Shown in pieces: positions 1-64,000 of a stretch of DNA of 64,000 nucleotides (positions are counted from its first letter, which is position 1; each line of letters begins with the position of its first letter). Origin of the DNA: Ruminococcus sp. (GTDB lineage Bacteria > Bacillota > Clostridia > Oscillospirales > Ruminococcaceae); NCBI GenBank assembly GCA_017534835.1, contig JAFXVT010000063.1, positions 1-64,000 of the forward strand, in the 5' to 3' direction. The position numbers and the translations under genes were made by a program. The notes below the pieces were generated by a model that worked only from the letters and a program-made list of their open reading frames with translations, had not been told where the DNA came from and did no database searches.

Positions 1-2346
1 CGTATCGTTGTTATCGAGATCAACCCCAGAACTTCACGTTCTTCCGCTCTCGCTTCCAAGGCAACAGGCTTCCCGATAGCTCTCGTTTCAGCTATGCTCG
101 CCTGCGGTCTCACACTCAAGGACATTCCCTGCGGCAAGTACGGTACTCTCGATAAGTACTACCCCGACGGAGACTACATCGTTATCAAGTTCGCTCGCTG
201 GGCTTTCGAGAAGTTCAAGGGCGCTGAGGACAAGCTCGGCACTCAGATGCGCGCAGTCGGCGAGGTAATGAGCATAGGCAAGACCTATAAGGAGGCTTTC
301 CAGAAGGCTATCCGCTCACTCGAAAAGGACAGATACGGTCTCGGATTCGCCAAGAATTTCCACGAAATGACAAAGGACCAGCTCATCGCAGAGCTCCGCT
401 ACCCCACAAGCGAGAGACAGTTCGTTATGTATGAGGCTCTCCGCAAGGGCGCTACAGTTGACGAGCTCCATGAGCTTACAAAGATAAAGAAGTACTTCAT
501 CGAGCAGATGAAGGAGCTCGTAGACGAGGAAGAACAGCTCCTCAAAAACAAGGGCACAGTTCCCGCTGAGAATGTGCTCAAGCAGGCTAAGCTCGACGGC
601 TTCAGCGACCGCTACCTCAGCTCGCTCCTCGAAGTTACAGAGGAAGAGATACGCAACGCTCGTATCGGCTTCGGCATAAAGGAGGCTTGGGAAGGCGTTC
701 ACGTAAGCGGTACTCAGAATGCGGCTTACTACTACTCGACCTACCACCTCGACGAGGACAAGAGCCCTGTCAACACAGACAAGCCCAAGATAATGATACT
801 CGGCGGCGGTCCTAACCGTATCGGTCAGGGTATCGAGTTCGACTACTGCTGCGTTCACGCTGCACTCGCACTCAAAAAGCTCGGCTTCGAGTCCATTATC
901 GTAAACTGCAACCCCGAGACAGTTTCAACTGACTATGATACATCTGATAAGCTCTACTTCGAGCCCCTCACCCTCGAGGACGTTCTCTCTATCCACGAGA
1001 AGGAGAAGCCGGTAGGCGTTATCGCTCAGTTCGGCGGACAGACTCCGCTTAACCTCGCTAACGACCTCAAGAAGTACGGCGTAAACATTCTCGGCACAAC
1101 TCCCGAGACTATCGACCTCGCTGAGGACCGTGACCACTTCCGCGCAATGATGGACAAGCTCGGTATCCCGATGCCTGAGGCTGGCATGGCTGTAAATGCT
1201 GACGAGGCTATCGATATAGCTAACCGCATCGGCTACCCTGTAATGGTTCGTCCTTCATACGTTCTCGGCGGACGCGGCATGGAGATAGTTCACGATGACG
1301 AGATGATGAAGGTTTACATGGATGCTGCTGTAGGCGTAACTCCCGACAGACCTATCCTCATCGACCGCTTCCTCAACCACGCTACAGAGTGCGAGGCTGA
1401 CGCTATCTCAGACGGCACACACTGCTTTGTTCCCGCTGTTATGGAGCATATCGAGCTCGCAGGTGTACATTCGGGCGATTCCGCTTGTATCCTTCCCTCG
1501 AAGAACCTCACTGAGAAGCAGGTTGCTACTATCAAGGAATATACAAGAAAGATAGCTGTTGAGATGAACGTATGCGGACTTATGAATATGCAGTACGCTA
1601 TCGAGGGCGATACAGTCTACGTTCTCGAAGCTAATCCGCGTGCTTCAAGAACAGTTCCGCTCGTTTCAAAGGTTTGCGACATCAATATGGTGAAGATCGC
1701 TACCGACATCATCACATCTTCACTCACAGGCAGACCTTCTCCCGTTCCGGAGCTCAGGGACCGCAAGATAAATCACTACGGCGTTAAGGAAGCCGTATTC
1801 CCCTTCAATATGTTCCAGGAGGTAGACCCCGTCCTCGGACCTGAGATGCGCTCAACAGGCGAAGTTCTCGGTATCGCAAAATCATTCGGCGAGGCTTACT
1901 ACAAGGCTCAGGAGGCTACAAAGAATCCTCTCCCCGAGGAGGGAACAGTTCTCCTCTCCGTTTGTGACAGAGACAAGCCGGAGCTCCTCGAAATTGCAAA
2001 GGGATTCCACGAGATCGGCTTCAATATCCTCGCAACAGGCAGAAGCTATGAGATGATAAAGGAAGCAGGTATCCCCTGCAAGCGTATCTTCAAGATATAC
2101 GAGGGCAGACCCAATATCGCTGACGAGATCGCAAACGGCGAGATACAGCTCATCATCAACACTCCTGCCGGCAAGACCAGCATCTATGATGACAGCTATA
2201 TTCGTAAGGCTGCTATCAAGCACCGCGTGACCTACATCACCACAATGGCTGCTGCAAAGGCAAGCGTTGAGGGTATCAAGGCCAAGAAGCTCAACAAGTG
2301 CCTCGAGGTCAAGTCTCTTCAGGCTCACCACGGAGACATCGAATAA
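1..2346 (+). CDS. carB: Carbamoyl-phosphate synthase large subunit (5' truncated by window edge)
   Basis: CarB makes carbamoyl phosphate from bicarbonate, ATP and ammonia delivered by the small subunit CarA, feeding pyrimidine and arginine synthesis in the cytoplasm. The open frame runs from base 1 without a start; the first visible residues (NPRTSRSSALASKATG) belong to the first ATP-grasp half. About 781 residues are seen against a usual length near 1070, so roughly 290 N-terminal residues lie outside. A second ATP-grasp half follows (GGGPNRIGQGIEFDYC, then MVRPSYVLGGRGMEIV). The last ~130 residues form the MGS-like allosteric domain (ILATGRSYEMIKEAGI), which binds UMP or ornithine in the family. 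A bidirectional hairpin terminator follows immediately. The identity is secure. Confidence 0.97.
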   Translation, partial: RIVVIEINPRTSRSSALASKATGFPIALVSAMLACGLTLKDIPCGKYGTLDKYYPDGDYIVIKFARWAFEKFKGAEDKLGTQMRAVGEVMSIGKTYKEAFQKAIRSLEKDRYGLGFAKNFHEMTKDQLIAELRYPTSERQFVMYEALRKGATVDELHELTKIKKYFIEQMKELVDEEEQLLKNKGTVPAENVLKQAKLDGFSDRYLSSLLEVTEEEIRNARIGFGIKEAWEGVHVSGTQNAAYYYSTYHLDEDKSPVNTDKPKIMILGGGPNRIGQGIEFDYCCVHAALALKKLGFESIIVNCNPETVSTDYDTSDKLYFEPLTLEDVLSIHEKEKPVGVIAQFGGQTPLNLANDLKKYGVNILGTTPETIDLAEDRDHFRAMMDKLGIPMPEAGMAVNADEAIDIANRIGYPVMVRPSYVLGGRGMEIVHDDEMMKVYMDAAVGVTPDRPILIDRFLNHATECEADAISDGTHCFVPAVMEHIELAGVHSGDSACILPSKNLTEKQVATIKEYTRKIAVEMNVCGLMNMQYAIEGDTVYVLEANPRASRTVPLVSKVCDINMVKIATDIITSSLTGRPSPVPELRDRKINHYGVKEAVFPFNMFQEVDPVLGPEMRSTGEVLGIAKSFGEAYYKAQEATKNPLPEEGTVLLSVCDRDKPELLEIAKGFHEIGFNILATGRSYEMIKEAGIPCKRIFKIYEGRPNIADEIANGEIQLIINTPAGKTSIYDDSYIRKAAIKHRVTYITTMAAAKASVEGIKAKKLNKCLEVKSLQAHHGDIE

Positions 2347-2379
2347 TCGCCTAAGACATTTCCGCTGAATAAAAAAATC

Positions 2380-2422
2380 ACTGCCGCAGGTACATAACGT
2401 ATCTGCGGCAGTTCTTGTTTTT
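2380..2422. terminator. Bidirectional rho-independent terminator after carB
   Basis: A perfect 10-bp stem (ACTGCCGCAG / CTGCGGCAGT) is preceded by a run of A and followed by TCTTGTTTTT. It sits between carB and the convergent DUF2461 gene and can end transcripts from both sides. Confidence 0.9.
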
Positions 2423-3152
2423 ACCACATAAATTCAGTTTTCGGAGCCTTCACTATCTCCGGCTCAGGCTCGGAAGCAGCGGACTCCTTTATCAGCGCCT
2501 TTGCAAGCTCCTCAACTTCAACTATCTCGTGGAACATATCATTCAGCGGCATTACGTCCCTGAATGTCTTTATCACGCGCTTTGAAAGCTCCGGTGAAGA
2601 CAGCTCGGCGATGTCCTCTACCTTCACATACGCCGAAAGCCCCTTCTTCCGGTAGAATTCCTCCGCCTCCGGGAGCGGACACTTCTTCGGGCGCTTGTAT
2701 TCGTCTCCGCCGAAGCTGATACCCTTCCGTTTCAGCTTCTTCGCAAGCGCAAAGAAATCGTCGCCGTCCTCGGCAAGCATACTGCGGAAACGCTCCATAA
2801 CTGCGGCATCGGGCGTTTTTATGCGGAATCCGAACTCTGCTCCCTCCGGCGAGAGCTCGAAATAGAGCGTCGGAGTCTTGTTCCACCAGAAAGCCTCATA
2901 GCGAACGTATATCCACATAGTGTCGCGGTAGTGGAGATACGGCGGAAACTTCTCGTCGCGGTATATCCGCCCTGCCTTGTATATCATCCCGGTATCGGCA
3001 AACGGTGCGTATATCTCGTCCGCAAGCGCCTTCATCGGCTCATAGACCTTATCCGTATAGATGCTCTTGCGCGGCTCGAACCACTCGCGGTCATTGTTGA
3101 ATCTGATACCGAGCAGGAAGTCGAGCGCCTCCTGCGAAAATCCCTCAAACAT
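2421..3152 (-). CDS. DUF2461 (TIGR02453-type) family protein
   Basis: This 243-residue soluble protein matches the DUF2461 family, a conserved bacterial and fungal family without an assigned reaction. The typical N-terminal pattern is visible (FEGFSQEALDFLLGIRFNNDREWFEPRK), followed by an RIYRDEKFPPY-like segment and a WIYVRYEAFWW stretch. The start is supported by a GGAGG motif just upstream. The gene stands alone, converging on carB through a shared terminator. The last ~30 residues are acidic and Pro-rich and probably disordered. Family assignment is from pattern recognition; function is unknown. Confidence 0.85.
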   Translation of the reverse strand: MFEGFSQEALDFLLGIRFNNDREWFEPRKSIYTDKVYEPMKALADEIYAPFADTGMIYKAGRIYRDEKFPPYLHYRDTMWIYVRYEAFWWNKTPTLYFELSPEGAEFGFRIKTPDAAVMERFRSMLAEDGDDFFALAKKLKRKGISFGGDEYKRPKKCPLPEAEEFYRKKGLSAYVKVEDIAELSSPELSKRVIKTFRDVMPLNDMFHEIVEVEELAKALIKESAASEPEPEIVKAPKTEFMW

Positions 3153-3288
3153 ACCTATCCTCCATTATCCTGATGAGGTAATTATATCATATTTTGCCTG
3201 AAATAGCAACTCTCAAAAAGCTGCAATAAGTTCCCGGCTGAGAAATAGCAATATAGTACCAAAAATTTGAATTTGTACTGTCGATAAG

Positions 3289-3456
3289 TTTTCAACACTG
3301 TGTTGAATCAGGAGTTGATTCCACGCTTTAGTTGTTGAAAATGATGTGGAAAGTGTGAAAACAACGTAATTTACAGCATTTTACAGCCCGAAAAAGTTGA
3401 AAACCCTGTGGATAAATGGGGAAAACGTGTAAAGAATAAATTTGTATTGTGGAAAG
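3289..3456. promoter_or_regulatory. Cluster of DnaA-box-like motifs in a 340-bp gene-free gap
   Basis: The gap 3153-3494 holds no gene. It contains TTTTCAACA at 3289-3297, the same 9-mer inverted at 3333-3341, a one-base variant at 3395-3403, a perfect DnaA box TGTGGATAA (reverse of TTATCCACA) at 3407-3415, and TGTGGAAAG at about 3345 and 3448. The same 9-mers recur beside dnaA, so DnaA binding is a reasonable guess. The cluster may also regulate the small lipoprotein gene that starts at 3495. Confidence 0.5.
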
Positions 3457-3494
3457 CGAATCCGCAATCAAAAAATTAGAAGGATATGATTTGT

Positions 3495-3839
3495 ATGAAA
3501 AAGATTTTAGCAATAAGCTCCGTTTTTTTAATGATGACCTGCGTTCTCACGGGCTGCGGAGCCGACAAGGACAACAGCCGTAACGACGGCTCATACTACG
3601 AAGATCACGACTATGACAGGTCCGACGGCGACTCCGCAAAGGACCACGCCCACGATGCCGTTGACGGCGCTAAGAACGCCGGAAAAGACATCGTTGACGG
3701 TGCCGGAGATGCCGCAAATGACATCATCGACGGCGCCGGCGATGCCGCAAGCGACGTCATCGACGGTCTCGACGGCAGCACAAGCAGCAGAGAGCGCCTT
3801 ACGACCTCCCACACAACAAAAGCCACGACCGCCCGCTAA
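3495..3839 (+). CDS. Small repeat-containing lipoprotein
   Basis: The protein is about 114 residues. It begins MKKILAISSVFLMMTCVLTGCG, a lipoprotein signal peptide with lipobox LTGC, so the mature protein starts at a lipidated Cys outside the membrane. After an acidic Tyr/Asp region come three or more imperfect 11-residue repeats of the type DGAGDAANDIID, which are Ala/Gly/Asp rich and likely an extended or amphipathic helix. The tail is Ser/Thr rich. An in-frame ATG at 3486 lies only 2 nt after AGAAGGA, so the ATG at 3495 is preferred. The upstream region carries DnaA-box-like motifs. No family was recognised and no function is proposed. Confidence 0.65.
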   Translation: MKKILAISSVFLMMTCVLTGCGADKDNSRNDGSYYEDHDYDRSDGDSAKDHAHDAVDGAKNAGKDIVDGAGDAANDIIDGAGDAASDVIDGLDGSTSSRERLTTSHTTKATTAR

Positions 3840-3851
3840 CTGACGCATAAT

Positions 3852-4135
3852 ACAACCGCGCCTGTATCGGGGACTTTTCGGGCATTTATTGAGGGAAACC
3901 CTTTTGAAAAAGGGTTCTCCCTCAAACTCCCTTCCTAAAACTTTTAACTCCGTTTTTCCCCTCCTATGGGGTCACGCTGACAGATTCAATGTTCTGTCTT
4001 TATTTGCTGACGTGACCCCATAGGAGGGGAAAAACAAAGCTGGAAGTCTTTGGAAAGGGGTCTGGGGAAGAACCTTTCTTCAGAAAGGTTTGCCCCAGTA
4101 GATACCCGAAGAGTCCCCGATACAGGCGCGGTTGT
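3852..4135. repeat. Nested palindromic repeat element, copy 1
   Basis: A 284-bp palindromic element fills the space between two convergent genes. Outer arms (3852-3882 and 4105-4135) are inverted repeats of about 31 bp with about two mismatches. Inside lie a side hairpin at 3891-3923, a perfect 25-bp stem (3952-3976 with 4011-4035) capped by a 34-nt loop, and a second side hairpin at 4062-4098. The 224-bp core 3884-4107 recurs at 34228-34451 with no differences seen outside the loop. The right arm ends in GTTGTTTTTA, so the outer stem could act as a terminator. No ORF of note is inside. Confidence 0.9.
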
Positions 4136-4137
4136 TT

Positions 4138-5391
4138 TTATGAGCAAAGCTCGGATATTGCTTCTGCCATAAGCTCGGCATTTTTCAGCAGGTCGCCGAC
4201 TGTGATGAATTCGTCGGGGCTGTGCATATGATAATCGGTACCGGGAAATTCTGCTCCGAAGGCGACTCCGCCCTCTATCCCGTGGACGTACGTTCCGCCG
4301 CCGATGGCGATACACCGCCCTTTTTCGCCGGTAACTCGCTCATATACGCGAAGCAGAGCCTGCACGAACCCGGAATCTCCGTCCGTGCAATGCGGCTCAA
4401 CACCGTCGCAGCTGTCTATGCTGAATCCGGCTTTTTCAAGCGCTGAACAGATAATTCCGCTGATCTCAGCCTTTTTCCGGTCGATCGGGAAGCGGATGTC
4501 GATACCTCCGCTGAGCTTTCCGCCGGCGCTGTTGAGCATTGAAAGAACGCAAGTCATCTTCCCGGATACAGGGTCAGAAAAACCGAGTCCGCAGCTTTTT
4601 CCGTCGGTCTCACCGTGTGGGAAAAGCTTTGCAAGACCTGACAGCAGAGCATCAGTATTTCCCTGTATTTCAAGAAATTTCGTTATAGCATTCTCACCCT
4701 TTTCCGGAGTCGAGGCGTGCGCGGACCTGCCGATATATTCTGTCTCTCCTGCTCTACATACAGCCGGAACAGCGTTTATGACCGTGCCCGCACATATCGG
4801 TATACCGCTGTATTCTGCGGAAAAATAAACTCTCAGCATACCCTTTTCCACGTTTATCACGGGATATTCGCCGTCGGGAGTGAACACCATCGGCGGCAGC
4901 TCACGCTTGCTTCGGTAATATTCAAGGTCGGCAGAGCCGTTTTCCTCGTTTGTGCCAAAAATGAGACGTACTCCCTTTTTCAGCGGAATACCGAGCTCCT
5001 TCACGGCTCTCATAGCGAAAAGCGCTGCAACTGCCGGACCTTTATCGTCGATAGCTCCGCGTCCGACGAGCTTCTCGCCATCGACCGTAAGCGTGAACGG
5101 GTCTGAGCTCCAGCCGCTTCCGGCAGGAACAACGTCGAGGTGCGAAAGTATCGCAAGTGCAGGCTCTTTCTCGTCAAGATCGGCTGAGCCGGCGTAGTTT
5201 TCAACATTATCCACAGAAAAACCGTATTCATTGCATTTTTCAAGCATAATACCAAGAGCGCGTGCCGGCTCAGTTCCGAACGGACATCCCTCTGACGCCT
5301 CGCCCTGAACGCTCGGTACGGCAACGAGCTCCGCAAGAAGCCCGATCATCTCGTCCTTATGCGCATAAATATATTCTTTTATCTCAGACAT
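4138..5391 (-). CDS. M20 family metallopeptidase, PepV/Sapep-like dipeptidase
   Basis: This 417-residue cytoplasmic enzyme is expected to cleave dipeptides or short peptides using two metal ions, normally zinc or manganese. The M20 signatures are present in order: HLDVVP with the first metal His and catalytic Asp, RGAIDDKGP with the bridging Asp, NEENGSAD with the catalytic and metal Glu residues, a TPDGEYP segment typical of PepV, and a C-terminal YHMHSPDEF with the last metal His. Length suits PepV-like enzymes, which are usually 440-470 residues. The ATG is preceded by GGAGG. It converges on the 3495 lipoprotein gene across palindromic repeat copy 1. The exact substrate is not readable. 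Confidence 0.88.
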   Translation of the reverse strand: MSEIKEYIYAHKDEMIGLLAELVAVPSVQGEASEGCPFGTEPARALGIMLEKCNEYGFSVDNVENYAGSADLDEKEPALAILSHLDVVPAGSGWSSDPFTLTVDGEKLVGRGAIDDKGPAVAALFAMRAVKELGIPLKKGVRLIFGTNEENGSADLEYYRSKRELPPMVFTPDGEYPVINVEKGMLRVYFSAEYSGIPICAGTVINAVPAVCRAGETEYIGRSAHASTPEKGENAITKFLEIQGNTDALLSGLAKLFPHGETDGKSCGLGFSDPVSGKMTCVLSMLNSAGGKLSGGIDIRFPIDRKKAEISGIICSALEKAGFSIDSCDGVEPHCTDGDSGFVQALLRVYERVTGEKGRCIAIGGGTYVHGIEGGVAFGAEFPGTDYHMHSPDEFITVGDLLKNAELMAEAISELCS

Positions 5392-5410
5392 ACAAAAACC
5401 TCCGTATCAA

Positions 5411-5438
5411 AGCAAAAAACCGCAGCAAAGCTGCGGCT
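5411..5438 (-). terminator. Rho-independent terminator after ugpC
   Basis: Read on the minus strand, the stem CCGCAGC/GCTGCGG with a 3-nt loop is followed by TTTTTTGC. It lies between ugpC and the downstream M20 peptidase gene and ends the ugpC transcript. Confidence 0.8.
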
Positions 5439-5515
5439 GATTGCCCTGTATCTATTGCCTCATAGACACAGATAGAAAGAAAGGATAAATATGAAAAGTG
5501 AATATTTCGATATTA

Positions 5516-6655
5516 TCAGTTGACGATAGCTCTCTCTGTTTCCTTGTCGAAGAGGTGGATCCTGTTGGGATCAATAGCAACTCTGATCTCGTCACCGGGT
5601 CTTGCTGTAGTTCTGGGGCTAACTCTTGCTGTGAGGTTGTTGCCCTCGCAAACGAGGTAGAGGTAAGTCTCAGCACCCATAAGCTCTGTGATCTCGACAT
5701 AAGCGTCGATAACACCTGTTGTAGCATTTGAGAGGTACATTTCCTCATCGTGGATGCTCTCGGGACGAACGCCGAGGATAACTTCCTTGCCAACGTAGTT
5801 GCCGAGCTCGTCAGTGACCTTTGACTCAGGAACGATGATCTGATACTTCTTGCCTCTTGAGTTCTTAGTATCGTCAGAGCCGAACTCAACGATGAACTGA
5901 CCGTACTCTTCCTTGAGAACTGCATCGATGAAGTTCATCTGAGGAGAGCCGAGGAATCCTGCAACGAACTTGTTTACAGGGTTCTCGTAGAGGTTCTGAG
6001 GAGTATCTACCTGCTGAACGAAACCGTCCTTCATACAAACGATACGGTCACCCATCGTCATAGCCTCAGTCTGGTCATGAGTTACGTAGATGAATGTAGT
6101 ACCGAGCTTCTTGTGGATCTTAGCGATCTCGGTTCTCATCTGAGCACGGAGCTTTGCATCGAGGTTCGAGAGAGGCTCGTCGAGGAGGAATACCTTAGGT
6201 GAACGAACGATAGCACGACCGAGCGCAACACGCTGACGCTGACCACCGGACATAGCCTTGGGCTTTCTGTCGAGGAGGTGAGTAAGATCGAGGATCTTAG
6301 CAGCCTCATTTACCTTTCTCTCGATCTCGTCCTTGGGAACCTTACGGAGCTTGAGTCCGAAAGCCATATTATCGAAAACTGTCATATGAGGATAAAGAGC
6401 GTAGTTCTGGAAAACCATCGCGATATCTCTGTCCTTGGGAGCGATGTCATTTACAAGGCGGTCGCCGATGTAGAGCTCGCCCTCTGAGATCTCTTCGAGA
6501 CCGGCGATCATTCTGAGAGTTGTAGACTTACCGCAGCCGGAAGGTCCTACAAGAACGATAAATTCCTTATCCCTTATCTCTAAATTAACATCCGAAACAG
6601 CAACAACGCCGCCAGGATATTTCTTATAAATGCCTTTAAGTGTTAAACCTGCCAT
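5516..6655 (-). CDS. ugpC: Multi-sugar ABC transporter ATP-binding protein (UgpC/MsmX/MsmK type)
   Basis: The 379-residue ATPase energises carbohydrate ABC importers from the cytoplasmic face. It shows Walker A GPSGCGKST, the Q-loop, signature MSGGQRQRVALGRAI, Walker B VFLLDEPLSNLDA, the H-loop THDQTEAMTMGDRI, and a C-terminal TOBE regulatory domain from about residue 240 with the GVRPESI motif. No permease or binding protein is adjacent. In Firmicutes such stand-alone ATPases are shared by several sugar importers, so a general role (as for MsmX in Bacillus) is inferred. The ATG is preceded by a modest SD and a T-rich upstream region. It is a single-gene transcript ended by the hairpin at 5411-5438. 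Confidence 0.93.
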   Translation of the reverse strand: MAGLTLKGIYKKYPGGVVAVSDVNLEIRDKEFIVLVGPSGCGKSTTLRMIAGLEEISEGELYIGDRLVNDIAPKDRDIAMVFQNYALYPHMTVFDNMAFGLKLRKVPKDEIERKVNEAAKILDLTHLLDRKPKAMSGGQRQRVALGRAIVRSPKVFLLDEPLSNLDAKLRAQMRTEIAKIHKKLGTTFIYVTHDQTEAMTMGDRIVCMKDGFVQQVDTPQNLYENPVNKFVAGFLGSPQMNFIDAVLKEEYGQFIVEFGSDDTKNSRGKKYQIIVPESKVTDELGNYVGKEVILGVRPESIHDEEMYLSNATTGVIDAYVEITELMGAETYLYLVCEGNNLTARVSPRTTARPGDEIRVAIDPNRIHLFDKETERAIVN

Positions 6656-6769
6656 TTAATCCAGTCCTCCAGTTCAAATATTTCTTGCTGATACATTTCT
6701 GCACATTATCAGCTATGTTAATATAATACCATTTCTCGCTTTATTTTTCAAGATGCTAAATTGCCAAAG

Positions 6770-7555
6770 TTACAATTGCTTGTTTATTAGAATTGCCGAA
6801 AAAACGCCGGAAAAATCCCTGCAAAAAGCATCAAAATCAGGGGGAGAAAACAAGTTTTCAACATCTTTGTGCAATAATTCCATACACTCACCAGACCTCA
6901 GTTTTTCGGGAAGAATCAGACCTCCGACGGAAACTCTCATAAGTAATTGAACGTGGTTTTCCACAGCGGCGAACATTCTTTTCACCTGATGATATTTTCC
7001 CTCGCTCAGCTCTATAAACGCCAGTTTTTCGCAACTTTCAACATTGCACACCTTTGCCGGCAGACATTGATAACCATCTGACAAAGTGATACCATTTTTG
7101 AATTGGTCAACATATTTGTTTTGAAACGGATTGTCAAGTTTCACAATGTAAATTTTGGGTATATGCTTCCTCGGAGAAAGCATACGATGGGCAAGTTCTC
7201 CGTCATCTGTGAGCAGCAGAGCACCAAGCGAATCCTTGTCGAGCCTGCCAGCCGGGAACATATTCTTTGTCCGCATTTCGGGCGGTATCAGCTCCATAAC
7301 TGTCGGACCGTCGTGCTCCTCGGTCGAACAGACATAGCCGTCCGGCTTGTTCATAAGTATGTACCTGAACCGCTCGGCTCTTATCACCGCACCGAGCACC
7401 TCAACAGTGTCATTCTCCGGGTCTATCTTAGTGTCTGACTTCTTCACAGCAGCTCCATTCACACGTATTTTTCCCTTTGCGGCGAGCTCCTTTATCTGGC
7501 TGCGCGAGTATTCTCCGCGCTCTGAGATGAATTTATCAAGTCTTATCAGCGGCAT
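6770..7555 (-). CDS. Pseudouridine synthase, RsuA/RluB/RluF family
   Basis: The enzyme isomerises a specific uridine to pseudouridine in rRNA. An N-terminal S4 RNA-binding domain (RLDKFISERGEYSRSQIKELAAKGKIRVNG) leads into the RsuA-type catalytic domain with the catalytic Asp in AGRLDKDSLGALLLT, then KIYIVKL and the C-terminal SEGKYHQVKRMF motif. The protein is 261 residues. A longer frame starting at 7567 is rejected because its first codons are themselves the GGAGG ribosome-binding site of the ATG at 7555. It is transcribed toward ugpC with about 115 bp between them. Whether the target is 16S (RsuA) or 23S rRNA (RluB, RluF) cannot be decided here. Confidence 0.88.
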   Translation of the reverse strand: MPLIRLDKFISERGEYSRSQIKELAAKGKIRVNGAAVKKSDTKIDPENDTVEVLGAVIRAERFRYILMNKPDGYVCSTEEHDGPTVMELIPPEMRTKNMFPAGRLDKDSLGALLLTDDGELAHRMLSPRKHIPKIYIVKLDNPFQNKYVDQFKNGITLSDGYQCLPAKVCNVESCEKLAFIELSEGKYHQVKRMFAAVENHVQLLMRVSVGGLILPEKLRSGECMELLHKDVENLFSPPDFDAFCRDFSGVFSAILINKQL

Positions 7556-7631
7556 TTTTACCTCCAATGGAATATATAAGCATTATCCGAGAATAATATT
7601 TACTGATGAAAACGTATCCGGAGGTCATTCT

Positions 7632-8063
7632 ATGTCAAAGAAAACAATGTATATCCTCATTTCCGCGGCAATAGTGCTCGCGGCAGTGATCCTCATTTTC
7701 CCCGATAACAGGAAGCCGGACGGCGTTCCTGCGAGCGCTCCCGTCGATGCATCTACAGCCGGACGCCGTATCGACTACTTCGCCTCGCACGGCTGGGAGG
7801 TAGAGGAGGTTGCCGAGAAGAACATCGTTGTTCCCTCCGATTTTTCGCAGGGCTATGAGCAGTACGCACAGCTTCAGGATAAGCAGGGGATGCCTCTGCG
7901 CGAATACGCCGGACGAAATGCACAGCTCTACGTTTACGATGTAAAAAACTACAGTCCCGAAAGCAAAAAAATGCTTGCGGAACTGCTTGTCTGCGATGAT
8001 ACAGCTATCGCATCGCTGGTCTACAGCGAGGACGGCGGAAGCCTGCGCCTTGCCGTAAGCTGA
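7632..8063 (+). CDS. Membrane-anchored DUF4830 family protein
   Basis: The 143-residue protein has an N-terminal transmembrane or signal-anchor helix (residues 6-23, MYILISAAIVLAAVILIF), then a short extracytoplasmic domain. The domain resembles DUF4830, with RIDYFASHGWEVE followed by IVVPSDF and YAGRNAQLYVYDVKNY. Function is unknown. The true ATG at 7632 has GGAGG 7 nt upstream; a longer frame reaching back to 7347 overlaps the divergent pseudouridine synthase and is not used. It ends only 2 nt before the convergent gene at 8066. Confidence 0.75.
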   Translation: MSKKTMYILISAAIVLAAVILIFPDNRKPDGVPASAPVDASTAGRRIDYFASHGWEVEEVAEKNIVVPSDFSQGYEQYAQLQDKQGMPLREYAGRNAQLYVYDVKNYSPESKKMLAELLVCDDTAIASLVYSEDGGSLRLAVS

Positions 8064-8065
8064 AT

Positions 8066-8437
8066 TCATTTGAACAGGTTTATCATATTTCCTATCACCG
8101 GGATGCGTATCGCATAGCCCTTCCATGCACCGACTGCGAGAAATGCTTCACACAGGATCACAAACAGAGCTACAGCACCGCCAAAAGCTCCCATTACCGG
8201 GCTTATCATTCCGAGAATAGTGCCTATCGCACTGAACAGTGACGACACGATGAGCCAGCAAAGTGACTGATTTGCGTGGAAACGGCAGAATTCCGATTCC
8301 TTGTCGACAGCGACCGGCAGAAAGAAAAGTATCGGAAAGATATACGGCAATATGACGTAAAGCTCATATTTTCTCATATCCTCGCCGAAAAGTCTCTGTT
8401 CATCGTCATCGTTGAATTTTTCAAAAAGATCATTCAT
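8066..8437 (-). CDS. Small multi-pass membrane protein, DUF4870-like
   Basis: The 123-residue protein has a charged N-terminus (MNDLFEKFNDDDEQRLF) and three to four hydrophobic helices, with a FCRFHANQSLCW motif after the first. That RxHANQAL-type motif is characteristic of DUF4870/chloroplast-import-like small membrane proteins, whose role is unknown. The ATG at 8437 overlaps the nrdR stop by 8 nt, suggesting translational coupling. An upstream start at 8473 would lie inside nrdR. The gene is third in a TIM-barrel - nrdR - membrane protein operon. Confidence 0.75.
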   Translation of the reverse strand: MNDLFEKFNDDDEQRLFGEDMRKYELYVILPYIFPILFFLPVAVDKESEFCRFHANQSLCWLIVSSLFSAIGTILGMISPVMGAFGGAVALFVILCEAFLAVGAWKGYAIRIPVIGNMINLFK

Positions 8438-8900
8438 CTGTTTTGTCCTTCCTCTTTTTGTTCTCGACCTCATTTATAACGGCAAAGAAGCTGTTGATGT
8501 CGGTGAAGTCCTCGTATACCGAGGCAAATCTTATGTAAGCGATCGGGTCTATCTCACGCAGACGGTCGAGCACTACCTCGCCTATCTCCTTCGATCTTGC
8601 AACGCTCTTGAGGGCATTTGCAAAGTAGTTTTCAACATAGTCCGCTATCTCGTTTACCTGATTGAGCGGTATCGGACGCTTTCCGATAGCGCTGTATACG
8701 CTCTTCACGAGCTTGTCGCGGTCGAACTGCTCATAGCTTCCGCTTCTCTTCTCGACCATAAGCATCGGCTTTTCTATCTCCTCGAAGGTCGTGAATCTCG
8801 CTCCGCAGTTGATACACTCTCTCCTGCGTTTTATCTTGTTGTCCTTGGGACGTGAATCTATGACCTTGGAATCGGGAAAATTACAATACGGACATTTCAT
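8430..8900 (-). CDS. nrdR: Transcriptional repressor NrdR
   Basis: NrdR senses ATP/dATP and represses ribonucleotide reductase genes by binding NrdR boxes in their promoters. The 156-residue protein begins with the four-Cys zinc ribbon (MKCPYCNFPDSKVIDSR then RRRECINCGARFTTFE), followed by the ATP-cone (KRSGSYEQFDRDKLVKSV). Length and motifs are typical. It overlaps the upstream TIM-barrel gene by 4 nt (ATGA) and the downstream membrane protein gene by 8 nt, so the three are probably co-translated. No NrdR-regulated reductase gene lies in this window. Confidence 0.97.
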   Translation of the reverse strand: MKCPYCNFPDSKVIDSRPKDNKIKRRRECINCGARFTTFEEIEKPMLMVEKRSGSYEQFDRDKLVKSVYSAIGKRPIPLNQVNEIADYVENYFANALKSVARSKEIGEVVLDRLREIDPIAYIRFASVYEDFTDINSFFAVINEVENKKRKDKTDE

Positions 8901-9694
8901 TTTTCTGCCTCCTTACCGTAGTGCTCCGTCATATTGACGAGGACATTATAGCTTGAAACGAGGTCGCTTATACCTCCGAAGCCGCTCCTGTAGAGCTCGA
9001 GTATAACGTTCACATCGGGATTGAGCGTGCTGAGCTTGTCGAAAAACTGCCTGAATCTGAATCTGCCCTTGCCGATGAGCAGACAGTCTCCGAGCTCGCC
9101 GTTGTCGCTTGCGTGGATATGTGCAACGCGGCTTCCCGCGGCATCAAGGAATGTGAACGGATTCTCGTGTGCGCGCACTGCCTGCTTGGTATCGAGCACG
9201 AATGCGAATTCGTCACCGAGCATTCCTGCTGCCTCCCTCACGAACGCGGAAGAGCCGCTCCTGCATCTCACGACGTTTTCGAGAGCTACCTTTACGCCGA
9301 ATTCCTGCCCGACCCTGTATATCCGTGAATATCTCTCGCAGAAAAACTCCGCCGGCTGATTCGCCTTGCTTCCGTGAAGTACGAATATCTCAGCCCCGAC
9401 TGTGTTCATAAAGCTGAAATACCGCTTGTGGAGCTCTATCGCGTCCTCGAACCTTCTTTCATAATCCGAGAAGAGAAGGAGCTGCTCCATTTCGCTCGTA
9501 TAAGGGTGTACAGCACAGCACCTGACATCGAACCGCTTCAGCATATCGGCTATGCTGCAAGCGTATTTTTTTTTCAGCTCAGAGCTGGTATTTACGAATA
9601 TTTCGATGTTTTCAACACCGTTCACAGCAAGCCTGTAGATACTTTCCTCGAGCAGCTCGGGATACAGACAAGCTGTTGAAACACCTGCCTGCAT
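8897..9694 (-). CDS. Sugar phosphate isomerase/epimerase-type TIM-barrel protein
   Basis: The 265-residue protein matches the AP-endonuclease-2 / xylose-isomerase-like TIM-barrel superfamily. Recognisable strand ends include MQAGVSTACLYPE, VENIEIFVNTSSE, CCAVHPYTSE, EIFVLHGSKAN, KVALENVVR with a metal-type Glu, FAFVLDTKQAV with Asp, and VAHIHASDNG with His. These fit the metal-binding His/Glu/Asp set of the fold. The ATG at 9694 has AGGAGGTGAT 8 nt upstream; a longer frame to 9775 lacks an SD. It is first in an operon with nrdR. Substrate is unknown. Confidence 0.8.
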   Translation of the reverse strand: MQAGVSTACLYPELLEESIYRLAVNGVENIEIFVNTSSELKKKYACSIADMLKRFDVRCCAVHPYTSEMEQLLLFSDYERRFEDAIELHKRYFSFMNTVGAEIFVLHGSKANQPAEFFCERYSRIYRVGQEFGVKVALENVVRCRSGSSAFVREAAGMLGDEFAFVLDTKQAVRAHENPFTFLDAAGSRVAHIHASDNGELGDCLLIGKGRFRFRQFFDKLSTLNPDVNVILELYRSGFGGISDLVSSYNVLVNMTEHYGKEAEK

Positions 9695-9894
9695 AAGTAT
9701 CACCTCCTGAGACCGGTATACAATCATTATGAAGATCATCGCTCCCCGTTTTATATCCGGGGCAATAACCGCCATTCGGCGCTTACTGATGACTCTTTAA
9801 TTATATCATTTCACGCACGTCAGGTCAATATTTTTTCCTTGATTTTTTGTCATTTTTCACCTCCTCCGCATATTATGCACCGGGAGGTGATGAT

Positions 9895-10530
9895 TTGTCA
9901 CAGGAGCTGATTCTCGCATTCATCGTCAGTATCGACACTTATCTCGTCGCCGCAGCTTACTGCAACAGCGGCATAACGATACCGCTCACCTCGGCTGCGG
10001 TAATAAACCTCACCGGCGCAGGTGTGCTCGGTATCTCGCTGCTCGTTTCAGACATAGCCGTTTCGTTCATCCCTGCCGGTATCTGCCGCACTCTCGGGCT
10101 GATAGTCCTCACGTCGATAGGAGTTCTGACCGTTTTCAAAAGCCTTGTCCGCATACTTATCAGGAGACTTTCGGAAAACGGTGAGCTCTCGCTCCGCACC
10201 GGAAGCAGCGGACTCGTCATAAAGCTGTATCTCGATGACACTGCCGCCGACATCGACGATTCTAAGACCCTCTCGCCTGCCGAAGCCGCAGCGCTCGCAC
10301 TTGCAAGCTCGCTCGATTCCGCCGCAACAGGGCTCAGCAGCGGCTCATTCGGGATCTCTCCGCTCCGGACGGCACTTTTCACTTTTATAGCCGGATTCGC
10401 AGCTATCGCAGCCGGAAATATCACAGGCAAAAAAATATCCTCCGCAGACCACGATCTTTCGTGGCTGGGAGGTATCATGCTGATATTATTTGCATTATTT
10501 GAAGCCCTGATACAGCATCATAGCTCATAG
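9895..10530 (+). CDS. ytaF: YtaF-like sporulation membrane protein (MntP/YtaF superfamily)
   Basis: The 211-residue multi-pass membrane protein carries two related halves, each with a conserved intramembrane Asp: FIVSIDTYLVAAAYCNSG near the N-terminus and LALASSLDSAATGLSSG in the second half. This matches YtaF, a MntP-like protein found in endospore formers. About six helices are predicted. The start is a TTG directly after GGAGGTGATGAT. The upstream ATG at 9847 would place the SD inside the coding region and is rejected. The 3' end overlaps the convergent phosphoesterase gene by 13 nt. Transport activity is an inference from the MntP relationship. Confidence 0.75.
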   Translation: MSQELILAFIVSIDTYLVAAAYCNSGITIPLTSAAVINLTGAGVLGISLLVSDIAVSFIPAGICRTLGLIVLTSIGVLTVFKSLVRILIRRLSENGELSLRTGSSGLVIKLYLDDTAADIDDSKTLSPAEAAALALASSLDSAATGLSSGSFGISPLRTALFTFIAGFAAIAAGNITGKKISSADHDLSWLGGIMLILFALFEALIQHHSS

Positions 10531-11330
10531 ATAACTACTTCCGGAGGGTTGAACGCCCTCAGCTTTCCGATACCGGCTGACACAAGGAGCTTCTTTTCGT
10601 TTATGTTGTATACGCCCTTTGTGTACTTCGGAAAGAGCTTGCGCTCCGGGGACAGCATACCTATCCCGAAAAGCCTCACCGAGCCGCCGTGTACGTGTCC
10701 GCTGAAGGTGAAATCCGCACCCCATTCAGCGTATTCCTTGCCGAAAAGCGGATTATGCGCGAGCAGGAGAGTTTCGCCCTCCGGCTTCTCACCGAGTATG
10801 GAAGTGATATCGTCTGCCGTTATCCTGTCGAGATGGAAATAGCCGCCGTCCTTCTTATAAGTCGTATATGGCAGCTCAAGTCCGCAAATATTCAGCTTTA
10901 CACCGTTTATCTCAGTCTGAACGGTGCTGTTTCTCAGCAGCACTACATCCGTCCGCGCGAGCATTTTCTCAAAGTCTCTGACTCTGTCGGGTGTTATGAG
11001 ACTCTGCTCGTGGTTGCCGTAGACCATATACACCGGCGCGATGACGCACAGATCCTTCAGCAACCTCTCTGTCACGGAGAAGTTGTCCTCTCTCCGTGAG
11101 ACTATGTCTCCCGTCAGCAATATCAGATCAGGTCTCTCGGCGGCTACCCTGAACGGTATCAGTCGGTTTCCGACCCCTAAGCGCTTTTTGTGGATATCGC
11201 TTATATGAGCTATACGAAGCCTGTTTCCGAGCTTTTCGTGCCTGAACACGAGCAGGATACAGTTCTCGCACAGCAGGTAAACGAGCAGTATCAATGCCGC
11301 AGCGATGATAAGTGTGACAGCATATCTCAT
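10518..11330 (-). CDS. Membrane-anchored metallophosphoesterase (YkuE-like)
   Basis: The 270-residue protein starts with a transmembrane anchor (residues 5-30), then a calcineurin-like phosphoesterase domain with all metal motifs: HISDIHKK (D-x-H), LLTGDIVSR (GD), VYGNHEQ (GNHE), LLAHNPLF and FSGHVHGGSVR (GHxH). The domain probably faces outward. Relatives such as YkuE/YaeI act on phospholipid-linked or small phosphoester substrates, but the substrate here is unknown. It overlaps the preceding membrane gene by 4 nt (ATGA), at the end of the gyrB-gyrA transcription unit. Confidence 0.88.
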   Translation of the reverse strand: MRYAVTLIIAAALILLVYLLCENCILLVFRHEKLGNRLRIAHISDIHKKRLGVGNRLIPFRVAAERPDLILLTGDIVSRREDNFSVTERLLKDLCVIAPVYMVYGNHEQSLITPDRVRDFEKMLARTDVVLLRNSTVQTEINGVKLNICGLELPYTTYKKDGGYFHLDRITADDITSILGEKPEGETLLLAHNPLFGKEYAEWGADFTFSGHVHGGSVRLFGIGMLSPERKLFPKYTKGVYNINEKKLLVSAGIGKLRAFNPPEVVIYEL

Positions 11331-11803
11331 TTTTTATCCCTCGCTTTGCCGCAGTACCTCAGGATCGGTATATCTATCAGTGCAAATATGCAGAGATAGA
11401 ATGATGTCACCGCTATCCTGCCCGAATACAGGGCGATAGATTCGCGGACTGTTCCCCTGTACCCGGTATCCGGATCGAAGGTGCTCAGCTCCGGGTCGCC
11501 GAGATAAACTGCCAATGTAAGGAATATTCCCAGCAGCAGGGGCACTGCCGCTGAGAATATAAATACGAATATTCGTGAATAGCCGCTTTTCCCGCCTGCA
11601 TCGAGCTGTACGAAATGATACATCGCACACAGCAGGAGCGGTGTTATGAGTGCGACCCACCACGGATAGCCGAGCTTTTCAAATGCAAGCCAGTTCAGAT
11701 ACTGACTGAAAAGGCTCAGGACCGTGATAAGTGCCGCTGAGAACGGGCTCTGCCGGAAGCGGAGCGCCGTTTCTTCGGCATTATTCCTCATCGTCGTTCT
11801 CAT
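11327..11803 (-). CDS. Hypothetical membrane protein downstream of gyrA
   Basis: The 158-residue protein has four predicted transmembrane segments (about residues 20-42, 48-68, 80-105 and 130-150) and a loop with DPELSTFDPDTGYRG. No family was recognised. It overlaps the gyrA 3' end by 23 nt and the phosphoesterase start by 4 nt, so it is translated from the gyrA message. A GAGG motif 9 nt before the ATG at 11803 supports this start. An ATG at 11791 is the alternative. Confidence 0.6.
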   Translation of the reverse strand: MRTTMRNNAEETALRFRQSPFSAALITVLSLFSQYLNWLAFEKLGYPWWVALITPLLLCAMYHFVQLDAGGKSGYSRIFVFIFSAAVPLLLGIFLTLAVYLGDPELSTFDPDTGYRGTVRESIALYSGRIAVTSFYLCIFALIDIPILRYCGKARDKK

Positions 11804-14411
11804 CGGGGTCAGCCTCGATGACTACCTCGTTCTTCTCCTCCTCGGCAGCCTCTGCATCTGCAAGCTTAGCCTGCTCATCGGTGAGCTGCTCGACCTTTTC
11901 GGTCTCGGCGGATTCGTCGTGCTCGGCGCGTGTGAACGCAACAACGTTCGCACCTTCATTTACCTTCATCACGCGGACGCCCTTTGCGATACGTCCCATA
12001 ACGCGGATATCGCTTGCGAGGATACGGATTATGATACCGTCGCTTGAAACAAGGATTATATCGTCCTCTTCATCGACTATCTTTATGCCGCAGACATGAC
12101 CGCGTATCTCATCGACCTTATAGTTCGTGAGACCGTAGCCGCCTCTGTTCTGTATACGATAGCTGTCAAGGCTCGTGCGCTTGCCGTAGCCGTTTTCTGT
12201 AACTGTGAGAAGTGTTGCGCCCTCGCGCACTCTTGCCATTCCGACAACGTAATCGCCGTCACGGAGCCTGATAGCCTTGACGCCGTGAGCCGAACGCGAC
12301 AGAGCACGTCCCTTTTCCTCCTCAAGGCGGATAGCCATACCGTTTCTTGTAGCTACGAACAGCTGAGCGTGACCGTCCGTCATACGCACACCGGCTATCT
12401 CGTCACCCTCGTCAAGTCCGATAGCGATAAGACCGTTCTTGCGGACATTTCTGTAAAGTGAGAGGTTCGTGCGCTTTATCTTGCCGTTCTTTGTGACCAT
12501 CGTGATGAAATTCTCATCGCTGAAATCGGTACACTTTATCATTGCGGCTATCTTTTCATTTTCGGTCAGCGGCAGCAGATTTATCAGATTGAAGCCGCGT
12601 GATGCCTTCGAGCCGTCTGGCACCTCGTAGCATTTTAGCTTGTACATAATACCCTTGTTCGAGATGAAGAGGATATTGTCGTGAGTACCGCAGATGAACA
12701 TCGTATCCACGAAGTCCTCCTCGCGCTGCTTCATACCGCTTATACCGCGTCCGCCGCGGCGCTGTGTCTTGTACTCGCTTACGGGCATACGCTTGATATA
12801 GCCGTTGTTTGTGAGAGTAACGACGCAGTCCTCCTGCGGGATGAGGTCTTCGATGTCTACCTCGCCGGAAACAGCCTCAATATCAGTGCGGCGCTCATCG
12901 CTGAACTTCTTGCGGATAGCGTTGAGGTCGTCCATTATTATCTGATATACGCGGTTCACATCTGCGAGAATGTCCTCAAAATCGGATATTTTCGTGAGCA
13001 GACCATAGAGCTCGTCAGTTATCTTCTGACGCTCAAGACCTGTGAGAGCACCGAGTCTCATCTGAACGATAGCCTCAGCCTGTTCCTCTGAAAGACCGGT
13101 CTGATGCTCGATACGAAGATCCGAAAAGTCATACTGTGTTCTGTCGAGCAGAGCGGACATATCCACTTCCTTGAAGCGCTCCATCATACGCTCCTTAGCC
13201 TCGGGGATATTGCTGCTGCTGCGGATTATCTGTATTACCTCGTCGATGTAATCAGCTGCGAGCACGAAGCCCTGAAGGATATGTGCGCGCTCGAGAGCCT
13301 TGCGGAGGTCGAAGCGCGTCCTGCGCTGGATAACATCTACCTGGAAATCGAGGTAGTGCTGGAGCATCTGCTTGAGTGTGAGTATCTTCGGCTCGCCGTT
13401 CACGAGAGCAAGCATAATGATACCAACGGTGTCCTGAAGCTTTGTCATAGCGAACAGCTTGTTGAGGACGATATTCGGGATAGCGTCCTTTTTGAGCTCG
13501 ATAACGATACGCATACCGTCCTTGTCGGATTCGTCGCGGAGGTAATAGATACCGTCGAGACGCTTGTCCTTGCAGAGCTGGTTTATGCTCTTGAGTATCA
13601 GGGTCTTGTTGACCATATAGGGTATCTCATCGACGATGATGCAGTTTCTTCCGTTCACTTCCTCGAAGTGAGTGCGGCTGCGGAGGATTATCTTGCCTCT
13701 GCCCGTGCCGTATGCGGCGCGGATACCGGCTTTGCCCATTATTATGCCGCCGGTCGGAAAATCAGGTCCCTTTATGCTCTCCATAAGCTGGTCCATAGAG
13801 CAGTCGGGATCGTCAATGAGTATCTGAAGAGCGTCTATCACCTCGCCGAGATTGTGGGGAGGTATATTCGTTGCCATACCTACGGCGATACCTGTCGAGC
13901 CGTTCACAAGAAGGTTCGGGAATCTTGAAGGAAGCACCACAGGCTCCTTCAGACGGTCATCATAGTTCGGAGCAAAATCGACAGTATCCTTGTTGATGTC
14001 CGTGAGCATATCGAGGGTTATCTTTGCCATTTTAGCCTCGGTATAACGGTAAGCCGCAGCCTTGTCTCCGTCGATAGAACCGAAGTTTCCGTGACCGTCA
14101 ACGAGTTTATATCTCATTGAGAAATCCTGTGCAAGACGAACGAGCGCGTCGTACACAGCGGCGTCACCGTGCGGATGATAGCGTCCGAGCACAGCACCGA
14201 CGGTATCGGCACACTTACGGTAAGCCTTATCGGGAGTAAGTCCGTTCTCGTGGAGCGTATAGAGGATACGCCTGTGAACAGGCTTGAGTCCGTCTCTTAC
14301 GTCCGGAAGGGCTCTCGATACTATTACCGACATCGCGTACTGAAGCATAGAGTTTTCCATTTCATTGACGATCTCGGAATGTATTACCTTTGAATTGTCA
14401 TTGTAAAGCAA
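11781..14411 (-). CDS. gyrA: DNA gyrase subunit A
   Basis: GyrA is the breakage-reunion subunit that, with GyrB, introduces negative supercoils. The 876-residue protein begins with the WHD region (LPDVRDGLKPVHRRILYTLHEN), the catalytic Tyr in AAAYRYTE (Tyr123), then the tower and coiled-coil, and C-terminal beta-propeller blades with a GyrA box (QRRGGRGISG). It ends in an acidic Glu/Asp tail. The start is a TTG at 14411 with AGGAGG 9 nt upstream; the next ATG is far too distant from the SD. The position equivalent to E. coli Ser83 is Ala84 (HPHGDAAVYD). It is separated from gyrB by a YcxB-like gene. Confidence 0.97.
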   Translation of the reverse strand: MLYNDNSKVIHSEIVNEMENSMLQYAMSVIVSRALPDVRDGLKPVHRRILYTLHENGLTPDKAYRKCADTVGAVLGRYHPHGDAAVYDALVRLAQDFSMRYKLVDGHGNFGSIDGDKAAAYRYTEAKMAKITLDMLTDINKDTVDFAPNYDDRLKEPVVLPSRFPNLLVNGSTGIAVGMATNIPPHNLGEVIDALQILIDDPDCSMDQLMESIKGPDFPTGGIIMGKAGIRAAYGTGRGKIILRSRTHFEEVNGRNCIIVDEIPYMVNKTLILKSINQLCKDKRLDGIYYLRDESDKDGMRIVIELKKDAIPNIVLNKLFAMTKLQDTVGIIMLALVNGEPKILTLKQMLQHYLDFQVDVIQRRTRFDLRKALERAHILQGFVLAADYIDEVIQIIRSSSNIPEAKERMMERFKEVDMSALLDRTQYDFSDLRIEHQTGLSEEQAEAIVQMRLGALTGLERQKITDELYGLLTKISDFEDILADVNRVYQIIMDDLNAIRKKFSDERRTDIEAVSGEVDIEDLIPQEDCVVTLTNNGYIKRMPVSEYKTQRRGGRGISGMKQREEDFVDTMFICGTHDNILFISNKGIMYKLKCYEVPDGSKASRGFNLINLLPLTENEKIAAMIKCTDFSDENFITMVTKNGKIKRTNLSLYRNVRKNGLIAIGLDEGDEIAGVRMTDGHAQLFVATRNGMAIRLEEEKGRALSRSAHGVKAIRLRDGDYVVGMARVREGATLLTVTENGYGKRTSLDSYRIQNRGGYGLTNYKVDEIRGHVCGIKIVDEEDDIILVSSDGIIIRILASDIRVMGRIAKGVRVMKVNEGANVVAFTRAEHDESAETEKVEQLTDEQAKLADAEAAEEEKNEVVIEADPDENDDEE

Positions 14412-14469
14412 GCTTGTTTACCTCCTGTATGTGTTGGCAGAGACATTTTCTTTCCGTGTGGTCCGGATA

Positions 14470-15045
14470 TCAGACCTCGGGAGCGATTTTTCTGATTATG
14501 TCCTGCTCTGAGCTGTCAAACTTCTCTTTAGGGATAATATAGAATACCTGTTTTCCGTATAGAAGAAGGAAAAGATCGCTGTATTCGCGCAGCTTAATAT
14601 TGCTGTCCTTGGGTATCCGCGTGGGCTCGGGAACATCATCATCTTCGTCTTCTTCGTGCGATCCATCGCCTTCTGCAGTATCCTCGTCCTCGATGCTGTC
14701 GGGAGCGGATACCGTCGAAATATCGACAAAGCTGTCGCCGACGCCTATCTTGTAGACGAGGTCGCCCATCTCCTGAACTGTCTCAACGAGGGTTCGCCTT
14801 ATCTTCCGCGGATTATACCACTCTCTGAATGCGAGCGCGAGACATACCACGATAAGGATATATGCGAAATAATTGCTCGGGTCTTTGAAGGCGGCGTAGA
14901 TGAAATCTGCCGCAAGTATCAGGAACAGTCCCATAAAAATGTAGCTCTTGGGATAGACGTACTTTTTCTGGAAGGCACGGTAGCCCTCACGGAAGGCATC
15001 GGCAGATATGCTGTATTCCTTCTCAAGTATATATTTTTCTTCCAT
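14470..15045 (-). CDS. YcxB-like membrane protein between gyrB and gyrA
   Basis: The ~191-residue protein has an N-terminal cytoplasmic segment (EYSISADAFREGYRAFQKKYVY), two transmembrane helices (roughly residues 35-52 and 60-76) and a C-terminal domain resembling YcxB (SDLFLLLYGKQVFYIIPKEKFD). A very acidic insert (SIEDEDTAEGDGSHEEDEDDD) interrupts the C-terminal domain. A TTG at 15075 overlaps the gyrB stop but has no SD. The ATG at 15045, with GGAG 12 nt upstream, is preferred, though both are possible. Function is unknown. Its place between the gyrase genes implies coexpression. Confidence 0.7.
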   Translation of the reverse strand: MEEKYILEKEYSISADAFREGYRAFQKKYVYPKSYIFMGLFLILAADFIYAAFKDPSNYFAYILIVVCLALAFREWYNPRKIRRTLVETVQEMGDLVYKIGVGDSFVDISTVSAPDSIEDEDTAEGDGSHEEDEDDDVPEPTRIPKDSNIKLREYSDLFLLLYGKQVFYIIPKEKFDSSEQDIIRKIAPEV

Positions 15046-15071
15046 TTCGTTCTGTTTCTCCGGTATATCCC

Positions 15072-17039
15072 TCAAATATCGAGGTTCTGTGCGTATTTTG
15101 CGTTATTTTCGATGAAAAGACGTCTCGGCTCTACCTTGTCGCCCATAAGTATCGAGAAGGTCTCGTCAGCCTTGTAGGCGTCCTCCATCTCTATCTTGAC
15201 TATCGTGCGGTTTTCGGGGTCCATAGTGGTCTCCCAGAGCTGCTCGGGATCCATCTCACCAAGACCTTTATAGCGCTGTGTCTCGACCTTGTACTTGCCG
15301 CCCTCTGAGAGCTCGGCTATATACTTATCGCGCTCCTCGTCCGAAAATGCATAGCGCACCTTCTTGTTCCTCTCAACACGGAAGAGCGGAGGCTGGGCTA
15401 TATAGACGTTTCCGTTCGTGATGAGCGGACGCATATAGCGGAAGAAGAATGTCAGCAGGAGCGTTCTGATGTGCATACCGTCGACATCGGCATCCGCCAT
15501 AATGATGACTTTTCCGTAGCGGAGCTTTGTTATGTCGAAGTCCTCGCCGATACCTGTACCGAGCGCTGTAACTACGGGTTCAAGCTTATCATTGCCGTAG
15601 ATACGGTCTATACGCGCCTTCTCGACGTTGAGCATCTTGCCCCACAGCGAGAGGATAGCCTGATATTTTCTGTTGCGTCCCTGTTTTGCCGAGCCGCCCG
15701 CAGAATCTCCCTCGACAATGTATATCTCGGTGTATCTTGTATCACGCTCGGAGCAGTCCGCAAGCTTTTCGGGCATTGAAGCGTTGCCGAAGGTATTCTT
15801 CTTTCGCTCGGCTTCACGCGCACGCTTTGCGGCTTCTCTTGCCCTGTATGCGGAAAGACATTTTTCAATGATTATATTTGCGGTCTCGGGATTCTCCTCG
15901 AGGAAGTTCATCAGCTTCTCGGTCACGAGCTTCTCTACAAAAGGCTTTACCTCGGGATTTCCGAGACGTCCCTTTGTCTGTCCCTCGAATTCGCATTCCG
16001 TGAGCTTTACCGATATGATAGCGGTAAGACCTTCCAGAACGTCCTCTTTTCTGAGGCTCTCTATCTCCTTCTTAGGAGCGTCCTTGCCCTTCTTTGAGCT
16101 TTCCTTTTCCTTGAATTTGCCGAATTTCTTGCCGTATTCGTTTATTACCTTCACAAGGGCGGTCTTGAAGCCTGTTTCGTGCGAGCCGCCGTCCTTTGTG
16201 TGGATATTGTTCGCGAATGAGAGAACTACATCGTTGTAGCTGGAGTTGTACTGCATCGCTATCTCAGCAAATGAGTCGCCCTGCGTTCCCGAAACGTATA
16301 TGACCTCTTCGCTGAGCGGTTCATATTCCCTTACCTTGTGGATATGCTCGACAAACTGTCTGATACCGCCCTCATAATGGAGAGTTTCGCCCTTTATCTC
16401 GTTCTCGTCGCGCTTGTCAGTGAAGACTATCTTTATGCCTGCATTGAGGAATGCCTGCTCGCGGAGCCTTCTGAGAAGAGTATCATAGTCATATTCGGTG
16501 GTCTCGAATATCTCGCTGTCAGCCTTGAACATTACTGATGTTCCGGTCTCGTTTGTATCGCCGATGACCTTGAGCTCCTCGTCATATTTGCCGCGCATGA
16601 ACTTCTGGAAGTAAACGTGCTCGCCGTCCTTGACCGTGAGTTCGAGCCATTCCGAAAGCGCATTTACAACGGAAGCGCCGACGCCGTGGAGTCCGCCGGA
16701 TACCTTGTATCCGCCGCCGCCGAATTTACCGCCTGCGTGGAGGATAGTATAAACGACCGTTGCCGCTGAGATGCCTTCCTTCGGGTGTATCCCGACTGGT
16801 ATACCTCGTCCGTTATCGGATACGCGGATGACTTCGCCGGGGAGTATCTCGACAGTTATCTCTGTACAGTAGCCTGCAAGAGCCTCGTCTATGGAGTTGT
16901 CCACTATCTCATAAACGAGATGATGAAGACCGCTCGGACCTGTCGAGCCGATATACATACCGGGACGCTTGCGGACAGCCTCGAGTCCTTCCAGTATTTG
17001 TATGTCGTTTTCGTCGTAATTGTTATTCTGCTGACTCAT
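15072..17039 (-). CDS. gyrB: DNA gyrase subunit B
   Basis: GyrB supplies the ATPase of gyrase. The 655-residue protein contains the GHKL ATPase motifs ([46 protein letters not shown]), the transducer domain, and the Toprim domain with the metal Glu in [14 protein letters not shown] and the Asp pair in [11 protein letters not shown]. It ends with the KRYKGLGEM-type tail ([21 protein letters not shown]). A GGAGG site precedes the ATG. It begins the gyrB - ycxB-like - gyrA - membrane protein - phosphoesterase unit, about 67 bp after the gene at 17107. Confidence 0.98.
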
Positions 17040-17106
17040 GTTTTACCTCCATGAATTATGGTTATATATCATTAGCCCAATTAACAGGGTCATTATCGAA
17101 ATAGGG

Positions 17107-17634
17107 TCATTCCGAAGCTGTCGTCTCCTTGGAATGGTTTGACAGTTCGCCTACATATCTGTAACAAAACAGCTCAGCGTTATAGCCGTCGTCTGCCTTG
17201 GTGAATGTAACATCGAAGCATTTATCGTAAGAACCGGACATCTCTTCTACCCAGCACCAGTATTTCACACTGCTTTTATCATCTGACTCTGTTATTCTGA
17301 GGATAGCCTTTCCGTGGAAGTCATTTTCCATGAAGGACTTATAGTCATCGACCTTGAAATCAAAATCCGCGATATGATCCTGTGCTGTAACGTGACGATA
17401 ATGTATAGGCTCAACACTATCGAGGTCCAGTTTGAGCTTGTCTTCGATATACTCTATTCTTTTGTCATTGAATCTTGACCATGATATAGGGATCATAGTC
17501 TTATACATCAATCCCATGAACGAACAAGAAATAACAGCCAAAACCAAAATAAAAGCGATGATAATTACTTTTTTCCTTTTTTTCTTTTCAGGACTGTTCG
17601 CGTCCATATCTTCATTCATTGATCCTTTATCCAT
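17107..17634 (-). CDS. Hypothetical single-span membrane protein
   Basis: The 175-residue protein has a Lys-rich cytoplasmic start (NSPEKKKRKK), one transmembrane helix (about residues 23-47, VIIIAFILVLAVISCSFMG) and an extracellular domain rich in charged residues (HYRHVTAQDHIADFDFKVDDY, SGSYDKCFDVTFTK). No family was recognised. Its ATG overlaps the remB stop by one base (TGATG), so it is likely translated by re-initiation as the last gene of the dnaA-dnaN-yaaA-recF-remB unit. Confidence 0.65.
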   Translation of the reverse strand: MDKGSMNEDMDANSPEKKKRKKVIIIAFILVLAVISCSFMGLMYKTMIPISWSRFNDKRIEYIEDKLKLDLDSVEPIHYRHVTAQDHIADFDFKVDDYKSFMENDFHGKAILRITESDDKSSVKYWCWVEEMSGSYDKCFDVTFTKADDGYNAELFCYRYVGELSNHSKETTASE

Positions 17635-17906
17635 CAGAGTCCGCCTCCCTCCGCAAGCCTTTTTTTCAGCGTGCTTGCGGCAAGCTGTGATACATAGACC
17701 CTGTTCCTGCCGTTTTTTGCAGTTACAATGAAGCTCTTCGGGAGCTCATAGGTCGCGTAGAAGACCTCTCTCTGCTTCTCGGCTTTGTCGAGGAGCCTGT
17801 TCGTGACGCCCGATACCGTCGTATTATCCATATCGAATATGCCGACGATGTCGCGCACGTCCACGGAGTAATTATTCCCGATGTGAAGATATATCGTCCT
17901 TTTCAT
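17634..17906 (-). CDS. remB: RemB-like DUF370 regulator
   Basis: The ~90-residue protein has the DUF370 pattern of RemA/RemB ([23 protein letters not shown] near the start, then KSFIVTAKNGRNRVYVSQLAASTLKKR). In Bacillus, RemB (YaaB) lies between recF and gyrB and influences matrix gene expression; RemA relatives bind DNA as oligomeric rings. The synteny matches exactly here. The ATG at 17906 is preferred; a TTG just before it is also at good distance from the GGAGG inside recF. It overlaps recF by 35 nt and the next gene by 1 nt. Confidence 0.85.
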   Translation of the reverse strand: MKRTIYLHIGNNYSVDVRDIVGIFDMDNTTVSGVTNRLLDKAEKQREVFYATYELPKSFIVTAKNGRNRVYVSQLAASTLKKRLAEGGGL

Positions 17907-19020
17907 CAATGAGCCTTCCTCCGCTGATACGCATTATCTTTCCCTTTATCTCGGGGAGCAGCGCTCCCTCGTTGGGAGTAGTGAGGAAGACCTGCATATC
18001 CTTTACCATATCGAATATGAACCGCTGACGCCGCTCATCGAGCTCGCCCATAACATCGTCAAGGAATATGACCGGCGGCTCCTTTGAACGCTTCATAAAT
18101 ATCTCAGCCTGTGCGAGCTTCATTACGAGCGCGGCACTTTTTATCTGTCCCTGAGAGCCGTAATCCCTCGCACTGACGCCGTTTATCTTTATGAGTATCT
18201 CATCGCGGTTGACTCCAGAATGTGTAGAGCCTGTGCGTATGTCATACTCCTCGGTCTCGCGGAGCTTGCGGTAATACTGCTCGACAGCCTCATCATCGCA
18301 CGGACGTTCAAGGTCCTCGCTGCGGTAGACGTTGGACTTGTATTCGAGCTCGAGCACCTCCTCACCGCCCGAAATGGTGCGGTAAAGCTCGCCGCATATG
18401 GAATTTATCTTTGATATGTACTCACTTCGCATATATGAAATAACAGCGCCTTCACGGGCAGCTTGTCTGTCCCATATATCGAGTATGCCGGGGTCGGTGG
18501 TGCGCTGCATTATGCCCTTCAGCATAGCATTGCGCTGGTTCATTATCGCGTTGTGCTTGTTCAGATGAACGACAGATACCGGATTGAGCTGTGATGCAGC
18601 CATATCTATGAAGCTTCGCCTTTTCTCCGGCGAGCCCTTGATGATGTCAACGTCGTCCGGTATGAAGGCAATGCACTTGAAAACGTCGAACAGCGCTCTT
18701 GCGCCCTTCTGCTTAACGCCGTTGAGCATTATCTGCTTGGGACTGCTCTGGCTGCGGACCATATCGAATTCTATCTTCTGCTCTCTTACGCTGTCGCGTA
18801 TCCTGAGCCTTGCTGACATCCTGCTGCCGGAAAGACAGATGTAGTCCTTCTCCTTTGAGCCGCGGAAGCTCTTGCAGCCGGAGAGTATCCACATCGCTTC
18901 GAGCAGGTTCGTCTTGCCCTGTGCATTCGGTCCGACTATGATATTATACTTCGGGTCCGGCTCGAAATATATGCCGGACAGGTTCTTGAAGCCGTCAATT
19001 TCGGCACAGGTGATTATCAA
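17872..19020 (-). CDS. recF: DNA replication/repair protein RecF
   Basis: RecF is an SMC-like ATPase that, with RecO and RecR, loads RecA at gaps. The 382-residue protein has Walker A in [19 protein letters not shown], the signature region [19 protein letters not shown] and Walker [13 protein letters not shown], with HRQ-type conserved elements between. Length is typical (360-380). The start codon overlaps the yaaA stop by 4 nt. It belongs to the dnaA-dnaN-yaaA-recF-remB unit. Confidence 0.97.
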
Positions 19021-19229
19021 ACGACCTTTACCTCTCCTCCGCCGGCAAGCTTCACGCTGTCGCCGGGTCTTATCTTCTTGCCGCGCATAGTGCAGACCTC
19101 GCCGTTGACGAGGACCTGTCCGTCCTGTATCAGATTCTTTGCCTCTCCGCCTGTTCCGACGAGAGAAGCGAATTTAAGAAGTGCGTCAAGCTTGATAAAT
19201 TCGGTGTTTATCTTTATTTCTTCCGCCAT
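19017..19229 (-). CDS. yaaA: S4 domain protein YaaA/RlbA
   Basis: The 70-residue protein is a lone S4 RNA-binding domain ([24 protein letters not shown] then [21 protein letters not shown]). Its position between dnaN and recF is that of Bacillus yaaA, whose product is linked to ribosome assembly. It overlaps recF by 4 nt and lies 30 nt after dnaN. Confidence 0.93.
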
Positions 19230-19259
19230 AGCTTTATCCTTTCCGGCGCTCCGTCATTC

Positions 19260-20363
19260 TCAGCTGCGGAGCTGTATCGGCATTATGAGGAATATGTAGC
19301 TCTCTCCTTCAAGCGGGAGTATCTCTATTACCTTCATTGCGCCGTTGAAGCGTATCCTTATCTTGTCGCCCTCAGCAGCTCTGAGAGCCTCGAGTATGAG
19401 CTTGTTATTGAAGCCGATAGTAACGGTCTCGCCCGAAATATCGGCGGATATTGCATCGTTTACTCTGCCTATGCTCGTGCGGCAGCTTATCTTCATAACG
19501 CCGTTATCGATCTCGCAGCGTATCGGCGATTTGTTCTTGTCGTCGATTATGAGCGAGCAGCGTTCAAGACTTGTGATGAAGTCCTTCTTGTTCACGATCA
19601 CCTCTGTCTTGTGGCTCGTGGGGATACTGAGCTTGTAGTTGTGGAAAGCGCCCTCGAGCAGACGTGAGATAACGAAAACGTTGTTTATCTCAAATATTAT
19701 ATGACGTTCATTTACACAGACGGTGCAGTTCTTCTCATCGTCGTCCTTGATAAGAGTGGATACCTCCTGAAGAGCCTTCTTAGGAACTACGAAATGGTGG
19801 TTCTCGCTGCTCTCGGTGAGCTCGCTCCTGATAGCAAGACGGAAGCCGTCGATAGCTACAAGGTTGAACCTGCCGTCCTCAATGTCGAAGAGCTCGCCTG
19901 TCAGGATAGGCTTGCTCTCATTCATTGAAGCCGCATAGCTCGTCATATTTATCATAGAGCGGAGCGTTGTGGGCTTTACAGTGAAGCTGCGCTGATTGTC
20001 AACGACCGGCAGCTCGGGATATTCGTCAGCCGGGATAGCGGAGAAGCTGCACTCTGTTGCGATAGAAGAAAGGTTCACGGTGTTGTTCTCATCGAGCTCT
20101 ACTGTTACCTCATCGCCGGACATCTTTCTTACGAATTCACTGAACAGGCGTGCATTTACTACGAATTCAAACGTATCAGAAGTATTGGCTATGATAGTTG
20201 TTCTGATACCCATTTCAAGGTTATAGCCCGTGAGCTCTACCTGATCCGGCATTATCTTTACTCTTATTCCCTCAAGAGCCTGAATGGTGGATTTCTGAGG
20301 AACCGCACGTGAAACGTTTCCGATAGCTTCACTGAGCGAATCCTTATCGCAGATGAATTTCAT
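19260..20363 (-). CDS. dnaN: DNA polymerase III beta sliding clamp
   Basis: DnaN forms the ring clamp that tethers DNA polymerase III. The 367-residue protein shows the three-domain clamp pattern: MKFICDKDSLSEAIGNVSRAVP, then RSFTVKPTTLRSMINMTSYAAS, and the C-terminal SYIFLIMPIQLRS, close to the usual YLIMPMRL ending. GGAGG lies upstream of the ATG. About 500 bp of DnaA-motif-rich DNA separates it from dnaA, as in other bipartite origins. Confidence 0.97.
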   Translation of the reverse strand: MKFICDKDSLSEAIGNVSRAVPQKSTIQALEGIRVKIMPDQVELTGYNLEMGIRTTIIANTSDTFEFVVNARLFSEFVRKMSGDEVTVELDENNTVNLSSIATECSFSAIPADEYPELPVVDNQRSFTVKPTTLRSMINMTSYAASMNESKPILTGELFDIEDGRFNLVAIDGFRLAIRSELTESSENHHFVVPKKALQEVSTLIKDDDEKNCTVCVNERHIIFEINNVFVISRLLEGAFHNYKLSIPTSHKTEVIVNKKDFITSLERCSLIIDDKNKSPIRCEIDNGVMKISCRTSIGRVNDAISADISGETVTIGFNNKLILEALRAAEGDKIRIRFNGAMKVIEILPLEGESYIFLIMPIQLRS

Positions 20364-20864
20364 TATATGATACCTCCGGTATGTTAAGTCTGGTATCTGT
20401 CAGATGACAGATAATAAGAATGATAAGATATGATAAGTTTAAAATATATAGTCGTGGTAGTAGGGGCTGTGGAAAAGTCAGGATGTGATATTTCCGGCTT
20501 GACACAGCCATATGCTCGTCCACATCCCGGTGTGGTGAAATTTGTTGCGGATGTGGAGCGATCTTTATTCAGCCGTTTTTGTGTTGAACAGGTTTATGAA
20601 TGTGGAGTTGAAGTTGAGAAAAAGTGAATGATTTTGTTGATATTACGAATTGTAATACTGATTTTGTCTTAAACTGTTCGTATTGGGTTGAAGTTGAATA
20701 GTTGATACGGTTGAAAATGATATACCGTGTCGGAATGTGACGTTCAGAACTCAGCGCTCTGTACAGTCATAAAATAACTGTGTATGTCCGGGCAGTTTTC
20801 AACAAACTGTTAGTTTAGCAGTTGAAAAAGAGAAGTTTTCAACATTCCTGACTGTAAAGCAGAT
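20364..20864. other. Putative oriC region, dnaA-dnaN intergenic part
   Basis: This 501-bp gene-free stretch lies between dnaA and dnaN. It contains TTTTCAACA at 20796-20804 and 20836-20844, inverted variants at 20820-20828 (AGTTGAAAA) and 20709-20717 (GGTTGAAAA), and TGTGGAAAA, a good DnaA-box match, at 20468-20476. An AT-rich stretch with repeated GATAAG (20410-20437) followed by TTTAAAATATATAG is a candidate unwinding element. Assignment rests on synteny with the bipartite Bacillus origin plus motif density. Confidence 0.75.
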
Positions 20865-22238
20865 TTATGACTTGCTCTTGTCGCGGATATTCTTGATGAT
20901 GTCATTGACAAGGTTCCTGAGGTTCTGATCCTTCTCGATTGCCGCTGTTACGTTGTTTACGGAGTATACGATAGTTGAATGGTCACGTCCGCCGAACTCT
21001 GTTCCGATAGATGCGAGCGGCATCTGTGTTACCTCGCGGACAACGTATATCGCGACCTTACGCGCGATAGATACCTGCTGTGCGCGCTTGTTTGAGCGTA
21101 TATCCTCGGGTGAGATGCCATACACTGTGGATACCTCAGAGATTATTTTCTCGACGGTTATCGGTATGGGCTGTTCGTCAGTGAGGACATCGCGTATAAC
21201 GCTCTGAGCCATTGAAATGGTTATCGGGCTTCCTGCGAAATGATTGAGCGCCTTGAGACGTATCACAGCGCCCTCAAGCTGTCTGATGTTGGATTTGAGG
21301 CGGTTTGCCATAAATTCCGATACTTCAGCAGGCATCTTCAGGTCGAGCAGCTCGCTCTTGCGGTTTATTATAGCAAGACGTGTCTCGTAGTCCGGAGCGG
21401 ATATGTCTGCGATAAGACCTCCCTCAAAGCGTGTGCGGAGACGTTTTTCGAGCGTTACGAGCTCCTTGGGTGATTTATCTGAGGTGATAACTATCTGCTT
21501 GCCCTCTTCGTGGAGCTTGTAGAATGTGTGGAAGAATTCCTCCTGCATACGCTCCTTGTTGGCGAAAAACTGTACATCGTCGATGAGGAGCACGTCTGCA
21601 TTGCGGTATTTCTCCTGGAAATCGGATATGAGATTTGTCTTGATAGCAGCGATGAGGTCGTTTCCGAAGGTCTCGCTGGTGACATAGACGATGTTGAAAT
21701 CGGGATGGTTCTTTCTTACCTCATTGGCAATAGCTGTGATGAGGTGGGTCTTGCCCATTCCGGACGGACCATATATAAAAAGCGGGTTGTATTCCCTTAT
21801 TTCGCGGCTTCCGCAGTTTTTTGCAACAGACTTGCTGCAAGCGAGAGCGAAGCTGTTTGAGGGTCCCTCGATGAATGTATCGAAGGTGTAATCGTAATTT
21901 GCGAATTTATAGGTCTTTTCAAGCTCGGCATTCTTCTTTTCGAGCTCATCGTCGGTGGGGATCTGTCCGCCGAGAGAGGGCTCGTCCGATTCAACGTTGA
22001 TGATTATATCCACATCGAGCCCGAGAACATTCATAAATGCCTCTTTCAGAATGTTGGCGTATGTAGTCATAACAATATTCTTCTGGAAATCAGTTCCCAC
22101 GCTGAAAACTGCACTTTTTCCGTCAAAGCTGAGAGTCTTGAGAGGATCTATCCATGTCTTTATCGCAATAGCCGGGATCTTGTCGTTATCACGGATATAT
22201 TGCTTGATATTCTCGAAAACTTCCTCAAATGAGTTCAT
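20865..22238 (-). CDS. dnaA: Chromosomal replication initiator DnaA
   Basis: DnaA opens the origin. The 457-residue protein starts MNSFEEVFENIKQYI (domain I), followed by a short linker and an AAA+ domain with Walker A FIYGPSGMGKTHLITAIA, Walker B VLLIDDVQFFANK and sensor motifs. The C-terminal DNA-binding domain IV contains the DnaA signature FGGRDHSTIVYSVN. The ATG at 22238 has GGAGG 7 nt upstream; a longer frame to 22283 lacks this. A TTGCAT-17-TATAAT promoter lies at 22309-22337. DnaA-box-like motifs on both sides suggest autoregulation. Confidence 0.98.
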   Translation of the reverse strand: MNSFEEVFENIKQYIRDNDKIPAIAIKTWIDPLKTLSFDGKSAVFSVGTDFQKNIVMTTYANILKEAFMNVLGLDVDIIINVESDEPSLGGQIPTDDELEKKNAELEKTYKFANYDYTFDTFIEGPSNSFALACSKSVAKNCGSREIREYNPLFIYGPSGMGKTHLITAIANEVRKNHPDFNIVYVTSETFGNDLIAAIKTNLISDFQEKYRNADVLLIDDVQFFANKERMQEEFFHTFYKLHEEGKQIVITSDKSPKELVTLEKRLRTRFEGGLIADISAPDYETRLAIINRKSELLDLKMPAEVSEFMANRLKSNIRQLEGAVIRLKALNHFAGSPITISMAQSVIRDVLTDEQPIPITVEKIISEVSTVYGISPEDIRSNKRAQQVSIARKVAIYVVREVTQMPLASIGTEFGGRDHSTIVYSVNNVTAAIEKDQNLRNLVNDIIKNIRDKSKS

Positions 22239-22308
22239 ATGAAACCTCCGTATGAATAAAAGATCGGGAGCGCCCGAAGCCATACTCCCCTATATTAATA
22301 TATAGTAT

Positions 22309-22337
22309 ATTATAACATATAGGTGTTTAAAATGCAA
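22309..22337 (-). promoter_or_regulatory. Sigma-A promoter of dnaA
   Basis: On the minus strand TTGCAT (22332-22337) and TATAAT (22309-22314) are separated by exactly 17 bp. The predicted leader contains a short GGGAG/CTCCC hairpin before the dnaA SD. Confidence 0.75.
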
Positions 22338-22715
22338 GCGCTTTTATATGTGAGAGTTTTAGAAAATCAGACCCGGAATCAACACCTGTTTTTGACATAT
22401 TGTTGAAAACATTGTTGAATTAACATTTCAATGTCAGAAAATGCCTGTTTTGCCGGAAATAAAAGAAATACAGGCTGTTGAAAGATCGGTTCTCACAAGC
22501 CTTCAAACATCGTATCAACACCACTTTTCAACATAAAACGATGTATCCCGACTGCCTGTTTTCATTCCGTGGTGCGGCACGATCTGCCGAAGTTTCGCTC
22601 ATTTTCAGGAACACAAGACTTACGCCAAATTGATGAAAAGCCTGTATTTTCGGGCTGCGGTCATTGTTCAAAATAATCAAAATTGCGTAAAATCAAAAAA
22701 AATTTCAGAAATTGC

Positions 22716-22744
22716 TTGACATAAAAGAAATAATGAAGTATAAT
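22716..22744 (+). promoter_or_regulatory. Consensus sigma-A promoter of rpmH
   Basis: A perfect TTGACA (22716-22721) and TATAAT (22739-22744) have a 17-bp spacer, about 100 bp upstream of rpmH. Confidence 0.85.
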
Positions 22745-22846
22745 CTTATAGTGTAATGCGTACAGATGTACGTCCATACTGTAATTAGGAGTCGGTCAAC
22801 AGAGCGGCTCTTGTATATCATTTGCGAAGAGAGGAGGACACTGAAT

Positions 22847-22981
22847 ATGAAAAGAACATATCAGCCTAAGAAGCTCCACAGAAAGAAGGAGCACGGCTTC
22901 ATGAAGAGAATGGCTACCAAGAACGGCAGAAAGGTTTTAGCTCGTAGAAGATCTAAGGGCAGAGCAAGATTAACTCACTGA
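22847..22981 (+). CDS. rpmH: 50S ribosomal protein L34
   Basis: The 44-residue protein [18 protein letters not shown]...RARLTH is canonical L34, a basic protein of the large subunit. GAGAGGAGG precedes the ATG at 22847; the longer frame from 22766 is noncoding leader. A strong terminator at 22989-23022 follows, so rpmH may be partly uncoupled from rnpA. Confidence 0.98.
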
Positions 22982-22988
22982 CGACGCT

Positions 22989-23022
22989 GACCACAAAAAA
23001 TTATTTTTTTGTGGTCTTTTTT
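22989..23022 (+). terminator. Rho-independent terminator after rpmH
   Basis: GACCACAAAAAA pairs with TTTTTTTGTGGTC and is followed by TTTTTT. It lies between rpmH and rnpA. Confidence 0.85.
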
Positions 23023-23105
23023 ATTAACCTGCTTTTTTTATTTATTAGTATCGGCGGATCGCTTTTGTTCCGCATTCATTTACCCTAAATCTGGATTTTT
23101 TAATT

Positions 23106-23456
23106 ATGCTTTATACGGAAACTCTCAAGGATAACAAGGACTTCCTGAATCTGTACAAAAAGGGACGATATATCCCTTCTAAATATTCCGTGATATATGT
23201 CAGACCTAACGGCAGACCCTTCAACCGCCTCGGCATTACCGCAGGCAAGAAGATAGGAAATGCCGTTCACAGGAACAGAGCAAAGCGCCTCATACGCCTC
23301 GCTTACCGCGAAAATGAGATCGCTATGCCTGTCGGTATCGACATCGTTATCGTTGCGCGTGCTCACATCTGCGAGATCAAGTCAGATGAATACTGCGCTT
23401 ATATGAAGAAGTACGGGATCAGCGAGATCGAGAAGATCGTCAGAAAAACAAAATGA
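23106..23456 (+). CDS. rnpA: Ribonuclease P protein component
   Basis: RnpA binds the RNase P RNA and helps it cut the 5' leader from pre-tRNA. The 116-residue basic protein shows the family pattern: [40 protein letters not shown] (the RNR-motif helix) and [13 protein letters not shown]. Its stop overlaps the yidD start by 4 nt. The start lies in an AT-rich stretch with a weak SD. Confidence 0.96.
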
Positions 23457-23755
23457 AGTATCTGATCATTTCACTTATAAGGTTTTATCAGAAGTTCATA
23501 TCCCCGCATACCCCGGCTGTTTGCAAATACTATCCTACGTGCAGCTGTTATTCGCTCACGGCGGTGAAACGGTTCGGTGCGATAAGGGGCTCGGCCCTTG
23601 CTGCGTGGAGGATACTGCGGTGCAATCCGTGGTCCATGGGCGGTATCGACTATGTTCCAGATAAATTTACCTTCAAGGTGAAAAAATATGATTATACCAG
23701 AGATTTTCCGGACGAGGATAACAACATTGATGACTCGCACAATGGAGAGGTATGA
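23453..23755 (+). CDS. yidD: Membrane protein insertion efficiency factor YidD
   Basis: The 100-residue peripheral membrane protein has the HCP pattern of YidD ([37 protein letters not shown], then [17 protein letters not shown]) with the three conserved Cys. It assists YidC-dependent insertion. It overlaps rnpA by 4 nt and lies 3 nt before yidC. Confidence 0.96.
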
Positions 23756-23758
23756 AAA

Positions 23759-24931
23759 TTGAATTTCTTATATGATCTTATAGGCATACCGTTCGGCTAT
23801 CTTATGAGCCTCATCTACAAGATAGTTCCGAACTATGCTGTCGCAATCATTCTTTTTACGCTCGTGACAAAGCTGCTGCTGTTCCCTGTGAACTACAAAA
23901 CACAGAAAAATGCAGCAAGAATGCAGCTTTTCCAGCCAAAACTTGAAAAGTTAAAAAAGAGCTATGGAAGCAATCCCCAGAGACTTCAGGAGGAACAGCA
24001 GAAGCTATATCAGCAGGAGGGCATCAACCCGATGGGCTCCTGCCTGCCTATGTTCGTTCAGATGTTCCTGCTCTTCGGCGTTATCGACGTTGTTTACAAG
24101 CCGATAACACATATCCTGCACATCACAAAGTCTGTAAGGACTGCGGCTATCGAAAAGGCTTCTGAGATAGCTGTGAATATCGGTGATATCAACAACGGAA
24201 AGGAAATATCCCCGTCGAACCTCAGAAGTGAGCTGCTCACAGCTGAAGCTCTCGAAAAGCACCCCGATGAATTCAGAGACCTTGCTGAGAATTTCTTCCA
24301 GAAGGTTTCGGATTTCTCGGATACATTCAGCGTATTCGGCGCAAACCTCGGAAAAACTCCCGAGTTCCGCCCCGAGGTATGGAACAAGGAAGCTATAATA
24401 CTCTTCTGTATCCCCTTCCTTGCAGGTCTTGCACAGCTTATATTCTCGCTCTATTCGCAGATACACCAGAAGAAGGTGAATCCTCAGGCTCAGGCGGCAG
24501 GCGGCGGCTGTATGACAGCTATGACGCTCCTTATGCCGGTATGGTCTATATGGATCGCTTTTGAAGTTCCGGCAGGTGTCGGCTTCTACTGGATATTCTC
24601 CTCACTTTTCAGCTTCGCTATCACATTCGCGCTCAACTGCTACTTCACAAAGGACAGGATAGTTGCGATAAATGAGAAGGAAAAGGAAAAGGCTCGTATC
24701 TACGCTGAAAAGCACCCGGAAAAGAAATCATTTATGCAGAGAATGATGGAACAGCAGGCTGCACTCGAACAGCAGCAGGCTGCCGCTGCAAGAGTAAATG
24801 AGAACGGCGAGAAGATCTCGCGTTCCGAAATGAACAAACAGAACCGCGATAAGATAAACGAGGCTCGCAGACGTATGGCAGAAAAATACGGCGACGAGTA
24901 CGTTGAATCCGACGGCAGCGATGAGGAATGA
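23759..24931 (+). CDS. yidC: Membrane protein insertase YidC
   Basis: YidC inserts and folds membrane proteins alone or with SecYEG. The 390-residue protein has five hydrophobic segments of the Oxa1/YidC2 core (IPFGYLMSLIYKIVPNYAVAIILFTLVTKLLLFPVNYKTQ with the conserved helical hairpin KLKKSYGSNPQRLQEEQQKLYQQEGINPMGSCLP). A large extracytoplasmic insert (about residues 125-215) lies between TM2 and TM3. The tail is long and charged with AALEQQQAAAARV. The start is TTG at 23759, 8 nt after GGAGAGG. Confidence 0.95.
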   Translation: MNFLYDLIGIPFGYLMSLIYKIVPNYAVAIILFTLVTKLLLFPVNYKTQKNAARMQLFQPKLEKLKKSYGSNPQRLQEEQQKLYQQEGINPMGSCLPMFVQMFLLFGVIDVVYKPITHILHITKSVRTAAIEKASEIAVNIGDINNGKEISPSNLRSELLTAEALEKHPDEFRDLAENFFQKVSDFSDTFSVFGANLGKTPEFRPEVWNKEAIILFCIPFLAGLAQLIFSLYSQIHQKKVNPQAQAAGGGCMTAMTLLMPVWSIWIAFEVPAGVGFYWIFSSLFSFAITFALNCYFTKDRIVAINEKEKEKARIYAEKHPEKKSFMQRMMEQQAALEQQQAAAARVNENGEKISRSEMNKQNRDKINEARRRMAEKYGDEYVESDGSDEE

Positions 24932-24979
24932 TATATACGCTGTTAAGGCGGCGTTAAGTATATAAAGGAGGTATTAGCA

Positions 24980-26044
24980 ATGACTGAAATTTTTACAGCA
25001 AAAACAGTCGATGAAGCCAAAAAACTGGCTGCTCAGAAATTCGGCAAGAGCATTGACGACATCAGATTTGAAGTCCTCGAGGAGGGCAAAGGCGGTTTCC
25101 TTGGCATCGGTGCAAAGGACGCAAAGGTAAAGGCTACGTATGAAGAGAAGGTCGCTTCCTTCGTTGCAGCTGCAAGTGCTGCTGAGGAAAAGGTCACTGA
25201 GACTGCTGCTGCGGCAGCTGAGCCCGTTATCGAAAAGGCTGCCGAGACAGCCGCTGAAGTAAAGGAAGAGGTGACAGCCGTCGCTGAGGAGGCTGCTCCG
25301 GCTGTGGAAGCTGCTGCACCTGCACAGGCTTCATCTGAGGAGGACGAGGTTGAGTTCTCGCTCGATAATTTCACTCTCATCGAGAATGAGGCAGACTATG
25401 AGCCAAAGGTAAAGATAGCTAAGGACTATATCACAAGCATTCTCCGCGCTATGGGGATCGACGCTGAATTCACTGTATATCAGAACGAAACAGGCGCTGT
25501 TATCAATATCGAGAGCGACAACAACGGTACTATCATCGGCAGAAGAGGCGAGACCCTCGATTCTATCCAGTACCTCTGCTCTATCATCGCTAACAAGGGC
25601 GATAAGGATTATTTCCGCATCACTATCGACTGCCTCGGCTACAGAAGCAAGCGCAAGGAAACTCTTGAGCAGCTCGCTAAGAAGGTCGCAAAGTCCGTTC
25701 TCAGGACCGGCAGAAGTCAGCCGCTCGAGCCGATGAATCCCTATGAGCGAAGAGTTATCCACTCTGCTATTTCAAAGATAGAAGGTGTTTCTTCACGCTC
25801 AGTCGGTGAGGAGCCCTACAGAAAGATAATCATTTCTTCAAATAATCCCAAGAGAAACGACCGCCGCAGAAATAACCGCGACGACAGACGCGGAGGCGGA
25901 AGAGGAAACGGCAGACGCAGAGAGAGACGCGAGCCGTTCGAGCCGAGAGCTATCGACCTTTCAACTTCCTTCGAGAAGGACTACAAGAAGCCCAAGCCGG
26001 AGGACAGTATGGAAGGCGGACTCTACGGAAAGATCGAGCTTTAA
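24980..26044 (+). CDS. jag: RNA-binding protein Jag/KhpB (EloR)
   Basis: The 354-residue protein has a Jag-N domain (residues 1-50, with GKGGFLGIGAKDAKV), a long Ala/Glu-rich low-complexity linker (about 55-115), a KH domain with IIGRRGETLD near residue 183, an R3H domain with RRVIHSAI near 256, and an Arg/Gly/Asn-rich tail (about 290-320). In streptococci KhpB works with KhpA to control cell elongation. The gene follows yidC, as in many Firmicutes. GGAGG lies 9 nt before the ATG, and a terminator lies 8 nt after the stop. Confidence 0.93.
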   Translation: MTEIFTAKTVDEAKKLAAQKFGKSIDDIRFEVLEEGKGGFLGIGAKDAKVKATYEEKVASFVAAASAAEEKVTETAAAAAEPVIEKAAETAAEVKEEVTAVAEEAAPAVEAAAPAQASSEEDEVEFSLDNFTLIENEADYEPKVKIAKDYITSILRAMGIDAEFTVYQNETGAVINIESDNNGTIIGRRGETLDSIQYLCSIIANKGDKDYFRITIDCLGYRSKRKETLEQLAKKVAKSVLRTGRSQPLEPMNPYERRVIHSAISKIEGVSSRSVGEEPYRKIIISSNNPKRNDRRRNNRDDRRGGGRGNGRRRERREPFEPRAIDLSTSFEKDYKKPKPEDSMEGGLYGKIEL

Positions 26045-26051
26045 TATTGAG

Positions 26052-26080
26052 AACAACGGCTTTAATGCCGTTGTTTTTTT
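26052..26080 (+). terminator. Rho-independent terminator after jag
   Basis: AACAACGGC / GCCGTTGTT stem with a 6-nt loop followed by seven T. It separates jag from mnmE. Confidence 0.85.
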
Positions 26081-26093
26081 AGGAAGTGATAAA

Positions 26094-27455
26094 ATGTCTA
26101 CTATTGCTGCTGTTTCAACGCCAAATGCAGTCGGCGGTATCGCTGTGATTCGCATTTCAGGCGAGAAGGCGATAAATACAGCTGAGGCGATTTTCCGTCC
26201 GTACGGAGGTAAAACTGTCGCTGATATGGCTGGTTATACCTGTGCATATGGTGTGGCTCACGACGGGGACGAGATCATTGACGATTGTATACTGACGGTG
26301 TTCCGCGCTCCTCACAGCTATACGGGCGAGGATACGTGCGAGATATCCTGTCACGGCGGTCTGTATGTGTCGAAGCGCATTCTCCGTGCAGCTCTTAAAT
26401 ACGGTGCTGTGAATGCGGAGGCAGGCGAGTTCACAAAGCGTGCCTTTCTTAATGGAAAGCTCGACCTCACGCAGGCTGAAGCCGTTATGGATATTATTTC
26501 CGCACGCGGCGAGGCTGAGCTTCGTATGGCTGAGCAGCTTCGCGAGGGAGCGACCTATAAGAAGGTCAGGAAGTGTTCAGATAGGCTGTTGAAGATACTC
26601 AGCGGGATAGCTGCGTGGACTGATTATCCGGACGAGGATATCCCCGAAATTGAGCCTTCTGTGATAGAGACAGAGCTGAGCGGTATACGTGATGAGCTGT
26701 TCTCTCTCATTCGCAGCTACGACAGCGGACGTATTCTCCGTGAGGGCGTTGCTACAGCTATTGTCGGACGTCCGAATGTAGGAAAATCGACGCTTTTCAA
26801 TTGTCTCAGCGGCTGCGAAAGAAGTATCGTTACTGATATTGCCGGTACAACGCGCGATGTTGTAGAGGAGACTGTCAGGCTTGGAGATATAGTGCTCAGA
26901 CTTTCGGATACCGCAGGCATACACCGGACCGATGACAGGATCGAGGGTATCGGTATAGATATTGCACAGAAAACGGCAGAAAATGCTGAGCTCGTAATTG
27001 CCGTTTTTGACGGAAACTGTCCTCTGACGGCGGACGATTTTAATTTAATAAAATCAATTAAAAATAAAAAATGTATCGCTGTCATTAATAAATCCGACCA
27101 GCAGCAGGTAATTGAATCAGATGCTCTTAAAGAATTTTTTATACAAATAGTATATATTTCTGCTAAAAACGGAGACGGTATAGAGCAGCTTGAAAGCGCT
27201 GTAAAACAGATTTTTGAGATAAGTCCTGAAAGTTTTTCTGTTGTATCAGCAGCAAATGAGCGTCAGAAGCTCTGTATTGAAAGAGCAATTTCCTCAGTTG
27301 ACGAGGGTATAGAAATTATCAGAAGCAGTGAGATGTACGATGCACTGAATGTTGTTCTTGATGACGCCGAGCAGGCTTTGCTTGAACTGACGGGTGAAAA
27401 AATAACAGATTCAGTCGTCGACGAGGTGTTTTCACGCTTCTGTGTTGGCAAGTAA
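26094..27455 (+). CDS. mnmE: tRNA modification GTPase MnmE
   Basis: MnmE with MnmG adds the carboxymethylaminomethyl group to U34 of certain tRNAs. The 453-residue protein has the folate-binding N-domain (STIAAVSTPNAVGGIAVIRISG), a helical domain interrupted by a G domain with GRPNVGKSTLFN, DIAGTTRDVV, DTAGIH and NKSD, and the C-terminal FCVGK with the catalytic Cys. The G-domain end is noticeably A/T-richer than the front part. A parS-like site sits directly behind the stop, before mnmG. Confidence 0.97.
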   Translation: MSTIAAVSTPNAVGGIAVIRISGEKAINTAEAIFRPYGGKTVADMAGYTCAYGVAHDGDEIIDDCILTVFRAPHSYTGEDTCEISCHGGLYVSKRILRAALKYGAVNAEAGEFTKRAFLNGKLDLTQAEAVMDIISARGEAELRMAEQLREGATYKKVRKCSDRLLKILSGIAAWTDYPDEDIPEIEPSVIETELSGIRDELFSLIRSYDSGRILREGVATAIVGRPNVGKSTLFNCLSGCERSIVTDIAGTTRDVVEETVRLGDIVLRLSDTAGIHRTDDRIEGIGIDIAQKTAENAELVIAVFDGNCPLTADDFNLIKSIKNKKCIAVINKSDQQQVIESDALKEFFIQIVYISAKNGDGIEQLESAVKQIFEISPESFSVVSAANERQKLCIERAISSVDEGIEIIRSSEMYDALNVVLDDAEQALLELTGEKITDSVVDEVFSRFCVGK

Positions 27456-27471
27456 TGTTCCACGTGGAACA
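27456..27471. promoter_or_regulatory. parS-like site between mnmE and mnmG
   Basis: TGTTCCACGTGGAACA is a perfect 16-bp palindrome close to the Bacillus parS consensus TGTTNCACGTGAAACA. It begins right at the mnmE stop and is presumably bound by the ParB encoded at 32024. Confidence 0.8.
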
Positions 27472-27485
27472 ATTAAGGAGTTATT

Positions 27486-29363
27486 ATGTCATATAAAATG
27501 GGAGAATATGACGTTGCTGTGGTCGGTGCAGGTCATGCCGGAGTCGAGGCTGCACTTGCTTCTGCACGTCTCGGATGTCGGACAGTTATGTTTACAATCT
27601 CACTCGACCAGATAGCGAATATGCCTTGCAATCCGTCTATCGGCGGTACAGCGAAAGGTCATCTGGTGCGGGAAATCGACGCTTTGGGCGGTGAAATGGG
27701 CAAGGCAGCAGATGAATGTTTTATTCAGAGCCGTATGCTGAATCGCGGAAAAGGTCCCGCCGTACATAGTCTAAGGGTTCAGGCTGACCGTGTGAAATAT
27801 CATAATTATATGAAACAGGTTTGCGAAAAGCAGAAAAACCTGTTCGTGAAACAGGGTGAGATAACTGAGATTATTTGCGATGGGGGAAGAATAATCGGTG
27901 TCAGAACCTCTCTCGGTGCTGAATATGCTGTAAAAGCTGTTATCATCGCGACCGGCACATATCTCAAAGGTAAAATTCATATTGGTGAATCTTCATATGA
28001 AAGCGGACCTGACTCTGCTCTTCCCAGCCGAGGATTATCTTCGAGCCTGATAGAATATGGAGTTGAATTACGCCGCTTCAAGACCGGAACACCCTGCCGA
28101 GTACATAAGAGAAGCATAGATTTTGATGCAATGGAGCAGCAGGATGGTGATGAGAAAATTGTTCCTTTCAGTTTTGATACACCTACCGATAATCTTGAAA
28201 ATCAGGTAAGCTGTTATATAACTTATACAAATAGTAATACACATAAAGTGATACTCGATAACCTCGGAAGGTCACCTTTGTACAGCGGAAGAATAGAGGG
28301 TGTGGGACCTCGATACTGTCCGTCAATCGAGGACAAGGTTGTGAGATTTTCTGATAAGCCCAGACATCAGTTGTTTGTTGAACCGATGGGATTATCAACA
28401 GAGGAGTACTATTTGCAGGGAATGTCATCATCGCTGCCGGAGGACGTACAGCTTGAATTTTTAAGGACAATAAAGGGCCTTGAAAACGTAGAGATTATGA
28501 GACCGGCATATGCGATAGAGTATGATTGCTGCGACCCGTTACAGCTCAGACCAACACTTGAATTCAAACAGATAAGCGGACTCTATGGCGCAGGACAGTT
28601 CAACGGAAGCTCAGGCTATGAAGAAGCTGCTGCACAAGGACTTGTAGCAGGAATAAATGCAGCTTTGAAAATAAATGGAAAAGAGCCTTTGATACTTTCA
28701 CGTGCTAATTCATATATAGGTACACTTGTAGATGATCTTGTTACGAAAGGATGCTCGGACCCATATAGAATGATGACTTCCCGGAGCGAATACAGGCTTA
28801 TTCTCAGACAAGATAATGCTGATCAGCGTCTGATGCCCCTCGGTCATAAAATTGGCTTGATAAGCGATGAAAGATTTGAAAAGCTTCACGTGAAAATTGC
28901 TCAGACAGAGGCTGAAAAGAAGCGTGTTTGCAACACTTCTTTGTCTCCGACACAGGAACTCAATGATTTCCTCGTTAGTAAGGGAACAGCTCCTCTGAAA
29001 AGCGGCTGTAAGATAGCTGATCTGATAAGACGCCCTCAATTGAATTATAACGATATTGCTCCTTTTGATGCTGACCGTCCAAGTCTTCCTGACGATGTTT
29101 GTGAGCAGGTAGAATTGCAGATCAAGTATGCAGGCTATATTGAAAAGCAGCTTGAACAGATCGAGCAGATGAAGAAGCTTGAGGAGAAGACACTTCCTCA
29201 AAACACCGATTATTCGCAGGTTTACGGACTCAGACTAGAAGCAGCCGAGAAGCTTAATAAGATACAGCCTCATTCTATTGGTCAGGCTTCTCGTATTTCC
29301 GGTGTCTCACCTGCTGATATTTCGATGCTTGCAGTATGGCTTCATAAGGAAAAGGGGTGCTGA
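27486..29363 (+). CDS. mnmG: tRNA uridine-5-carboxymethylaminomethyl modification enzyme MnmG
   Basis: This FAD enzyme is the partner of MnmE in wobble-uridine modification. The 625-residue protein shows the FAD motif [22 protein letters not shown], the GidA signatures [21 protein letters not shown] and [21 protein letters not shown], and a C-terminal helical domain ending [29 protein letters not shown] precedes the ATG. It runs directly into rsmG (1 nt gap). Confidence 0.97.
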
Positions 29364-29364
29364 T

Positions 29365-30069
29365 ATGCTGCCTGAATTTGAATTATCTTGCTCGGAGTTT
29401 GAGCGTTATAGTATCAGACTCGACAAAGAAAAGTATGAGAAGCTCGATTTTTATGCGGAATTCCTTGTCGAGTATAACAACAAAGTAAATCTGACTGCAC
29501 TTACTGAGCCAAGAGATATACTTGTGAAGCACTTTATTGACAGTGCAGCGGTTATGAATTACGTAGAAATTCCCAGTAATTCTTCAATTATAGATGTTGG
29601 GACGGGTGCTGGATTTCCCTCTGTGCCTCTGAAAATCTTTCGTCCTGACCTGAAATTGACCCTTCTTGACAGCCTTGACAAGCGTATTACGTTTCTTAAA
29701 CAGCTTTGCAATAAGCTCGGAATTGAGGCTGAGTTCATTCATGGGAGAGCTGAGGATGTTGCCAAATTGCCGGAATTTCGCGAAAAATTCGACTATTCTT
29801 GTGCGCGTGCAGTTGCAAATCTTTCGGTTTTATCCGAGTATTGTATTCCATTCGTAAAGGTTGGAGGAAGCTTTATTTCGCTTAAAGGACCAAATGAGGA
29901 GGTTGAAGCGGCAAGTTCTGCAATTTCAGTACTTGGCGGTGAGATCGTTAATATCACCGATTATCTTATTGCCGGTGATGGAAGGAGACTTATTGAAATC
30001 AGGAAAAAATCGCAGACTCCGCCAAAATATCCGCGAAACAGCGCTCAGATAAAAAAGAAATCACTCTGA
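29365..30069 (+). CDS. rsmG: 16S rRNA (guanine-527-N7)-methyltransferase RsmG
   Basis: RsmG methylates G527 of 16S rRNA with SAM. The 234-residue protein has YNNKVNLTALTEPRDILVKHFIDS, the SAM-binding IIDVGTGAGFPSVPLKIFRPDL and the ARAVANLSVLSEYCIPFVKVGG motif. The frame extends upstream into mnmG to 29278, but the ATG at 29365, behind AAGGGG, gives the normal N-terminus. A terminator follows at 30092. Confidence 0.96.
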   Translation: MLPEFELSCSEFERYSIRLDKEKYEKLDFYAEFLVEYNNKVNLTALTEPRDILVKHFIDSAAVMNYVEIPSNSSIIDVGTGAGFPSVPLKIFRPDLKLTLLDSLDKRITFLKQLCNKLGIEAEFIHGRAEDVAKLPEFREKFDYSCARAVANLSVLSEYCIPFVKVGGSFISLKGPNEEVEAASSAISVLGGEIVNITDYLIAGDGRRLIEIRKKSQTPPKYPRNSAQIKKKSL

Positions 30070-30091
30070 TTTTATTGTTATTTGCAGATTT

Positions 30092-30130
30092 ATCCGCTGA
30101 AATGACGAATTTCAGCGGATTTTTTGTTTT
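30092..30130 (+). terminator. Rho-independent terminator after rsmG
   Basis: ATCCGCTGAAA pairs with TTTCAGCGGAT over a 7-nt loop and is followed by TTTTTTGTTTT. Confidence 0.88.
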
Positions 30131-30199
30131 GATTCTATTTCCCGGAAGTGCTATTATTATCTCACAGAGCATAGCTCGAGTAGTTTTTGAGGTGATAAT

Positions 30200-31015
30200 A
30201 TGCCGGTTTTTTTGAATATTTCTAAGGAAAAGCTCGTAAATAAAGTCGTTGAGATAGATATTGATAAAATAATTCCTAATCCAAATCAGCCGAGAACAGA
30301 TTTTTCTGAACAGGAATTGAATGCCTTATCCGATTCAATTGCGCAAAATGGCATTCTTCAGCCGCTCTCCGTTCGCAGAACAGGTGATAGATTTGAATTG
30401 ATCGCAGGTGAGCGACGTCTGAGAGCCGCGAAAATCTGCGGTTTTCAGCGCGTGCCTTGTATTATTCACGATATGAGTGAGCGTGATTCTGCTATTCTTG
30501 CACTTGTAGAGAATATCCAGCGTCAGGATCTTTCGTTTTTCGATGAAGCTGCTGCTATAGAGAAACTAATAACTTATTACGGTCTTACTCAGGAGGAGGC
30601 TGCCGGAAAGCTTGGTAAAGCACAGAGCACTATCGCTAACAAGCTCAGGCTCCTTCGTCTTACAAGCGATGAGAGACAACTTATAACGCAATTTGGTCTT
30701 ACTGAACGACATTCACGTGCTCTGCTGAAGCTTGCAAGTCCGGAGGAGCGTCTTATCATTCTTGAAAAGGTGATTAACAACAAGCTTAATGTTGAGAAAA
30801 CAGAAAAGCTCGTTGAGGACTACATAGGTAAGGAAAAAGAAAAGCAAAGTTATAAGAAGCGTTCAAGAGTGTTTCAGAATGTGAAGATATTTGTAAATAC
30901 GATAAATAAGGCTGTAGAGACTATGCAGGCTGCCGGTATCCTTGCTGATTCGCGTAAAATTCAGAGTGAAGATTATATCGAATATCGTGTCCGTATACCT
31001 ATTCAGAAAAAATGA
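30200..31015 (+). CDS. noc: ParB-family nucleoid occlusion protein Noc
   Basis: Noc is a ParB paralog that coats nucleoid DNA and blocks division over it. The 271-residue protein has the CTP-binding ParB N-domain (NPNQPRTDFSEQELNALSDSI, ELIAGERRLRAAKICGF, NIQRQDLSFFDEA) and the HTH (TQEEAAGKLGKAQSTIANKLRLLRL). It lies between rsmG and parA, the position of Bacillus noc, while a second ParB follows parA, which supports Noc over Spo0J. GAGGTGAT precedes the ATG. The N-terminus lacks the clear amphipathic membrane helix of Bacillus Noc, although MPVFLNISKEKLVNK is hydrophobic enough to be considered. Confidence 0.85.
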   Translation: MPVFLNISKEKLVNKVVEIDIDKIIPNPNQPRTDFSEQELNALSDSIAQNGILQPLSVRRTGDRFELIAGERRLRAAKICGFQRVPCIIHDMSERDSAILALVENIQRQDLSFFDEAAAIEKLITYYGLTQEEAAGKLGKAQSTIANKLRLLRLTSDERQLITQFGLTERHSRALLKLASPEERLIILEKVINNKLNVEKTEKLVEDYIGKEKEKQSYKKRSRVFQNVKIFVNTINKAVETMQAAGILADSRKIQSEDYIEYRVRIPIQKK

Positions 31016-31017
31016 AT

Positions 31018-31084
31018 TGTTCCACATGAAACATTTTTTGGTATGTTCCGCGTGAAGATCAACTGATTTGTTCCACGTGGAACA
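31018..31084. promoter_or_regulatory. Three parS-like sites upstream of parA
   Basis: TGTTCCACATGAAACA (31018-31033), a weaker TGTTCCGCGTGAAGAT (31044-31059) and the perfect palindrome TGTTCCACGTGGAACA (31069-31084) are spaced about 25 bp apart between noc and parA. They are likely ParB (Spo0J) loading sites. The related Noc sites have a different consensus. Confidence 0.8.
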
Positions 31085-31123
31085 TTTTTTGTGCCTTTTT
31101 CTTCAAAAAAGACTCTGCAAGTA

Positions 31124-31152
31124 TTTACATCTACTCGCAAAAGTGCTATAAT
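31124..31152 (+). promoter_or_regulatory. Sigma-A promoter of parA-parB
   Basis: TTTACA (31124-31129) and TATAAT (31147-31152) are 17 bp apart, about 30 bp upstream of parA and about 40 bp downstream of the parS-like cluster. Confidence 0.75.
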
Positions 31153-31182
31153 GTATGTATATCACTTAGAGAGGAAGATTTT

Positions 31183-32004
31183 ATGGGTAAGATAATCGCC
31201 GTCGCTAACCAGAAAGGCGGTGTCGGAAAGTCAACTACTGTCATCAATCTTGCGGCTTTTCTTGGCTCGCGGGATAAAACCGTGCTCTGTATCGACATCG
31301 ACCCGCAGGGAAATCTGACAACAGGTCTCGGGATAAAGAAAAAATCCGTTGAGGTTTCGTCATATGATATTCTCGTCGGCAGAGCAAGAATACAGGACGC
31401 TATAATTGAAACTGACTTCAAGAACCTGCATATCATCCCTGCAACAGAGAATCTTGCCGGTGCTGAGGTCGAGCTTCTTAATATGGAGAACCGCGTAAAC
31501 AGGCTGAAAATGCAGGTGCTTTCGCTCAGGGAGAGCTACGATTATATCTTCATTGACTGTCCTCCGGCACTCGGTACACTGACGATAAATGCCCTTGTTG
31601 CGGCAGATTCTATTATAATACCCATGCTTGCCGAGTTCTTCGCTCTTGAGGGATTGTCACAGCTGACGAATACTATTAAAATAGTTAAATCTAATTACAA
31701 TCCCGGTCTTGATATTGAAGGTATCCTCTTCACAATGTTCGACAGCCGTCTCAATATCGCAAATGACGTTGTCGCAGAGGTGGACAAGCACTTCCCGGGA
31801 AAGGTGTTTGAGACTAAGATACCGCGAAATGTCCGTATTTCCGAGGCTCCCAGCCACGGAAAGCCTATTATGTACTACGACAAGAGTGCAAAGGGTGCGG
31901 ATTCATATACGCTTCTCGGACTTGAAATGCTCGGCGAGCCGCTCGAGCTTCCCGAAAAGAAGAAAAGAAACATTTTCTCGTTCAAGAAGAAAAAGAAAAA
32001 GTAA
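31183..32004 (+). CDS. parA: Chromosome partitioning ATPase ParA/Soj
   Basis: This Walker-type ATPase acts with ParB in origin segregation and regulates DnaA in Bacillus. The 273-residue protein has the deviant Walker A NQKGGVGKSTTVINLAAFL, DIDPQGNLTTGLG, FIDCPPALGTLTINAL and PRNVRISEAPSHGKPI. The tail is Lys rich. GAGAGGAAG precedes the ATG. It is followed 19 nt later by parB. Confidence 0.96.
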   Translation: MGKIIAVANQKGGVGKSTTVINLAAFLGSRDKTVLCIDIDPQGNLTTGLGIKKKSVEVSSYDILVGRARIQDAIIETDFKNLHIIPATENLAGAEVELLNMENRVNRLKMQVLSLRESYDYIFIDCPPALGTLTINALVAADSIIIPMLAEFFALEGLSQLTNTIKIVKSNYNPGLDIEGILFTMFDSRLNIANDVVAEVDKHFPGKVFETKIPRNVRISEAPSHGKPIMYYDKSAKGADSYTLLGLEMLGEPLELPEKKKRNIFSFKKKKKK

Positions 32005-32023
32005 TTGAAAGGAAGGATAGGAT

Positions 32024-32875
32024 TTGGCAAAGGGTGGATTAGGAACAGGTCTTGACCTGCTTTTTGACGATAATTCCAGCGATGTGCAGGTAAAAAAGAC
32101 CCTGCGCGTCTCTCAGATAGAGCCGAACCGCGATCAGCCGCGTAAGACATTCAGTGATGAAGCTATCGCCGCTCTTGCAGAGTCAATACGTGAGCACGGT
32201 CTCATTCAGCCTATACTCGTTCGTCCGCTCGATACAGGCGGCTATCAGATAGTTGCCGGAGAGCGCAGATGGCGTGCCGCACGTATGCTCGGACTCGATG
32301 AGGTACCGGTGACTATCCGCGAGCTCAATGACTCTGAGGCTATGCAGATAGCAATAATCGAAAACCTCCAGCGTGAGAACCTCAATCCCGTCGAAGAGGC
32401 GAGCGGCTACAACGAGCTCATCGAGAAATATGATATGACTCAGGACGCTGTTGCAAAGCTCATCGGCAAATCGCGTTCAGCAGTTGCAAACTCTGTGAGA
32501 CTTCTTGCACTTCCTCCGCGCGTTCTGAAAATGCTTGAGGAGGGGAAGCTTTCAGCTGGCCATGCGAAGGCTCTGCTCGGATTCGATGACGAGGAAATGC
32601 TCATCGCGATCGCGAATCGTGCAGCGGACGGCGGTATGACTGTTCGTCAGGTAGAGCGCCTTGCTCAGAAGTCTTCTGAGGCTAAGGATGTTATCGAAAA
32701 GAAGTCTGATTCAAAGATAGACAACTATTTCGTTGAAATGGAAATTTCACTCAATGAGCGCCTCGGACGCAGAGTCAAGGTCGATTACGGCAAAAACAAG
32801 GGCGCTCTCATACTTGAATTTTATGATAAGGAAGATCTGGCAGCTCTCGCAGAGAAGCTCACAGATGAAGAATAA
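32024..32875 (+). CDS. parB: Chromosome partitioning protein ParB/Spo0J
   Basis: ParB is a CTP-dependent DNA clamp that loads at parS and recruits SMC. The 283-residue protein has [15 protein letters not shown] (the ParA-stimulating N-terminus), [14 protein letters not shown], the CTP-binding [28 protein letters not shown], and the [20 protein letters not shown], then a C-terminal dimerisation domain. The start is TTG at 32024 after GGAAGGATAGGA. It sits 13 nt before serS, an unusual downstream partner that may be cotranscribed. Confidence 0.96.
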
Positions 32876-32888
32876 AGGAGAATAAAAA

Positions 32889-34181
32889 ATGATCGACATT
32901 AAGCTTATCAGAACAAATCCCGAGCTCGTCAAGGAGAATATCAAGAAGAAATTCCAGGACGAAAAGCTTGAACTCGTTGACAAGGTTGTCGAGCTCGACA
33001 AGCAGTACAGGGAAACAAAGGTGGAGTGCGACAGCCTTCGCAATCAGCGCAAGGTAAAGAGCAAGGAGATCGGCGGTCTTATGGCTAAGGGTCAGAAGGA
33101 CGAGGCTGAAAAGGTAAAGGCTGAGGTATCTGAGCTCGGTGCAAAGCTCGAAGAAATGGAAGCTCTCGAGGTAAAGCTCGAAGGCGATATCCGTCAGATA
33201 ATGCTCGTTATCCCGAACATCATCGACGAGAGCGTACCGATAGGCAAGGACGACAGCGAGAATGTTGAAGTAGAAAAGTTCGGCGAGCCTGCTGTTCCTG
33301 ATTTTGAGATACCCTATCACGTTGACATTATGGAGAGGGTAAACGGTATCGACCTCGACAGCGCTCGCAAGACGAGCGGCAACGGTTTCTATTACCTCTG
33401 CGGTGATATTGCTCAGCTTCAGTCATGTATCCTCTCTTATGCGAGAGACTTTATGATAGACAAGGGCTTCACATATTACATTCCTCCGTTTATGATAAGA
33501 AGCGACGTCGTTACCGGCGTTATGAGCTTCGCTGAAATGGAAGGTATGATGTACAAGATAGAAGGCGAGGATCTCTACCTCATCGGTACATCCGAGCATT
33601 CTATGATAGGTAAGTTCATCGATACTATCATTCCCGAGGACGAGCTCCCGAAGACTCTCACAAGCTATTCGCCCTGCTTCCGCAAGGAAGTCGGAGCTCA
33701 CGGTATCGAGGAGCGCGGAGTTTATCGTATCCACCAGTTCGAGAAGCAGGAAATGATAGTTGTCTGCAAGCCCGAAGAGAGCATGGATTGGTTCCATAAG
33801 CTCTACAGCTATACTGTTGAGTTCTTCCGTACACTTGATATTCCCGTCCGCACACTTGAGTGCTGCTCGGGTGACCTCGCTGACCTCAAAGTGAAGAGCC
33901 TTGATGTTGAGGCATGGTCGCCGAGACAGAAGAAGTATTTCGAGGTCGGCAGCTGCTCGAACCTCGGTGACGCTCAGGCTCGCAGACTCGGTATCAGAGT
34001 CAAGGGCAGCGACGGAAATAAGTATTTCGCTCATACCCTTAATAATACAGTCGTTGCTCCTCCGAGAATGCTCATCGCATTCCTCGAAAACAACCTCAAC
34101 GAGGACGGCAGTATCCGTATTCCTGTGGCTCTCCAGCCCTATATGCGTAAGGACATCATCAAAGTCCCCGAAAAGAAGTAA
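32889..34181 (+). CDS. serS: Seryl-tRNA synthetase
   Basis: SerS charges tRNA-Ser. The 430-residue class II synthetase has the N-terminal antiparallel coiled-coil arm (about residues 25-105, charged Lys/Glu), motif 2 in PCFRKEVGAHG, TCC-type ECCSGDLADLKVKSLDVEAWSP, and motif 3 in NNTVVAPPRMLIAFLENN. AAAGGAG precedes the ATG. It appears to be the last gene of the parA-parB unit; no T-box leader was seen. Palindromic repeat copy 2 begins right behind the stop. Confidence 0.97.
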   Translation: MIDIKLIRTNPELVKENIKKKFQDEKLELVDKVVELDKQYRETKVECDSLRNQRKVKSKEIGGLMAKGQKDEAEKVKAEVSELGAKLEEMEALEVKLEGDIRQIMLVIPNIIDESVPIGKDDSENVEVEKFGEPAVPDFEIPYHVDIMERVNGIDLDSARKTSGNGFYYLCGDIAQLQSCILSYARDFMIDKGFTYYIPPFMIRSDVVTGVMSFAEMEGMMYKIEGEDLYLIGTSEHSMIGKFIDTIIPEDELPKTLTSYSPCFRKEVGAHGIEERGVYRIHQFEKQEMIVVCKPEESMDWFHKLYSYTVEFFRTLDIPVRTLECCSGDLADLKVKSLDVEAWSPRQKKYFEVGSCSNLGDAQARRLGIRVKGSDGNKYFAHTLNNTVVAPPRMLIAFLENNLNEDGSIRIPVALQPYMRKDIIKVPEKK

Positions 34182-34196
34182 TAACACCAGCAACAC

Positions 34197-34478
34197 GACC
34201 GCCGGTTTTTTCCGAAGTATTACGAGTATTTATTGAGGGAAACCCTTTTGAAAAAGGGTTCTCCCTCAAACTCCCTTCCTAAAACTTTTAACTCCGTTTT
34301 TCCCCTCCTATGGGGTCACGTTAGCAAGTTAAGCCAAGACAGCAATTCTGTCAGCGTGACCCCATAGGAGGGGAAAAACAAAGCTGGAAGTCTTTGGAAA
34401 GGGGTCTGGGGAAGAACCTTTCTTCAGAAAGGTTTGCCCCAGTAGATACCCACAATGTTTCGGAAAAAACCGGCGGTC
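34197..34478. repeat. Nested palindromic repeat element, copy 2
   Basis: The core 34228-34451 (224 bp) matches the copy at 3884-4107 in length, side hairpins and perfect 25-bp central stem (34296-34320 with 34355-34379). Its outer arms are different: a perfect 20-bp inverted repeat (34197-34216 with 34459-34478), with weaker pairing outward to about 34182 and 34493. The 34-nt apical loop 34321-34354 resembles the reverse complement of the loop in copy 1. The gap 34182-34648 otherwise holds only a terminator near its right end. Confidence 0.9.
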
Positions 34479-34583
34479 ATTTTGTTGGCGTTATTGGTTA
34501 AGGAAGTTATCGGCAGAGCTGGCGGCTGTGCAGAGGCACATTGTAAAAACCCCGACGGTCCCGCCGAACAAGCTCCCTAAAAT

Positions 34584-34635
34584 AAAACCGAGCATAATAT
34601 CACCCCGATGATATTATGCCCGGTTTTTTGTTTTA
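34584..34635 (-). terminator. Rho-independent terminator of the flavodiiron gene
   Basis: A long stem (AAAACCG, then GCATAATATCA paired with TGATATTATGC, then CGGTTTT) has T-rich flanks on both sides. It lies just past the flavodiiron gene stop and can work in either direction. Confidence 0.85.
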
Positions 34636-34648
34636 TAATCGCAGAAGA

Positions 34649-35806
34649 TCACTTCATAAGCTCATCAGCCATTGCTTCGAGCTGAGCGATGTTGTCTGCG
34701 CTGAGTGAAGACTTGACAGTAACAGTAGTATCGAGCCATGTGATGTTCTTGGACTTCTCAAATTTAGCCTTGATAACTCTTGCGGCAGTCGGAGCCCATG
34801 AACCGTTCTCGATGATACCGATAGTGCGGTTCTGATAATTTCTCTCGATGAGCCAGTCAATGTACTGGTTCATAAAGGGGAATATCTCTGCGTTGTATGT
34901 AGTTGTTGCGAGCACGAGCTTTCCATAGCGGAAGCCGTCCTCAACTGACTCTGCCATATCCTCACGTGCAAGGTCTGCGATAGCTACTTTCGGGCAGCCC
35001 TTCTCGAGAAGCTTTTCGCGGAGGAGCTCAGCTGCCTTCTTTGTGTTTCCGTAAACGGAGGTGTAAGCGATGAACACGCCCTCGGACTCAACTCCGTAGC
35101 TTGACCATGTGTTGTAGAGGTCGAGGTGATACTGCAAATTCTCGGTGAGGACAGGTCCGTGAAGGGGACAGATAGTGTTTATCTCAAGTGAAGCAGCCTT
35201 TTTGAGAAGTCCCTGTACCTGAACGCCGTACTTGCCGACGATGCCGAAGTAATAGCGTCGAGCCTCGCAAGCCCAGTCCTCTTCAACGTCAAGAGCTCCG
35301 AACTTGCCGAAAGCGTCTGCGGAGAAGAAGACCTTGTCGGTCTTGTCGTAGGTCATCATTACCTCGGGCCAGTGAACCATAGGAGCAAGAATGAATGTGA
35401 GCTCGTGAGCACCGAGCGAGAGTGTGTCGCCCTCCTTGACAGTGAGAGCGTTTTTTATTTCGACCTCGGGATAGAAAGCGGTGATGAAAGCGAAGGTCTT
35501 AGCGTTTCCGACAACAGTTACATCGGGGTATTCGCTGAGGAAGCTTCCGATGTTGGCTGAGTGGTCGGGCTCAACGTGCTGAACGATGAGATAGTCGGGC
35601 TTTCTTCCGCCGAGAGCTTCTTTGAGATTGCTGAGCCACTGGTCTGTGAAGTTTTTGTCGACTGTATCGAGAACTGCTATCTTTTCATCAGCTATCATAT
35701 AAGAGTTGTAAGCCATACCATTAGGCACGTCATACTGTCCCTCGAAGAGGTCGATCTCGTGGTCGTTGACTCCAATGTAGAAAATGTCTTTTGTAACGTT
35801 GTTCAT
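34649..35806 (-). CDS. Flavodiiron protein (FprA type)
   Basis: Flavodiiron proteins reduce oxygen (or NO) to protect anaerobes. The 385-residue protein has an N-terminal metallo-beta-lactamase-like domain with the diiron motif VQHVEPDHSANI (H-x-E-x-D-H), MVHWPEVMMTYD and CPLHGPVL, and a C-terminal flavodoxin domain with the FMN phosphate loop AYTSVYGNTKKAAE. No rubredoxin domain is attached. An SD lies upstream of the ATG. The SH3-domain lipoprotein gene is 23 nt upstream, so the two may share a transcript. This supports a strictly anaerobic host. Confidence 0.94.
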   Translation of the reverse strand: MNNVTKDIFYIGVNDHEIDLFEGQYDVPNGMAYNSYMIADEKIAVLDTVDKNFTDQWLSNLKEALGGRKPDYLIVQHVEPDHSANIGSFLSEYPDVTVVGNAKTFAFITAFYPEVEIKNALTVKEGDTLSLGAHELTFILAPMVHWPEVMMTYDKTDKVFFSADAFGKFGALDVEEDWACEARRYYFGIVGKYGVQVQGLLKKAASLEINTICPLHGPVLTENLQYHLDLYNTWSSYGVESEGVFIAYTSVYGNTKKAAELLREKLLEKGCPKVAIADLAREDMAESVEDGFRYGKLVLATTTYNAEIFPFMNQYIDWLIERNYQNRTIGIIENGSWAPTAARVIKAKFEKSKNITWLDTTVTVKSSLSADNIAQLEAMADELMK

Positions 35807-35828
35807 TTGGGTTTACCTCTTTTCAAAT

Positions 35829-36254
35829 TTAGTCTGTACTTTTTGGTGACATATGACCCTCGACAGCCGGGGCTTCTGTTGTGAAGTTTGTTTTGGGAAT
35901 GTATCCGACCTTGTCATTGGTCTTGACGAGCAGCCACTCGCCTTCCTCCTTGTAGACCTCGGCAGGGAAGTCGGGGTAAGCGAATCCGTTGAGGTACTTC
36001 TCGCCGGGTTTGTTGAGAAGGTTGATATACTCCTTGCCGGTCGGCATTTTTATCCAGCCGGAGTAGAGCGGTTCGAGACCCTGAACTGTTACGGGGACGT
36101 AATTGCTCTTGGTCGTTGTCTGTTCAGTGCCGTCGTCCTGAACAGTTACCGAGGTGTTTTTTGAACCTGACGGCTTGTCGTTTCCGTTGCAGGAGACTGC
36201 TCCGGCACAGACGGCTACGCACATAAGTGCTATCAATATTTTAGAGTTGTTCAT
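35829..36254 (-). CDS. SH3-like domain lipoprotein
   Basis: The 141-residue protein has a lipoprotein signal (ILIALMCVAVCAGAVSC, lipobox AVSC), a Ser/Thr/Gln-rich linker, and a bacterial SH3-like domain (residues about 65-125: EYINLLNKPGEKYLNGFAYPD, EVYKEEGEWLLVKTNDKVGYIPK). Such domains usually bind cell-wall peptides. GGAGG precedes the ATG. It lies immediately upstream of the flavodiiron gene on the same strand; a functional link is not evident. Confidence 0.78.
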   Translation of the reverse strand: MNNSKILIALMCVAVCAGAVSCNGNDKPSGSKNTSVTVQDDGTEQTTTKSNYVPVTVQGLEPLYSGWIKMPTGKEYINLLNKPGEKYLNGFAYPDFPAEVYKEEGEWLLVKTNDKVGYIPKTNFTTEAPAVEGHMSPKSTD

Positions 36255-36445
36255 TACTGACCTCCTGAATTTTCGTGGTGTAATTATTATACCATATTAT
36301 TTATTAAATAGCAACAGACCCGGCAAAGAATTTCAAAGTCCTTCAAAACATCGCTCAGGGGAGGCTCGAAAGCTACAAAAATGTTGAAAGTTTTACACTC
36401 CCCTTGCACACTTTCAACAGCCGATACTTGCCTATTTTTAGAGCA

Positions 36446-36485
36446 GGGGGGTGGGGGAGAGGGGGCTTCTGAGTCCGGAAGGGGG
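36446..36485 (+). other. Potential G-quadruplex tract in a 427-bp gap
   Basis: Four G runs (G6, G5, G5 and a later G5) lie within 40 bases. The gap 36255-36681 also has an inverted pair of 9-mers (TGTTGAAAG at 36382, CTTTCAACA at 36411), a parS-like site and a consensus promoter. No ORF there is convincing. Confidence 0.45.
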
Positions 36486-36591
36486 AAGTGTTTCAACAGC
36501 CGGAAGATGTACTTTACTATGATGAAGCACGGGCTTCAGAGAAGTCGTGATAAGAGAAAGCCCGGGAGCGGAACAGGTAAATAGAGAACAT

Positions 36592-36607
36592 TGTTTCACG
36601 TGAAACA
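36592..36607. promoter_or_regulatory. parS site, consensus match
   Basis: TGTTTCACGTGAAACA is a perfect palindrome matching the parS consensus. It lies 10 bp upstream of the -35 box of the exonuclease promoter. Confidence 0.88.
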
Positions 36608-36617
36608 AAACAAGATT

Positions 36618-36646
36618 TTGACATTTCAGCAGAGAAGTATTATAAT
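36618..36646 (+). promoter_or_regulatory. Consensus sigma-A promoter for the exonuclease operon
   Basis: TTGACA (36618-36623) and TATAAT (36641-36646) with a 17-bp spacer lie about 35 bp before the start codon at 36682. Confidence 0.85.
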
Positions 36647-36681
36647 GATAGTGACAGGAAATCCAAGAAGAGGAGATGCTT

Positions 36682-37290
36682 ATGGAGACCGAAAAGAGAC
36701 AGAAGGGCAAAAGCCTGCTCGCACTTCCGGAGGACTACTGCGTGGTCGACATCGAGACAACGGGACTGTCACCGAGGAGCTGTGAGATAATCGAGATAGC
36801 CGCGGTGAAGTACCGGGGACTGAAAAAAGTAGACACGTTCACGACTCTCATCAGACCTAAAAAGAGAATACCCGGATTCATAACCGAGCTCACCGGGATA
36901 AGCAATGAGATGGTAGCAGATGCACCGGACATTTCCGAGGCAATACTTTCGTTCTATGAATTTGCTGATGGCGAGATGATAATGGGGTACAATGTGAACT
37001 TCGATATTGACTTTCTTTATGACGCACTTCTGAAATGTCACGGGATAGTCTTCGAAAATGATTTCGTTGACGTTGTGAGATTTGCGAGAAAGGCTTTGCC
37101 GGATATGAAGGGAAGGTCACAGACGAGGGTCGCGGAGCATTTTGGCATATCGTCAGATGGTGCTCACCGCGCTGACGTTGACTGCGAGATATGCAATGAG
37201 ATATATCAGAGACTGATGAACGAGGAGTGTATAATGGAATGCACAAAGAAAAAGACACGCTCTCCGAGAAGAAAAAAGCTTGCGGAATGA
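36682..37290 (+). CDS. DEDDh 3'-5' exonuclease (PolC/DnaQ epsilon-like)
   Basis: The ~202-residue protein is a stand-alone proofreading-type exonuclease. Exo I is YCVVDIETTGLSP with the two acidic residues, exo II is GYNVNFDIDFLYDAL, and exo IIIepsilon is GAHRADVDCEI with the catalytic His. It may degrade single-stranded DNA or RNA; partners are unknown. The ATG at 36682 has AGAGGAG 6 nt upstream. The ATG at 36676 touches the SD and is rejected. The tail is very basic (KKKTRSPRRKK). It overlaps the YjbR-type gene by 4 nt. Confidence 0.9.
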   Translation: METEKRQKGKSLLALPEDYCVVDIETTGLSPRSCEIIEIAAVKYRGLKKVDTFTTLIRPKKRIPGFITELTGISNEMVADAPDISEAILSFYEFADGEMIMGYNVNFDIDFLYDALLKCHGIVFENDFVDVVRFARKALPDMKGRSQTRVAEHFGISSDGAHRADVDCEICNEIYQRLMNEECIMECTKKKTRSPRRKKLAE

Positions 37291-38027
37291 ACCGCGGGGA
37301 GCTTTTCAGCTACGCGGAGCTTACATACGGAACAAAGCCGGAATATCTCTGGGCATCGACTCCCGATGCGGCAGTTCTGAGGCACAGTGAGAATAAAAAA
37401 TGGTATGCTATCGTGATGAATATTCCTGCGGACAGGCTTGGACTTGACGGGAAGGATATGGTCGATGTCGTGAATATCAAGTGCGGAGCTGTTATGACCG
37501 GCTCGCTTCTGATGTGCGATGGCATTTTTCCTGCCTACCATATGAACAAGGAGCGCTGGGTGTCTGTCCTGCTCGGAGATTCCGCGGACAGTGAGCAGGT
37601 CAAGGCGCTTTTGCAGATGAGCTATGATATGACCTTATCGCCGTCGGAGCGGAGCAAGGTGCGCAAAGGTCCGAAGGAGTGGCTCGTTCCGGCTAACCCG
37701 AAGGTCTACGACATAGAAAAGCATTTTGCTGAAGAGGGCGAGATCTTCTGGAAGCAGAAATGCAAGGCGAAGGTCGGCGATACGGTCTATATCTATATGG
37801 GAGCTCCGCGCTCGGAGATACTCTGCAAGTGCAGCGTGACCGAGACTGATATACCGAATGTCAATATCATCTCTGACAACTCGGTGGACAAGGTGATGCG
37901 CTTGAAGCTCGTCAGGGAGTTTGACGGAGAGTTTCCGCTCAGCCGACTCAGAGAGCACGGCGTTTATTCCGTCCGCTGTGCGAGAGGAGTCCCGGAAAGT
38001 CTCAGCCGCGAGCTTGAAGCTTTCTGA
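37287..38027 (+). CDS. MmcQ/YjbR-type protein with extra C-terminal domain
   Basis: The ~246-residue protein starts MNRGELFSYAELTYGTKPEYLW and continues through residue ~115 as a typical YjbR/MmcQ domain (AVLRHSENKKWYAIVMNIP), a double-wing fold with unknown role. The second half (from about residue 125, KEWLVPANPKVYDIEKHFAEE, then KVGDTVYIYMGAP) looks like an EVE/PUA-type domain, which in other proteins binds modified bases in nucleic acid. The ATG at 37287 overlaps the exonuclease stop (ATGA). Earlier in-frame starts (GTG 37227, ATG 37239) are possible but would lengthen the normal N-terminus. Confidence 0.72.
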   Translation: MNRGELFSYAELTYGTKPEYLWASTPDAAVLRHSENKKWYAIVMNIPADRLGLDGKDMVDVVNIKCGAVMTGSLLMCDGIFPAYHMNKERWVSVLLGDSADSEQVKALLQMSYDMTLSPSERSKVRKGPKEWLVPANPKVYDIEKHFAEEGEIFWKQKCKAKVGDTVYIYMGAPRSEILCKCSVTETDIPNVNIISDNSVDKVMRLKLVREFDGEFPLSRLREHGVYSVRCARGVPESLSRELEAF

Positions 38028-38050
38028 ATGTGCTTTTTGCTGTTCAGCTG

Positions 38051-38079
38051 TTGACAAACAGTCAGCTTTGCAATATAAT
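38051..38079 (+). promoter_or_regulatory. Consensus sigma-A promoter for the antiporter gene
   Basis: TTGACA (38051-38056) and TATAAT (38074-38079) are 17 bp apart, 48 bp before the antiporter ATG. A terminator-like hairpin (38088-38115) lies at the expected transcription start. Confidence 0.8.
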
Positions 38080-38087
38080 ATATTAGG

Positions 38088-38115
38088 AAAGAGAGCCGCT
38101 GGCTCTCTTTATTTT
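38088..38115 (+). terminator. Hairpin with T-rich tail at the antiporter leader
   Basis: AAAGAGAGCC / GGCTCTCTTT over a 3-nt loop is followed by ATTTTGG. It may end the exonuclease-YjbR transcript, or act in the antiporter leader. Confidence 0.65.
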
Positions 38116-38126
38116 GGCGAAAGGAA

Positions 38127-39335
38127 ATGAGACAATTGAATACTATCGACATTCTCCGCGACCTTGCTATCATCGTCGTATGCGCAAAGGGATTCGGACT
38201 CCTTGCAAGGAAACTGAAGGCGCCTATGGTCGTCGGGGAGATAATAGCCGGACTTGTCATCGGTCCGTGCCTGCTGAACATCGTGAAACCGACCGATTTC
38301 ATCAGTATGATGGCGGAGATAGGCGTTGTGCTTATTATGTTCTCTGCTGGTCTTGAAACGAATTTGCAGGAGCTGAAAAAATCCGGCGTCGCAGCGCTTA
38401 TCATCGCCTGTATCGGTGTGCTTGTACCGCTCGTCGGAGGAAGTCTGCTGTTTATGTGCTTTTACGGTTTTGCTCCGTTCGGTACGGATGAGTTCTTCAA
38501 GGGCATTTTCATCGGCTGCATTATGACCGCAACTTCTGTCGGCATCACGGTCGAGGTGCTGAAGGAAATGGGCTACCTTACCAGCAGAGTCGGTCAGACG
38601 ATACTGAGCGCAGCTATCATCGACGACATAATCGGTATCATCGTGCTGACATTCGTGCTCGGCTTCAAGGACCCGGACAGCAACACTCTCCTTGTTACCG
38701 GAAAGATAGTGCTGTTCCTTGTACTGTCAGTCATTCTCGGCTATGTCTTCTACAAGCTTTTCAAGTATTATGACGAGAAGCACGCACACACACGAAGGAT
38801 ACCTATCATCGCTATCGGTCTCTGTCTTGTAATGGCATTCGTGGCTGAGAAGTATTTCGGTATCGCCGACATCACGGGTGCATACATAGCCGGCATCATT
38901 CTCTGCAACACACGCGATGCCGAGTATATCGACCGCAAGGTAAGCATCAACGGATATATGTTCTTCGCACCGATGTTCTTCGTCGGTATCGGACTCAAGA
39001 CCGATTTCAGCGGAGTCGATACGAGTATGATACTCTTTTCCGTCGGATTCGTACTTGTTGCTCTGCTGAGCAAGATAGTCGGCTGCGGACTTGTATCGAA
39101 GTTCTTTGGCTACAAGTGGTCGGACTGCCTGAAAATTGGTGTCGGTATGATGACGCGCGGCGAGGTCGCACTCATCATCACGAACAAGGGTCTTGGACTC
39201 GGGATAATCGATTCGTCCTATTTCACAGCAGTAATACTTCTCATCATCGTATCGAGCATCGTAACTCCGGTGCTGCTGAAGCTGCTGTTCAACAAATTTC
39301 CGGAGCAGCCGGAAGCAGCTGCGGTAAAGAAATAA
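38127..39335 (+). CDS. Cation:proton antiporter, CPA2 family
   Basis: The 402-residue membrane protein has about 12 helices with the CPA2 pattern (ILRDLAIIVVCAKGFGLLARKLKAPMVVGEIIAGLVIGP; GVVLIMFSAGLETNLQELK). The paired Asp residues in ILSAAIIDDIIGIIVLTF are the likely ion site. There is no C-terminal RCK/TrkA-N domain. It probably exchanges Na+ or K+ for protons. AAAGGA lies before the ATG. It is a single gene with its own promoter; a long palindrome begins at its stop. Confidence 0.9.
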   Translation: MRQLNTIDILRDLAIIVVCAKGFGLLARKLKAPMVVGEIIAGLVIGPCLLNIVKPTDFISMMAEIGVVLIMFSAGLETNLQELKKSGVAALIIACIGVLVPLVGGSLLFMCFYGFAPFGTDEFFKGIFIGCIMTATSVGITVEVLKEMGYLTSRVGQTILSAAIIDDIIGIIVLTFVLGFKDPDSNTLLVTGKIVLFLVLSVILGYVFYKLFKYYDEKHAHTRRIPIIAIGLCLVMAFVAEKYFGIADITGAYIAGIILCNTRDAEYIDRKVSINGYMFFAPMFFVGIGLKTDFSGVDTSMILFSVGFVLVALLSKIVGCGLVSKFFGYKWSDCLKIGVGMMTRGEVALIITNKGLGLGIIDSSYFTAVILLIIVSSIVTPVLLKLLFNKFPEQPEAAAVKK

Positions 39336-39509
39336 AGGCAACACCGCACAAAGCCCGCCTGAAGGCTTTGTACTGGATATGCTTGCATATTTTCCGTCAT
39401 CTTGCACAGAAATTCCTTGACATACGTCAGTATGCCTGCGGAATTTCTATACAATCTGACGAAAAATCTGTCGGCGCATCTCCAGCACAAGCTTTGTGCG
39501 GTATTGCCT
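39336..39509. repeat. 174-bp imperfect palindrome
   Basis: Outer arms AGGCAACACCGCACAAAGC (39336-39354) and its near-complement (39491-39509, one mismatch) enclose a second paired region (39373-39485), then GAAATTCC/GGAATTTC, then CATAC/GTATG at the apex near 39428. Almost the whole length can fold as one hairpin. It lies between two convergent genes and carries no ORF. It may be a MITE or a structured repeat. No second copy was found in the window. Confidence 0.8.
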
Positions 39510-39510
39510 A

Positions 39511-39550
39511 AAACAAAAGAGCTCAGAAGTTTTTCTTCTGAGCTCTTGCT
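39511..39550. terminator. Bidirectional terminator between antiporter and ECF operon
   Basis: AGAGCTCAGAAG pairs perfectly with CTTCTGAGCTCT over five T. On the minus strand TTTTGTTTT follows, so it ends the leftward ECF operon. On the plus strand TGCT follows. Confidence 0.85.
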
Positions 39551-39584
39551 ATTATATGAGTAAACAAGCCCGAGGTGGTACCCC

Positions 39585-40271
39585 TCACACGCCGTACTTG
39601 GTTTTGATACGGTCAAGCTTTTCGCCGAACGGCTTTGCGAGAACTGCAAGAAAGAGCACGTTCGAGACTGCATATGAGAGCGTGTAAGGGATAGCTGTGA
39701 CGATCGCCCCGAGATACAGTTTTACGCTGAAGCCCTCAGCATACCAGAGAACTGTCCATATGTCCATTATCAGCGAATAGCCGACACCGGCGAGTGCTCC
39801 GTAGATAAGCAGGAGCGCTTTTTTTCGTTTGAGCGGTTCTGCAAGGAGTCCGGCAATAAATCCGATAAGTCCCCATGCGAGCATCTGGAACGCGGTCCAC
39901 GGTCCCTGTCCGAAATAGAAGTTGGTGAGAACGGCGGTCATCGCTCCGACGAGGAAGCCTGCTTCGCCGCCGAGGTAGAGCGCGGTTATTATCGTGAGGG
40001 CGGATATCGGTTTGAGGAAGGGAATGAATCTTCCGGCAAAGCATAGCGCGGTCATCACCGACACTATCACGAGCCGCCGCGAGCCGGTCGTTTTGCGTTC
40101 AAATCCGGCAGCAAACAGCAGAAGTGCCATTACCGCTATCGCGAGCGAGATTATTATATGCCGTTTCTGGTCGAATACGACCGAGCCGGCAAATGTGAGC
40201 AGCGGCACGATAATGAAGGGTACTGCGACTTTAATTACGCTGCGGAGGTCACGATTCCTGATAACTATCAT
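39585..40271 (-). CDS. ECF transporter S component, probably for cobalamin
   Basis: The 228-residue protein has six hydrophobic helices (for example SVIKVAVPFIIVPLLTFAGSVVF and AAGFERKTTGSRRLVIVSVMTALCFAGRFIPFLKP). It has the APxFKPxxAxxxI-like region (PFLKPISALTIITALYLGG) common in S components, and GFLVGAMTAVLTNFYFGQGPWTAFQMLAWG. In ECF systems this subunit binds the vitamin. It closes an operon under a cobalamin riboswitch and overlaps the ATPase gene by 4 nt, so B12 or a precursor is the inferred substrate. Sequence alone does not prove the ligand. Confidence 0.85.
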   Translation of the reverse strand: MIVIRNRDLRSVIKVAVPFIIVPLLTFAGSVVFDQKRHIIISLAIAVMALLLFAAGFERKTTGSRRLVIVSVMTALCFAGRFIPFLKPISALTIITALYLGGEAGFLVGAMTAVLTNFYFGQGPWTAFQMLAWGLIGFIAGLLAEPLKRKKALLLIYGALAGVGYSLIMDIWTVLWYAEGFSVKLYLGAIVTAIPYTLSYAVSNVLFLAVLAKPFGEKLDRIKTKYGV

Positions 40272-41902
40272 CGCGAGCCCTCCTTTTTGCCGTTTATGCG
40301 GCAGAGCTCCGCCGCCTGCGAGACTGTTACCGCTCCGTCAAAGAAGCCGCGTGTCATACGGCTGACCGCAGTCGTGTAAAAGCTGCTGCGCGAGAAGAAA
40401 TCGACCGGCGTTCCTGCCGAGACTATCTGTCCGCCGAAGAACATTGCACAGCGGTCGGCACATTCGGCTGCGAATTCGACATCGTGTGTGACGATGACTG
40501 TTGTGACTCCGTCTGCTTTCAGGCGGCGTATTATCTCCGCCATATAGCTTTTAGTATTTGCGTCGAGACCCTTTGTCGGCTCATCGAGCAGGAGCAGCTT
40601 CGGCTTTGACGCGAGCACCTTTGCAAGTGCGGTCAGCTGCTGCTCGCCGCCGGAGAGGTCATACGGGTGCTTGTCCAGAAGGTGCGAGATGTCATACGGG
40701 AGCGATGATATGTCCGCGCCGCATTCGCTGAGCTCCTCGCGGACAGTGTTGTGCAGGAAGGTGGTCTGCACGTCCTGAGGGAGAAGTGCGAGACATTCGC
40801 GGTAGAGCGAGCGGTTGCGGTAATCCTTGAGCTTCCGCCCGAATACCTTTATCGTGCCCTTGTACGGTTTGAGAAGTCCTGCTGCGGAGCTGAGAGCTGT
40901 AGTCTTGCCGGAGCCGTTGCCGCCGAGGATACAGAATATCTCGCCCTTGCCGACATTGAGGGTCAGTCCCTTCAGCACGTCCCGGGAATATCGGTCATAG
41001 CGGAAGAAAACGTCCTTGAAGGTGAGGGCAGGGGAGTCGGGGACAGTGTAGCTCTCCTCCGGGAGCGAATGGGTATCGCAGCGATAGTTTTCCTCGATAT
41101 AGCTTCGTCCGTCACGCACCGTGAGCGGACAGTCTCCGCTGCTTTCGAGCTCTGTGTGGAGCCTTGCGGCTGCCGGCATACCGCGCAGGAGCGGACGCCC
41201 GCGGAGTCTGCTGATGACCTGTCCGGGAGAGCCGTTTTCGGTGAGTCTGCCGTTTTCCATTATCATAAGCCTGTCGCATATCGGCACGACCTCTTCAAGG
41301 CGGTGTTCTGCCATTATCATCGTCAGCGACATATCCCTGTTGAGGCGCCGGAGTGCTGTTATGAAGTCGGAAGCAGCTATGGGGTCGAGCTGAGCTGTCG
41401 GCTCGTCGAGAATGAGGATGTCCGGCTGCATTATCAGTACCGCCGCGAGATTGAGAAGCTGCTTCTGACCGCCGGAGAGCTCGGAAACGTCCTTATCGTA
41501 CCACTCGCCTATCCCGAAATAGCTTGCCATCTCAGCCGACCGCCTCGCTATCTCATCTCTCGGGACTCCGAGATTTTCGAGCCCGAAAGCGAGCTCATGC
41601 CAGACCTTGTCGGTCACTATCTGCTGCTCCGGCTGCTGCATAACGAATCCGATACGTGCAGCGGAAGTGCGCTCGTCAAGTGAGGAGATGTCGTTTCCGC
41701 GGAAGAAGATGTGTCCGCTCTGCTCGCCGAGAGGTGTGAGCTCGCGCTTGAGCATTCGCAGGAGCGTGGATTTTCCGCTTCCGGTAGCTCCGCAGAGCAC
41801 TGCAAATTCGCCCTTTTCGAGCGTGAAGGAGATGTCCTGCACAGCCGGCGCTCCACAGCGCGGATATGAGAAGGTCAGATCCTTGACTGCAAGTATTTCC
41901 AC
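40268..41902 (-). CDS. Fused ECF transporter ATPase (EcfA-EcfA')
   Basis: The 544-residue protein contains two complete ABC ATPase domains in tandem, equivalent to separate EcfA1 and EcfA2. Domain 1 has GATGSGKSTLLRM, LSGGQKQLLNLA and ILILDEPTAQLDP; domain 2 (from about residue 285) has GGNGSGKTTALS, LSGGEQQLTALAK and LLLLDEPTKGLD. The start is GTG at 41902, 10 nt after GGAGG, inside the 3' end of the T-component gene (28-nt overlap). It powers import through EcfT and the S component encoded on either side. Confidence 0.92.
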   Translation of the reverse strand: MEILAVKDLTFSYPRCGAPAVQDISFTLEKGEFAVLCGATGSGKSTLLRMLKRELTPLGEQSGHIFFRGNDISSLDERTSAARIGFVMQQPEQQIVTDKVWHELAFGLENLGVPRDEIARRSAEMASYFGIGEWYDKDVSELSGGQKQLLNLAAVLIMQPDILILDEPTAQLDPIAASDFITALRRLNRDMSLTMIMAEHRLEEVVPICDRLMIMENGRLTENGSPGQVISRLRGRPLLRGMPAAARLHTELESSGDCPLTVRDGRSYIEENYRCDTHSLPEESYTVPDSPALTFKDVFFRYDRYSRDVLKGLTLNVGKGEIFCILGGNGSGKTTALSSAAGLLKPYKGTIKVFGRKLKDYRNRSLYRECLALLPQDVQTTFLHNTVREELSECGADISSLPYDISHLLDKHPYDLSGGEQQLTALAKVLASKPKLLLLDEPTKGLDANTKSYMAEIIRRLKADGVTTVIVTHDVEFAAECADRCAMFFGGQIVSAGTPVDFFSRSSFYTTAVSRMTRGFFDGAVTVSQAAELCRINGKKEGSR

Positions 41903-42753
41903 CTGATAGACACCTCCGTTTCAATAATTACTGGAAGCAGCACGAGAGCTCCGTAGGCTGCCGCGCCGCTTATACCGGCAGCACCCTTCACGTCTGCCTC
42001 AATGTGCGGATAGAAGTTGAAATCGAGCGCTCCGGAAGCAACAGCTGCGGCACTTACTCCGAGCAGAGCAAGTGTGACGAGCGTGAAGGCTGCATCGGAG
42101 GAAGAGAAACGGAAGCGCCTCAGCTGAGTCCGTCTGCCTGTACCGTAGCCGCGTGCAGTCATACTGTCGGCTGTGATTATGCCGTTTTCGAGCGCCCATG
42201 TTGCAATTATCGAGAAAACGCGCATACGTCCGCGAAGGTCGTCGATAATGTTGTCGTCATTGTAAAGCCCCATCGCCTTCTGTGCATCGCTTACCTGTTT
42301 TGCGCGGTGCGCGAACATCGGAACGGCTCTGAGCGACATTGAGAGTATGAGTGAGAGCTTCGGGGAGATAGCTCCGGCGATGCGAAGCACCTTTTCGCTC
42401 GTCATTATCTGTGTGAACGAGCGGAACCAGTAGAGCACTCCGACTATCATAGCTGCCGAGTTTATGCCGTAAAGCAGAGCTTCGAGCGTTACCGGCGCAT
42501 TGTTGAGCACGAAGAGAACAGTCGCGCCGTTGTGGGAAATTATCGGGTTTGCGAGTGCGAGCACGATGAACAGTATCAGAAAAAAAAGATGTGATCTGCC
42601 ATGCCTGAGACCGTTTCGCACGATAAAAAACAGTATCGCTCCGGCGAGCGAGATCGACATAACAAGCGGATGTCCGCTGAACATTGCTATGCCGATGACG
42701 CTGAAAAACCATATCGTGACCGCTATCGGGTCGAATTCAGAAAAGCTTCGCAT
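41875..42753 (-). CDS. ECF transporter T component
   Basis: The 292-residue membrane protein has about six helices with the EcfT coupling helices: KLSLILSMSLRAVPMFAHRAKQVSDAQKAMG and the second motif SMTARGYGTGRRTQLRRF (Ala-Arg-Gly). It transmits ATP-driven motion to the S component. The ATG overlaps the stop of the upstream surface-protein gene by one base. The family call is firm; the substrate follows from operon context. Confidence 0.9.
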   Translation of the reverse strand: MRSFSEFDPIAVTIWFFSVIGIAMFSGHPLVMSISLAGAILFFIVRNGLRHGRSHLFFLILFIVLALANPIISHNGATVLFVLNNAPVTLEALLYGINSAAMIVGVLYWFRSFTQIMTSEKVLRIAGAISPKLSLILSMSLRAVPMFAHRAKQVSDAQKAMGLYNDDNIIDDLRGRMRVFSIIATWALENGIITADSMTARGYGTGRRTQLRRFRFSSSDAAFTLVTLALLGVSAAAVASGALDFNFYPHIEADVKGAAGISGAAAYGALVLLPVIIETEVSIRWKYLQSRI

Positions 42754-44627
42754 TATTCGTATACCTCATTCAGGTCGCGTCCGAGCTCGCAGGTGTAGAG
42801 CCACTCTATACGGTCGCCGTCGCTGAGTACGTACTCAGCGCAGCCGCGTGACGGAGATATGCCGTTCACGTGATAGACCCAGCCCGAGAGCTCGCCGAAT
42901 TCAAGTTCATAGAGATAGTTTATTCCGGAGACGTAGACCAGATTCGTGAGGCTGCCCTTGTTTTCGAGCTGGAGCCCGTAGGTCTGTGCTGCCTCGGTGA
43001 GAACGTCATATACTGTATCGCCCTCCTCTATCTCAAATGAGGTCACGGGAAGGATAGTGCCGTCATCGGGGATATATTCCTTGTCGGTCTTTCCGAGGAC
43101 AGTGTCACAGCGTATCTCCATAGTTACCGTACCTACGGCGTTTTCCTTTGTTTTTCCGGAGCCGTAATACTCCTCGGGCGAGCGTATATCCGTCACAAGG
43201 ACGATGATGATGCCGGCAGCGGCTGCTGCTCCGACGAAGGCGAAATTCTTCCAGCTTCGCTTGCCGAGAGCAAACAGGAGCAGCGAGAGCATTGCGCCTG
43301 CACCGGCTATTATGAGTATGACGACCGGCTTGTAGCCGCCGCTTTTTCCGCTGCTGCCACTGTCTGATGACATTATCACAGCTGCGGAGGTGACGGATGA
43401 GGCGGAGGTGCCTGAGATCACAGAAGCCGCCGTGACAGCGGAGCTTCCGGCAGCCTGAGTATATGCAGAGGTCACAGCTGTTGCAGGGAGCTCCGTGGCT
43501 GATACATTTCCGGAAACAGCAGAGCCTGCGGAGACGGAAGTTGTATCCGATGATACAGGCGAGGCTGTGGTATTTGCGGAAGCAGCCGGAGCTCCGGGAG
43601 CTTCCGCTGCATTTGTCGTAACGGGTGCAGGCTCGCTGTGACCGGTATCGCTGTGCGGAGCCTGTGGCTTGCGATTGTCGAGTATGTACAGCGGAGTCTG
43701 TCCGCCGAGCATACGCCTGTACGCAACGAGGGAATACATCGCCTGTATCGTTGCTGTCTCGTTGAAACCGCCGCCCGATATGTGGCAGTAGCTCCCGTCG
43801 GGAAGACGATAAGCCAGCATTCCGTCGATAATGGTATTGCCGTCCTTGATAAACCGGTTGTCCTGCTGACAGTCGATACCGAGCGCAGAAAGTGCCGTCA
43901 GCACCTGTGCGGAGCTCTCCGGATTCGGTGTGCCGAAGCTGCTGTAGCCGCCGTCGTTCATCTGCTTTTCTGAAAGCAGGGAAAGTCCTCGCTCAACGGC
44001 TGACTGCACGTCGCTGCGCTCTCCGTAATACGGGGCAAGTGCCTGCAGCGTCATAGCGGTGACGTCGATGTCGCCGTATTCGCCGAAAAGTGCCCAGCCG
44101 CCGTCGGGATATTGCAGCGAGAGCAGCTCATCTACGACAGATGCAGCGGTATGCTCCCGGCAGGTGTAGCCGTTGCTGAGCAGGTGGAGCCCGTAGATCC
44201 GGCTCATAATGCCTACCTCACCTATCGAGCTGTCAAGAATATCGGTGATATAGCTGTCAGAGCTTCCGGCTGCGCAGAGTGCGAGGGCATACTTTTCACG
44301 TGCCGTCGCGGAATAGACGTTATGGCTGGAGATATAGCCGGTGAGAGCCTGCTCGTAAGAGGACATATCATACTGTGCGTACTGGCTGAGCGCGATTATG
44401 TACCATTCGGACATCACGCCGGCATCGTCTGTGAGTCTGCCGTCTATCCAGTCCTGTATGCTGCCTGAGCCGGAGACATTCAGCTTATATGCAATTATAC
44501 CGCCGATAAGGTCATCTACCTCGTCGGCGGTATATCCGTAGCCTGCGGCTCTTATCGGCAGAAGGCTGACCGACAGCAGCATAACTGCCAGCCAGCACAT
44601 AATACCTTTCAGAGCTTTAGTCTTCAT
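42753..44627 (-). CDS. Intrinsic-factor/transcobalamin-like surface protein (alpha/alpha barrel + DUF4430)
   Basis: The 624-residue protein starts with a signal peptide (to about residue 28). Residues ~30-310 form a prenyltransferase/terpene-cyclase-like alpha/alpha barrel with QW-like repeats (LSLQYPDGGWALFGEYGDIDVTA, KQMNDGGYSSFGTPNPESSAQ, YRLPDGSYCHISGGG). A Ser/Thr/Ala/Pro linker (~325-430) leads to two adjacent transmembrane helices (~437-485). The last ~125 residues are a DUF4430 beta domain (LSGWVYHVNGISPSRGCAEYVLSDGDRIEWLY). Barrel plus beta domain is the architecture of animal intrinsic factor and transcobalamin. The gene lies between riboswitch and transporter, so capture of cobalamin at the cell surface is strongly suggested. 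It overlaps its neighbours by 11 and 1-3 nt. Confidence 0.85.
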   Translation of the reverse strand: MKTKALKGIMCWLAVMLLSVSLLPIRAAGYGYTADEVDDLIGGIIAYKLNVSGSGSIQDWIDGRLTDDAGVMSEWYIIALSQYAQYDMSSYEQALTGYISSHNVYSATAREKYALALCAAGSSDSYITDILDSSIGEVGIMSRIYGLHLLSNGYTCREHTAASVVDELLSLQYPDGGWALFGEYGDIDVTAMTLQALAPYYGERSDVQSAVERGLSLLSEKQMNDGGYSSFGTPNPESSAQVLTALSALGIDCQQDNRFIKDGNTIIDGMLAYRLPDGSYCHISGGGFNETATIQAMYSLVAYRRMLGGQTPLYILDNRKPQAPHSDTGHSEPAPVTTNAAEAPGAPAASANTTASPVSSDTTSVSAGSAVSGNVSATELPATAVTSAYTQAAGSSAVTAASVISGTSASSVTSAAVIMSSDSGSSGKSGGYKPVVILIIAGAGAMLSLLLFALGKRSWKNFAFVGAAAAAGIIIVLVTDIRSPEEYYGSGKTKENAVGTVTMEIRCDTVLGKTDKEYIPDDGTILPVTSFEIEEGDTVYDVLTEAAQTYGLQLENKGSLTNLVYVSGINYLYELEFGELSGWVYHVNGISPSRGCAEYVLSDGDRIEWLYTCELGRDLNEVYE

Positions 44628-45537
44628 TCTTTTTTCTCAGTGAGAATGCTGCAAAAACGCCTGTTCCGAGGAGAACGAACGCAACAGCTGCGCCTGTGTC
44701 GCCGGTCTTGGGTGAGGACGTGCCAGCCTTTGCAGTAGTTGTTGTCCCCTTTGCAGTAGTAGTTGTAGCAGTTGTAGTTGTTGTGGTGGTAGTAGTTGTT
44801 GTTGCTTCTGTAGATGTAGTTGTGGTCTCGGCAGCCTTTACCTCTGCAACAGCAACGGGAGCGATGAGTGTCATATCGCCTTCAGCAGCTGCGCTGATAA
44901 TGTTTTTGCCTGCTGTATCGAGCTTTATCTTAGCCTTGCCCTCAGCGTCCGTCTTTACATCAGTTGCAGTTCCGTTGATCGTGATAACTGCGCCCTCAAC
45001 AGCGACGGGTACCATCTGGTAATTCTCGTCGAAGCTTGCGCGCTGGAGCGTGAGCTCTATCTCAGCGCCCTGCTCAGCCTCAGCAGTGTTCTTGTCGAAC
45101 CAGCTGTAGAATGTGGTGGACCATGCATTGGGGTCGGGATAAACAAATGCATTGATGAAGTCGCCAGCCTTTATCTCGTCAGCAAGACCCATAGCAGCTG
45201 CATTATTTACATAGTAGCCGTAGCTTCCGCCGTTTTCGGTCCCCCAGAGCTTGTCGAGCCCGAGACCGTACTGTCCGACAGATGACTTGTAGCCTGCCTC
45301 AGCTCCGCCCTCGTAGAACTTTTCGTGAGCAGCGGTGAGTGCCTCGTCGATAGTGAGCTTGCCGTCGCCGTCAGCATCTGTAACAGTTACGGATTCCTGT
45401 GAAACAGCGAGCTTTCCGTCTGCGCCTGCGATAGTTACAAAAACGTCCGCGGAAGCAGCTTCTTCAGCGAAGGCAGTAACGCTCATAGCAGAGCAGGTGA
45501 TGAGTGCGGCAGCAGCCGCGGTGATGAACTTCTTCAT
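44617..45537 (-). CDS. Secreted cell-wall protein, DUF4430-like, first gene of the B12 operon
   Basis: The 306-residue protein has a signal peptide (to about residue 25), then a small domain reminiscent of DUF4430 (SYGYYVNNAAAMGLADEIKAGDF beside an EALTAAHEKFYEG helix). That domain contains a perfect EF-hand-type loop (DADGDGKLTIDE, near residue 54). A second beta-rich segment (ITINGTATDVKTDAEGKAKIKLD) resembles a surface-adhesin repeat. A Thr-rich linker follows, and the protein ends with a sortase-type signal (SPKTGD, hydrophobic helix, RKKNED). It is probably wall-anchored and hands a corrinoid to the membrane protein encoded next. GGAGAGG precedes the ATG. Confidence 0.75.
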   Translation of the reverse strand: MKKFITAAAAALITCSAMSVTAFAEEAASADVFVTIAGADGKLAVSQESVTVTDADGDGKLTIDEALTAAHEKFYEGGAEAGYKSSVGQYGLGLDKLWGTENGGSYGYYVNNAAAMGLADEIKAGDFINAFVYPDPNAWSTTFYSWFDKNTAEAEQGAEIELTLQRASFDENYQMVPVAVEGAVITINGTATDVKTDAEGKAKIKLDTAGKNIISAAAEGDMTLIAPVAVAEVKAAETTTTSTEATTTTTTTTTTTATTTTAKGTTTTAKAGTSSPKTGDTGAAVAFVLLGTGVFAAFSLRKKNED

Positions 45538-45566
45538 TATAAACCTCTCCTTTTTTTAAGGGCAAC

Positions 45567-45594
45567 AAAAACGCTTTCCGGTGAATGGAAAGCG
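45567..45594 (-). terminator. Attenuator terminator of the cobalamin riboswitch
   Basis: On the minus strand CGCTTTCC pairs with GGAAAGCG and is followed by TTTTTGTTG, 30-60 nt before the first operon gene. It is the likely expression platform for transcription control. Confidence 0.8.
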
Positions 45595-45599
45595 ATGAA

Positions 45600-45779
45600 C
45601 GGACATAACAAACAAGCTCCGCGGAAATATCCCGGAAAGCTCGGATGTTCCGTTTTTCACTGTCCAAAAACGTGAATATCCGCATACCTGACGAGCGACC
45701 CGGCTCCGGCAGAATGCCTCATACGGTAGTGACTGCTGCGGCGGATTCTCACCGCTCTTCCCTCAGCTTCAGGCTGCAT
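45600..45779 (-). promoter_or_regulatory. Cobalamin riboswitch
   Basis: The minus-strand leader holds the conserved pieces of a cobalamin aptamer: GGGAAGAGCGGTGAGAATCC, then GCCGCAGCAGTCACTACCGT (the B12 box region) and a downstream GTCAGGTATGC-type P-element. Ligand binding would favour the downstream terminator (45567-45594) and shut off the ECF operon when B12 is plentiful. Ends are approximate. Which corrinoid is preferred cannot be read. Confidence 0.85.
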
Positions 45780-45785
45780 AATGTA

Positions 45786-45814
45786 ATTATAGCACATTGA
45801 TAAATAAAATGCAA
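45786..45814 (-). promoter_or_regulatory. Sigma-A promoter of the cobalamin-uptake operon
   Basis: TTGCAT (45809-45814) and a perfect TATAAT (45786-45791) are 17 bp apart on the minus strand, directly upstream of the riboswitch. Confidence 0.85.
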
Positions 45815-45833
45815 CAGGTGAGACGAAAAAAAT

Positions 45834-45954
45834 CCTGCACCGGAAGGGTGTCCCTTCAGCCTGTTTCGTGGGTCACCGGGTACGTAACGCGAGTTTACGG
45901 CTCGGCAGCATACTTTTCCGTTAATGGAATCGCACAGAGCTGCCCCGGTGCAGG
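45834..45954 (-). repeat. Terminator-like palindrome enclosing a repeated hairpin (family member A)
   Basis: CCTGCACCGG (45834-45843) pairs with CCGGTGCAGG (45945-45954), and seven T follow on the minus strand, so it can terminate the peptidase E-like gene. Its ~100-nt interior holds GAAGGGTGTCCCTTCAGCCT and a GTACGTAACGC-type segment that recur near 61335-61481. Confidence 0.7.
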
Positions 45955-45965
45955 AAAGGCGATCA

Positions 45966-46535
45966 TCACAGCACTATGAGCTGGTCATTATTGATAGTGA
46001 TAAGCTCGGGAGCGCTCCCGATAAAGCTTCGGCACATCTCTATTTCCTTTTCGCCGCGGCAGTCAAAATGACAGATAACGTATTTGTCCGTGAGCGAGAG
46101 GGCGTTGAAGTCGCCGTCGGTGATGTGGTTGTTGTCGTCGAAATTTTTCACGTATTCGATGTTTCCGCAGGCGAGGTATGCTCCGGCAGAAAAGCCCATA
46201 TATACTGCTCCGCCGGCGACCTGTCCGCGGATGAAGCTGTCGAGCCCGAACTTTTTCACAAGGTGCAGCAGCTTGAAGGTATTGCCGCCGAGAACTGCTA
46301 TATAGCTGAAGCTCATTCCGAGCAGCTCTTCGGGCTTGTCCTCGTCGAAGATGAAGATGTTTTCCTTTTTGAAGCCTGCCATCGCCGCGCAGTTTTTCTC
46401 TCTTTCAGCAGTTTCCGCGCCGAATGCGCACGCGAGCGGAATGATGAGCATTTTACCGGATCTGTCCGCGATGAGCTCGCTGAGTCTGAGACGGTTGCTT
46501 GTGCTGCTGAATCCGTATGAACCTAAGATAAGCAT
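45966..46535 (-). CDS. Peptidase E (S51)-like protein
   Basis: The 189-residue protein has the class-I glutamine-amidotransferase-like fold of peptidase E: the nucleophile Ser in YMGFSAGAYLACG, an upstream VLGGNTFKLLHLV loop, and ICHFDCRGEKEIEM near the end. Family members cut Asp-X dipeptides or cyanophycin fragments. GAGGTAAAA precedes the ATG. It is a separate gene upstream of the cobalamin operon promoter. Catalytic specificity is inferred only from the family. Confidence 0.82.
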   Translation of the reverse strand: MLILGSYGFSSTSNRLRLSELIADRSGKMLIIPLACAFGAETAEREKNCAAMAGFKKENIFIFDEDKPEELLGMSFSYIAVLGGNTFKLLHLVKKFGLDSFIRGQVAGGAVYMGFSAGAYLACGNIEYVKNFDDNNHITDGDFNALSLTDKYVICHFDCRGEKEIEMCRSFIGSAPELITINNDQLIVL

Positions 46536-46651
46536 ATTTTTACCTCATGTTAGTTAGTGGAAGTCAATTATACCACCGTGAAGGGAAAATTGCAATATCT
46601 AAAATGGTATCATTTTCCTGATATTACAGCATATTTCTATGTCCTTTTATG

Positions 46652-47116
46652 TCATTGAAGAACATCTTCGGGGACATCAATGAAAAACAGCTGGTCGGTA
46701 TCGCCGTATATCGTTCCGAAGTCGCCGATTTTCGTGAATCCGTACTTCTCATACAGCCCGACCTCGCCGCTCATCAGATAGACCTTATCGAAGCCGTTTT
46801 CTCCGGCATAGCTGACAGCCTTGCGTATCATCTGCTCAGATATTCTTCTTCCGCGGAAGCTCTCATCCACGAATATAAAGCCGATGAACGGGGTATACGG
46901 AGACCCGGGCGGAAGCTCATCTTTTTCCGTGAGCGTGCAGAATCCGGCGATATTTCCGCCTTCAACGGCGGTGAATACGCGCTCAAAGCCGTGAAAAGCT
47001 TCATCACGCATAAGCCTTGCGAGCTCTGTGCCTGCCCTCCATGAGCAGTTTTCTGCGAAGGCTATGGTCTTTTCCCACAGCTCCGAGCCTTTTTCTGATA
47101 TGAATACTTCGGTCAT
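46652..47116 (-). CDS. GNAT family N-acetyltransferase
   Basis: The 154-residue protein has a GNAT core with the acetyl-CoA loop in VDESFRGRRISEQMIRKAV (R/Q-x-x-G-x-G/A-like) and the C-terminal YLMSGEVGLYEKYGFTKIGDFGT motif. Substrate is unknown. It lies 11 nt downstream of the XRE regulator gene and may be cotranscribed with it. Confidence 0.87.
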   Translation of the reverse strand: MTEVFISEKGSELWEKTIAFAENCSWRAGTELARLMRDEAFHGFERVFTAVEGGNIAGFCTLTEKDELPPGSPYTPFIGFIFVDESFRGRRISEQMIRKAVSYAGENGFDKVYLMSGEVGLYEKYGFTKIGDFGTIYGDTDQLFFIDVPEDVLQ

Positions 47117-47127
47117 AGTTTCTCCTT

Positions 47128-47736
47128 TTATTTGCTGTTATTTGTGCCGCGGCGTATGTCCTGACAGAAGAGCCCGTGCTTGGTGCAGTACCATATGAGC
47201 TTTCCTGTGCGGTAGTGCGGCAGAGTCAGCTGAAGGTCCCATTCCGGATACTGCCGGAAAACCGTCACCGAGCTGTCGCATACGTATGCGGCGAATGAGA
47301 TGTAGTGGTCTTTTGTCATTTCGTGCCGGGAGGAGATGAACCACTCTCCGCCGAGGTCCTCGACGGTCAGCATATCGTTTTCCTCAGCCTTTTGCGGCTC
47401 GAGCGGAGCGAGTCTGTTACCGCAGCAGGTGACAGCTGCATCAGATGAGGACGTGATGATGTTTCCGCAGTCCTTGCAGACGTAGAATCTTGTCTTTTTC
47501 ATATTTCCCTTTTCGCTTTCGTTTTTTTCGATACTTCCGGACAGGAGAGTCTGGATGTCAGTGCCGAAAACATCGGAAAGCCCGGAGAGCAGCGAGATGT
47601 CGGGGAGTCCGCTGCCGCATTCCCATTTTGATACAGCCTTATCGCTCACGCACAGCTTTTCTGCGAGCTGCTTCTGCGTTAGTCCGGCTGATTTCCGGAG
47701 CCGGCGTATAAGTGCGCCTGTCTTGATATTATCCAT
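47128..47736 (-). CDS. XRE-family regulator with zinc-ribbon-like C-terminal region
   Basis: The ~202-residue protein has an N-terminal HTH (residues 5-60: TGALIRRLRKSAGLTQKQLAEKLCVSDKAVSKWECG). A middle segment resembles a desulforedoxin/zinc ribbon (FYVCKDCGNIITSSSDAAVTCCGNRLAPL, with CxxC and CC). The C-terminal region then contains HEMTKDHYISFAAYV, as in desulfoferrodoxin-like regulators. Metal binding is therefore likely. The ATG at 47736 has AGAGGTG 7 nt upstream; a longer frame to 47802 lacks an SD. It lies between the anti-sigma gene and the acetyltransferase gene. Confidence 0.85.
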   Translation of the reverse strand: MDNIKTGALIRRLRKSAGLTQKQLAEKLCVSDKAVSKWECGSGLPDISLLSGLSDVFGTDIQTLLSGSIEKNESEKGNMKKTRFYVCKDCGNIITSSSDAAVTCCGNRLAPLEPQKAEENDMLTVEDLGGEWFISSRHEMTKDHYISFAAYVCDSSVTVFRQYPEWDLQLTLPHYRTGKLIWYCTKHGLFCQDIRRGTNNSK

Positions 47737-47798
47737 TTCATTCACCTCTGCCCTTTCGGAAGTCTGTATCACCATTATAAGGCGGCGGCGGAGAAATG

Positions 47799-48683
47799 TC
47801 AATCTACGTTCTGTGGAGTGTGGAGCAGATCCGGCTGAAACTGTCCCTTCATCTGCTGCTTGCGGTAGGGATTGCCGTCCTTTGCGTTGAAGCCGAGGGG
47901 AAGGTATTCCTCCGGGATATATTCCTCATAGTCGATGTCGTAAGAATAGTTGCAGAAGATCAGCTCAACATAGGTGATCGTGTTGTCCCTTCCGGGAGTG
48001 TGTATCGCATAGACGAATCCGTTATAATCGTCGCAGAACAGGGCGATAGGGTCGGAGCTGCCGGCAAAGCCGGTCACGCTGTATATCCCTTCATACGGCA
48101 TAACACCGAGGCTTCCAAGCCTTGTGAGCTCAGCCTGATAGTCCTCATCGGTGTAGGTCACTGTCAGATAGCTGAGATATTGTGCGTCCCACGGGTTATA
48201 GTAGACCATTTTGTAATCGACAACGTTCATATCATCGGTGATACTGTCGGGGAAGACAGATTCGTCCATTCCCCATTTGCTGACGTATTCCTCCTTTGCG
48301 TCTTCGCCCATATACATCGAATAATGCGACGGGACAGTGTCTACCTCGACCTTAGCGGAGGCGACGCTCCAATAAAGCAGCGCGGTAACAGATACGACTA
48401 CGGCGGTATTGATCAACAAGATCGGAACAACTATCGCAATGGCTATAATGGCAATTATCTTTGCGATCCTCTGAGTTTTTTTCTTATCATATCTTGCGAA
48501 TTCCTGCGCAGAATCCACACGGAACTGCATATCGGGAGTTTTCACTGTCATAGCCCTGAGCGTATCGCGGCAGGAGCTGCATTCAGCGAGGTGCTCTTCT
48601 GTAAGCTCGCGGCTCTTTTTGCTGAGCATATCCTCTGAGTACAGCGGCAGCAGGTCGCGGACGACCTCACATGGTAGTTTCAT
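47799..48683 (-). CDS. Anti-sigma factor with zinc-finger N-terminus
   Basis: The 294-residue protein begins with a ZAS/zf-HC2 domain (MKLPCEVVRDLLPLYSEDML then EEHLAECSSCRDTL, H-x3-C-x2-C). One transmembrane helix follows (about residues 75-105) and then an extracellular domain of unknown type. It would hold the sigma factor encoded just upstream until an outside signal arrives. It overlaps the sigma gene by 4 nt. The domain order, soluble zinc finger then membrane then sensor, is typical. Confidence 0.87.
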   Translation of the reverse strand: MKLPCEVVRDLLPLYSEDMLSKKSRELTEEHLAECSSCRDTLRAMTVKTPDMQFRVDSAQEFARYDKKKTQRIAKIIAIIAIAIVVPILLINTAVVVSVTALLYWSVASAKVEVDTVPSHYSMYMGEDAKEEYVSKWGMDESVFPDSITDDMNVVDYKMVYYNPWDAQYLSYLTVTYTDEDYQAELTRLGSLGVMPYEGIYSVTGFAGSSDPIALFCDDYNGFVYAIHTPGRDNTITYVELIFCNYSYDIDYEEYIPEEYLPLGFNAKDGNPYRKQQMKGQFQPDLLHTPQNVD

Positions 48684-49171
48684 TCCGATTCCTCCTTTAT
48701 CTGTTCATATATCATAGCTTTTGCGCGGTGGAAGGTCACGCACGCCCAGTGCTCGCTCTTGTCGAAAAGCGAGCCTATCTCGCGGAAGGAGAGCTCGCCG
48801 AAGATACGGAGCGAAAAAACCTCCTTGTACGGCTCACGGATCGTGTGCAGCACCTTATGCAGCCGGAATGCGAGCTCCTTGTCTGCGATAAGCTCAGACA
48901 GGTCGGCATCTTCGGCAGCGAGGTCTTCGGGTATATCGCTGCCTGTCATATGCTTTTGCTTCCGGCAGTGGGAGTAGTAGAGATTCCTTCCGATGGAGCA
49001 GAGCCATACACGGAGCTCCGATTCGCCGCGGTAGCTGTCAATAGTGCGGAACGCGCGGAAAAAAGTCTCCTGCGTCAGCTCCTCGGCAAGGCTCTCGTTT
49101 GCGGTGAGTCCGCGGAGAAATCTGAAAACATCGCTGTAGTATTCGCGGAAAACCGCATCGAAGTCCTCCAT
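48680..49171 (-). CDS. ECF-type RNA polymerase sigma factor
   Basis: The 163-residue protein has region 2 (FREYYSDVFRFLRGLTANESLAEELTQETFFRAF) and region 4 (YKEVFSLRIFGELSFREIGSLFDKSEHWACVTFHRAK). GGAGGGAGAG precedes the ATG at 49171; an in-frame start at 49189 is less well placed. It directs a stress or envelope regulon and is paired with the zinc-finger anti-sigma gene that overlaps its end. Confidence 0.93.
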   Translation of the reverse strand: MEDFDAVFREYYSDVFRFLRGLTANESLAEELTQETFFRAFRTIDSYRGESELRVWLCSIGRNLYYSHCRKQKHMTGSDIPEDLAAEDADLSELIADKELAFRLHKVLHTIREPYKEVFSLRIFGELSFREIGSLFDKSEHWACVTFHRAKAMIYEQIKEESE

Positions 49172-49398
49172 AGCTCTCCCTCCTTTCACATATAGGACGC
49201 ACGAAAAACAGATATATCACAGAAAATCCCGGAAATATTTTTCATACCATTAATAATACCTCCGGCGGCAGGAGATGTCAAGCCTGCGGCGGACAGAAAG
49301 CATTCATCATTTCAGCAGCAAATCAACTCCAAAACTGGTAATATATACAATGACGGCGGCACTGATTTGTGCATTCATACGAAGATCGTGCAGAGGTG

Positions 49399-49429
49399 TT
49401 GACTCTGACGTTACGTCATAGTTTATAAT
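49399..49429 (+). promoter_or_regulatory. MerR-type promoter/operator with 19-bp spacer
   Basis: TTGACT (49399-49404) and TATAAT (49424-49429) are separated by 19 bp, the long spacing typical of MerR-activated promoters. The perfect palindrome TGACGTTACGTCA (49406-49418) sits inside the spacer. It lies 24 bp before the MerR-family gene, which suggests autoregulation. Confidence 0.75.
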
Positions 49430-49452
49430 GAAGTCACACGGGAGGGAAGCTT

Positions 49453-50178
49453 ATGAGAACAGTGAACGATGTGAGCAGACTGACAGGAGTGAGTATACGC
49501 ACTCTGCAATATTACGACAGGATAGGTCTGCTGCCGCCTGCGCAGCGCACGGAGGCTGGCTACAGGCTGTATGACGATACGGCACTGGAGCGATTGCAGC
49601 AGATACTTCTTTTCCGCGAGCTCGGATTTTCGCTCGACGAGATAAAAGACATTCTCGATTCGCCCGGATTCGACCGCGGCAGGGCGCTCACGCAGCAGAT
49701 AGAGCTGCTGATGCTCAAAAAGCAGCGGCTCGAAGCGATGATAGCGCTCGCCCGTGAAATAAGAGAAAAAGGAGAAAAAAATATGAGCTTTGAGGCATTT
49801 GACAATAAGAAGATAGAAGAATATGCTGCCCGTGCAAAAGCTGAATGGGGCGGCACGAGAGAATTCGCCGAATATGAGCAGAAGAGCGCGGCGCGTACTC
49901 CTGAGCAGGAAAAGGCAAAGGCAGACGAGCTAATGCGCGTTTTTGCGGAGTTTGGTGCGATGCGTGACAAGCCCGTGGATTCCGCCGTGGTCAGGGAGCA
50001 GGTGAGGAAGCTTCAGCGCGTGATAACGGAGAATTACTATACCTGCACCGATGAGATACTCGCTTCTCTCGGGCAGATGTACGCCGCAGGCGGCGAATTC
50101 AGGCAGAATATCGACAGAGCAGGCGGCGAGGGCACAGCAGAATTTGCGAGCCGCGCAATTGCGGGATACTGCAAATGA
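49453..50178 (+). CDS. MerR-family regulator with TipAS-like effector domain
   Basis: The 241-residue protein begins with the MerR HTH (RTVNDVSRLTGVSIRTLQYYDRIGLLPPAQRTEAGYRLYDD) and dimerisation coiled coil. It then carries a TipAS-like antibiotic-recognition domain (about residues 110-240: FDNKKIEEYAARAKAEWGGTREFAEYEQ, then the YTCTDEILASLGQMYAAGGEF stretch). Relatives respond to thiopeptides or other amphipathic drugs. GGGAGGGAAG precedes the ATG. A MerR-type promoter lies upstream and a terminator at 50222. Confidence 0.9.
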   Translation: MRTVNDVSRLTGVSIRTLQYYDRIGLLPPAQRTEAGYRLYDDTALERLQQILLFRELGFSLDEIKDILDSPGFDRGRALTQQIELLMLKKQRLEAMIALAREIREKGEKNMSFEAFDNKKIEEYAARAKAEWGGTREFAEYEQKSAARTPEQEKAKADELMRVFAEFGAMRDKPVDSAVVREQVRKLQRVITENYYTCTDEILASLGQMYAAGGEFRQNIDRAGGEGTAEFASRAIAGYCK

Positions 50179-50221
50179 GAAAAGCGGTATCGTCAGCCGG
50201 ATATAATAATTCTATAATGAC

Positions 50222-50258
50222 AGCCGAGCTATGCTTATTGAGCATAGCTCGGCTTGCT
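50222..50258 (+). terminator. Rho-independent terminator after the MerR gene
   Basis: AGCCGAGCTATGC pairs with GCATAGCTCGGCT over a short loop and is followed by TGCTTATAAAG. The stem is strong but the T tract weak. Confidence 0.7.
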
Positions 50259-50378
50259 TATAAAGTATTTGAAATTTCACAGCATATATGTTAGAATTGT
50301 ATTACAGAAGGTGGAGCCTGTGCGTTAGCTGCTTCACTAAAATGTCAAGACCGAGGAGGAATCACGAAGAACAACGAA

Positions 50379-51365
50379 ATGCTGACTCTTACACAGGATT
50401 GGGACAAGACCTTCCCGAAGTCCGACAAGGTCGACCATAAGAAGGTCACCTTCCGCAATCGCTATGGTATCACGCTTGCGGCTGATATGTATATCCCGAA
50501 GGATAAGGACGGAAAGCTTCCGGCTGTTGCGGTATGCGGACCATTCGGCGCTGTCAAGGAGCAGTGCAGCGGTCTGTATGCACAGACCCTCGCGGAACGC
50601 GGCTTCCTGTCTATCGCATTCGACCCCTCATTTACGGGCGAGAGCGGCGGTATGCCGAGATATATGGCTTCTCCCGATATAAACACCGAGGATTTTCAGG
50701 CGGCAGTGGACTTTCTCTCAGTGCAGGACAACGCCGACCCTGACAGGATCGGTATCTGCGGTATCTGCGGCTGGGGCGGACTGTCCATCAACGCTGCTGC
50801 TATAGACACCCGTATAAAGGCAACAGTTGCCGTTACTATGTACGATATGGCCCGCGTGAATGCGAACGGATACTTCGATTCCGAGGACAGCGAGGAAAAG
50901 CGCTATGAGAAAAAAGCTGCCCTCAATGCACAGCGTATCGCCGACTTCAAAAGCGGCGTATACGTCCTCGGCGGCGGTGTTGTCGACCCTCTTCCGGACG
51001 ATGCTCCGTTCTTCGTCAAGGACTATCACAGCTACTACAAAACAGAGCGCGGCTATCACGCACGCTCGCTCAACTCAAACGGCGGCTGGAACGTCATCGG
51101 CTGTATGTCGTTTATGAATCAGCCGATAAATACCTACAGCAATGAGATAAGGAGCGCTGTTCTCATTATCCACGGTGAAAAGGCTCATTCCTGCTATTTC
51201 AGCAAGGACGCTTACGCTGCTATGACTAAGGACAGCAAATACACCGACAACAAGGAGCTCCTCATCATTCCCGATGCGGTGCATACCGACCTCTACGACG
51301 GAGGCGGTAAGAACGCTATCCCGTTCGATAAGATAGCTGATTTTTACAATGAGTACCTGAAATAA
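50379..51365 (+). CDS. Alpha/beta hydrolase with cysteine at the nucleophile elbow
   Basis: The 328-residue protein has an alpha/beta-hydrolase fold: LPAVAVCGPFGAVKEQCS (oxyanion region), FLSIAFDPSFTGESGG, the elbow GICGICGWGGLSIN and the late His in LIIPDAVHTDLYDGGG. The elbow follows the G-x-C-x-x-G-G pattern of YcjY-like proteins, with Cys instead of Ser. Substrate is unknown. The first ATG is at 50379, 19 nt after GGAGG. An in-frame ACG at 50364, much nearer the SD, could be the true or former start. Confidence 0.8.
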   Translation: MLTLTQDWDKTFPKSDKVDHKKVTFRNRYGITLAADMYIPKDKDGKLPAVAVCGPFGAVKEQCSGLYAQTLAERGFLSIAFDPSFTGESGGMPRYMASPDINTEDFQAAVDFLSVQDNADPDRIGICGICGWGGLSINAAAIDTRIKATVAVTMYDMARVNANGYFDSEDSEEKRYEKKAALNAQRIADFKSGVYVLGGGVVDPLPDDAPFFVKDYHSYYKTERGYHARSLNSNGGWNVIGCMSFMNQPINTYSNEIRSAVLIIHGEKAHSCYFSKDAYAAMTKDSKYTDNKELLIIPDAVHTDLYDGGGKNAIPFDKIADFYNEYLK

Positions 51366-51423
51366 AATTTCAGCTGACAGCCTATTATTGATGTTAAATG
51401 TACCGAACTGAAAGGAGCCTTTT

Positions 51424-52638
51424 ATGAAACGATCAACAAGATCAGCCGGAGCGATAGCCCTCTCTGCGGCAATGCTCCTGTGCAGCGCCTGCGGAGCCTC
51501 TGAGGAGAGCACAGGCTCGTCTGTTGCGGTGCAGAGCAGCACTTCTGAGCAGATAACGACAGGTGCCGCAGCTCAGCCTTTGACAAGCGAGGCTGCAAGT
51601 GCAGATGTTATGACGATGAACGTGGGCGGAAGCAGCTTCAGCGTTGCGCTTGAGGATAACGAGACGGTCACGGCTCTGAAGGAGCTTCTGCCGGCAAACC
51701 TTGATATGTCCGAGCTCAACGGAAACGAGAAATACTGCTACCTTGATACAGAGCTGCCCTCAGCGCCCGAAAAGGTAGGAAGCATAGCCGCCGGCGATGT
51801 TATGCTCTACGGAGATAACTGCCTTGTGGTGTTCTATAAGAGCTTCAAGACGTCATATTCTTATACGAGGATAGGTCATATCGACGATAACGCTGAGCTC
51901 GAAAAGGCTCTCGGGAGCGGCGGAGCTGCTGTCTCGTTCTCTTTGAATGAAAATGAGGATACACAGGAGAGCGATGTCCTCGTTGCGTATTTTTCGCGGA
52001 CGGGCAATACCGGGAAGATAGCGGAATATCTGATAGAGCTCACAGGTGCGGACAGCTATGTGATAAACGCGGCTGTGCCCTATTCTGACGATGATATAAA
52101 GTATCAGGACAGCGGCTGCCGTGCGAACAAGGAGCAGAACGACAAGTCTGCACGTCCGGAGATAGCAGAGCCGATAGCCTCGATAGACAGCTATGATACG
52201 ATACTTCTCGGCTATCCGATATGGTGGGGCGAGGAGCCGCGCATAATCGACACCTTCCTCGAAAGCTATGACTTTTCAGACAAGACCGTGATACCGTTCT
52301 GTACATCTGCAAGCAGCGGTATTTCAGCGAGTGAGGCGAATATAAAAGCGCTCGTCCCGATAGGCGAGCAGCCCGGAGGCAGACGCTTTGCTGCATCTGC
52401 AAAAAAAGAAGATGTCTCTGAGTGGCTCGACCTGCTCGGAGTCAAAAAAAAAATAACTGAATACACCGCGCAGGACCTCAGAGCTCTGAGCGATTTCCTG
52501 CTCGGAAAGCCCGTCGGAGCAGGTCTTGCAGGGAAGCAGTATGACCTCGACGGCGACGGTGCGTGGACCGCATTCGACCTCTGTCTGATGAGGGAGCTTG
52601 TCAAAGCACCGAAGAGTGCAGGAGCAGAAGAAATATAA
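51424..52638 (+). CDS. Secreted flavodoxin-cyclophilin-like lipoprotein with dockerin-like tail
   Basis: The 404-residue protein has a lipoprotein signal (AAMLLCSAC) and a Ser/Thr linker. A cyclophilin-like beta domain follows (about residues 60-175: MTMNVGGSSFSVALEDNETV, then GDVMLYGDNCLVVFYKSF), then a flavodoxin domain (about 185-335: VLVAYFSRTGNTGKIAEYL, the FMN loop, and ILLGYPIWWGEEPRIIDTFL). The C-terminus (TAQDLRALSDFLLGK, then QYDLDGDGAWTAFDLCLMREL) resembles a dockerin with only its second calcium loop intact. It may take part in extracellular redox chemistry. It lies 58 nt after the hydrolase and 21 nt before an FMN reductase-like gene. Confidence 0.82.
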   Translation: MKRSTRSAGAIALSAAMLLCSACGASEESTGSSVAVQSSTSEQITTGAAAQPLTSEAASADVMTMNVGGSSFSVALEDNETVTALKELLPANLDMSELNGNEKYCYLDTELPSAPEKVGSIAAGDVMLYGDNCLVVFYKSFKTSYSYTRIGHIDDNAELEKALGSGGAAVSFSLNENEDTQESDVLVAYFSRTGNTGKIAEYLIELTGADSYVINAAVPYSDDDIKYQDSGCRANKEQNDKSARPEIAEPIASIDSYDTILLGYPIWWGEEPRIIDTFLESYDFSDKTVIPFCTSASSGISASEANIKALVPIGEQPGGRRFAASAKKEDVSEWLDLLGVKKKITEYTAQDLRALSDFLLGKPVGAGLAGKQYDLDGDGAWTAFDLCLMRELVKAPKSAGAEEI

Positions 52639-52659
52639 CATACATCAAGGAGCAGACTT

Positions 52660-53292
52660 ATGAAAGTTCTTATAATCAACGGAAGTCCGCGCAAAAACGG
52701 CAATACATCGCTCGCGGTGAGCGAGATAGTGAAGACCCTTGAGGCTGAGGGAGTCGAAGCCGAGGTCTGTCAGATAGGAAGCAGGGATATAAGGGGCTGT
52801 ATCGCCTGCGGAAAATGCGGAGAGCTCGGAAAGTGCGTATTCAATGACGGTGTGAACGAGCTTGCAGCAGAATTTGAGGCTGCGGACGGACTTATCGTAG
52901 CTTCTCCCGTTTACTACGCATCGGCAAATGCGACACTTATCGCCTGTCTCGACAGACTGTTCTTCAGCACACATTTCGACAAGACGATGAAGGTCGGCGC
53001 AAGCGTAGTCGTTGCGAGAAGAGGCGGCTGCTCGGCAACATTCGACGAGCTGAACAAATATTTCACCATTTGCGGTATGCCTGTCGCTTCAAGCACATAC
53101 TGGAACAGCGTCCACGGCAGAGAGCCGGGACAGGCGGCATTCGATGCCGAGGGCTTGCAGACGATGAGGAATCTTGCGAAAAATATGGCGTTCCTGATGA
53201 AGTCTATCGCTCTCGGGAAGGAAAAATACGGTCTTCCCGAAAAGGAAGCATGGCAGCCTACACACTTTATAAGAGAAGATATTATGGACTGA
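52660..53292 (+). CDS. NAD(P)H-dependent FMN reductase/flavodoxin-family protein
   Basis: The 210-residue cytoplasmic protein begins KVLIINGSPRKNGNTSLAVSEIVKTL, the flavodoxin-like FMN-phosphate loop. GCIACGKCGELGKCVFND resembles the compact Cys motif of iron-sulfur flavoproteins (C-x2-C-x2-C-type). ASPVYYASANATLIACLDR and GASVVVARRGGCSATFDELNKYF follow. It probably passes electrons through FMN; the Fe-S cluster is inferred. It is cotranscribed with the flavodoxin lipoprotein and ended by a terminator. Confidence 0.88.
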   Translation: MKVLIINGSPRKNGNTSLAVSEIVKTLEAEGVEAEVCQIGSRDIRGCIACGKCGELGKCVFNDGVNELAAEFEAADGLIVASPVYYASANATLIACLDRLFFSTHFDKTMKVGASVVVARRGGCSATFDELNKYFTICGMPVASSTYWNSVHGREPGQAAFDAEGLQTMRNLAKNMAFLMKSIALGKEKYGLPEKEAWQPTHFIREDIMD

Positions 53293-53336
53293 AAAAAACA
53301 GCTCCTGACCCGGTAAAAGGTCAGGAGCTGTTTTCA
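53293..53336. terminator. Bidirectional rho-independent terminator
   Basis: AAAACAGCTCCTGACC pairs perfectly with GGTCAGGAGCTGTTTT over an 8-nt loop. It separates the FMN reductase gene from the convergent lectin gene, overlapping the latter's stop. Confidence 0.9.
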
Positions 53337-54467
53337 GTCGATCGCTTCCCATTCGCAGACATATCCGAATGTCGAGACAGGAGCGTCAGCATAGGGGTCT
53401 GAGCCGTCGGCGGTATCGGAGGTGTCGTTCCATTTTCCGTCCAGTGCTTCCCAGTATTCGTATTGCGTGTCACGGTTTTTCATTCTGAGATAGAATTCGT
53501 CGCCGGTATAGTTATCGGGCTGCGACTTGTCCCAGTTGGTGTAGTCCCAGCCGGAGCCGTCTACCCAGTACCAGCTTCTGTCCGGACGCGAATAATAGCC
53601 GCCTATCCAGATATTGCCCTTGTCTGAATCCTTGATGAGCTCCTGAATGAATGCCTGCTCATCGCTTGTGGATATGCAGGCGAGATAGCCGCCGGCAGCC
53701 TCGCAGGCGTCACGTGCTTCTGTCCAAGCCATCGGCTCGTCGAAAACTTTGTAATAGTGACCTTCATATTTGACAGCGCCTATGCTCTGGATATTGCCGA
53801 TAGCGGACGCAAAAATGATATGCTGATCGTCTCCGCCGGCATAGAGGTCCTGCATTTTGTTTCCGCTGTATTCAAAGTCGCCGCGCTCAAAGCCCGATGT
53901 TCCGCGCGTGAAGCAGAGCTTGCAGGTCGATGCACTGAGATCGGGAATGATGCGGTAATTGTAAACATCGACGACCGGAGTCCCGTCGGACGATGAGGTG
54001 GTCGAGGTCATAAGAATGCCGTCAAGCAGGAGCGATTCAAGGCTGCCGCTTTTGTAGAGCGGCTCAAATGTGCAGTATTTGCTGCCGTAAAGGGTTCCGT
54101 TTATCATACAGTCCTGATTCAGGGAGGAGCTGTACTCTCTTACTGTGTAGGCGTCCCATGAAACAGTGCAGCCCTTTTCGGAGATGTCGGTGAAATTCAG
54201 CCGTACACCCTGTCCGGTATCCGAGGAATAGATGTTGAATCGTGTATCATCGATGCTCTGGAGATAGGAAGTGCAGAGCCCCAGTGCATTTTCAAGCTCG
54301 GTCCCGGTATTTCCGGAGCTCTCAGCGGACTTTGACGGAGCTTCCGCCGCGGAAACTGAAGACGAGCTGTCTGAGCTGTTTATTTCCTGCTCCTTATCAT
54401 CACCGCAGCCGGCTGATATAAGCAGAGCGCCGCTGAACAGCAAAGCGAAACATATCCTGTTTTTCAT
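53334..54467 (-). CDS. Lipoprotein with C-type lectin-like domain
   Basis: The 377-residue protein has a lipoprotein signal (LISAGC) and a Ser/Ala-rich linker. A middle beta region without recognised family follows (about residues 60-240), then a C-type lectin-like domain (about 245-375). The lectin domain shows AWTEARDACEAAGGYLACISTSDEQ, IWIGGYYS, QPDNYTGDEFYLRM and KWNDTSDTADG with GYVCEWE. WND plus QPD is the calcium/sugar pattern that in animal lectins favours galactose over mannose (EPN). Anchoring at the cell surface suggests glycan binding, but this is untested. Confidence 0.85.
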   Translation of the reverse strand: MKNRICFALLFSGALLISAGCGDDKEQEINSSDSSSSVSAAEAPSKSAESSGNTGTELENALGLCTSYLQSIDDTRFNIYSSDTGQGVRLNFTDISEKGCTVSWDAYTVREYSSSLNQDCMINGTLYGSKYCTFEPLYKSGSLESLLLDGILMTSTTSSSDGTPVVDVYNYRIIPDLSASTCKLCFTRGTSGFERGDFEYSGNKMQDLYAGGDDQHIIFASAIGNIQSIGAVKYEGHYYKVFDEPMAWTEARDACEAAGGYLACISTSDEQAFIQELIKDSDKGNIWIGGYYSRPDRSWYWVDGSGWDYTNWDKSQPDNYTGDEFYLRMKNRDTQYEYWEALDGKWNDTSDTADGSDPYADAPVSTFGYVCEWEAID

Positions 54468-54559
54468 ACTATTCCCCCCAAGAATAAAGAAATAAATTGA
54501 ACGTGAGTACGGTCAACTCTATTTTAACACAGATGCTTCTGCATTTCAAGTCATTTTTT

Positions 54560-54574
54560 GCGGCGTGTCGCCGC
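54560..54574. repeat. Short GC hairpin in the lectin-putP gap
   Basis: GCGGCGTGTCGCCGC is flanked by T runs on both sides. The gap 54468-54740 otherwise holds only the putP promoter. A terminator role for either strand is possible. Confidence 0.45.
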
Positions 54575-54661
54575 CTTCTGTTTTTGCGGTCCGGATTTTT
54601 TCAGCAGAAGTTTATAGCCGCGGCAAAGAAGAACAGACCGCAAGTTTTTCGCCGCGTCCCC

Positions 54662-54690
54662 TTGCTATTTATATAGATATATGCTATAAT
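54662..54690 (+). promoter_or_regulatory. Sigma-A promoter of putP
   Basis: TTGCTA (54662-54667) and TATAAT (54685-54690) are 17 bp apart, about 50 bp before the start. Confidence 0.75.
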
Positions 54691-54740
54691 CAAAGAAGCT
54701 TTTTGCCGAAAAATAACAGAAAAGGAGTAAAAAACCTGGT

Positions 54741-56306
54741 ATGACAAACATCATCATTATCGGAACGATAATCGCCTATCTCGTCGTTATGGTCGCAGTA
54801 GGCTTTATCTTTTCCAAGAAAAACGACAACGTCGGGGACTTCTACCTCGGCGGACGAAAGCTCGGACCGCTCGTAACAGCTATGAGTGCGGAGGCTTCCG
54901 ATATGAGCAGCTGGCTCCTGATGGGACTCCCCGGCGTTGCCTATCTTACAGGCGGAGCAGAGGCCGGCTGGACCGCTATCGGTCTTGCTGTCGGAACATA
55001 TCTCAACTGGCTCTTTGTCGCAAAGCGCCTGAGAGTTTACAGTCAGCGCTGCGGTGCTATCACTATCCCGGACTTCTTCTCGGTGCGCTACAAGGACAAG
55101 AGCAGGATACTTATGGGCGTTTCGGCTCTGATAATCCTCATCTTCTTTGTGCCGTACACAGCTTCGGGATTCTCGGCGTGCGGTAAGCTTTTCAGCTCGC
55201 TCTTCGGCTGGGATTATCATCTTGCAATGATAGTCAGCGCCGTCATCATCATCTCTTACACCTGTACAGGAGGTTTCCTCGCAGCAAGTACGACTGACCT
55301 CATTCAGAGCATTATTATGACTATCGCCCTTGTAAGTATCGTTATCTTCGGTATCATTGCTGCCGGCGGACTCGGAAACGTTGTCGACAATGCTCAGTCG
55401 CTCGAGGGCTATTTCTCGCTCAGCAATATCCATAATACAGAAACAGGCGGCGCAGACAAGTACAGCCTGCTGACTATCGCTTCCCTCCTTGCGTGGGGAC
55501 TCGGATACTTCGGTATGCCTCATATCCTCCTTCGCTTTATGGCTATCGAGGACAAGAACAAGATAAAGACCTCAAGAAGGATAGCTTCCGTATGGGTCGT
55601 TATCTCAATGGCTGTCGCTATCTTCATCGGCTTCATCGGCAACGCACTTACAAAGAGCGGAAAGCTTGAGGTGCTCACGAGCAGTGATTCCGAAAAGGTT
55701 GTTATCAAGATCGCTCAGTATATGAGCGAGCATCACTTCGGTCTTGCTGTTATCGCAGGTCTCGTTTTCGCAGGTATCCTTGCCTGCACGATGTCAACAT
55801 CGGATTCACAGCTCCTTGCGGCTTCTTCCTCAATGTCCGAAAATATCCTCAAGAGCGTGTTCAATATCAAGATGACCGACAAGTCATCTATGATAGCGGC
55901 GAGAGTCGTTCTCCTCGTCATCGCTGCACTCGGTATCGTTCTTGCATGGGATCAGAACAGCTCAGTATTCAGAGTCGTTTCGTTTGCGTGGGCAGGCTTC
56001 GGCGCGACCTTTGGTCCGGTAATGCTTGCGGCACTCTTCTGGAAGCGCTCGAACAGATGGGGCGCGATCGCAGGTCTTGTAGTCGGTGCTGTAATGGTAT
56101 TCCTCTGGAAGTATGCAACAGAGCTTGCAGACTTTGCCGGAATCGAGCTCTCACAGAGCCTCAGGGACCTCTTCTCGATATATGAGCTGCTTCCCGCATT
56201 CCTCTGCGCATTTGCGGCTATCATTATCGTTTCGCTCGTGACAGGTGCTCCCGAAAAGGAGATAACCGAGGAGTTCGACAGAGTCAAGGTCGAGCTCGGA
56301 GAATAA
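54741..56306 (+). CDS. putP: Sodium/proline symporter
   Basis: PutP imports proline with Na+. The 521-residue membrane protein has the SSS-family pattern with about 13 helices: FYLGGRKLGPLVTAMSAEASDMSSWLLMGLPG, GWTAIGLAVGTYLNWLFVAKRLR, YTCTGGFLAASTTDLIQ, and STSDSQLLAASSSMSENIL, which contains the conserved Ser/Thr residues of TM9 for sodium. AAAGGAG precedes the ATG. It is a single gene with its own promoter and terminator. Solute specificity follows close resemblance to PutP. Confidence 0.94.
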   Translation: MTNIIIIGTIIAYLVVMVAVGFIFSKKNDNVGDFYLGGRKLGPLVTAMSAEASDMSSWLLMGLPGVAYLTGGAEAGWTAIGLAVGTYLNWLFVAKRLRVYSQRCGAITIPDFFSVRYKDKSRILMGVSALIILIFFVPYTASGFSACGKLFSSLFGWDYHLAMIVSAVIIISYTCTGGFLAASTTDLIQSIIMTIALVSIVIFGIIAAGGLGNVVDNAQSLEGYFSLSNIHNTETGGADKYSLLTIASLLAWGLGYFGMPHILLRFMAIEDKNKIKTSRRIASVWVVISMAVAIFIGFIGNALTKSGKLEVLTSSDSEKVVIKIAQYMSEHHFGLAVIAGLVFAGILACTMSTSDSQLLAASSSMSENILKSVFNIKMTDKSSMIAARVVLLVIAALGIVLAWDQNSSVFRVVSFAWAGFGATFGPVMLAALFWKRSNRWGAIAGLVVGAVMVFLWKYATELADFAGIELSQSLRDLFSIYELLPAFLCAFAAIIIVSLVTGAPEKEITEEFDRVKVELGE

Positions 56307-56315
56307 CGAAAAGAT

Positions 56316-56361
56316 AAAAGGCTGTACCGCTTAGGGAGCATCCCTGCGGCACAGCCTTTTT
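56316..56361 (+). terminator. Rho-independent terminator after putP
   Basis: AAAGGCTGT-CCGC pairs with GCGG-ACAGCCTTT (one bulge) and is followed by TTTTTCC. Confidence 0.8.
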
Positions 56362-56403
56362 CCGGACTTCTGAAAGTCCCCCTTACAAAATATATTTTTC
56401 AGC

Positions 56404-56508
56404 TCAGCTGTGACAGACTATGTGCAGATGCCTGTCCCAAGCTGTCTGCATCGGGAACGGAGACTGTCCGCACCCGGTACATACGTTGATCTTCCCGTTT
56501 CCGGGCAT
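56404..56508 (-). CDS. Possible 34-residue zinc-finger-like microprotein
   Basis: Between two terminators the minus strand encodes MPGNGKINVCTGCGQSPFPM and continues QTAWDRHLHIVCHS. The Cys-x2-Cys then His-x-His-x2-Cys-His spacing would suit one zinc ion. No SD is visible, since the LRR-gene terminator ends directly at the ATG. It may therefore be a fragment of a lost gene or chance. Reported because the composition is protein-like and the interval has no other content. Confidence 0.25.
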   Translation of the reverse strand: MPGNGKINVCTGCGQSPFPMQTAWDRHLHIVCHS

Positions 56509-56510
56509 AT

Positions 56511-56547
56511 AAAAGCCGTTACTGAATCGCTCGGTAACGGCTTTTTT
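56511..56547. terminator. Rho-independent terminator after the LRR-dockerin gene
   Basis: AAAAGCCGTTAC pairs with GTAACGGCTTTT over an 11-nt loop, with T on both flanks. It ends the leftward LRR gene. Confidence 0.85.
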
Positions 56548-56569
56548 CAGTATTTTTCCATACTATGGT

Positions 56570-59500
56570 TTATTTGCTTGTGAGCTTGTTTCTCATTGCT
56601 ATCATATCGAATGAATCGACTCTCTTGTCACCGGTGAGGTCCATATTGGAGCCGATGATACCGGGAGTGGGCTTGCCGAGAAGCCAGGACTGGAGCTTTA
56701 CAGCATCAGCAATGGATACAACAGTGTTGCCGTCAATATCGCCGGGCACATTTCTTGCAAGCTTTCGTGCATTGAGATCGAAATCATTGATGTCCTTGAA
56801 CGCGATCTTGTAGTTATTTGCGTATTCTTCAACTGATGAACCTGTGTTTCCTACCAGTACGAAGTCGCCGTTTACCTTGTTGTTCACGTAGCCAACGCTC
56901 TTTACGCCCATCTTGGGATCACCGGTGAGTATGAGTTCATAGAGGACGCTGCAATTGTTGAATGCGCTTCCGCTGAGCTCTGCAAGCTCGTGTGAGCCGC
57001 TTGACTGGAAGTTTACATTTCTGAGCGAAGCACAGCCGTCGAATGCGCCTGACATTACCTTGTCTACGTTCAGGTCAGCATCCGTAAGGAATTCACACTT
57101 GTTGAATGCCTTTGAGCCTATCGTTGTTGCAACGACATCAATGCTCTTGAGGGAGTTGCAGCCGGCAAAAGCGGAGGTATTTATAAGCTGAGCGTTGTTG
57201 AGCTTTACTGAGGTGAGCCCCGAACCTGCGAATGCAGATGTGCCGATATTTGTCATTTCAGCAATGTCGATGCTCTTGAGTGAGGCGCAGTTGGCGAAAG
57301 CACTGTTCGGGATCTCGCTGATACCTGTCATCTTGACATCGCTGAGGCTCTGGCAGCCTGAGAAGATGCTTGCCGTGAGCATACCGACATCAGCCTTCTT
57401 GATGGTCTTGCAGTTAGTGAATATTCCTGCGCCCTTGAGGACAGTATCCTTATTTGCGGGGATCACCTCGAGAGCTTCACAGTTGTTGAAAGCATATGCA
57501 TTTATTTCATCAGCGATAACGGATCTTGTCGGGTCGCTTACGTCCTTCAGCATTCTGAGCTGAGTATCGCCGTCAAATGCGTATTCCTTGATGTTCTTTG
57601 CGTTAGTTGTAACGGTTGTGAGCTTAGGGCAGTTCTGGAACATCTTACTTGTGATGATCTTGCCCTCATATGTGACGTCCTTGAGTATCGGGCAATTTGC
57701 GAAAACAGCAGTTCCTATCGAGAACTTGGCAGCGCTGTCTGAGAGTATCTTTGCAGAAACGAGGTTCTCGCAGCCTGTGAATGCACCTGTTCCGATAACA
57801 ACTGTACCGCCCTGCATACCCTCGAGGTCAACGGCTGTGATGCCGCTGTTCTTGAATGCGTAATCGCCTATGGTAGAAATTGTTCCTGTGATCTTGAATT
57901 TGAGCTCAGAGCAGTTGAGGAATGCATTCTTTCCGTAGTCCTCAGCGTGGAGAGAGTTTGCGCTCGAAGAGATCTTCTTGAGGGATGAGCAGCCGGAGAA
58001 CGCATCGTCTTCGACGATGATGACGCTCTTGAGGTCCATTTCTTCAAGTGAAGAGCAGCCTGTGAAGGTCTTGTAGCTGACTACGGTAACTTCTGAGAAG
58101 TCGCCGTTTTCGGTAACGATGTTCTTGAGTGAGGAACAGCCGTTGAAGAAGCCGTTCGGAGTTTTGTTCGGGAAGTCAACAAGGAACTTGGCGTCAATGG
58201 TTATCTTTTCAGCTGCTGAGCAGTTATTGAAGGTGTAGCCGTTGGTCTTGTTGGACTTGGTCGGAGCAGCGTTGCCGTACTGTTTTGATAAGAGGGTTAT
58301 CTCCTTTATAGCTGTACAGGAATCCATTGCGTAGTTTCCGACTATCTCACACTTGCCTGCCTTGAAGTTGATGAGAGATGTACACTTCTTGAATGAATTC
58401 GGGAAGATATACTTTGAAGAGGGGATCTCGACAGTTGTAAGAGCTGAGCAGTCAGCAAATGTGCTTCCGCCGCTCTTCATTGCATTGTTTTCAAGGTCAA
58501 GGTCGCTGTCGGCAATAACTCCGCGCGCTGTAGCTTCCGCATCCTCAGTTCCGCCAATGACAGTTGCCTTCGGGAATTTAGCTTCGATAAGCTTTGAGCA
58601 GCCATTGTAAGCATTGGGCTCGAGGACAACGGCATTTGCAAAGCCGGCCTCTAACAGGCTCGTACACTTTTCAAATGCGCTTGTGCAGACCGTAAGGATA
58701 TTAGCGCCGCCGGAGCCGGAATTGAATCCGAGAGTTGTTAATGCGGAGCAGGCATAGAAGGTCTTTGCAGGGATCTTTGTGAGTTCTTCAGGCAGGTCGC
58801 ACTGAACAAGGCCGGTGCAGTTGGAGAATACACCTTCGCCCATACCATAGCCCTTTCTCGCCTTCTTGTCTGTGTATACCCAGTCGCCGAGGGTCTCGGG
58901 GATACCGGTCACCTTTTTGAGCGATGTACAGCCCTGGAAGCAGCCGCCGCCGAGACAGATGAGGATGTCATTGAAGGTTATGTCGTTGAGTGCGGTACAG
59001 TTCTTGAAGCATTCCTGATCGTATCCGAGAAGCTTCTTGCCGCTCTTGAGAGTTGTTATGCTCGCACAGCCGCGGAAAGCACCGATCCCGCAGGATACGA
59101 CGTTATCAGTCAGCACTACGCTCTTTATCTGTGTACAGTTCTCGTATGCGCTCTCACCGACCTCGAGGAGCTCATACTTGTCCACATTCTTGCCGTAGTT
59201 ATCGCTCATAAAGAAAGGCTCGGCAACAGCAGATGCCATAAAGGCTGACTTTTCTATCTTACGGATAAGCTCGGGATGTGCGAACTCTATCTTTGTGAGC
59301 TTTGTGTTATCACAGAGCGAAGCGGGGATAACGGGCATCTCATTCTGTACAGAGAGAGTTTTGAGTCCGCTCTTTGAGAAGGCGCCTGTTCCGACATACA
59401 GTACAGAAGCAGGTATCTCTATATCAGTTATGTATTTGCATGAATCAAATGTGTTTGCGCCGATATACTTTACGCCGTCAAGCTTGATGGTCTTGAGGTA

Positions 59501-60004
59501 GGAATCGGCAAATGAGCTTGCGTTCAGATAGCCAACGTTCCAGCTCGAAAGCTCAACATCGCTGAGACTGTTGAGATATGCAACGACCTGATCGTCCTTG
59601 TCTACGGGCTTGGAAAGGTCAACGTCGATAACGTTTTCGTTAGCCTTTGTGATACCGACAACATATTCTGTCGATACTGCAACTTTTTCTCCGACAGGAG
59701 TCACTTCGACTTTATATACGCCGTAGGTGAACTTGCCATCGCTTGACTTCCACGTATAGAGCTGTTTTTTTGTTTCGGGGTCAGCATAGATCTTGACCTC
59801 GGTGAACTTTGTTGTATACATAGAGGTATCCGCATACTGATACTTGTAAGAGCCTGCATTAAGACCGGGCTCAGGAGTTTCCGCATCTGCTGCAGCAGCC
59901 GTGACAGCTGTGCTGATTCCGCTCTTGCTGTTTGGAGATGCGCCCATACTGAATGAGCCCATAACACATATCACAGCCAGGATACCTGCAAGAATTTTTT
60001 TCAT
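56570..60004 (-). CDS. Large secreted BspA-type leucine-rich repeat protein with dockerin
   Basis: The 1144-residue protein has a signal peptide (MKKILAGILAVICVMGSFSMG). A short beta domain follows, then about 35 LRR_5/BspA-type repeats (pattern AFxxCxxLxxI, for example VGESAYENCTQIKSVVL). The last ~60 residues are a type I dockerin with two calcium loops (DIDGNTVVSIADAVKLQSWLLG and DLTGDKRVDSFDMIAMRN). The repeats probably mediate binding to surfaces or polymers, and the dockerin would attach the protein to a cohesin scaffold. The ATG at 60004 has GGAGG 8 nt upstream; a longer frame to 60067 has none. Confidence 0.9.
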   Translation of the reverse strand: MKKILAGILAVICVMGSFSMGASPNSKSGISTAVTAAAADAETPEPGLNAGSYKYQYADTSMYTTKFTEVKIYADPETKKQLYTWKSSDGKFTYGVYKVEVTPVGEKVAVSTEYVVGITKANENVIDVDLSKPVDKDDQVVAYLNSLSDVELSSWNVGYLNASSFADSYLKTIKLDGVKYIGANTFDSCKYITDIEIPASVLYVGTGAFSKSGLKTLSVQNEMPVIPASLCDNTKLTKIEFAHPELIRKIEKSAFMASAVAEPFFMSDNYGKNVDKYELLEVGESAYENCTQIKSVVLTDNVVSCGIGAFRGCASITTLKSGKKLLGYDQECFKNCTALNDITFNDILICLGGGCFQGCTSLKKVTGIPETLGDWVYTDKKARKGYGMGEGVFSNCTGLVQCDLPEELTKIPAKTFYACSALTTLGFNSGSGGANILTVCTSAFEKCTSLLEAGFANAVVLEPNAYNGCSKLIEAKFPKATVIGGTEDAEATARGVIADSDLDLENNAMKSGGSTFADCSALTTVEIPSSKYIFPNSFKKCTSLINFKAGKCEIVGNYAMDSCTAIKEITLLSKQYGNAAPTKSNKTNGYTFNNCSAAEKITIDAKFLVDFPNKTPNGFFNGCSSLKNIVTENGDFSEVTVVSYKTFTGCSSLEEMDLKSVIIVEDDAFSGCSSLKKISSSANSLHAEDYGKNAFLNCSELKFKITGTISTIGDYAFKNSGITAVDLEGMQGGTVVIGTGAFTGCENLVSAKILSDSAAKFSIGTAVFANCPILKDVTYEGKIITSKMFQNCPKLTTVTTNAKNIKEYAFDGDTQLRMLKDVSDPTRSVIADEINAYAFNNCEALEVIPANKDTVLKGAGIFTNCKTIKKADVGMLTASIFSGCQSLSDVKMTGISEIPNSAFANCASLKSIDIAEMTNIGTSAFAGSGLTSVKLNNAQLINTSAFAGCNSLKSIDVVATTIGSKAFNKCEFLTDADLNVDKVMSGAFDGCASLRNVNFQSSGSHELAELSGSAFNNCSVLYELILTGDPKMGVKSVGYVNNKVNGDFVLVGNTGSSVEEYANNYKIAFKDINDFDLNARKLARNVPGDIDGNTVVSIADAVKLQSWLLGKPTPGIIGSNMDLTGDKRVDSFDMIAMRNKLTSK

Positions 60005-60073
60005 TAATTTATCCTCCTTCATCTGTTTGTCGCGATCGTCGTTATATACAATGATATAACGAGCCATATTTTT

Positions 60074-60102
60074 ATTATATTACCACAACGCATAAAAATC
60101 AA
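60074..60102 (-). promoter_or_regulatory. Sigma-A promoter of the LRR-dockerin gene
   Basis: TTGATT (60097-60102) and TATAAT (60074-60079) are 17 bp apart on the minus strand. The leader has a CGTTATAT/ATATAACG hairpin (60040-60061). The rest of the AT-rich gap 60005-60391 shows no gene. Confidence 0.7.
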
Positions 60103-60333
60103 TATATCTGTTATGAACAACTTAAAATTTTGTTATGTTGCACAGTGTGCCTAAAAAATATTTGTAAATTTTAACAACTATAAAGAAAGCGATTTTAACT
60201 ATATGTATATAGTTTATGCTATTGTACATTTGATAATATAGCATTATAAAACATAACGTATAATTATTCGTTCCTGATACCTTTCCGCTGTTATCAGGCT
60301 ATGCTTCCAATATGGCAGTTATTCGGTTTTTAG

Positions 60334-60362
60334 TTGCATTATCGTCCGGATAATGATATAAT
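60334..60362 (+). promoter_or_regulatory. Sigma-A promoter of corA
   Basis: TTGCAT (60334-60339) and TATAAT (60357-60362) are 17 bp apart, 29 bp before the start. Confidence 0.75.
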
Positions 60363-60391
60363 GAGGTATATTTTGTAGCAGGAGCAGGACT

Positions 60392-61309
60392 ATGTATTAT
60401 TATATAAAGAATACTCTTGAGAAGACCAAAAAACTGAGCTTCAACGGGAAGAACGGTCAGTTCGTCGCTGTTCTTACCTCCGCAGAGTGGCTTGAGAACA
60501 GAGACAGGTTCGATATGGGCATTGAAATGGATATCGACCTTTCTTCTGTTCATTCCACTAAGGCGGAGGTGAACTACGATTCGCTCACCGGGACCTTTTC
60601 GATACCGGACAGGGAGAATATCTCAGGACCTAATGTCAATTTTGCATTTGCGCTCGACGAGAAGGGGATAGTCTTCATCGACGACAGCGGCTTCGTAAGC
60701 GAAACTATCAGCAATATCATAAGCTCTAAGCGCTGGGCAGTCCCGAGCCTTGAGCGGTTCATCTACGATTTCCTTGAGCAGATAGTACGGCGTGACCAGA
60801 TAGTGCTTGAGAGTGTGGACAAGGAGCTCGATACGATAGAGTCGGATATACTCGGCGGCGATGAAAAAGACCCGTCACAGACAGTCAGCCGCATAAGGAG
60901 CGACCTCAGGGATATGCGTATCCATTATGAGCAGCTCATCGACCTCAGTCAGGAGCTCGAAGAGAATGAGAACGATTTCTTCAACGAGGACAATACGCGC
61001 TATTTTCACCTCTTCACCCAGAGAGTCACTCGCCTTCACGATATAACATCTTCGCTGAGAGAGTATTCTATCCAGATACGCGACCTCTATCAGTCACAGC
61101 TCGACATAAAGCAGAACCGCACAATGGCACTGCTAACGGTCATAACCTCGATATTTATGCCGCTCACACTGATCGCAGGCTGGTACGGAATGAACTTCAA
61201 GTATATGCCTGAGCTGGAATACAAGGCGTCGTATCCGATAATAATAGCGCTCAGTGTTGTCATTGTTATAGTCTGTCTCATCTTCTTCAAGAAGAAAAAA
61301 TGGCTCTGA
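60392..61309 (+). CDS. CorA-family magnesium transporter
   Basis: The 305-residue protein has a long cytoplasmic helical domain and two C-terminal transmembrane helices (LLTVITSIFMPLTLIAGWYGMNFKYMPE and PIIIALSVVIVIVCLIFF). The pore signature GMN lies between them, and a Lys-rich end (KKKKWL) follows. It conducts Mg2+ (or Co2+) as a pentamer. GGAGCAGG precedes the ATG. It has its own promoter and is followed by two hairpins at 61335-61481. Confidence 0.93.
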   Translation: MYYYIKNTLEKTKKLSFNGKNGQFVAVLTSAEWLENRDRFDMGIEMDIDLSSVHSTKAEVNYDSLTGTFSIPDRENISGPNVNFAFALDEKGIVFIDDSGFVSETISNIISSKRWAVPSLERFIYDFLEQIVRRDQIVLESVDKELDTIESDILGGDEKDPSQTVSRIRSDLRDMRIHYEQLIDLSQELEENENDFFNEDNTRYFHLFTQRVTRLHDITSSLREYSIQIRDLYQSQLDIKQNRTMALLTVITSIFMPLTLIAGWYGMNFKYMPELEYKASYPIIIALSVVIVIVCLIFFKKKKWL

Positions 61310-61334
61310 GAGGGGAGCCCCCTCGGGCGTTTTC

Positions 61335-61385
61335 GTGAGCTATCGAATACGTAACGCAGGATTACAGCTCGGTAGCCCACTTTTT
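61335..61385 (+). repeat. Repeated hairpin, family member B
   Basis: GTGAGCTATCGAA pairs (with G-T wobble) with the segment ending GCTCGGTAGCCCAC and is followed by TTTTTCCGTTAA. The inner GAATACGTAACGC segment and the trailing CCGTTAA recur at 45870-45930. It is the first terminator-like structure after corA. Confidence 0.65.
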
Positions 61386-61431
61386 CCGTTAAGGATAGCA
61401 CGCAGAAGGGTGTCCCATCAGCCTGTTTCGT

Positions 61432-61481
61432 GGGTCACTGAGTTCAGAACGCAAGTTCGAGGCTCGGTGACCCTCTTTTTT
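61432..61481 (+). terminator. Repeated hairpin, family member C, terminator-like
   Basis: GGGTCACTGAG pairs with CTCGGTGACCC and is followed by TCTTTTTT. The preceding stretch 61406-61440 nearly repeats 45846-45880. The gap 61310-61713 otherwise holds only the MORN-gene promoter. Confidence 0.75.
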
Positions 61482-61568
61482 ACCAGTGGAGCCTGAAAAT
61501 GGAAAAACTCTCTTTTTTACACAAGACAACTGCACAGTAGTTTCCTCTTATACTTTATTAATAAATTG

Positions 61569-61597
61569 TTGACTTTGTATCTGTAATATGTTACAAT
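61569..61597 (+). promoter_or_regulatory. Sigma-A promoter of the MORN-repeat gene
   Basis: TTGACT (61569-61574) and TACAAT (61592-61597) are 17 bp apart. The leader is about 110 nt. Confidence 0.65.
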
Positions 61598-61713
61598 ATA
61601 TAGGATGAATATTTTTCGGAACGCAAACCGCCGGCGGCGGTCACTGAGGACACATTTACTATAAAACTCGTCAGATTCTCCGCAAAGATCTGAAGCATCA
61701 AGGAGAAGAAATT

Positions 61714-62856
61714 ATGGGCATGTTAGACTTCTTAAAAATAAGTCACGGTATCGCAAACGGTATCAGCTACACCAGCAAAGCTCTCGGTACAGGCACATAT
61801 TCGGGACACGTGGGACCGTCGAGGCTTCCTGAGGGCCACGGGGTATTTATCAATGACCTTGAGATAGAATTCAACGGCGAATGGAAGGACGGAAAGCTCT
61901 GCGGCTTCGGAAGAAAATACGCAAAAGGTTACTATGATATTATACGCGGGAACGACGAAGAGACAAGCAAATCCCTCGTGTATGCCGGCGACTTCAAGGA
62001 CGACAAGTTTGACGGAAAGGGCAAGCTGTTCAATCAGAACGGCGACCTTGAATATGACGGCGAATGGGAGAAAGGCTGGAAATCAGGCGAAGGAACTGAA
62101 TACCACCCCAACGGCTCGGTAAAATTCGTCGGAACATGGAAACGAGGAAAATACAACAGCAAGGGCGTTTACACCTATGAGAACGGCGATGTCCTCAAAG
62201 GCGAATGGCGCGACGGGCTGCTTGAAGGCTATGCCGAGCTCACAAAGCGTGACGGCTGTGTCTACACGCGGTTCTATAAGCACGATGAGATGCTTATGGA
62301 GAAGCTTATAAGCGGTACTCCGCCTCCCGACCCCGGCGCTTCGAGAACGCTCAGATTTGAAAACGGCGTTTACGAGGGCGAGCTCGACTTCTCGGGCAGG
62401 ATGCACGGCAAGGGCGTTTTCACTTACTCAAACGGCGACCGCTATGAAGGCGGATACAAGGAAGGCGCAAAGCACGGCAGAGGCGTTTTCACATGGGCAG
62501 ACGGCAGGTCTTATGAAGGCGAATACGAAGACGATATGAGAAGCGGCAGCGGCATCTTCCGCTATACGAACGGTGATGTCTATGACGGCGAATGGCAGGG
62601 CAACATCAAAAACGGCAAGGGCATATTCTACTATAATAATGGCGACCGCTATGAGGGAAGCTTTGCAAACAGCCTCAAGGAAGGACACGGCATCTATTAC
62701 TACCAGAACGGCGATGTTTACGAAGGCGAATGGCAGGGCGATAAGCGCCACGGCGACGGCATACACACTCTGGCTGACGGCAAGAAAAAGCGCCAGAAAT
62801 GGGACAATGACATTCTTGTGCGTGATTCGTTCATCGTAAAGATCAGCAGATCATAA
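61714..62856 (+). CDS. MORN-repeat protein
   Basis: The 380-residue protein lacks a signal peptide and consists of about eleven 23-residue MORN repeats in two blocks (five then six), of the form YEGEWQGDKRHGDGIHTLADG, with a 35-residue spacer (about residues 180-212). MORN repeats form an elongated beta sheet and often contact lipids or proteins; in bacteria their role is mostly unknown. The N-terminus (MGMLDFLKISHGIANGISYT) is mildly amphipathic. AAGGAG precedes the ATG. The gene has its own promoter and terminator. Confidence 0.9.
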   Translation: MGMLDFLKISHGIANGISYTSKALGTGTYSGHVGPSRLPEGHGVFINDLEIEFNGEWKDGKLCGFGRKYAKGYYDIIRGNDEETSKSLVYAGDFKDDKFDGKGKLFNQNGDLEYDGEWEKGWKSGEGTEYHPNGSVKFVGTWKRGKYNSKGVYTYENGDVLKGEWRDGLLEGYAELTKRDGCVYTRFYKHDEMLMEKLISGTPPPDPGASRTLRFENGVYEGELDFSGRMHGKGVFTYSNGDRYEGGYKEGAKHGRGVFTWADGRSYEGEYEDDMRSGSGIFRYTNGDVYDGEWQGNIKNGKGIFYYNNGDRYEGSFANSLKEGHGIYYYQNGDVYEGEWQGDKRHGDGIHTLADGKKKRQKWDNDILVRDSFIVKISRS

Positions 62857-62861
62857 AAATA

Positions 62862-62899
62862 AGGGAAGCTCATCTACAGAAGAGCTTCCCTCTTTTTTT
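62862..62899. terminator. Rho-independent terminator after the MORN gene
   Basis: AGGGAAGCTC pairs with GAGCTTCCCT and is followed by CTTTTTTT. It separates the MORN gene from the convergent lipoprotein. Confidence 0.88.
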
Positions 62900-62924
62900 G
62901 CGTTATATTGAAGTGTGGTGCTGC

Positions 62925-63857
62925 TTATTCGTTGTAGAACCAGAATGAGCTGCCTGCACCTGCGCCCTCTGCGGCGTCGTTCCAGTAAGCATTATAGTCG
63001 GAAGCCGAGAAGAAAACAGAACCGTTTCCGTTATCGTATTCGGTCGTATTGCTGAGGAGCACACCGTCCTCAGAGTAGCTGTAGGACTGCTTTGTACAAT
63101 TGTTATACGTTACTGTAACACCTTCATCGGAAGCGGAAACAGCTCCGCTCATTGTCCATACACTGCCCTCAAAAGCGCTGCCGCTCCACTTGATCTGTAT
63201 TGATGCCTCGTTCTTACCGCTGCACGAAACTGTCATCATTGCACGGCCGTTAGTGTATGTGCCGATAAAGTTCATCATCGGGTTCTGACCGCCGTTTGTG
63301 CTTGCAGTGCTCGCAGCATTGCTTTCAAGGGGGTAGCAGAACTGATAGCCTGAGTAATATGTTACCTGCTCAGGACCATTTCCGTTCGTTACAGGCTTGA
63401 CAACGACTACCCAGCAATTGATGTCAGTGTCGGGAGCCTTGCCCTTTTCGCAGCTGACTATCTCAGCGCCGGAGCCAACTCGTGCTCTGACGTTGCTTAT
63501 AGCTGTTTCACGGTCAACACCGATGCCATCGTTGTTGGTATTGCTTGTGACTGTTGTTGTGTTTGTGTCAGCGGCGGGAGCCGAGACAGGCGAAGCAGCT
63601 TCAGCAGCCTGAGTATGCTCTGCCTTCTTTGCAGCAGTCGTATTTGCAGACTTGCTGTCTGTATTTGCAGTAGTTGCTGCTGTTGTTGTTCCCTCAACAG
63701 CGGCAGATGTTCCCGGGACGGGTGAGGATATGCTCGATCCGACGTCAGTTCCGCAGCCTGTCAGCATTGCAGCTGCGCCGGAAAGTGTAATAACTGCGGC
63801 AGCCATCATTGCTGCAAATCTCTTGTTCTTCTTTACGTTGTTCTGTGTGTTTTTCAT
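62925..63857 (-). CDS. Hypothetical lipoprotein
   Basis: The 310-residue protein has a lipoprotein signal (AAVITLSGAAAMLTGC) and a Thr/Ser/Ala-rich linker (to about residue 105). A small domain with DRETAISNVRARVGSGAEIVSCEKGKAP then WVVVVKPV resembles PepSY-like folds only loosely. A C-terminal beta domain (SIQIKWSGSAFEGSVWTMSGA, VTYNNCTKQSYSYSEDG) follows. No family was recognised. The ATG at 63857 has GGAGG 8 nt upstream; a start at 63884 would precede the SD. Confidence 0.75.
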   Translation of the reverse strand: MKNTQNNVKKNKRFAAMMAAAVITLSGAAAMLTGCGTDVGSSISSPVPGTSAAVEGTTTAATTANTDSKSANTTAAKKAEHTQAAEAASPVSAPAADTNTTTVTSNTNNDGIGVDRETAISNVRARVGSGAEIVSCEKGKAPDTDINCWVVVVKPVTNGNGPEQVTYYSGYQFCYPLESNAASTASTNGGQNPMMNFIGTYTNGRAMMTVSCSGKNEASIQIKWSGSAFEGSVWTMSGAVSASDEGVTVTYNNCTKQSYSYSEDGVLLSNTTEYDNGNGSVFFSASDYNAYWNDAAEGAGAGSSFWFYNE

Positions 63858-63910
63858 TTTTGATTCCTCCTGAGAATTTCGCATTCAGCGTTTTTGTTTT
63901 CCATGACTAT

Positions 63911-63939
63911 ATCATATCACAGTTCTCCCGGGAGCACAA
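63911..63939 (-). promoter_or_regulatory. Probable promoter of the terminal lipoprotein gene
   Basis: On the minus strand TTGTGC (63934-63939) and TATGAT (63911-63916) are 17 bp apart, about 55 bp before the start. Confidence 0.5.
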
Positions 63940-64000
63940 TAGATAATACATTAACGATCTGTAGCAAAAGCTACACTCCCACACGAAAATGTAAATTAAG

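Follow-up and report, generated by a model that had tools for sequence, protein, structure and literature searches.

Two core copies between convergent genes

The window analysed here, a stretch of 64,000 nucleotides from a contig of a Ruminococcus draft genome (2.56 Mb, G000), contains two copies of a folded, repeated core. A search of the genome located the core at 3882-4105 and, with 90% identity, at 34228-34449. The first copy (L001, 3852-4135) lies between the convergent open reading frames 3486-3839 (+) and 4138-5391 (−) and the second (L008, 34197-34478) between 32889-34181 (+) and 34649-35806 (−), which are likewise convergent. Both are bracketed by self-complementary arms (31 bp with one mismatch in copy 1 and a perfect 20 bp in copy 2), and the arms of one copy are unrelated in sequence to those of the other. 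The recurrence of the core between convergent genes and the pairing of arms that differ between the loci had been noticed in the first-pass annotation of the window, and both observations were borne out. The features below were read from the sequence and, for the central stem, from the fold as well.

3852..3882, + strand: left outer arm of copy 1, GC-rich, complementary to 4105-4135
3855-3857: ACC in the left arm of copy 1, about where the terminal inverted repeat of other copies begins
3883..3884, no strand: CA; L002, L008 and L009 have TA at this inner position
3889..3925, + strand: L hairpin TTGAGGG...CCCTCAA, the first part of the L module (3889-3944), whose stretches of about 60 bp are 97-100% identical in other genomes of the genus
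3952..3976, + strand: left half of the central 25-bp stem
3977..4010, + strand: central loop, present in both orientations among the copies of G000 (L001 compared with L011)
4011..4035, + strand: right half of the central stem
4062..4098, + strand: R hairpin, related to the L hairpin in inverted form but diverged from it (the two strands of the element match each other with 72% identity)
4103..4104, no strand: TA at the right inner boundary of copy 1
4105..4135, + strand: right outer arm of copy 1, with T-rich sequence after it as far as 4140
34197..34216, + strand: left perfect 20-bp arm of copy 2, paired with 34459-34478
34227..34228, no strand: TA at the left inner boundary of copy 2
34229..34446, + strand: element of copy 2 between the two inner TA dinucleotides
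34447..34448, no strand: TA at the right inner boundary of copy 2
34459..34478, + strand: right perfect 20-bp arm of copy 2

Two further copies, L002 and L009, resemble those of the window, the cores of L002, L009 and L008 being 96, 91 and 90% identical to that of L001. The complementary arms of L001, L002 and L009 stand directly outside the core boundary, and in L008 about ten partly paired bases separate the boundary from the perfect arms. The dinucleotides next to the core are TA on both sides in L002, L008 and L009 and CA and TA in L001. The usual inverted-repeat tips of the family are not recognisable in the two window copies, whose arms are copy specific; ACCGC, however, begins the arms of L001, L003 and L008, about where the usual repeat of other copies begins. 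At the corresponding junctions in relatives, we found unrelated hairpins without the element (L063, and by eye L073 and L074), and in two other genomes a copy is located downstream of serS (L096 and L094).

The folds of the window copies lie far beyond chance (z = −21.2 and −16.0). Their minimum-energy RNA fold is one long hairpin with spaced mismatches and not the four-way structure that had been proposed for the core, although the L hairpin does form in other copies: the L module folds back on itself in 49 of 64 and pairs with R in 15 of 64. No Rfam family of structured RNAs matched the window at its gathering score; at a relaxed E-value, there were 17 matches in 9 loci, all below the gathering scores and mostly to microRNA hairpin models. 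Two reduced copies (L361 and L385) consist of one fused hairpin with complementary arms.

Anatomy, distribution, and arms of the family

In a copy, the L module (about 20 nt in addition to the hairpin TTGAGGG...CCCTCAA) is followed by a central stem, whose loop varies, and then by an R module. Stretches of L or R of about 60 bp are near-identical between genomes of the genus, whereas the centre differs, and in other genera they are found at identities of up to 98% and down to about 80%. In the usual form, a terminal inverted repeat of about 35 nt, starting with ACC, lies outside L and R, and the element 5'-ACC...GGT-3' measures 271-277 bp with its tips (four copies measured).

The core had been taken for a two-copy repeat, which proved wrong once it was searched, as the annotation had advised, against the full genome and its relatives. 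G000 holds at least 68 matches (40 of 45 candidates were scored, and the number is therefore a lower bound) and 21 places with a match of at least 90 bp, many of which lie at contig ends and several of which are halves of one copy split there. The element occurs in at least 64 of 100 sampled genomes of the genus, with at most 8 candidates scored per genome, and, in a family sample with 2 candidates scored per genome and counts that are again lower bounds, in at least 34 of 297 genomes and at least 16 of 126 genera. A pattern scan of named genomes gave at least 112 stretches; among the 80 listed, most came from Ruminococcus, many of them from R. flavefaciens, and some from Oscillospiraceae MAGs. 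In sum, the element is a dispersed, non-coding palindrome that is common in a group of gut bacteria. Plasmid and phage records gave no match. Two contigs of a viral collection match the L pattern, one of them with a full copy between open reading frames (L354, 3300-3507), which is a possible route between species.

Complementary arms are frequent in the family. A copy's own arms scored above the 95th percentile of mispaired flanks in 85 of 99 non-redundant copies and above the 99th percentile in 59 of 99, so that the expectation of complementary arms in every copy held for most of them and not for all. For the inner 37 nt, we compared the similarity between the left and right arms of the same copy with that between arms of different copies within six genome sets. 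In G062 (20 copies), G101 (22 copies), and FD-1 (9 copies), the values were 14.4, 14.5, and 13.7 for own arms versus 15.2, 16.3, and 14.4 across copies; here, the inner 37 nt are common to the family and constitute ordinary terminal inverted repeats. In G000 (7 copies), by contrast, own arms scored 18.9 versus 7.0 across copies and 8.2 for left with left, a difference driven by L001, L002, L008, and L009, and the own arms were also the better match in RGIG8564 (6 copies; 16.2 versus 9.5) and SIG539 (6 copies; 14.2 versus 10.7). The copy-specific arms first described for the window are thus real in these four copies, but they are not a property of the copies in G062, G101, and FD-1. Arms are layered, with the stem of a pre-existing hairpin outside and the inverted repeats of the element inside, and the two layers together explain most of the arm complementarity.

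TA flanks, dyad centres, and empty sites

The figures for TA describe copies with recognisable tips, since a tip filter kept 87 of the 151 copies with flanks. TA stands outside ACC in 81 of these 87 copies, outside GGT in 79, and on both sides in 78. When the flanks were joined, a stem score of at least 8 was reached by 59 of the 87 copies versus 1.3% of 7482 mispaired flanks and 0.4% of 4000 random TA sites; under looser scoring, the threshold was also reached by 247 of 1500 mispaired draws and 41 of 1500 random TA sites. A stem score of at least 7 was reached by 64 of the 78 copies that have both TA dinucleotides; in 55 of these 64, the distance to the stem is the same on the left as on the right, give or take 1, and the calculated empty loop comprises 2-6 nt in 53. 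A T tract to the right of the stem, as expected of a terminator, is present in 30 of the 64, an A tract to the left in 21, and either of them in 37 (at a threshold of our own choosing).

Empty orthologous sites, whose comparison the first-pass annotation had recommended, were examined in G062 and G101; the window loci yielded none that aligned. The two genomes are 98% identical at one locus and 89-96% identical around four shared copies; 40 of 79 and 40 of 95 candidates were scored, and twenty regions were fetched from each. From 32 flank pieces searched, 5 were without an ortholog and 27 could be compared, of which 18 lack the L or R hairpin (empty sites) and 9 contain it, one of these only in part; the presence of the element thus differs between related genomes. 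Eleven of the 18 empty sites align on both sides, and a hairpin was already there in all 11. At seven of them (L270, L283, L286, L288, L289, L294, and L295), the junction is exact and shows TA with a surrounding hairpin in every case, the TA of L286 being off centre within a large loop. The other four (L282, L287, L290, and L274, the last with 79% identity on one side) have unaligned bases at the junction; all four have the hairpin and one (L290) has TA. TA is therefore present at 8 of the 11 junctions, and TA on both sides of filled copies corresponds to the target duplication of a MITE. The remaining seven empty sites are unaligned on the far side; judged by eye and fold, a hairpin lies near the junction in four (L271, L272, L273, and L296), and L278, L280, and L285 have no convincing one. 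Wherever it could be checked, the flanks match because the hairpin was there first. Of the two explanations offered at first pass, entry into the loops of existing terminator hairpins is supported by all 11 two-sided sites and by the TA near the dyad centre, whereas an inverted duplication of one flank by the mobile element is refuted at these 11 sites.

Our data therefore make it likely that the element is a non-coding, MITE-like mobile palindrome that enters existing hairpins at a TA of the loop, as a rule one at the dyad centre. The target would mostly resemble an intrinsic terminator, and insertion at the loop TA would leave one TA on each side; the two arms of the hairpin would stay in register and, for that reason, look like part of the element. 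The enzyme presumably acts in trans and chooses hairpin sites, rather than selection removing the other insertions. The window copies may have lost the usual inverted-repeat tips, or may never have had them, which would bring the arms directly against the core. Targeted insertion would make terminators safe harbours for a mobile element, would mean that a structure-reading enzyme awaits discovery in common gut bacteria, and would illustrate a stepwise route to nested palindromes. Matched arms around a repeat need not have been made by that repeat.

It is imaginable, though we advance it tentatively and as somewhat less than an even chance, that the enzyme reads structure and not sequence, needing a TA placed centrally in a hairpin or cruciform. 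Each insertion would bring in a further palindrome, and with it a new centre open to another round of entry; nested palindromes would build up in this way like Russian dolls, with a terminator outermost, a second palindrome within it, and the core innermost. The window copies would be a core form inserted at TA in palindromes, and the junctions of L002 (GGTACG-TA[..]TA-CGTACC) and L009 (CACG-TA[..]TA-CGTG) are palindromic. Stand-alone arm palindromes were sought as the outer doll; the sole near full-length match, L384, retains TATTGAG of the core and hence reads as a deletion remnant.

Alternative origins, related elements, and rearranged copies

Other origins of the arms have to be weighed against targeted insertion. 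The arms of L001, L002, L008, and L009 match within a copy and differ between copies, as they would if the element made its own arms by copying one flank in inverted form to the other side during insertion; with the hairpin already present at every two-sided empty site, such a mechanism is extremely improbable. Random insertion, followed by selection that keeps mainly the copies in hairpin loops because they are least harmful there, is unlikely. It would agree with the intergenic location of both window copies and with the observation that the hairpin arms can still pair around a folded insert (in 61 of 64 filled copies, the minimum-energy fold includes the paired outer stem), but other intergenic TA sites should be equally harmless, and yet the symmetry lies within one base of the dyad centre in 55 of 64 copies. 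Furthermore, some sites are filled in both genomes with different variants (L246/L275 and L248/L276), as if the hairpin had been entered twice. For the window copies themselves, it may also be, with a probability that we put clearly below one half, that the arms are the element's own inverted repeats, which diverged while palindrome correction (template switching), or selection for a functional terminator, preserved their complementarity. The position of ACCGC in L001, L003, and L008 is consistent with this, as are L194, which by eye resembles a diverged repeat altered on both arms, and the better match of own arms in RGIG8564 and SIG539. However, the arms would have to change far faster than the core, and with cores 90-96% identical to that of L001 next to unrelated arms in G000, rapid evolution of the arms alone is hard to credit; in G062, G101, and FD-1, moreover, own arms match no better than those of other copies. 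The window copies may represent either a core-only form inserted into palindromes or diverged, co-evolving repeats.

The search for a mobilising enzyme covered the three transposase families PF13358, PF01609, and PF01797 and found none. TA on both sides, terminal inverted repeats, and the non-coding nature of the element would fit a MITE of the IS630/Tc1-mariner type like RUP, a derivation that we consider rather doubtful: G000, G062, G101, and G037 are not among the 20 of 125 genus genomes in which PF13358 is found, the element occurs in 4 of 16 sampled genus genomes with PF13358 and in 60 of 84 without it, and none of 15 IS630 loci fetched carried the element's inverted repeats, tips, or modules. 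IS630 elements prefer TA within CTAG. A past or rare involvement of IS630 may still have occurred. Against a MITE of a PF01609 (DDE_Tnp_1) transposon, this transposase was present in none of four element-rich genomes. A single-strand HUH enzyme of the Y1 type (IS200/IS605-like) would account for the preference for hairpin loops if it inserted the element where such loops are exposed on one strand. Conserved hairpins lie near both ends, and PF01797 has matches in 41 of 125 genus genomes, with 17 matches in G062. Since copies also exist in G000, G098, G008, and G047, where PF01797 has no match, the ends are inverted repeats, and no modules or tips of the element were present in 20 Y1 loci, such an enzyme is quite improbable. 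More improbable still is a serine recombinase with a TA crossover dinucleotide, whose dimer, binding across the centre, would favour palindromic targets. The paired TA and the central dyad position suit a two-base crossover, but the stem sequences of the targets are unrelated. Two serine-recombinase fragments occur in L376 (G000:C15:27300-33900), where an R and an L hairpin, with complementary arms, enclose about 5.6 kb; this stretch, which also holds genes for a sigma-70-like and a solute-binding-like protein, looks more like a second element inserted into a copy. A long autonomous version between L and R was rejected, as in 244 L modules every R that was found lay no more than 120 bp away. 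For 57 of the 244, contig ends included, R was not found. Sixteen such modules were read: in 13, R contains a second palindrome, L109 carries another insert, and L142 and L177 have no R.

The element is ordinary in kind, a TA-flanked bacterial MITE, and unusual in its target. Its usual form is short and non-coding and has terminal inverted repeats (ACC...GGT), tips that the four window-like copies L001, L002, L008, and L009 do not show. A REPIN is a doublet of REP sequences that forms a hairpin. The present element shares with REPINs, named in PMC3189936, two inverted hairpin modules around a variable centre, but its ends are TA flanked with inverted repeats, and G000 has no match to PF01797 (RAYT/Y1). 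According to PMC2229807, RUP, ERIC, and Correia/NEMIS are bacterial MITEs with TA termini and, like the present element, small, non-coding, strongly folded, and numerous, with target duplication at the TA ends; the present element is longer, takes a dyad-centre position in hairpins, has two hairpin modules that are near-identical between genera, and has no partner transposase that we could find. YPAL of Yersinia resembles it in having targets that span or adjoin dyad symmetry, likewise established by comparing filled and empty sites, but the same review gives duplications of 3 to 26 bp and no TA termini. SPRITE of pneumococcus is tied to terminator structure and the 3' ends of convergent genes; according to PMC3049150, it is itself terminator-like, whereas the present element splits a pre-existing hairpin. 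Full-text searches of one open-access library brought up no description of the present element.

Orientation could be assessed at 12 sites filled in both G062 and G101 and, by our reading, was the same at 5 and opposite at 7. The element sequences were comparable at 8 of the 12, and three pairs were mutual best matches (L053/L218, L240/L229, and L254/L260). L240 and L229 are mutual best matches although inverted, which points to inversion in place; the other five pairs are not, which fits independent insertion or conversion. Either orientation is found both for the whole element and for its central loop, in some cases at orthologous sites (L251/L279; for the loop, L001 and L011), and this suggests inversion at each nested level.

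The second palindrome (GTGACTCCCCACAGTGTGGGGAGATGTC...) inside the R hairpin is present in many copies of several genomes (L006, L010, L014, and L017 after position 1690, among others). A further recurrent junction, GCYCACG....TAACGAA, is connected either with the L hairpin at its base or with the adjacent module in L356, L357, L358, L365, L366, L197, L014, L019, and L015; perhaps it represents the ends of another repeated element landing in copies. In L377, ABC-transporter genes lie beyond this junction.
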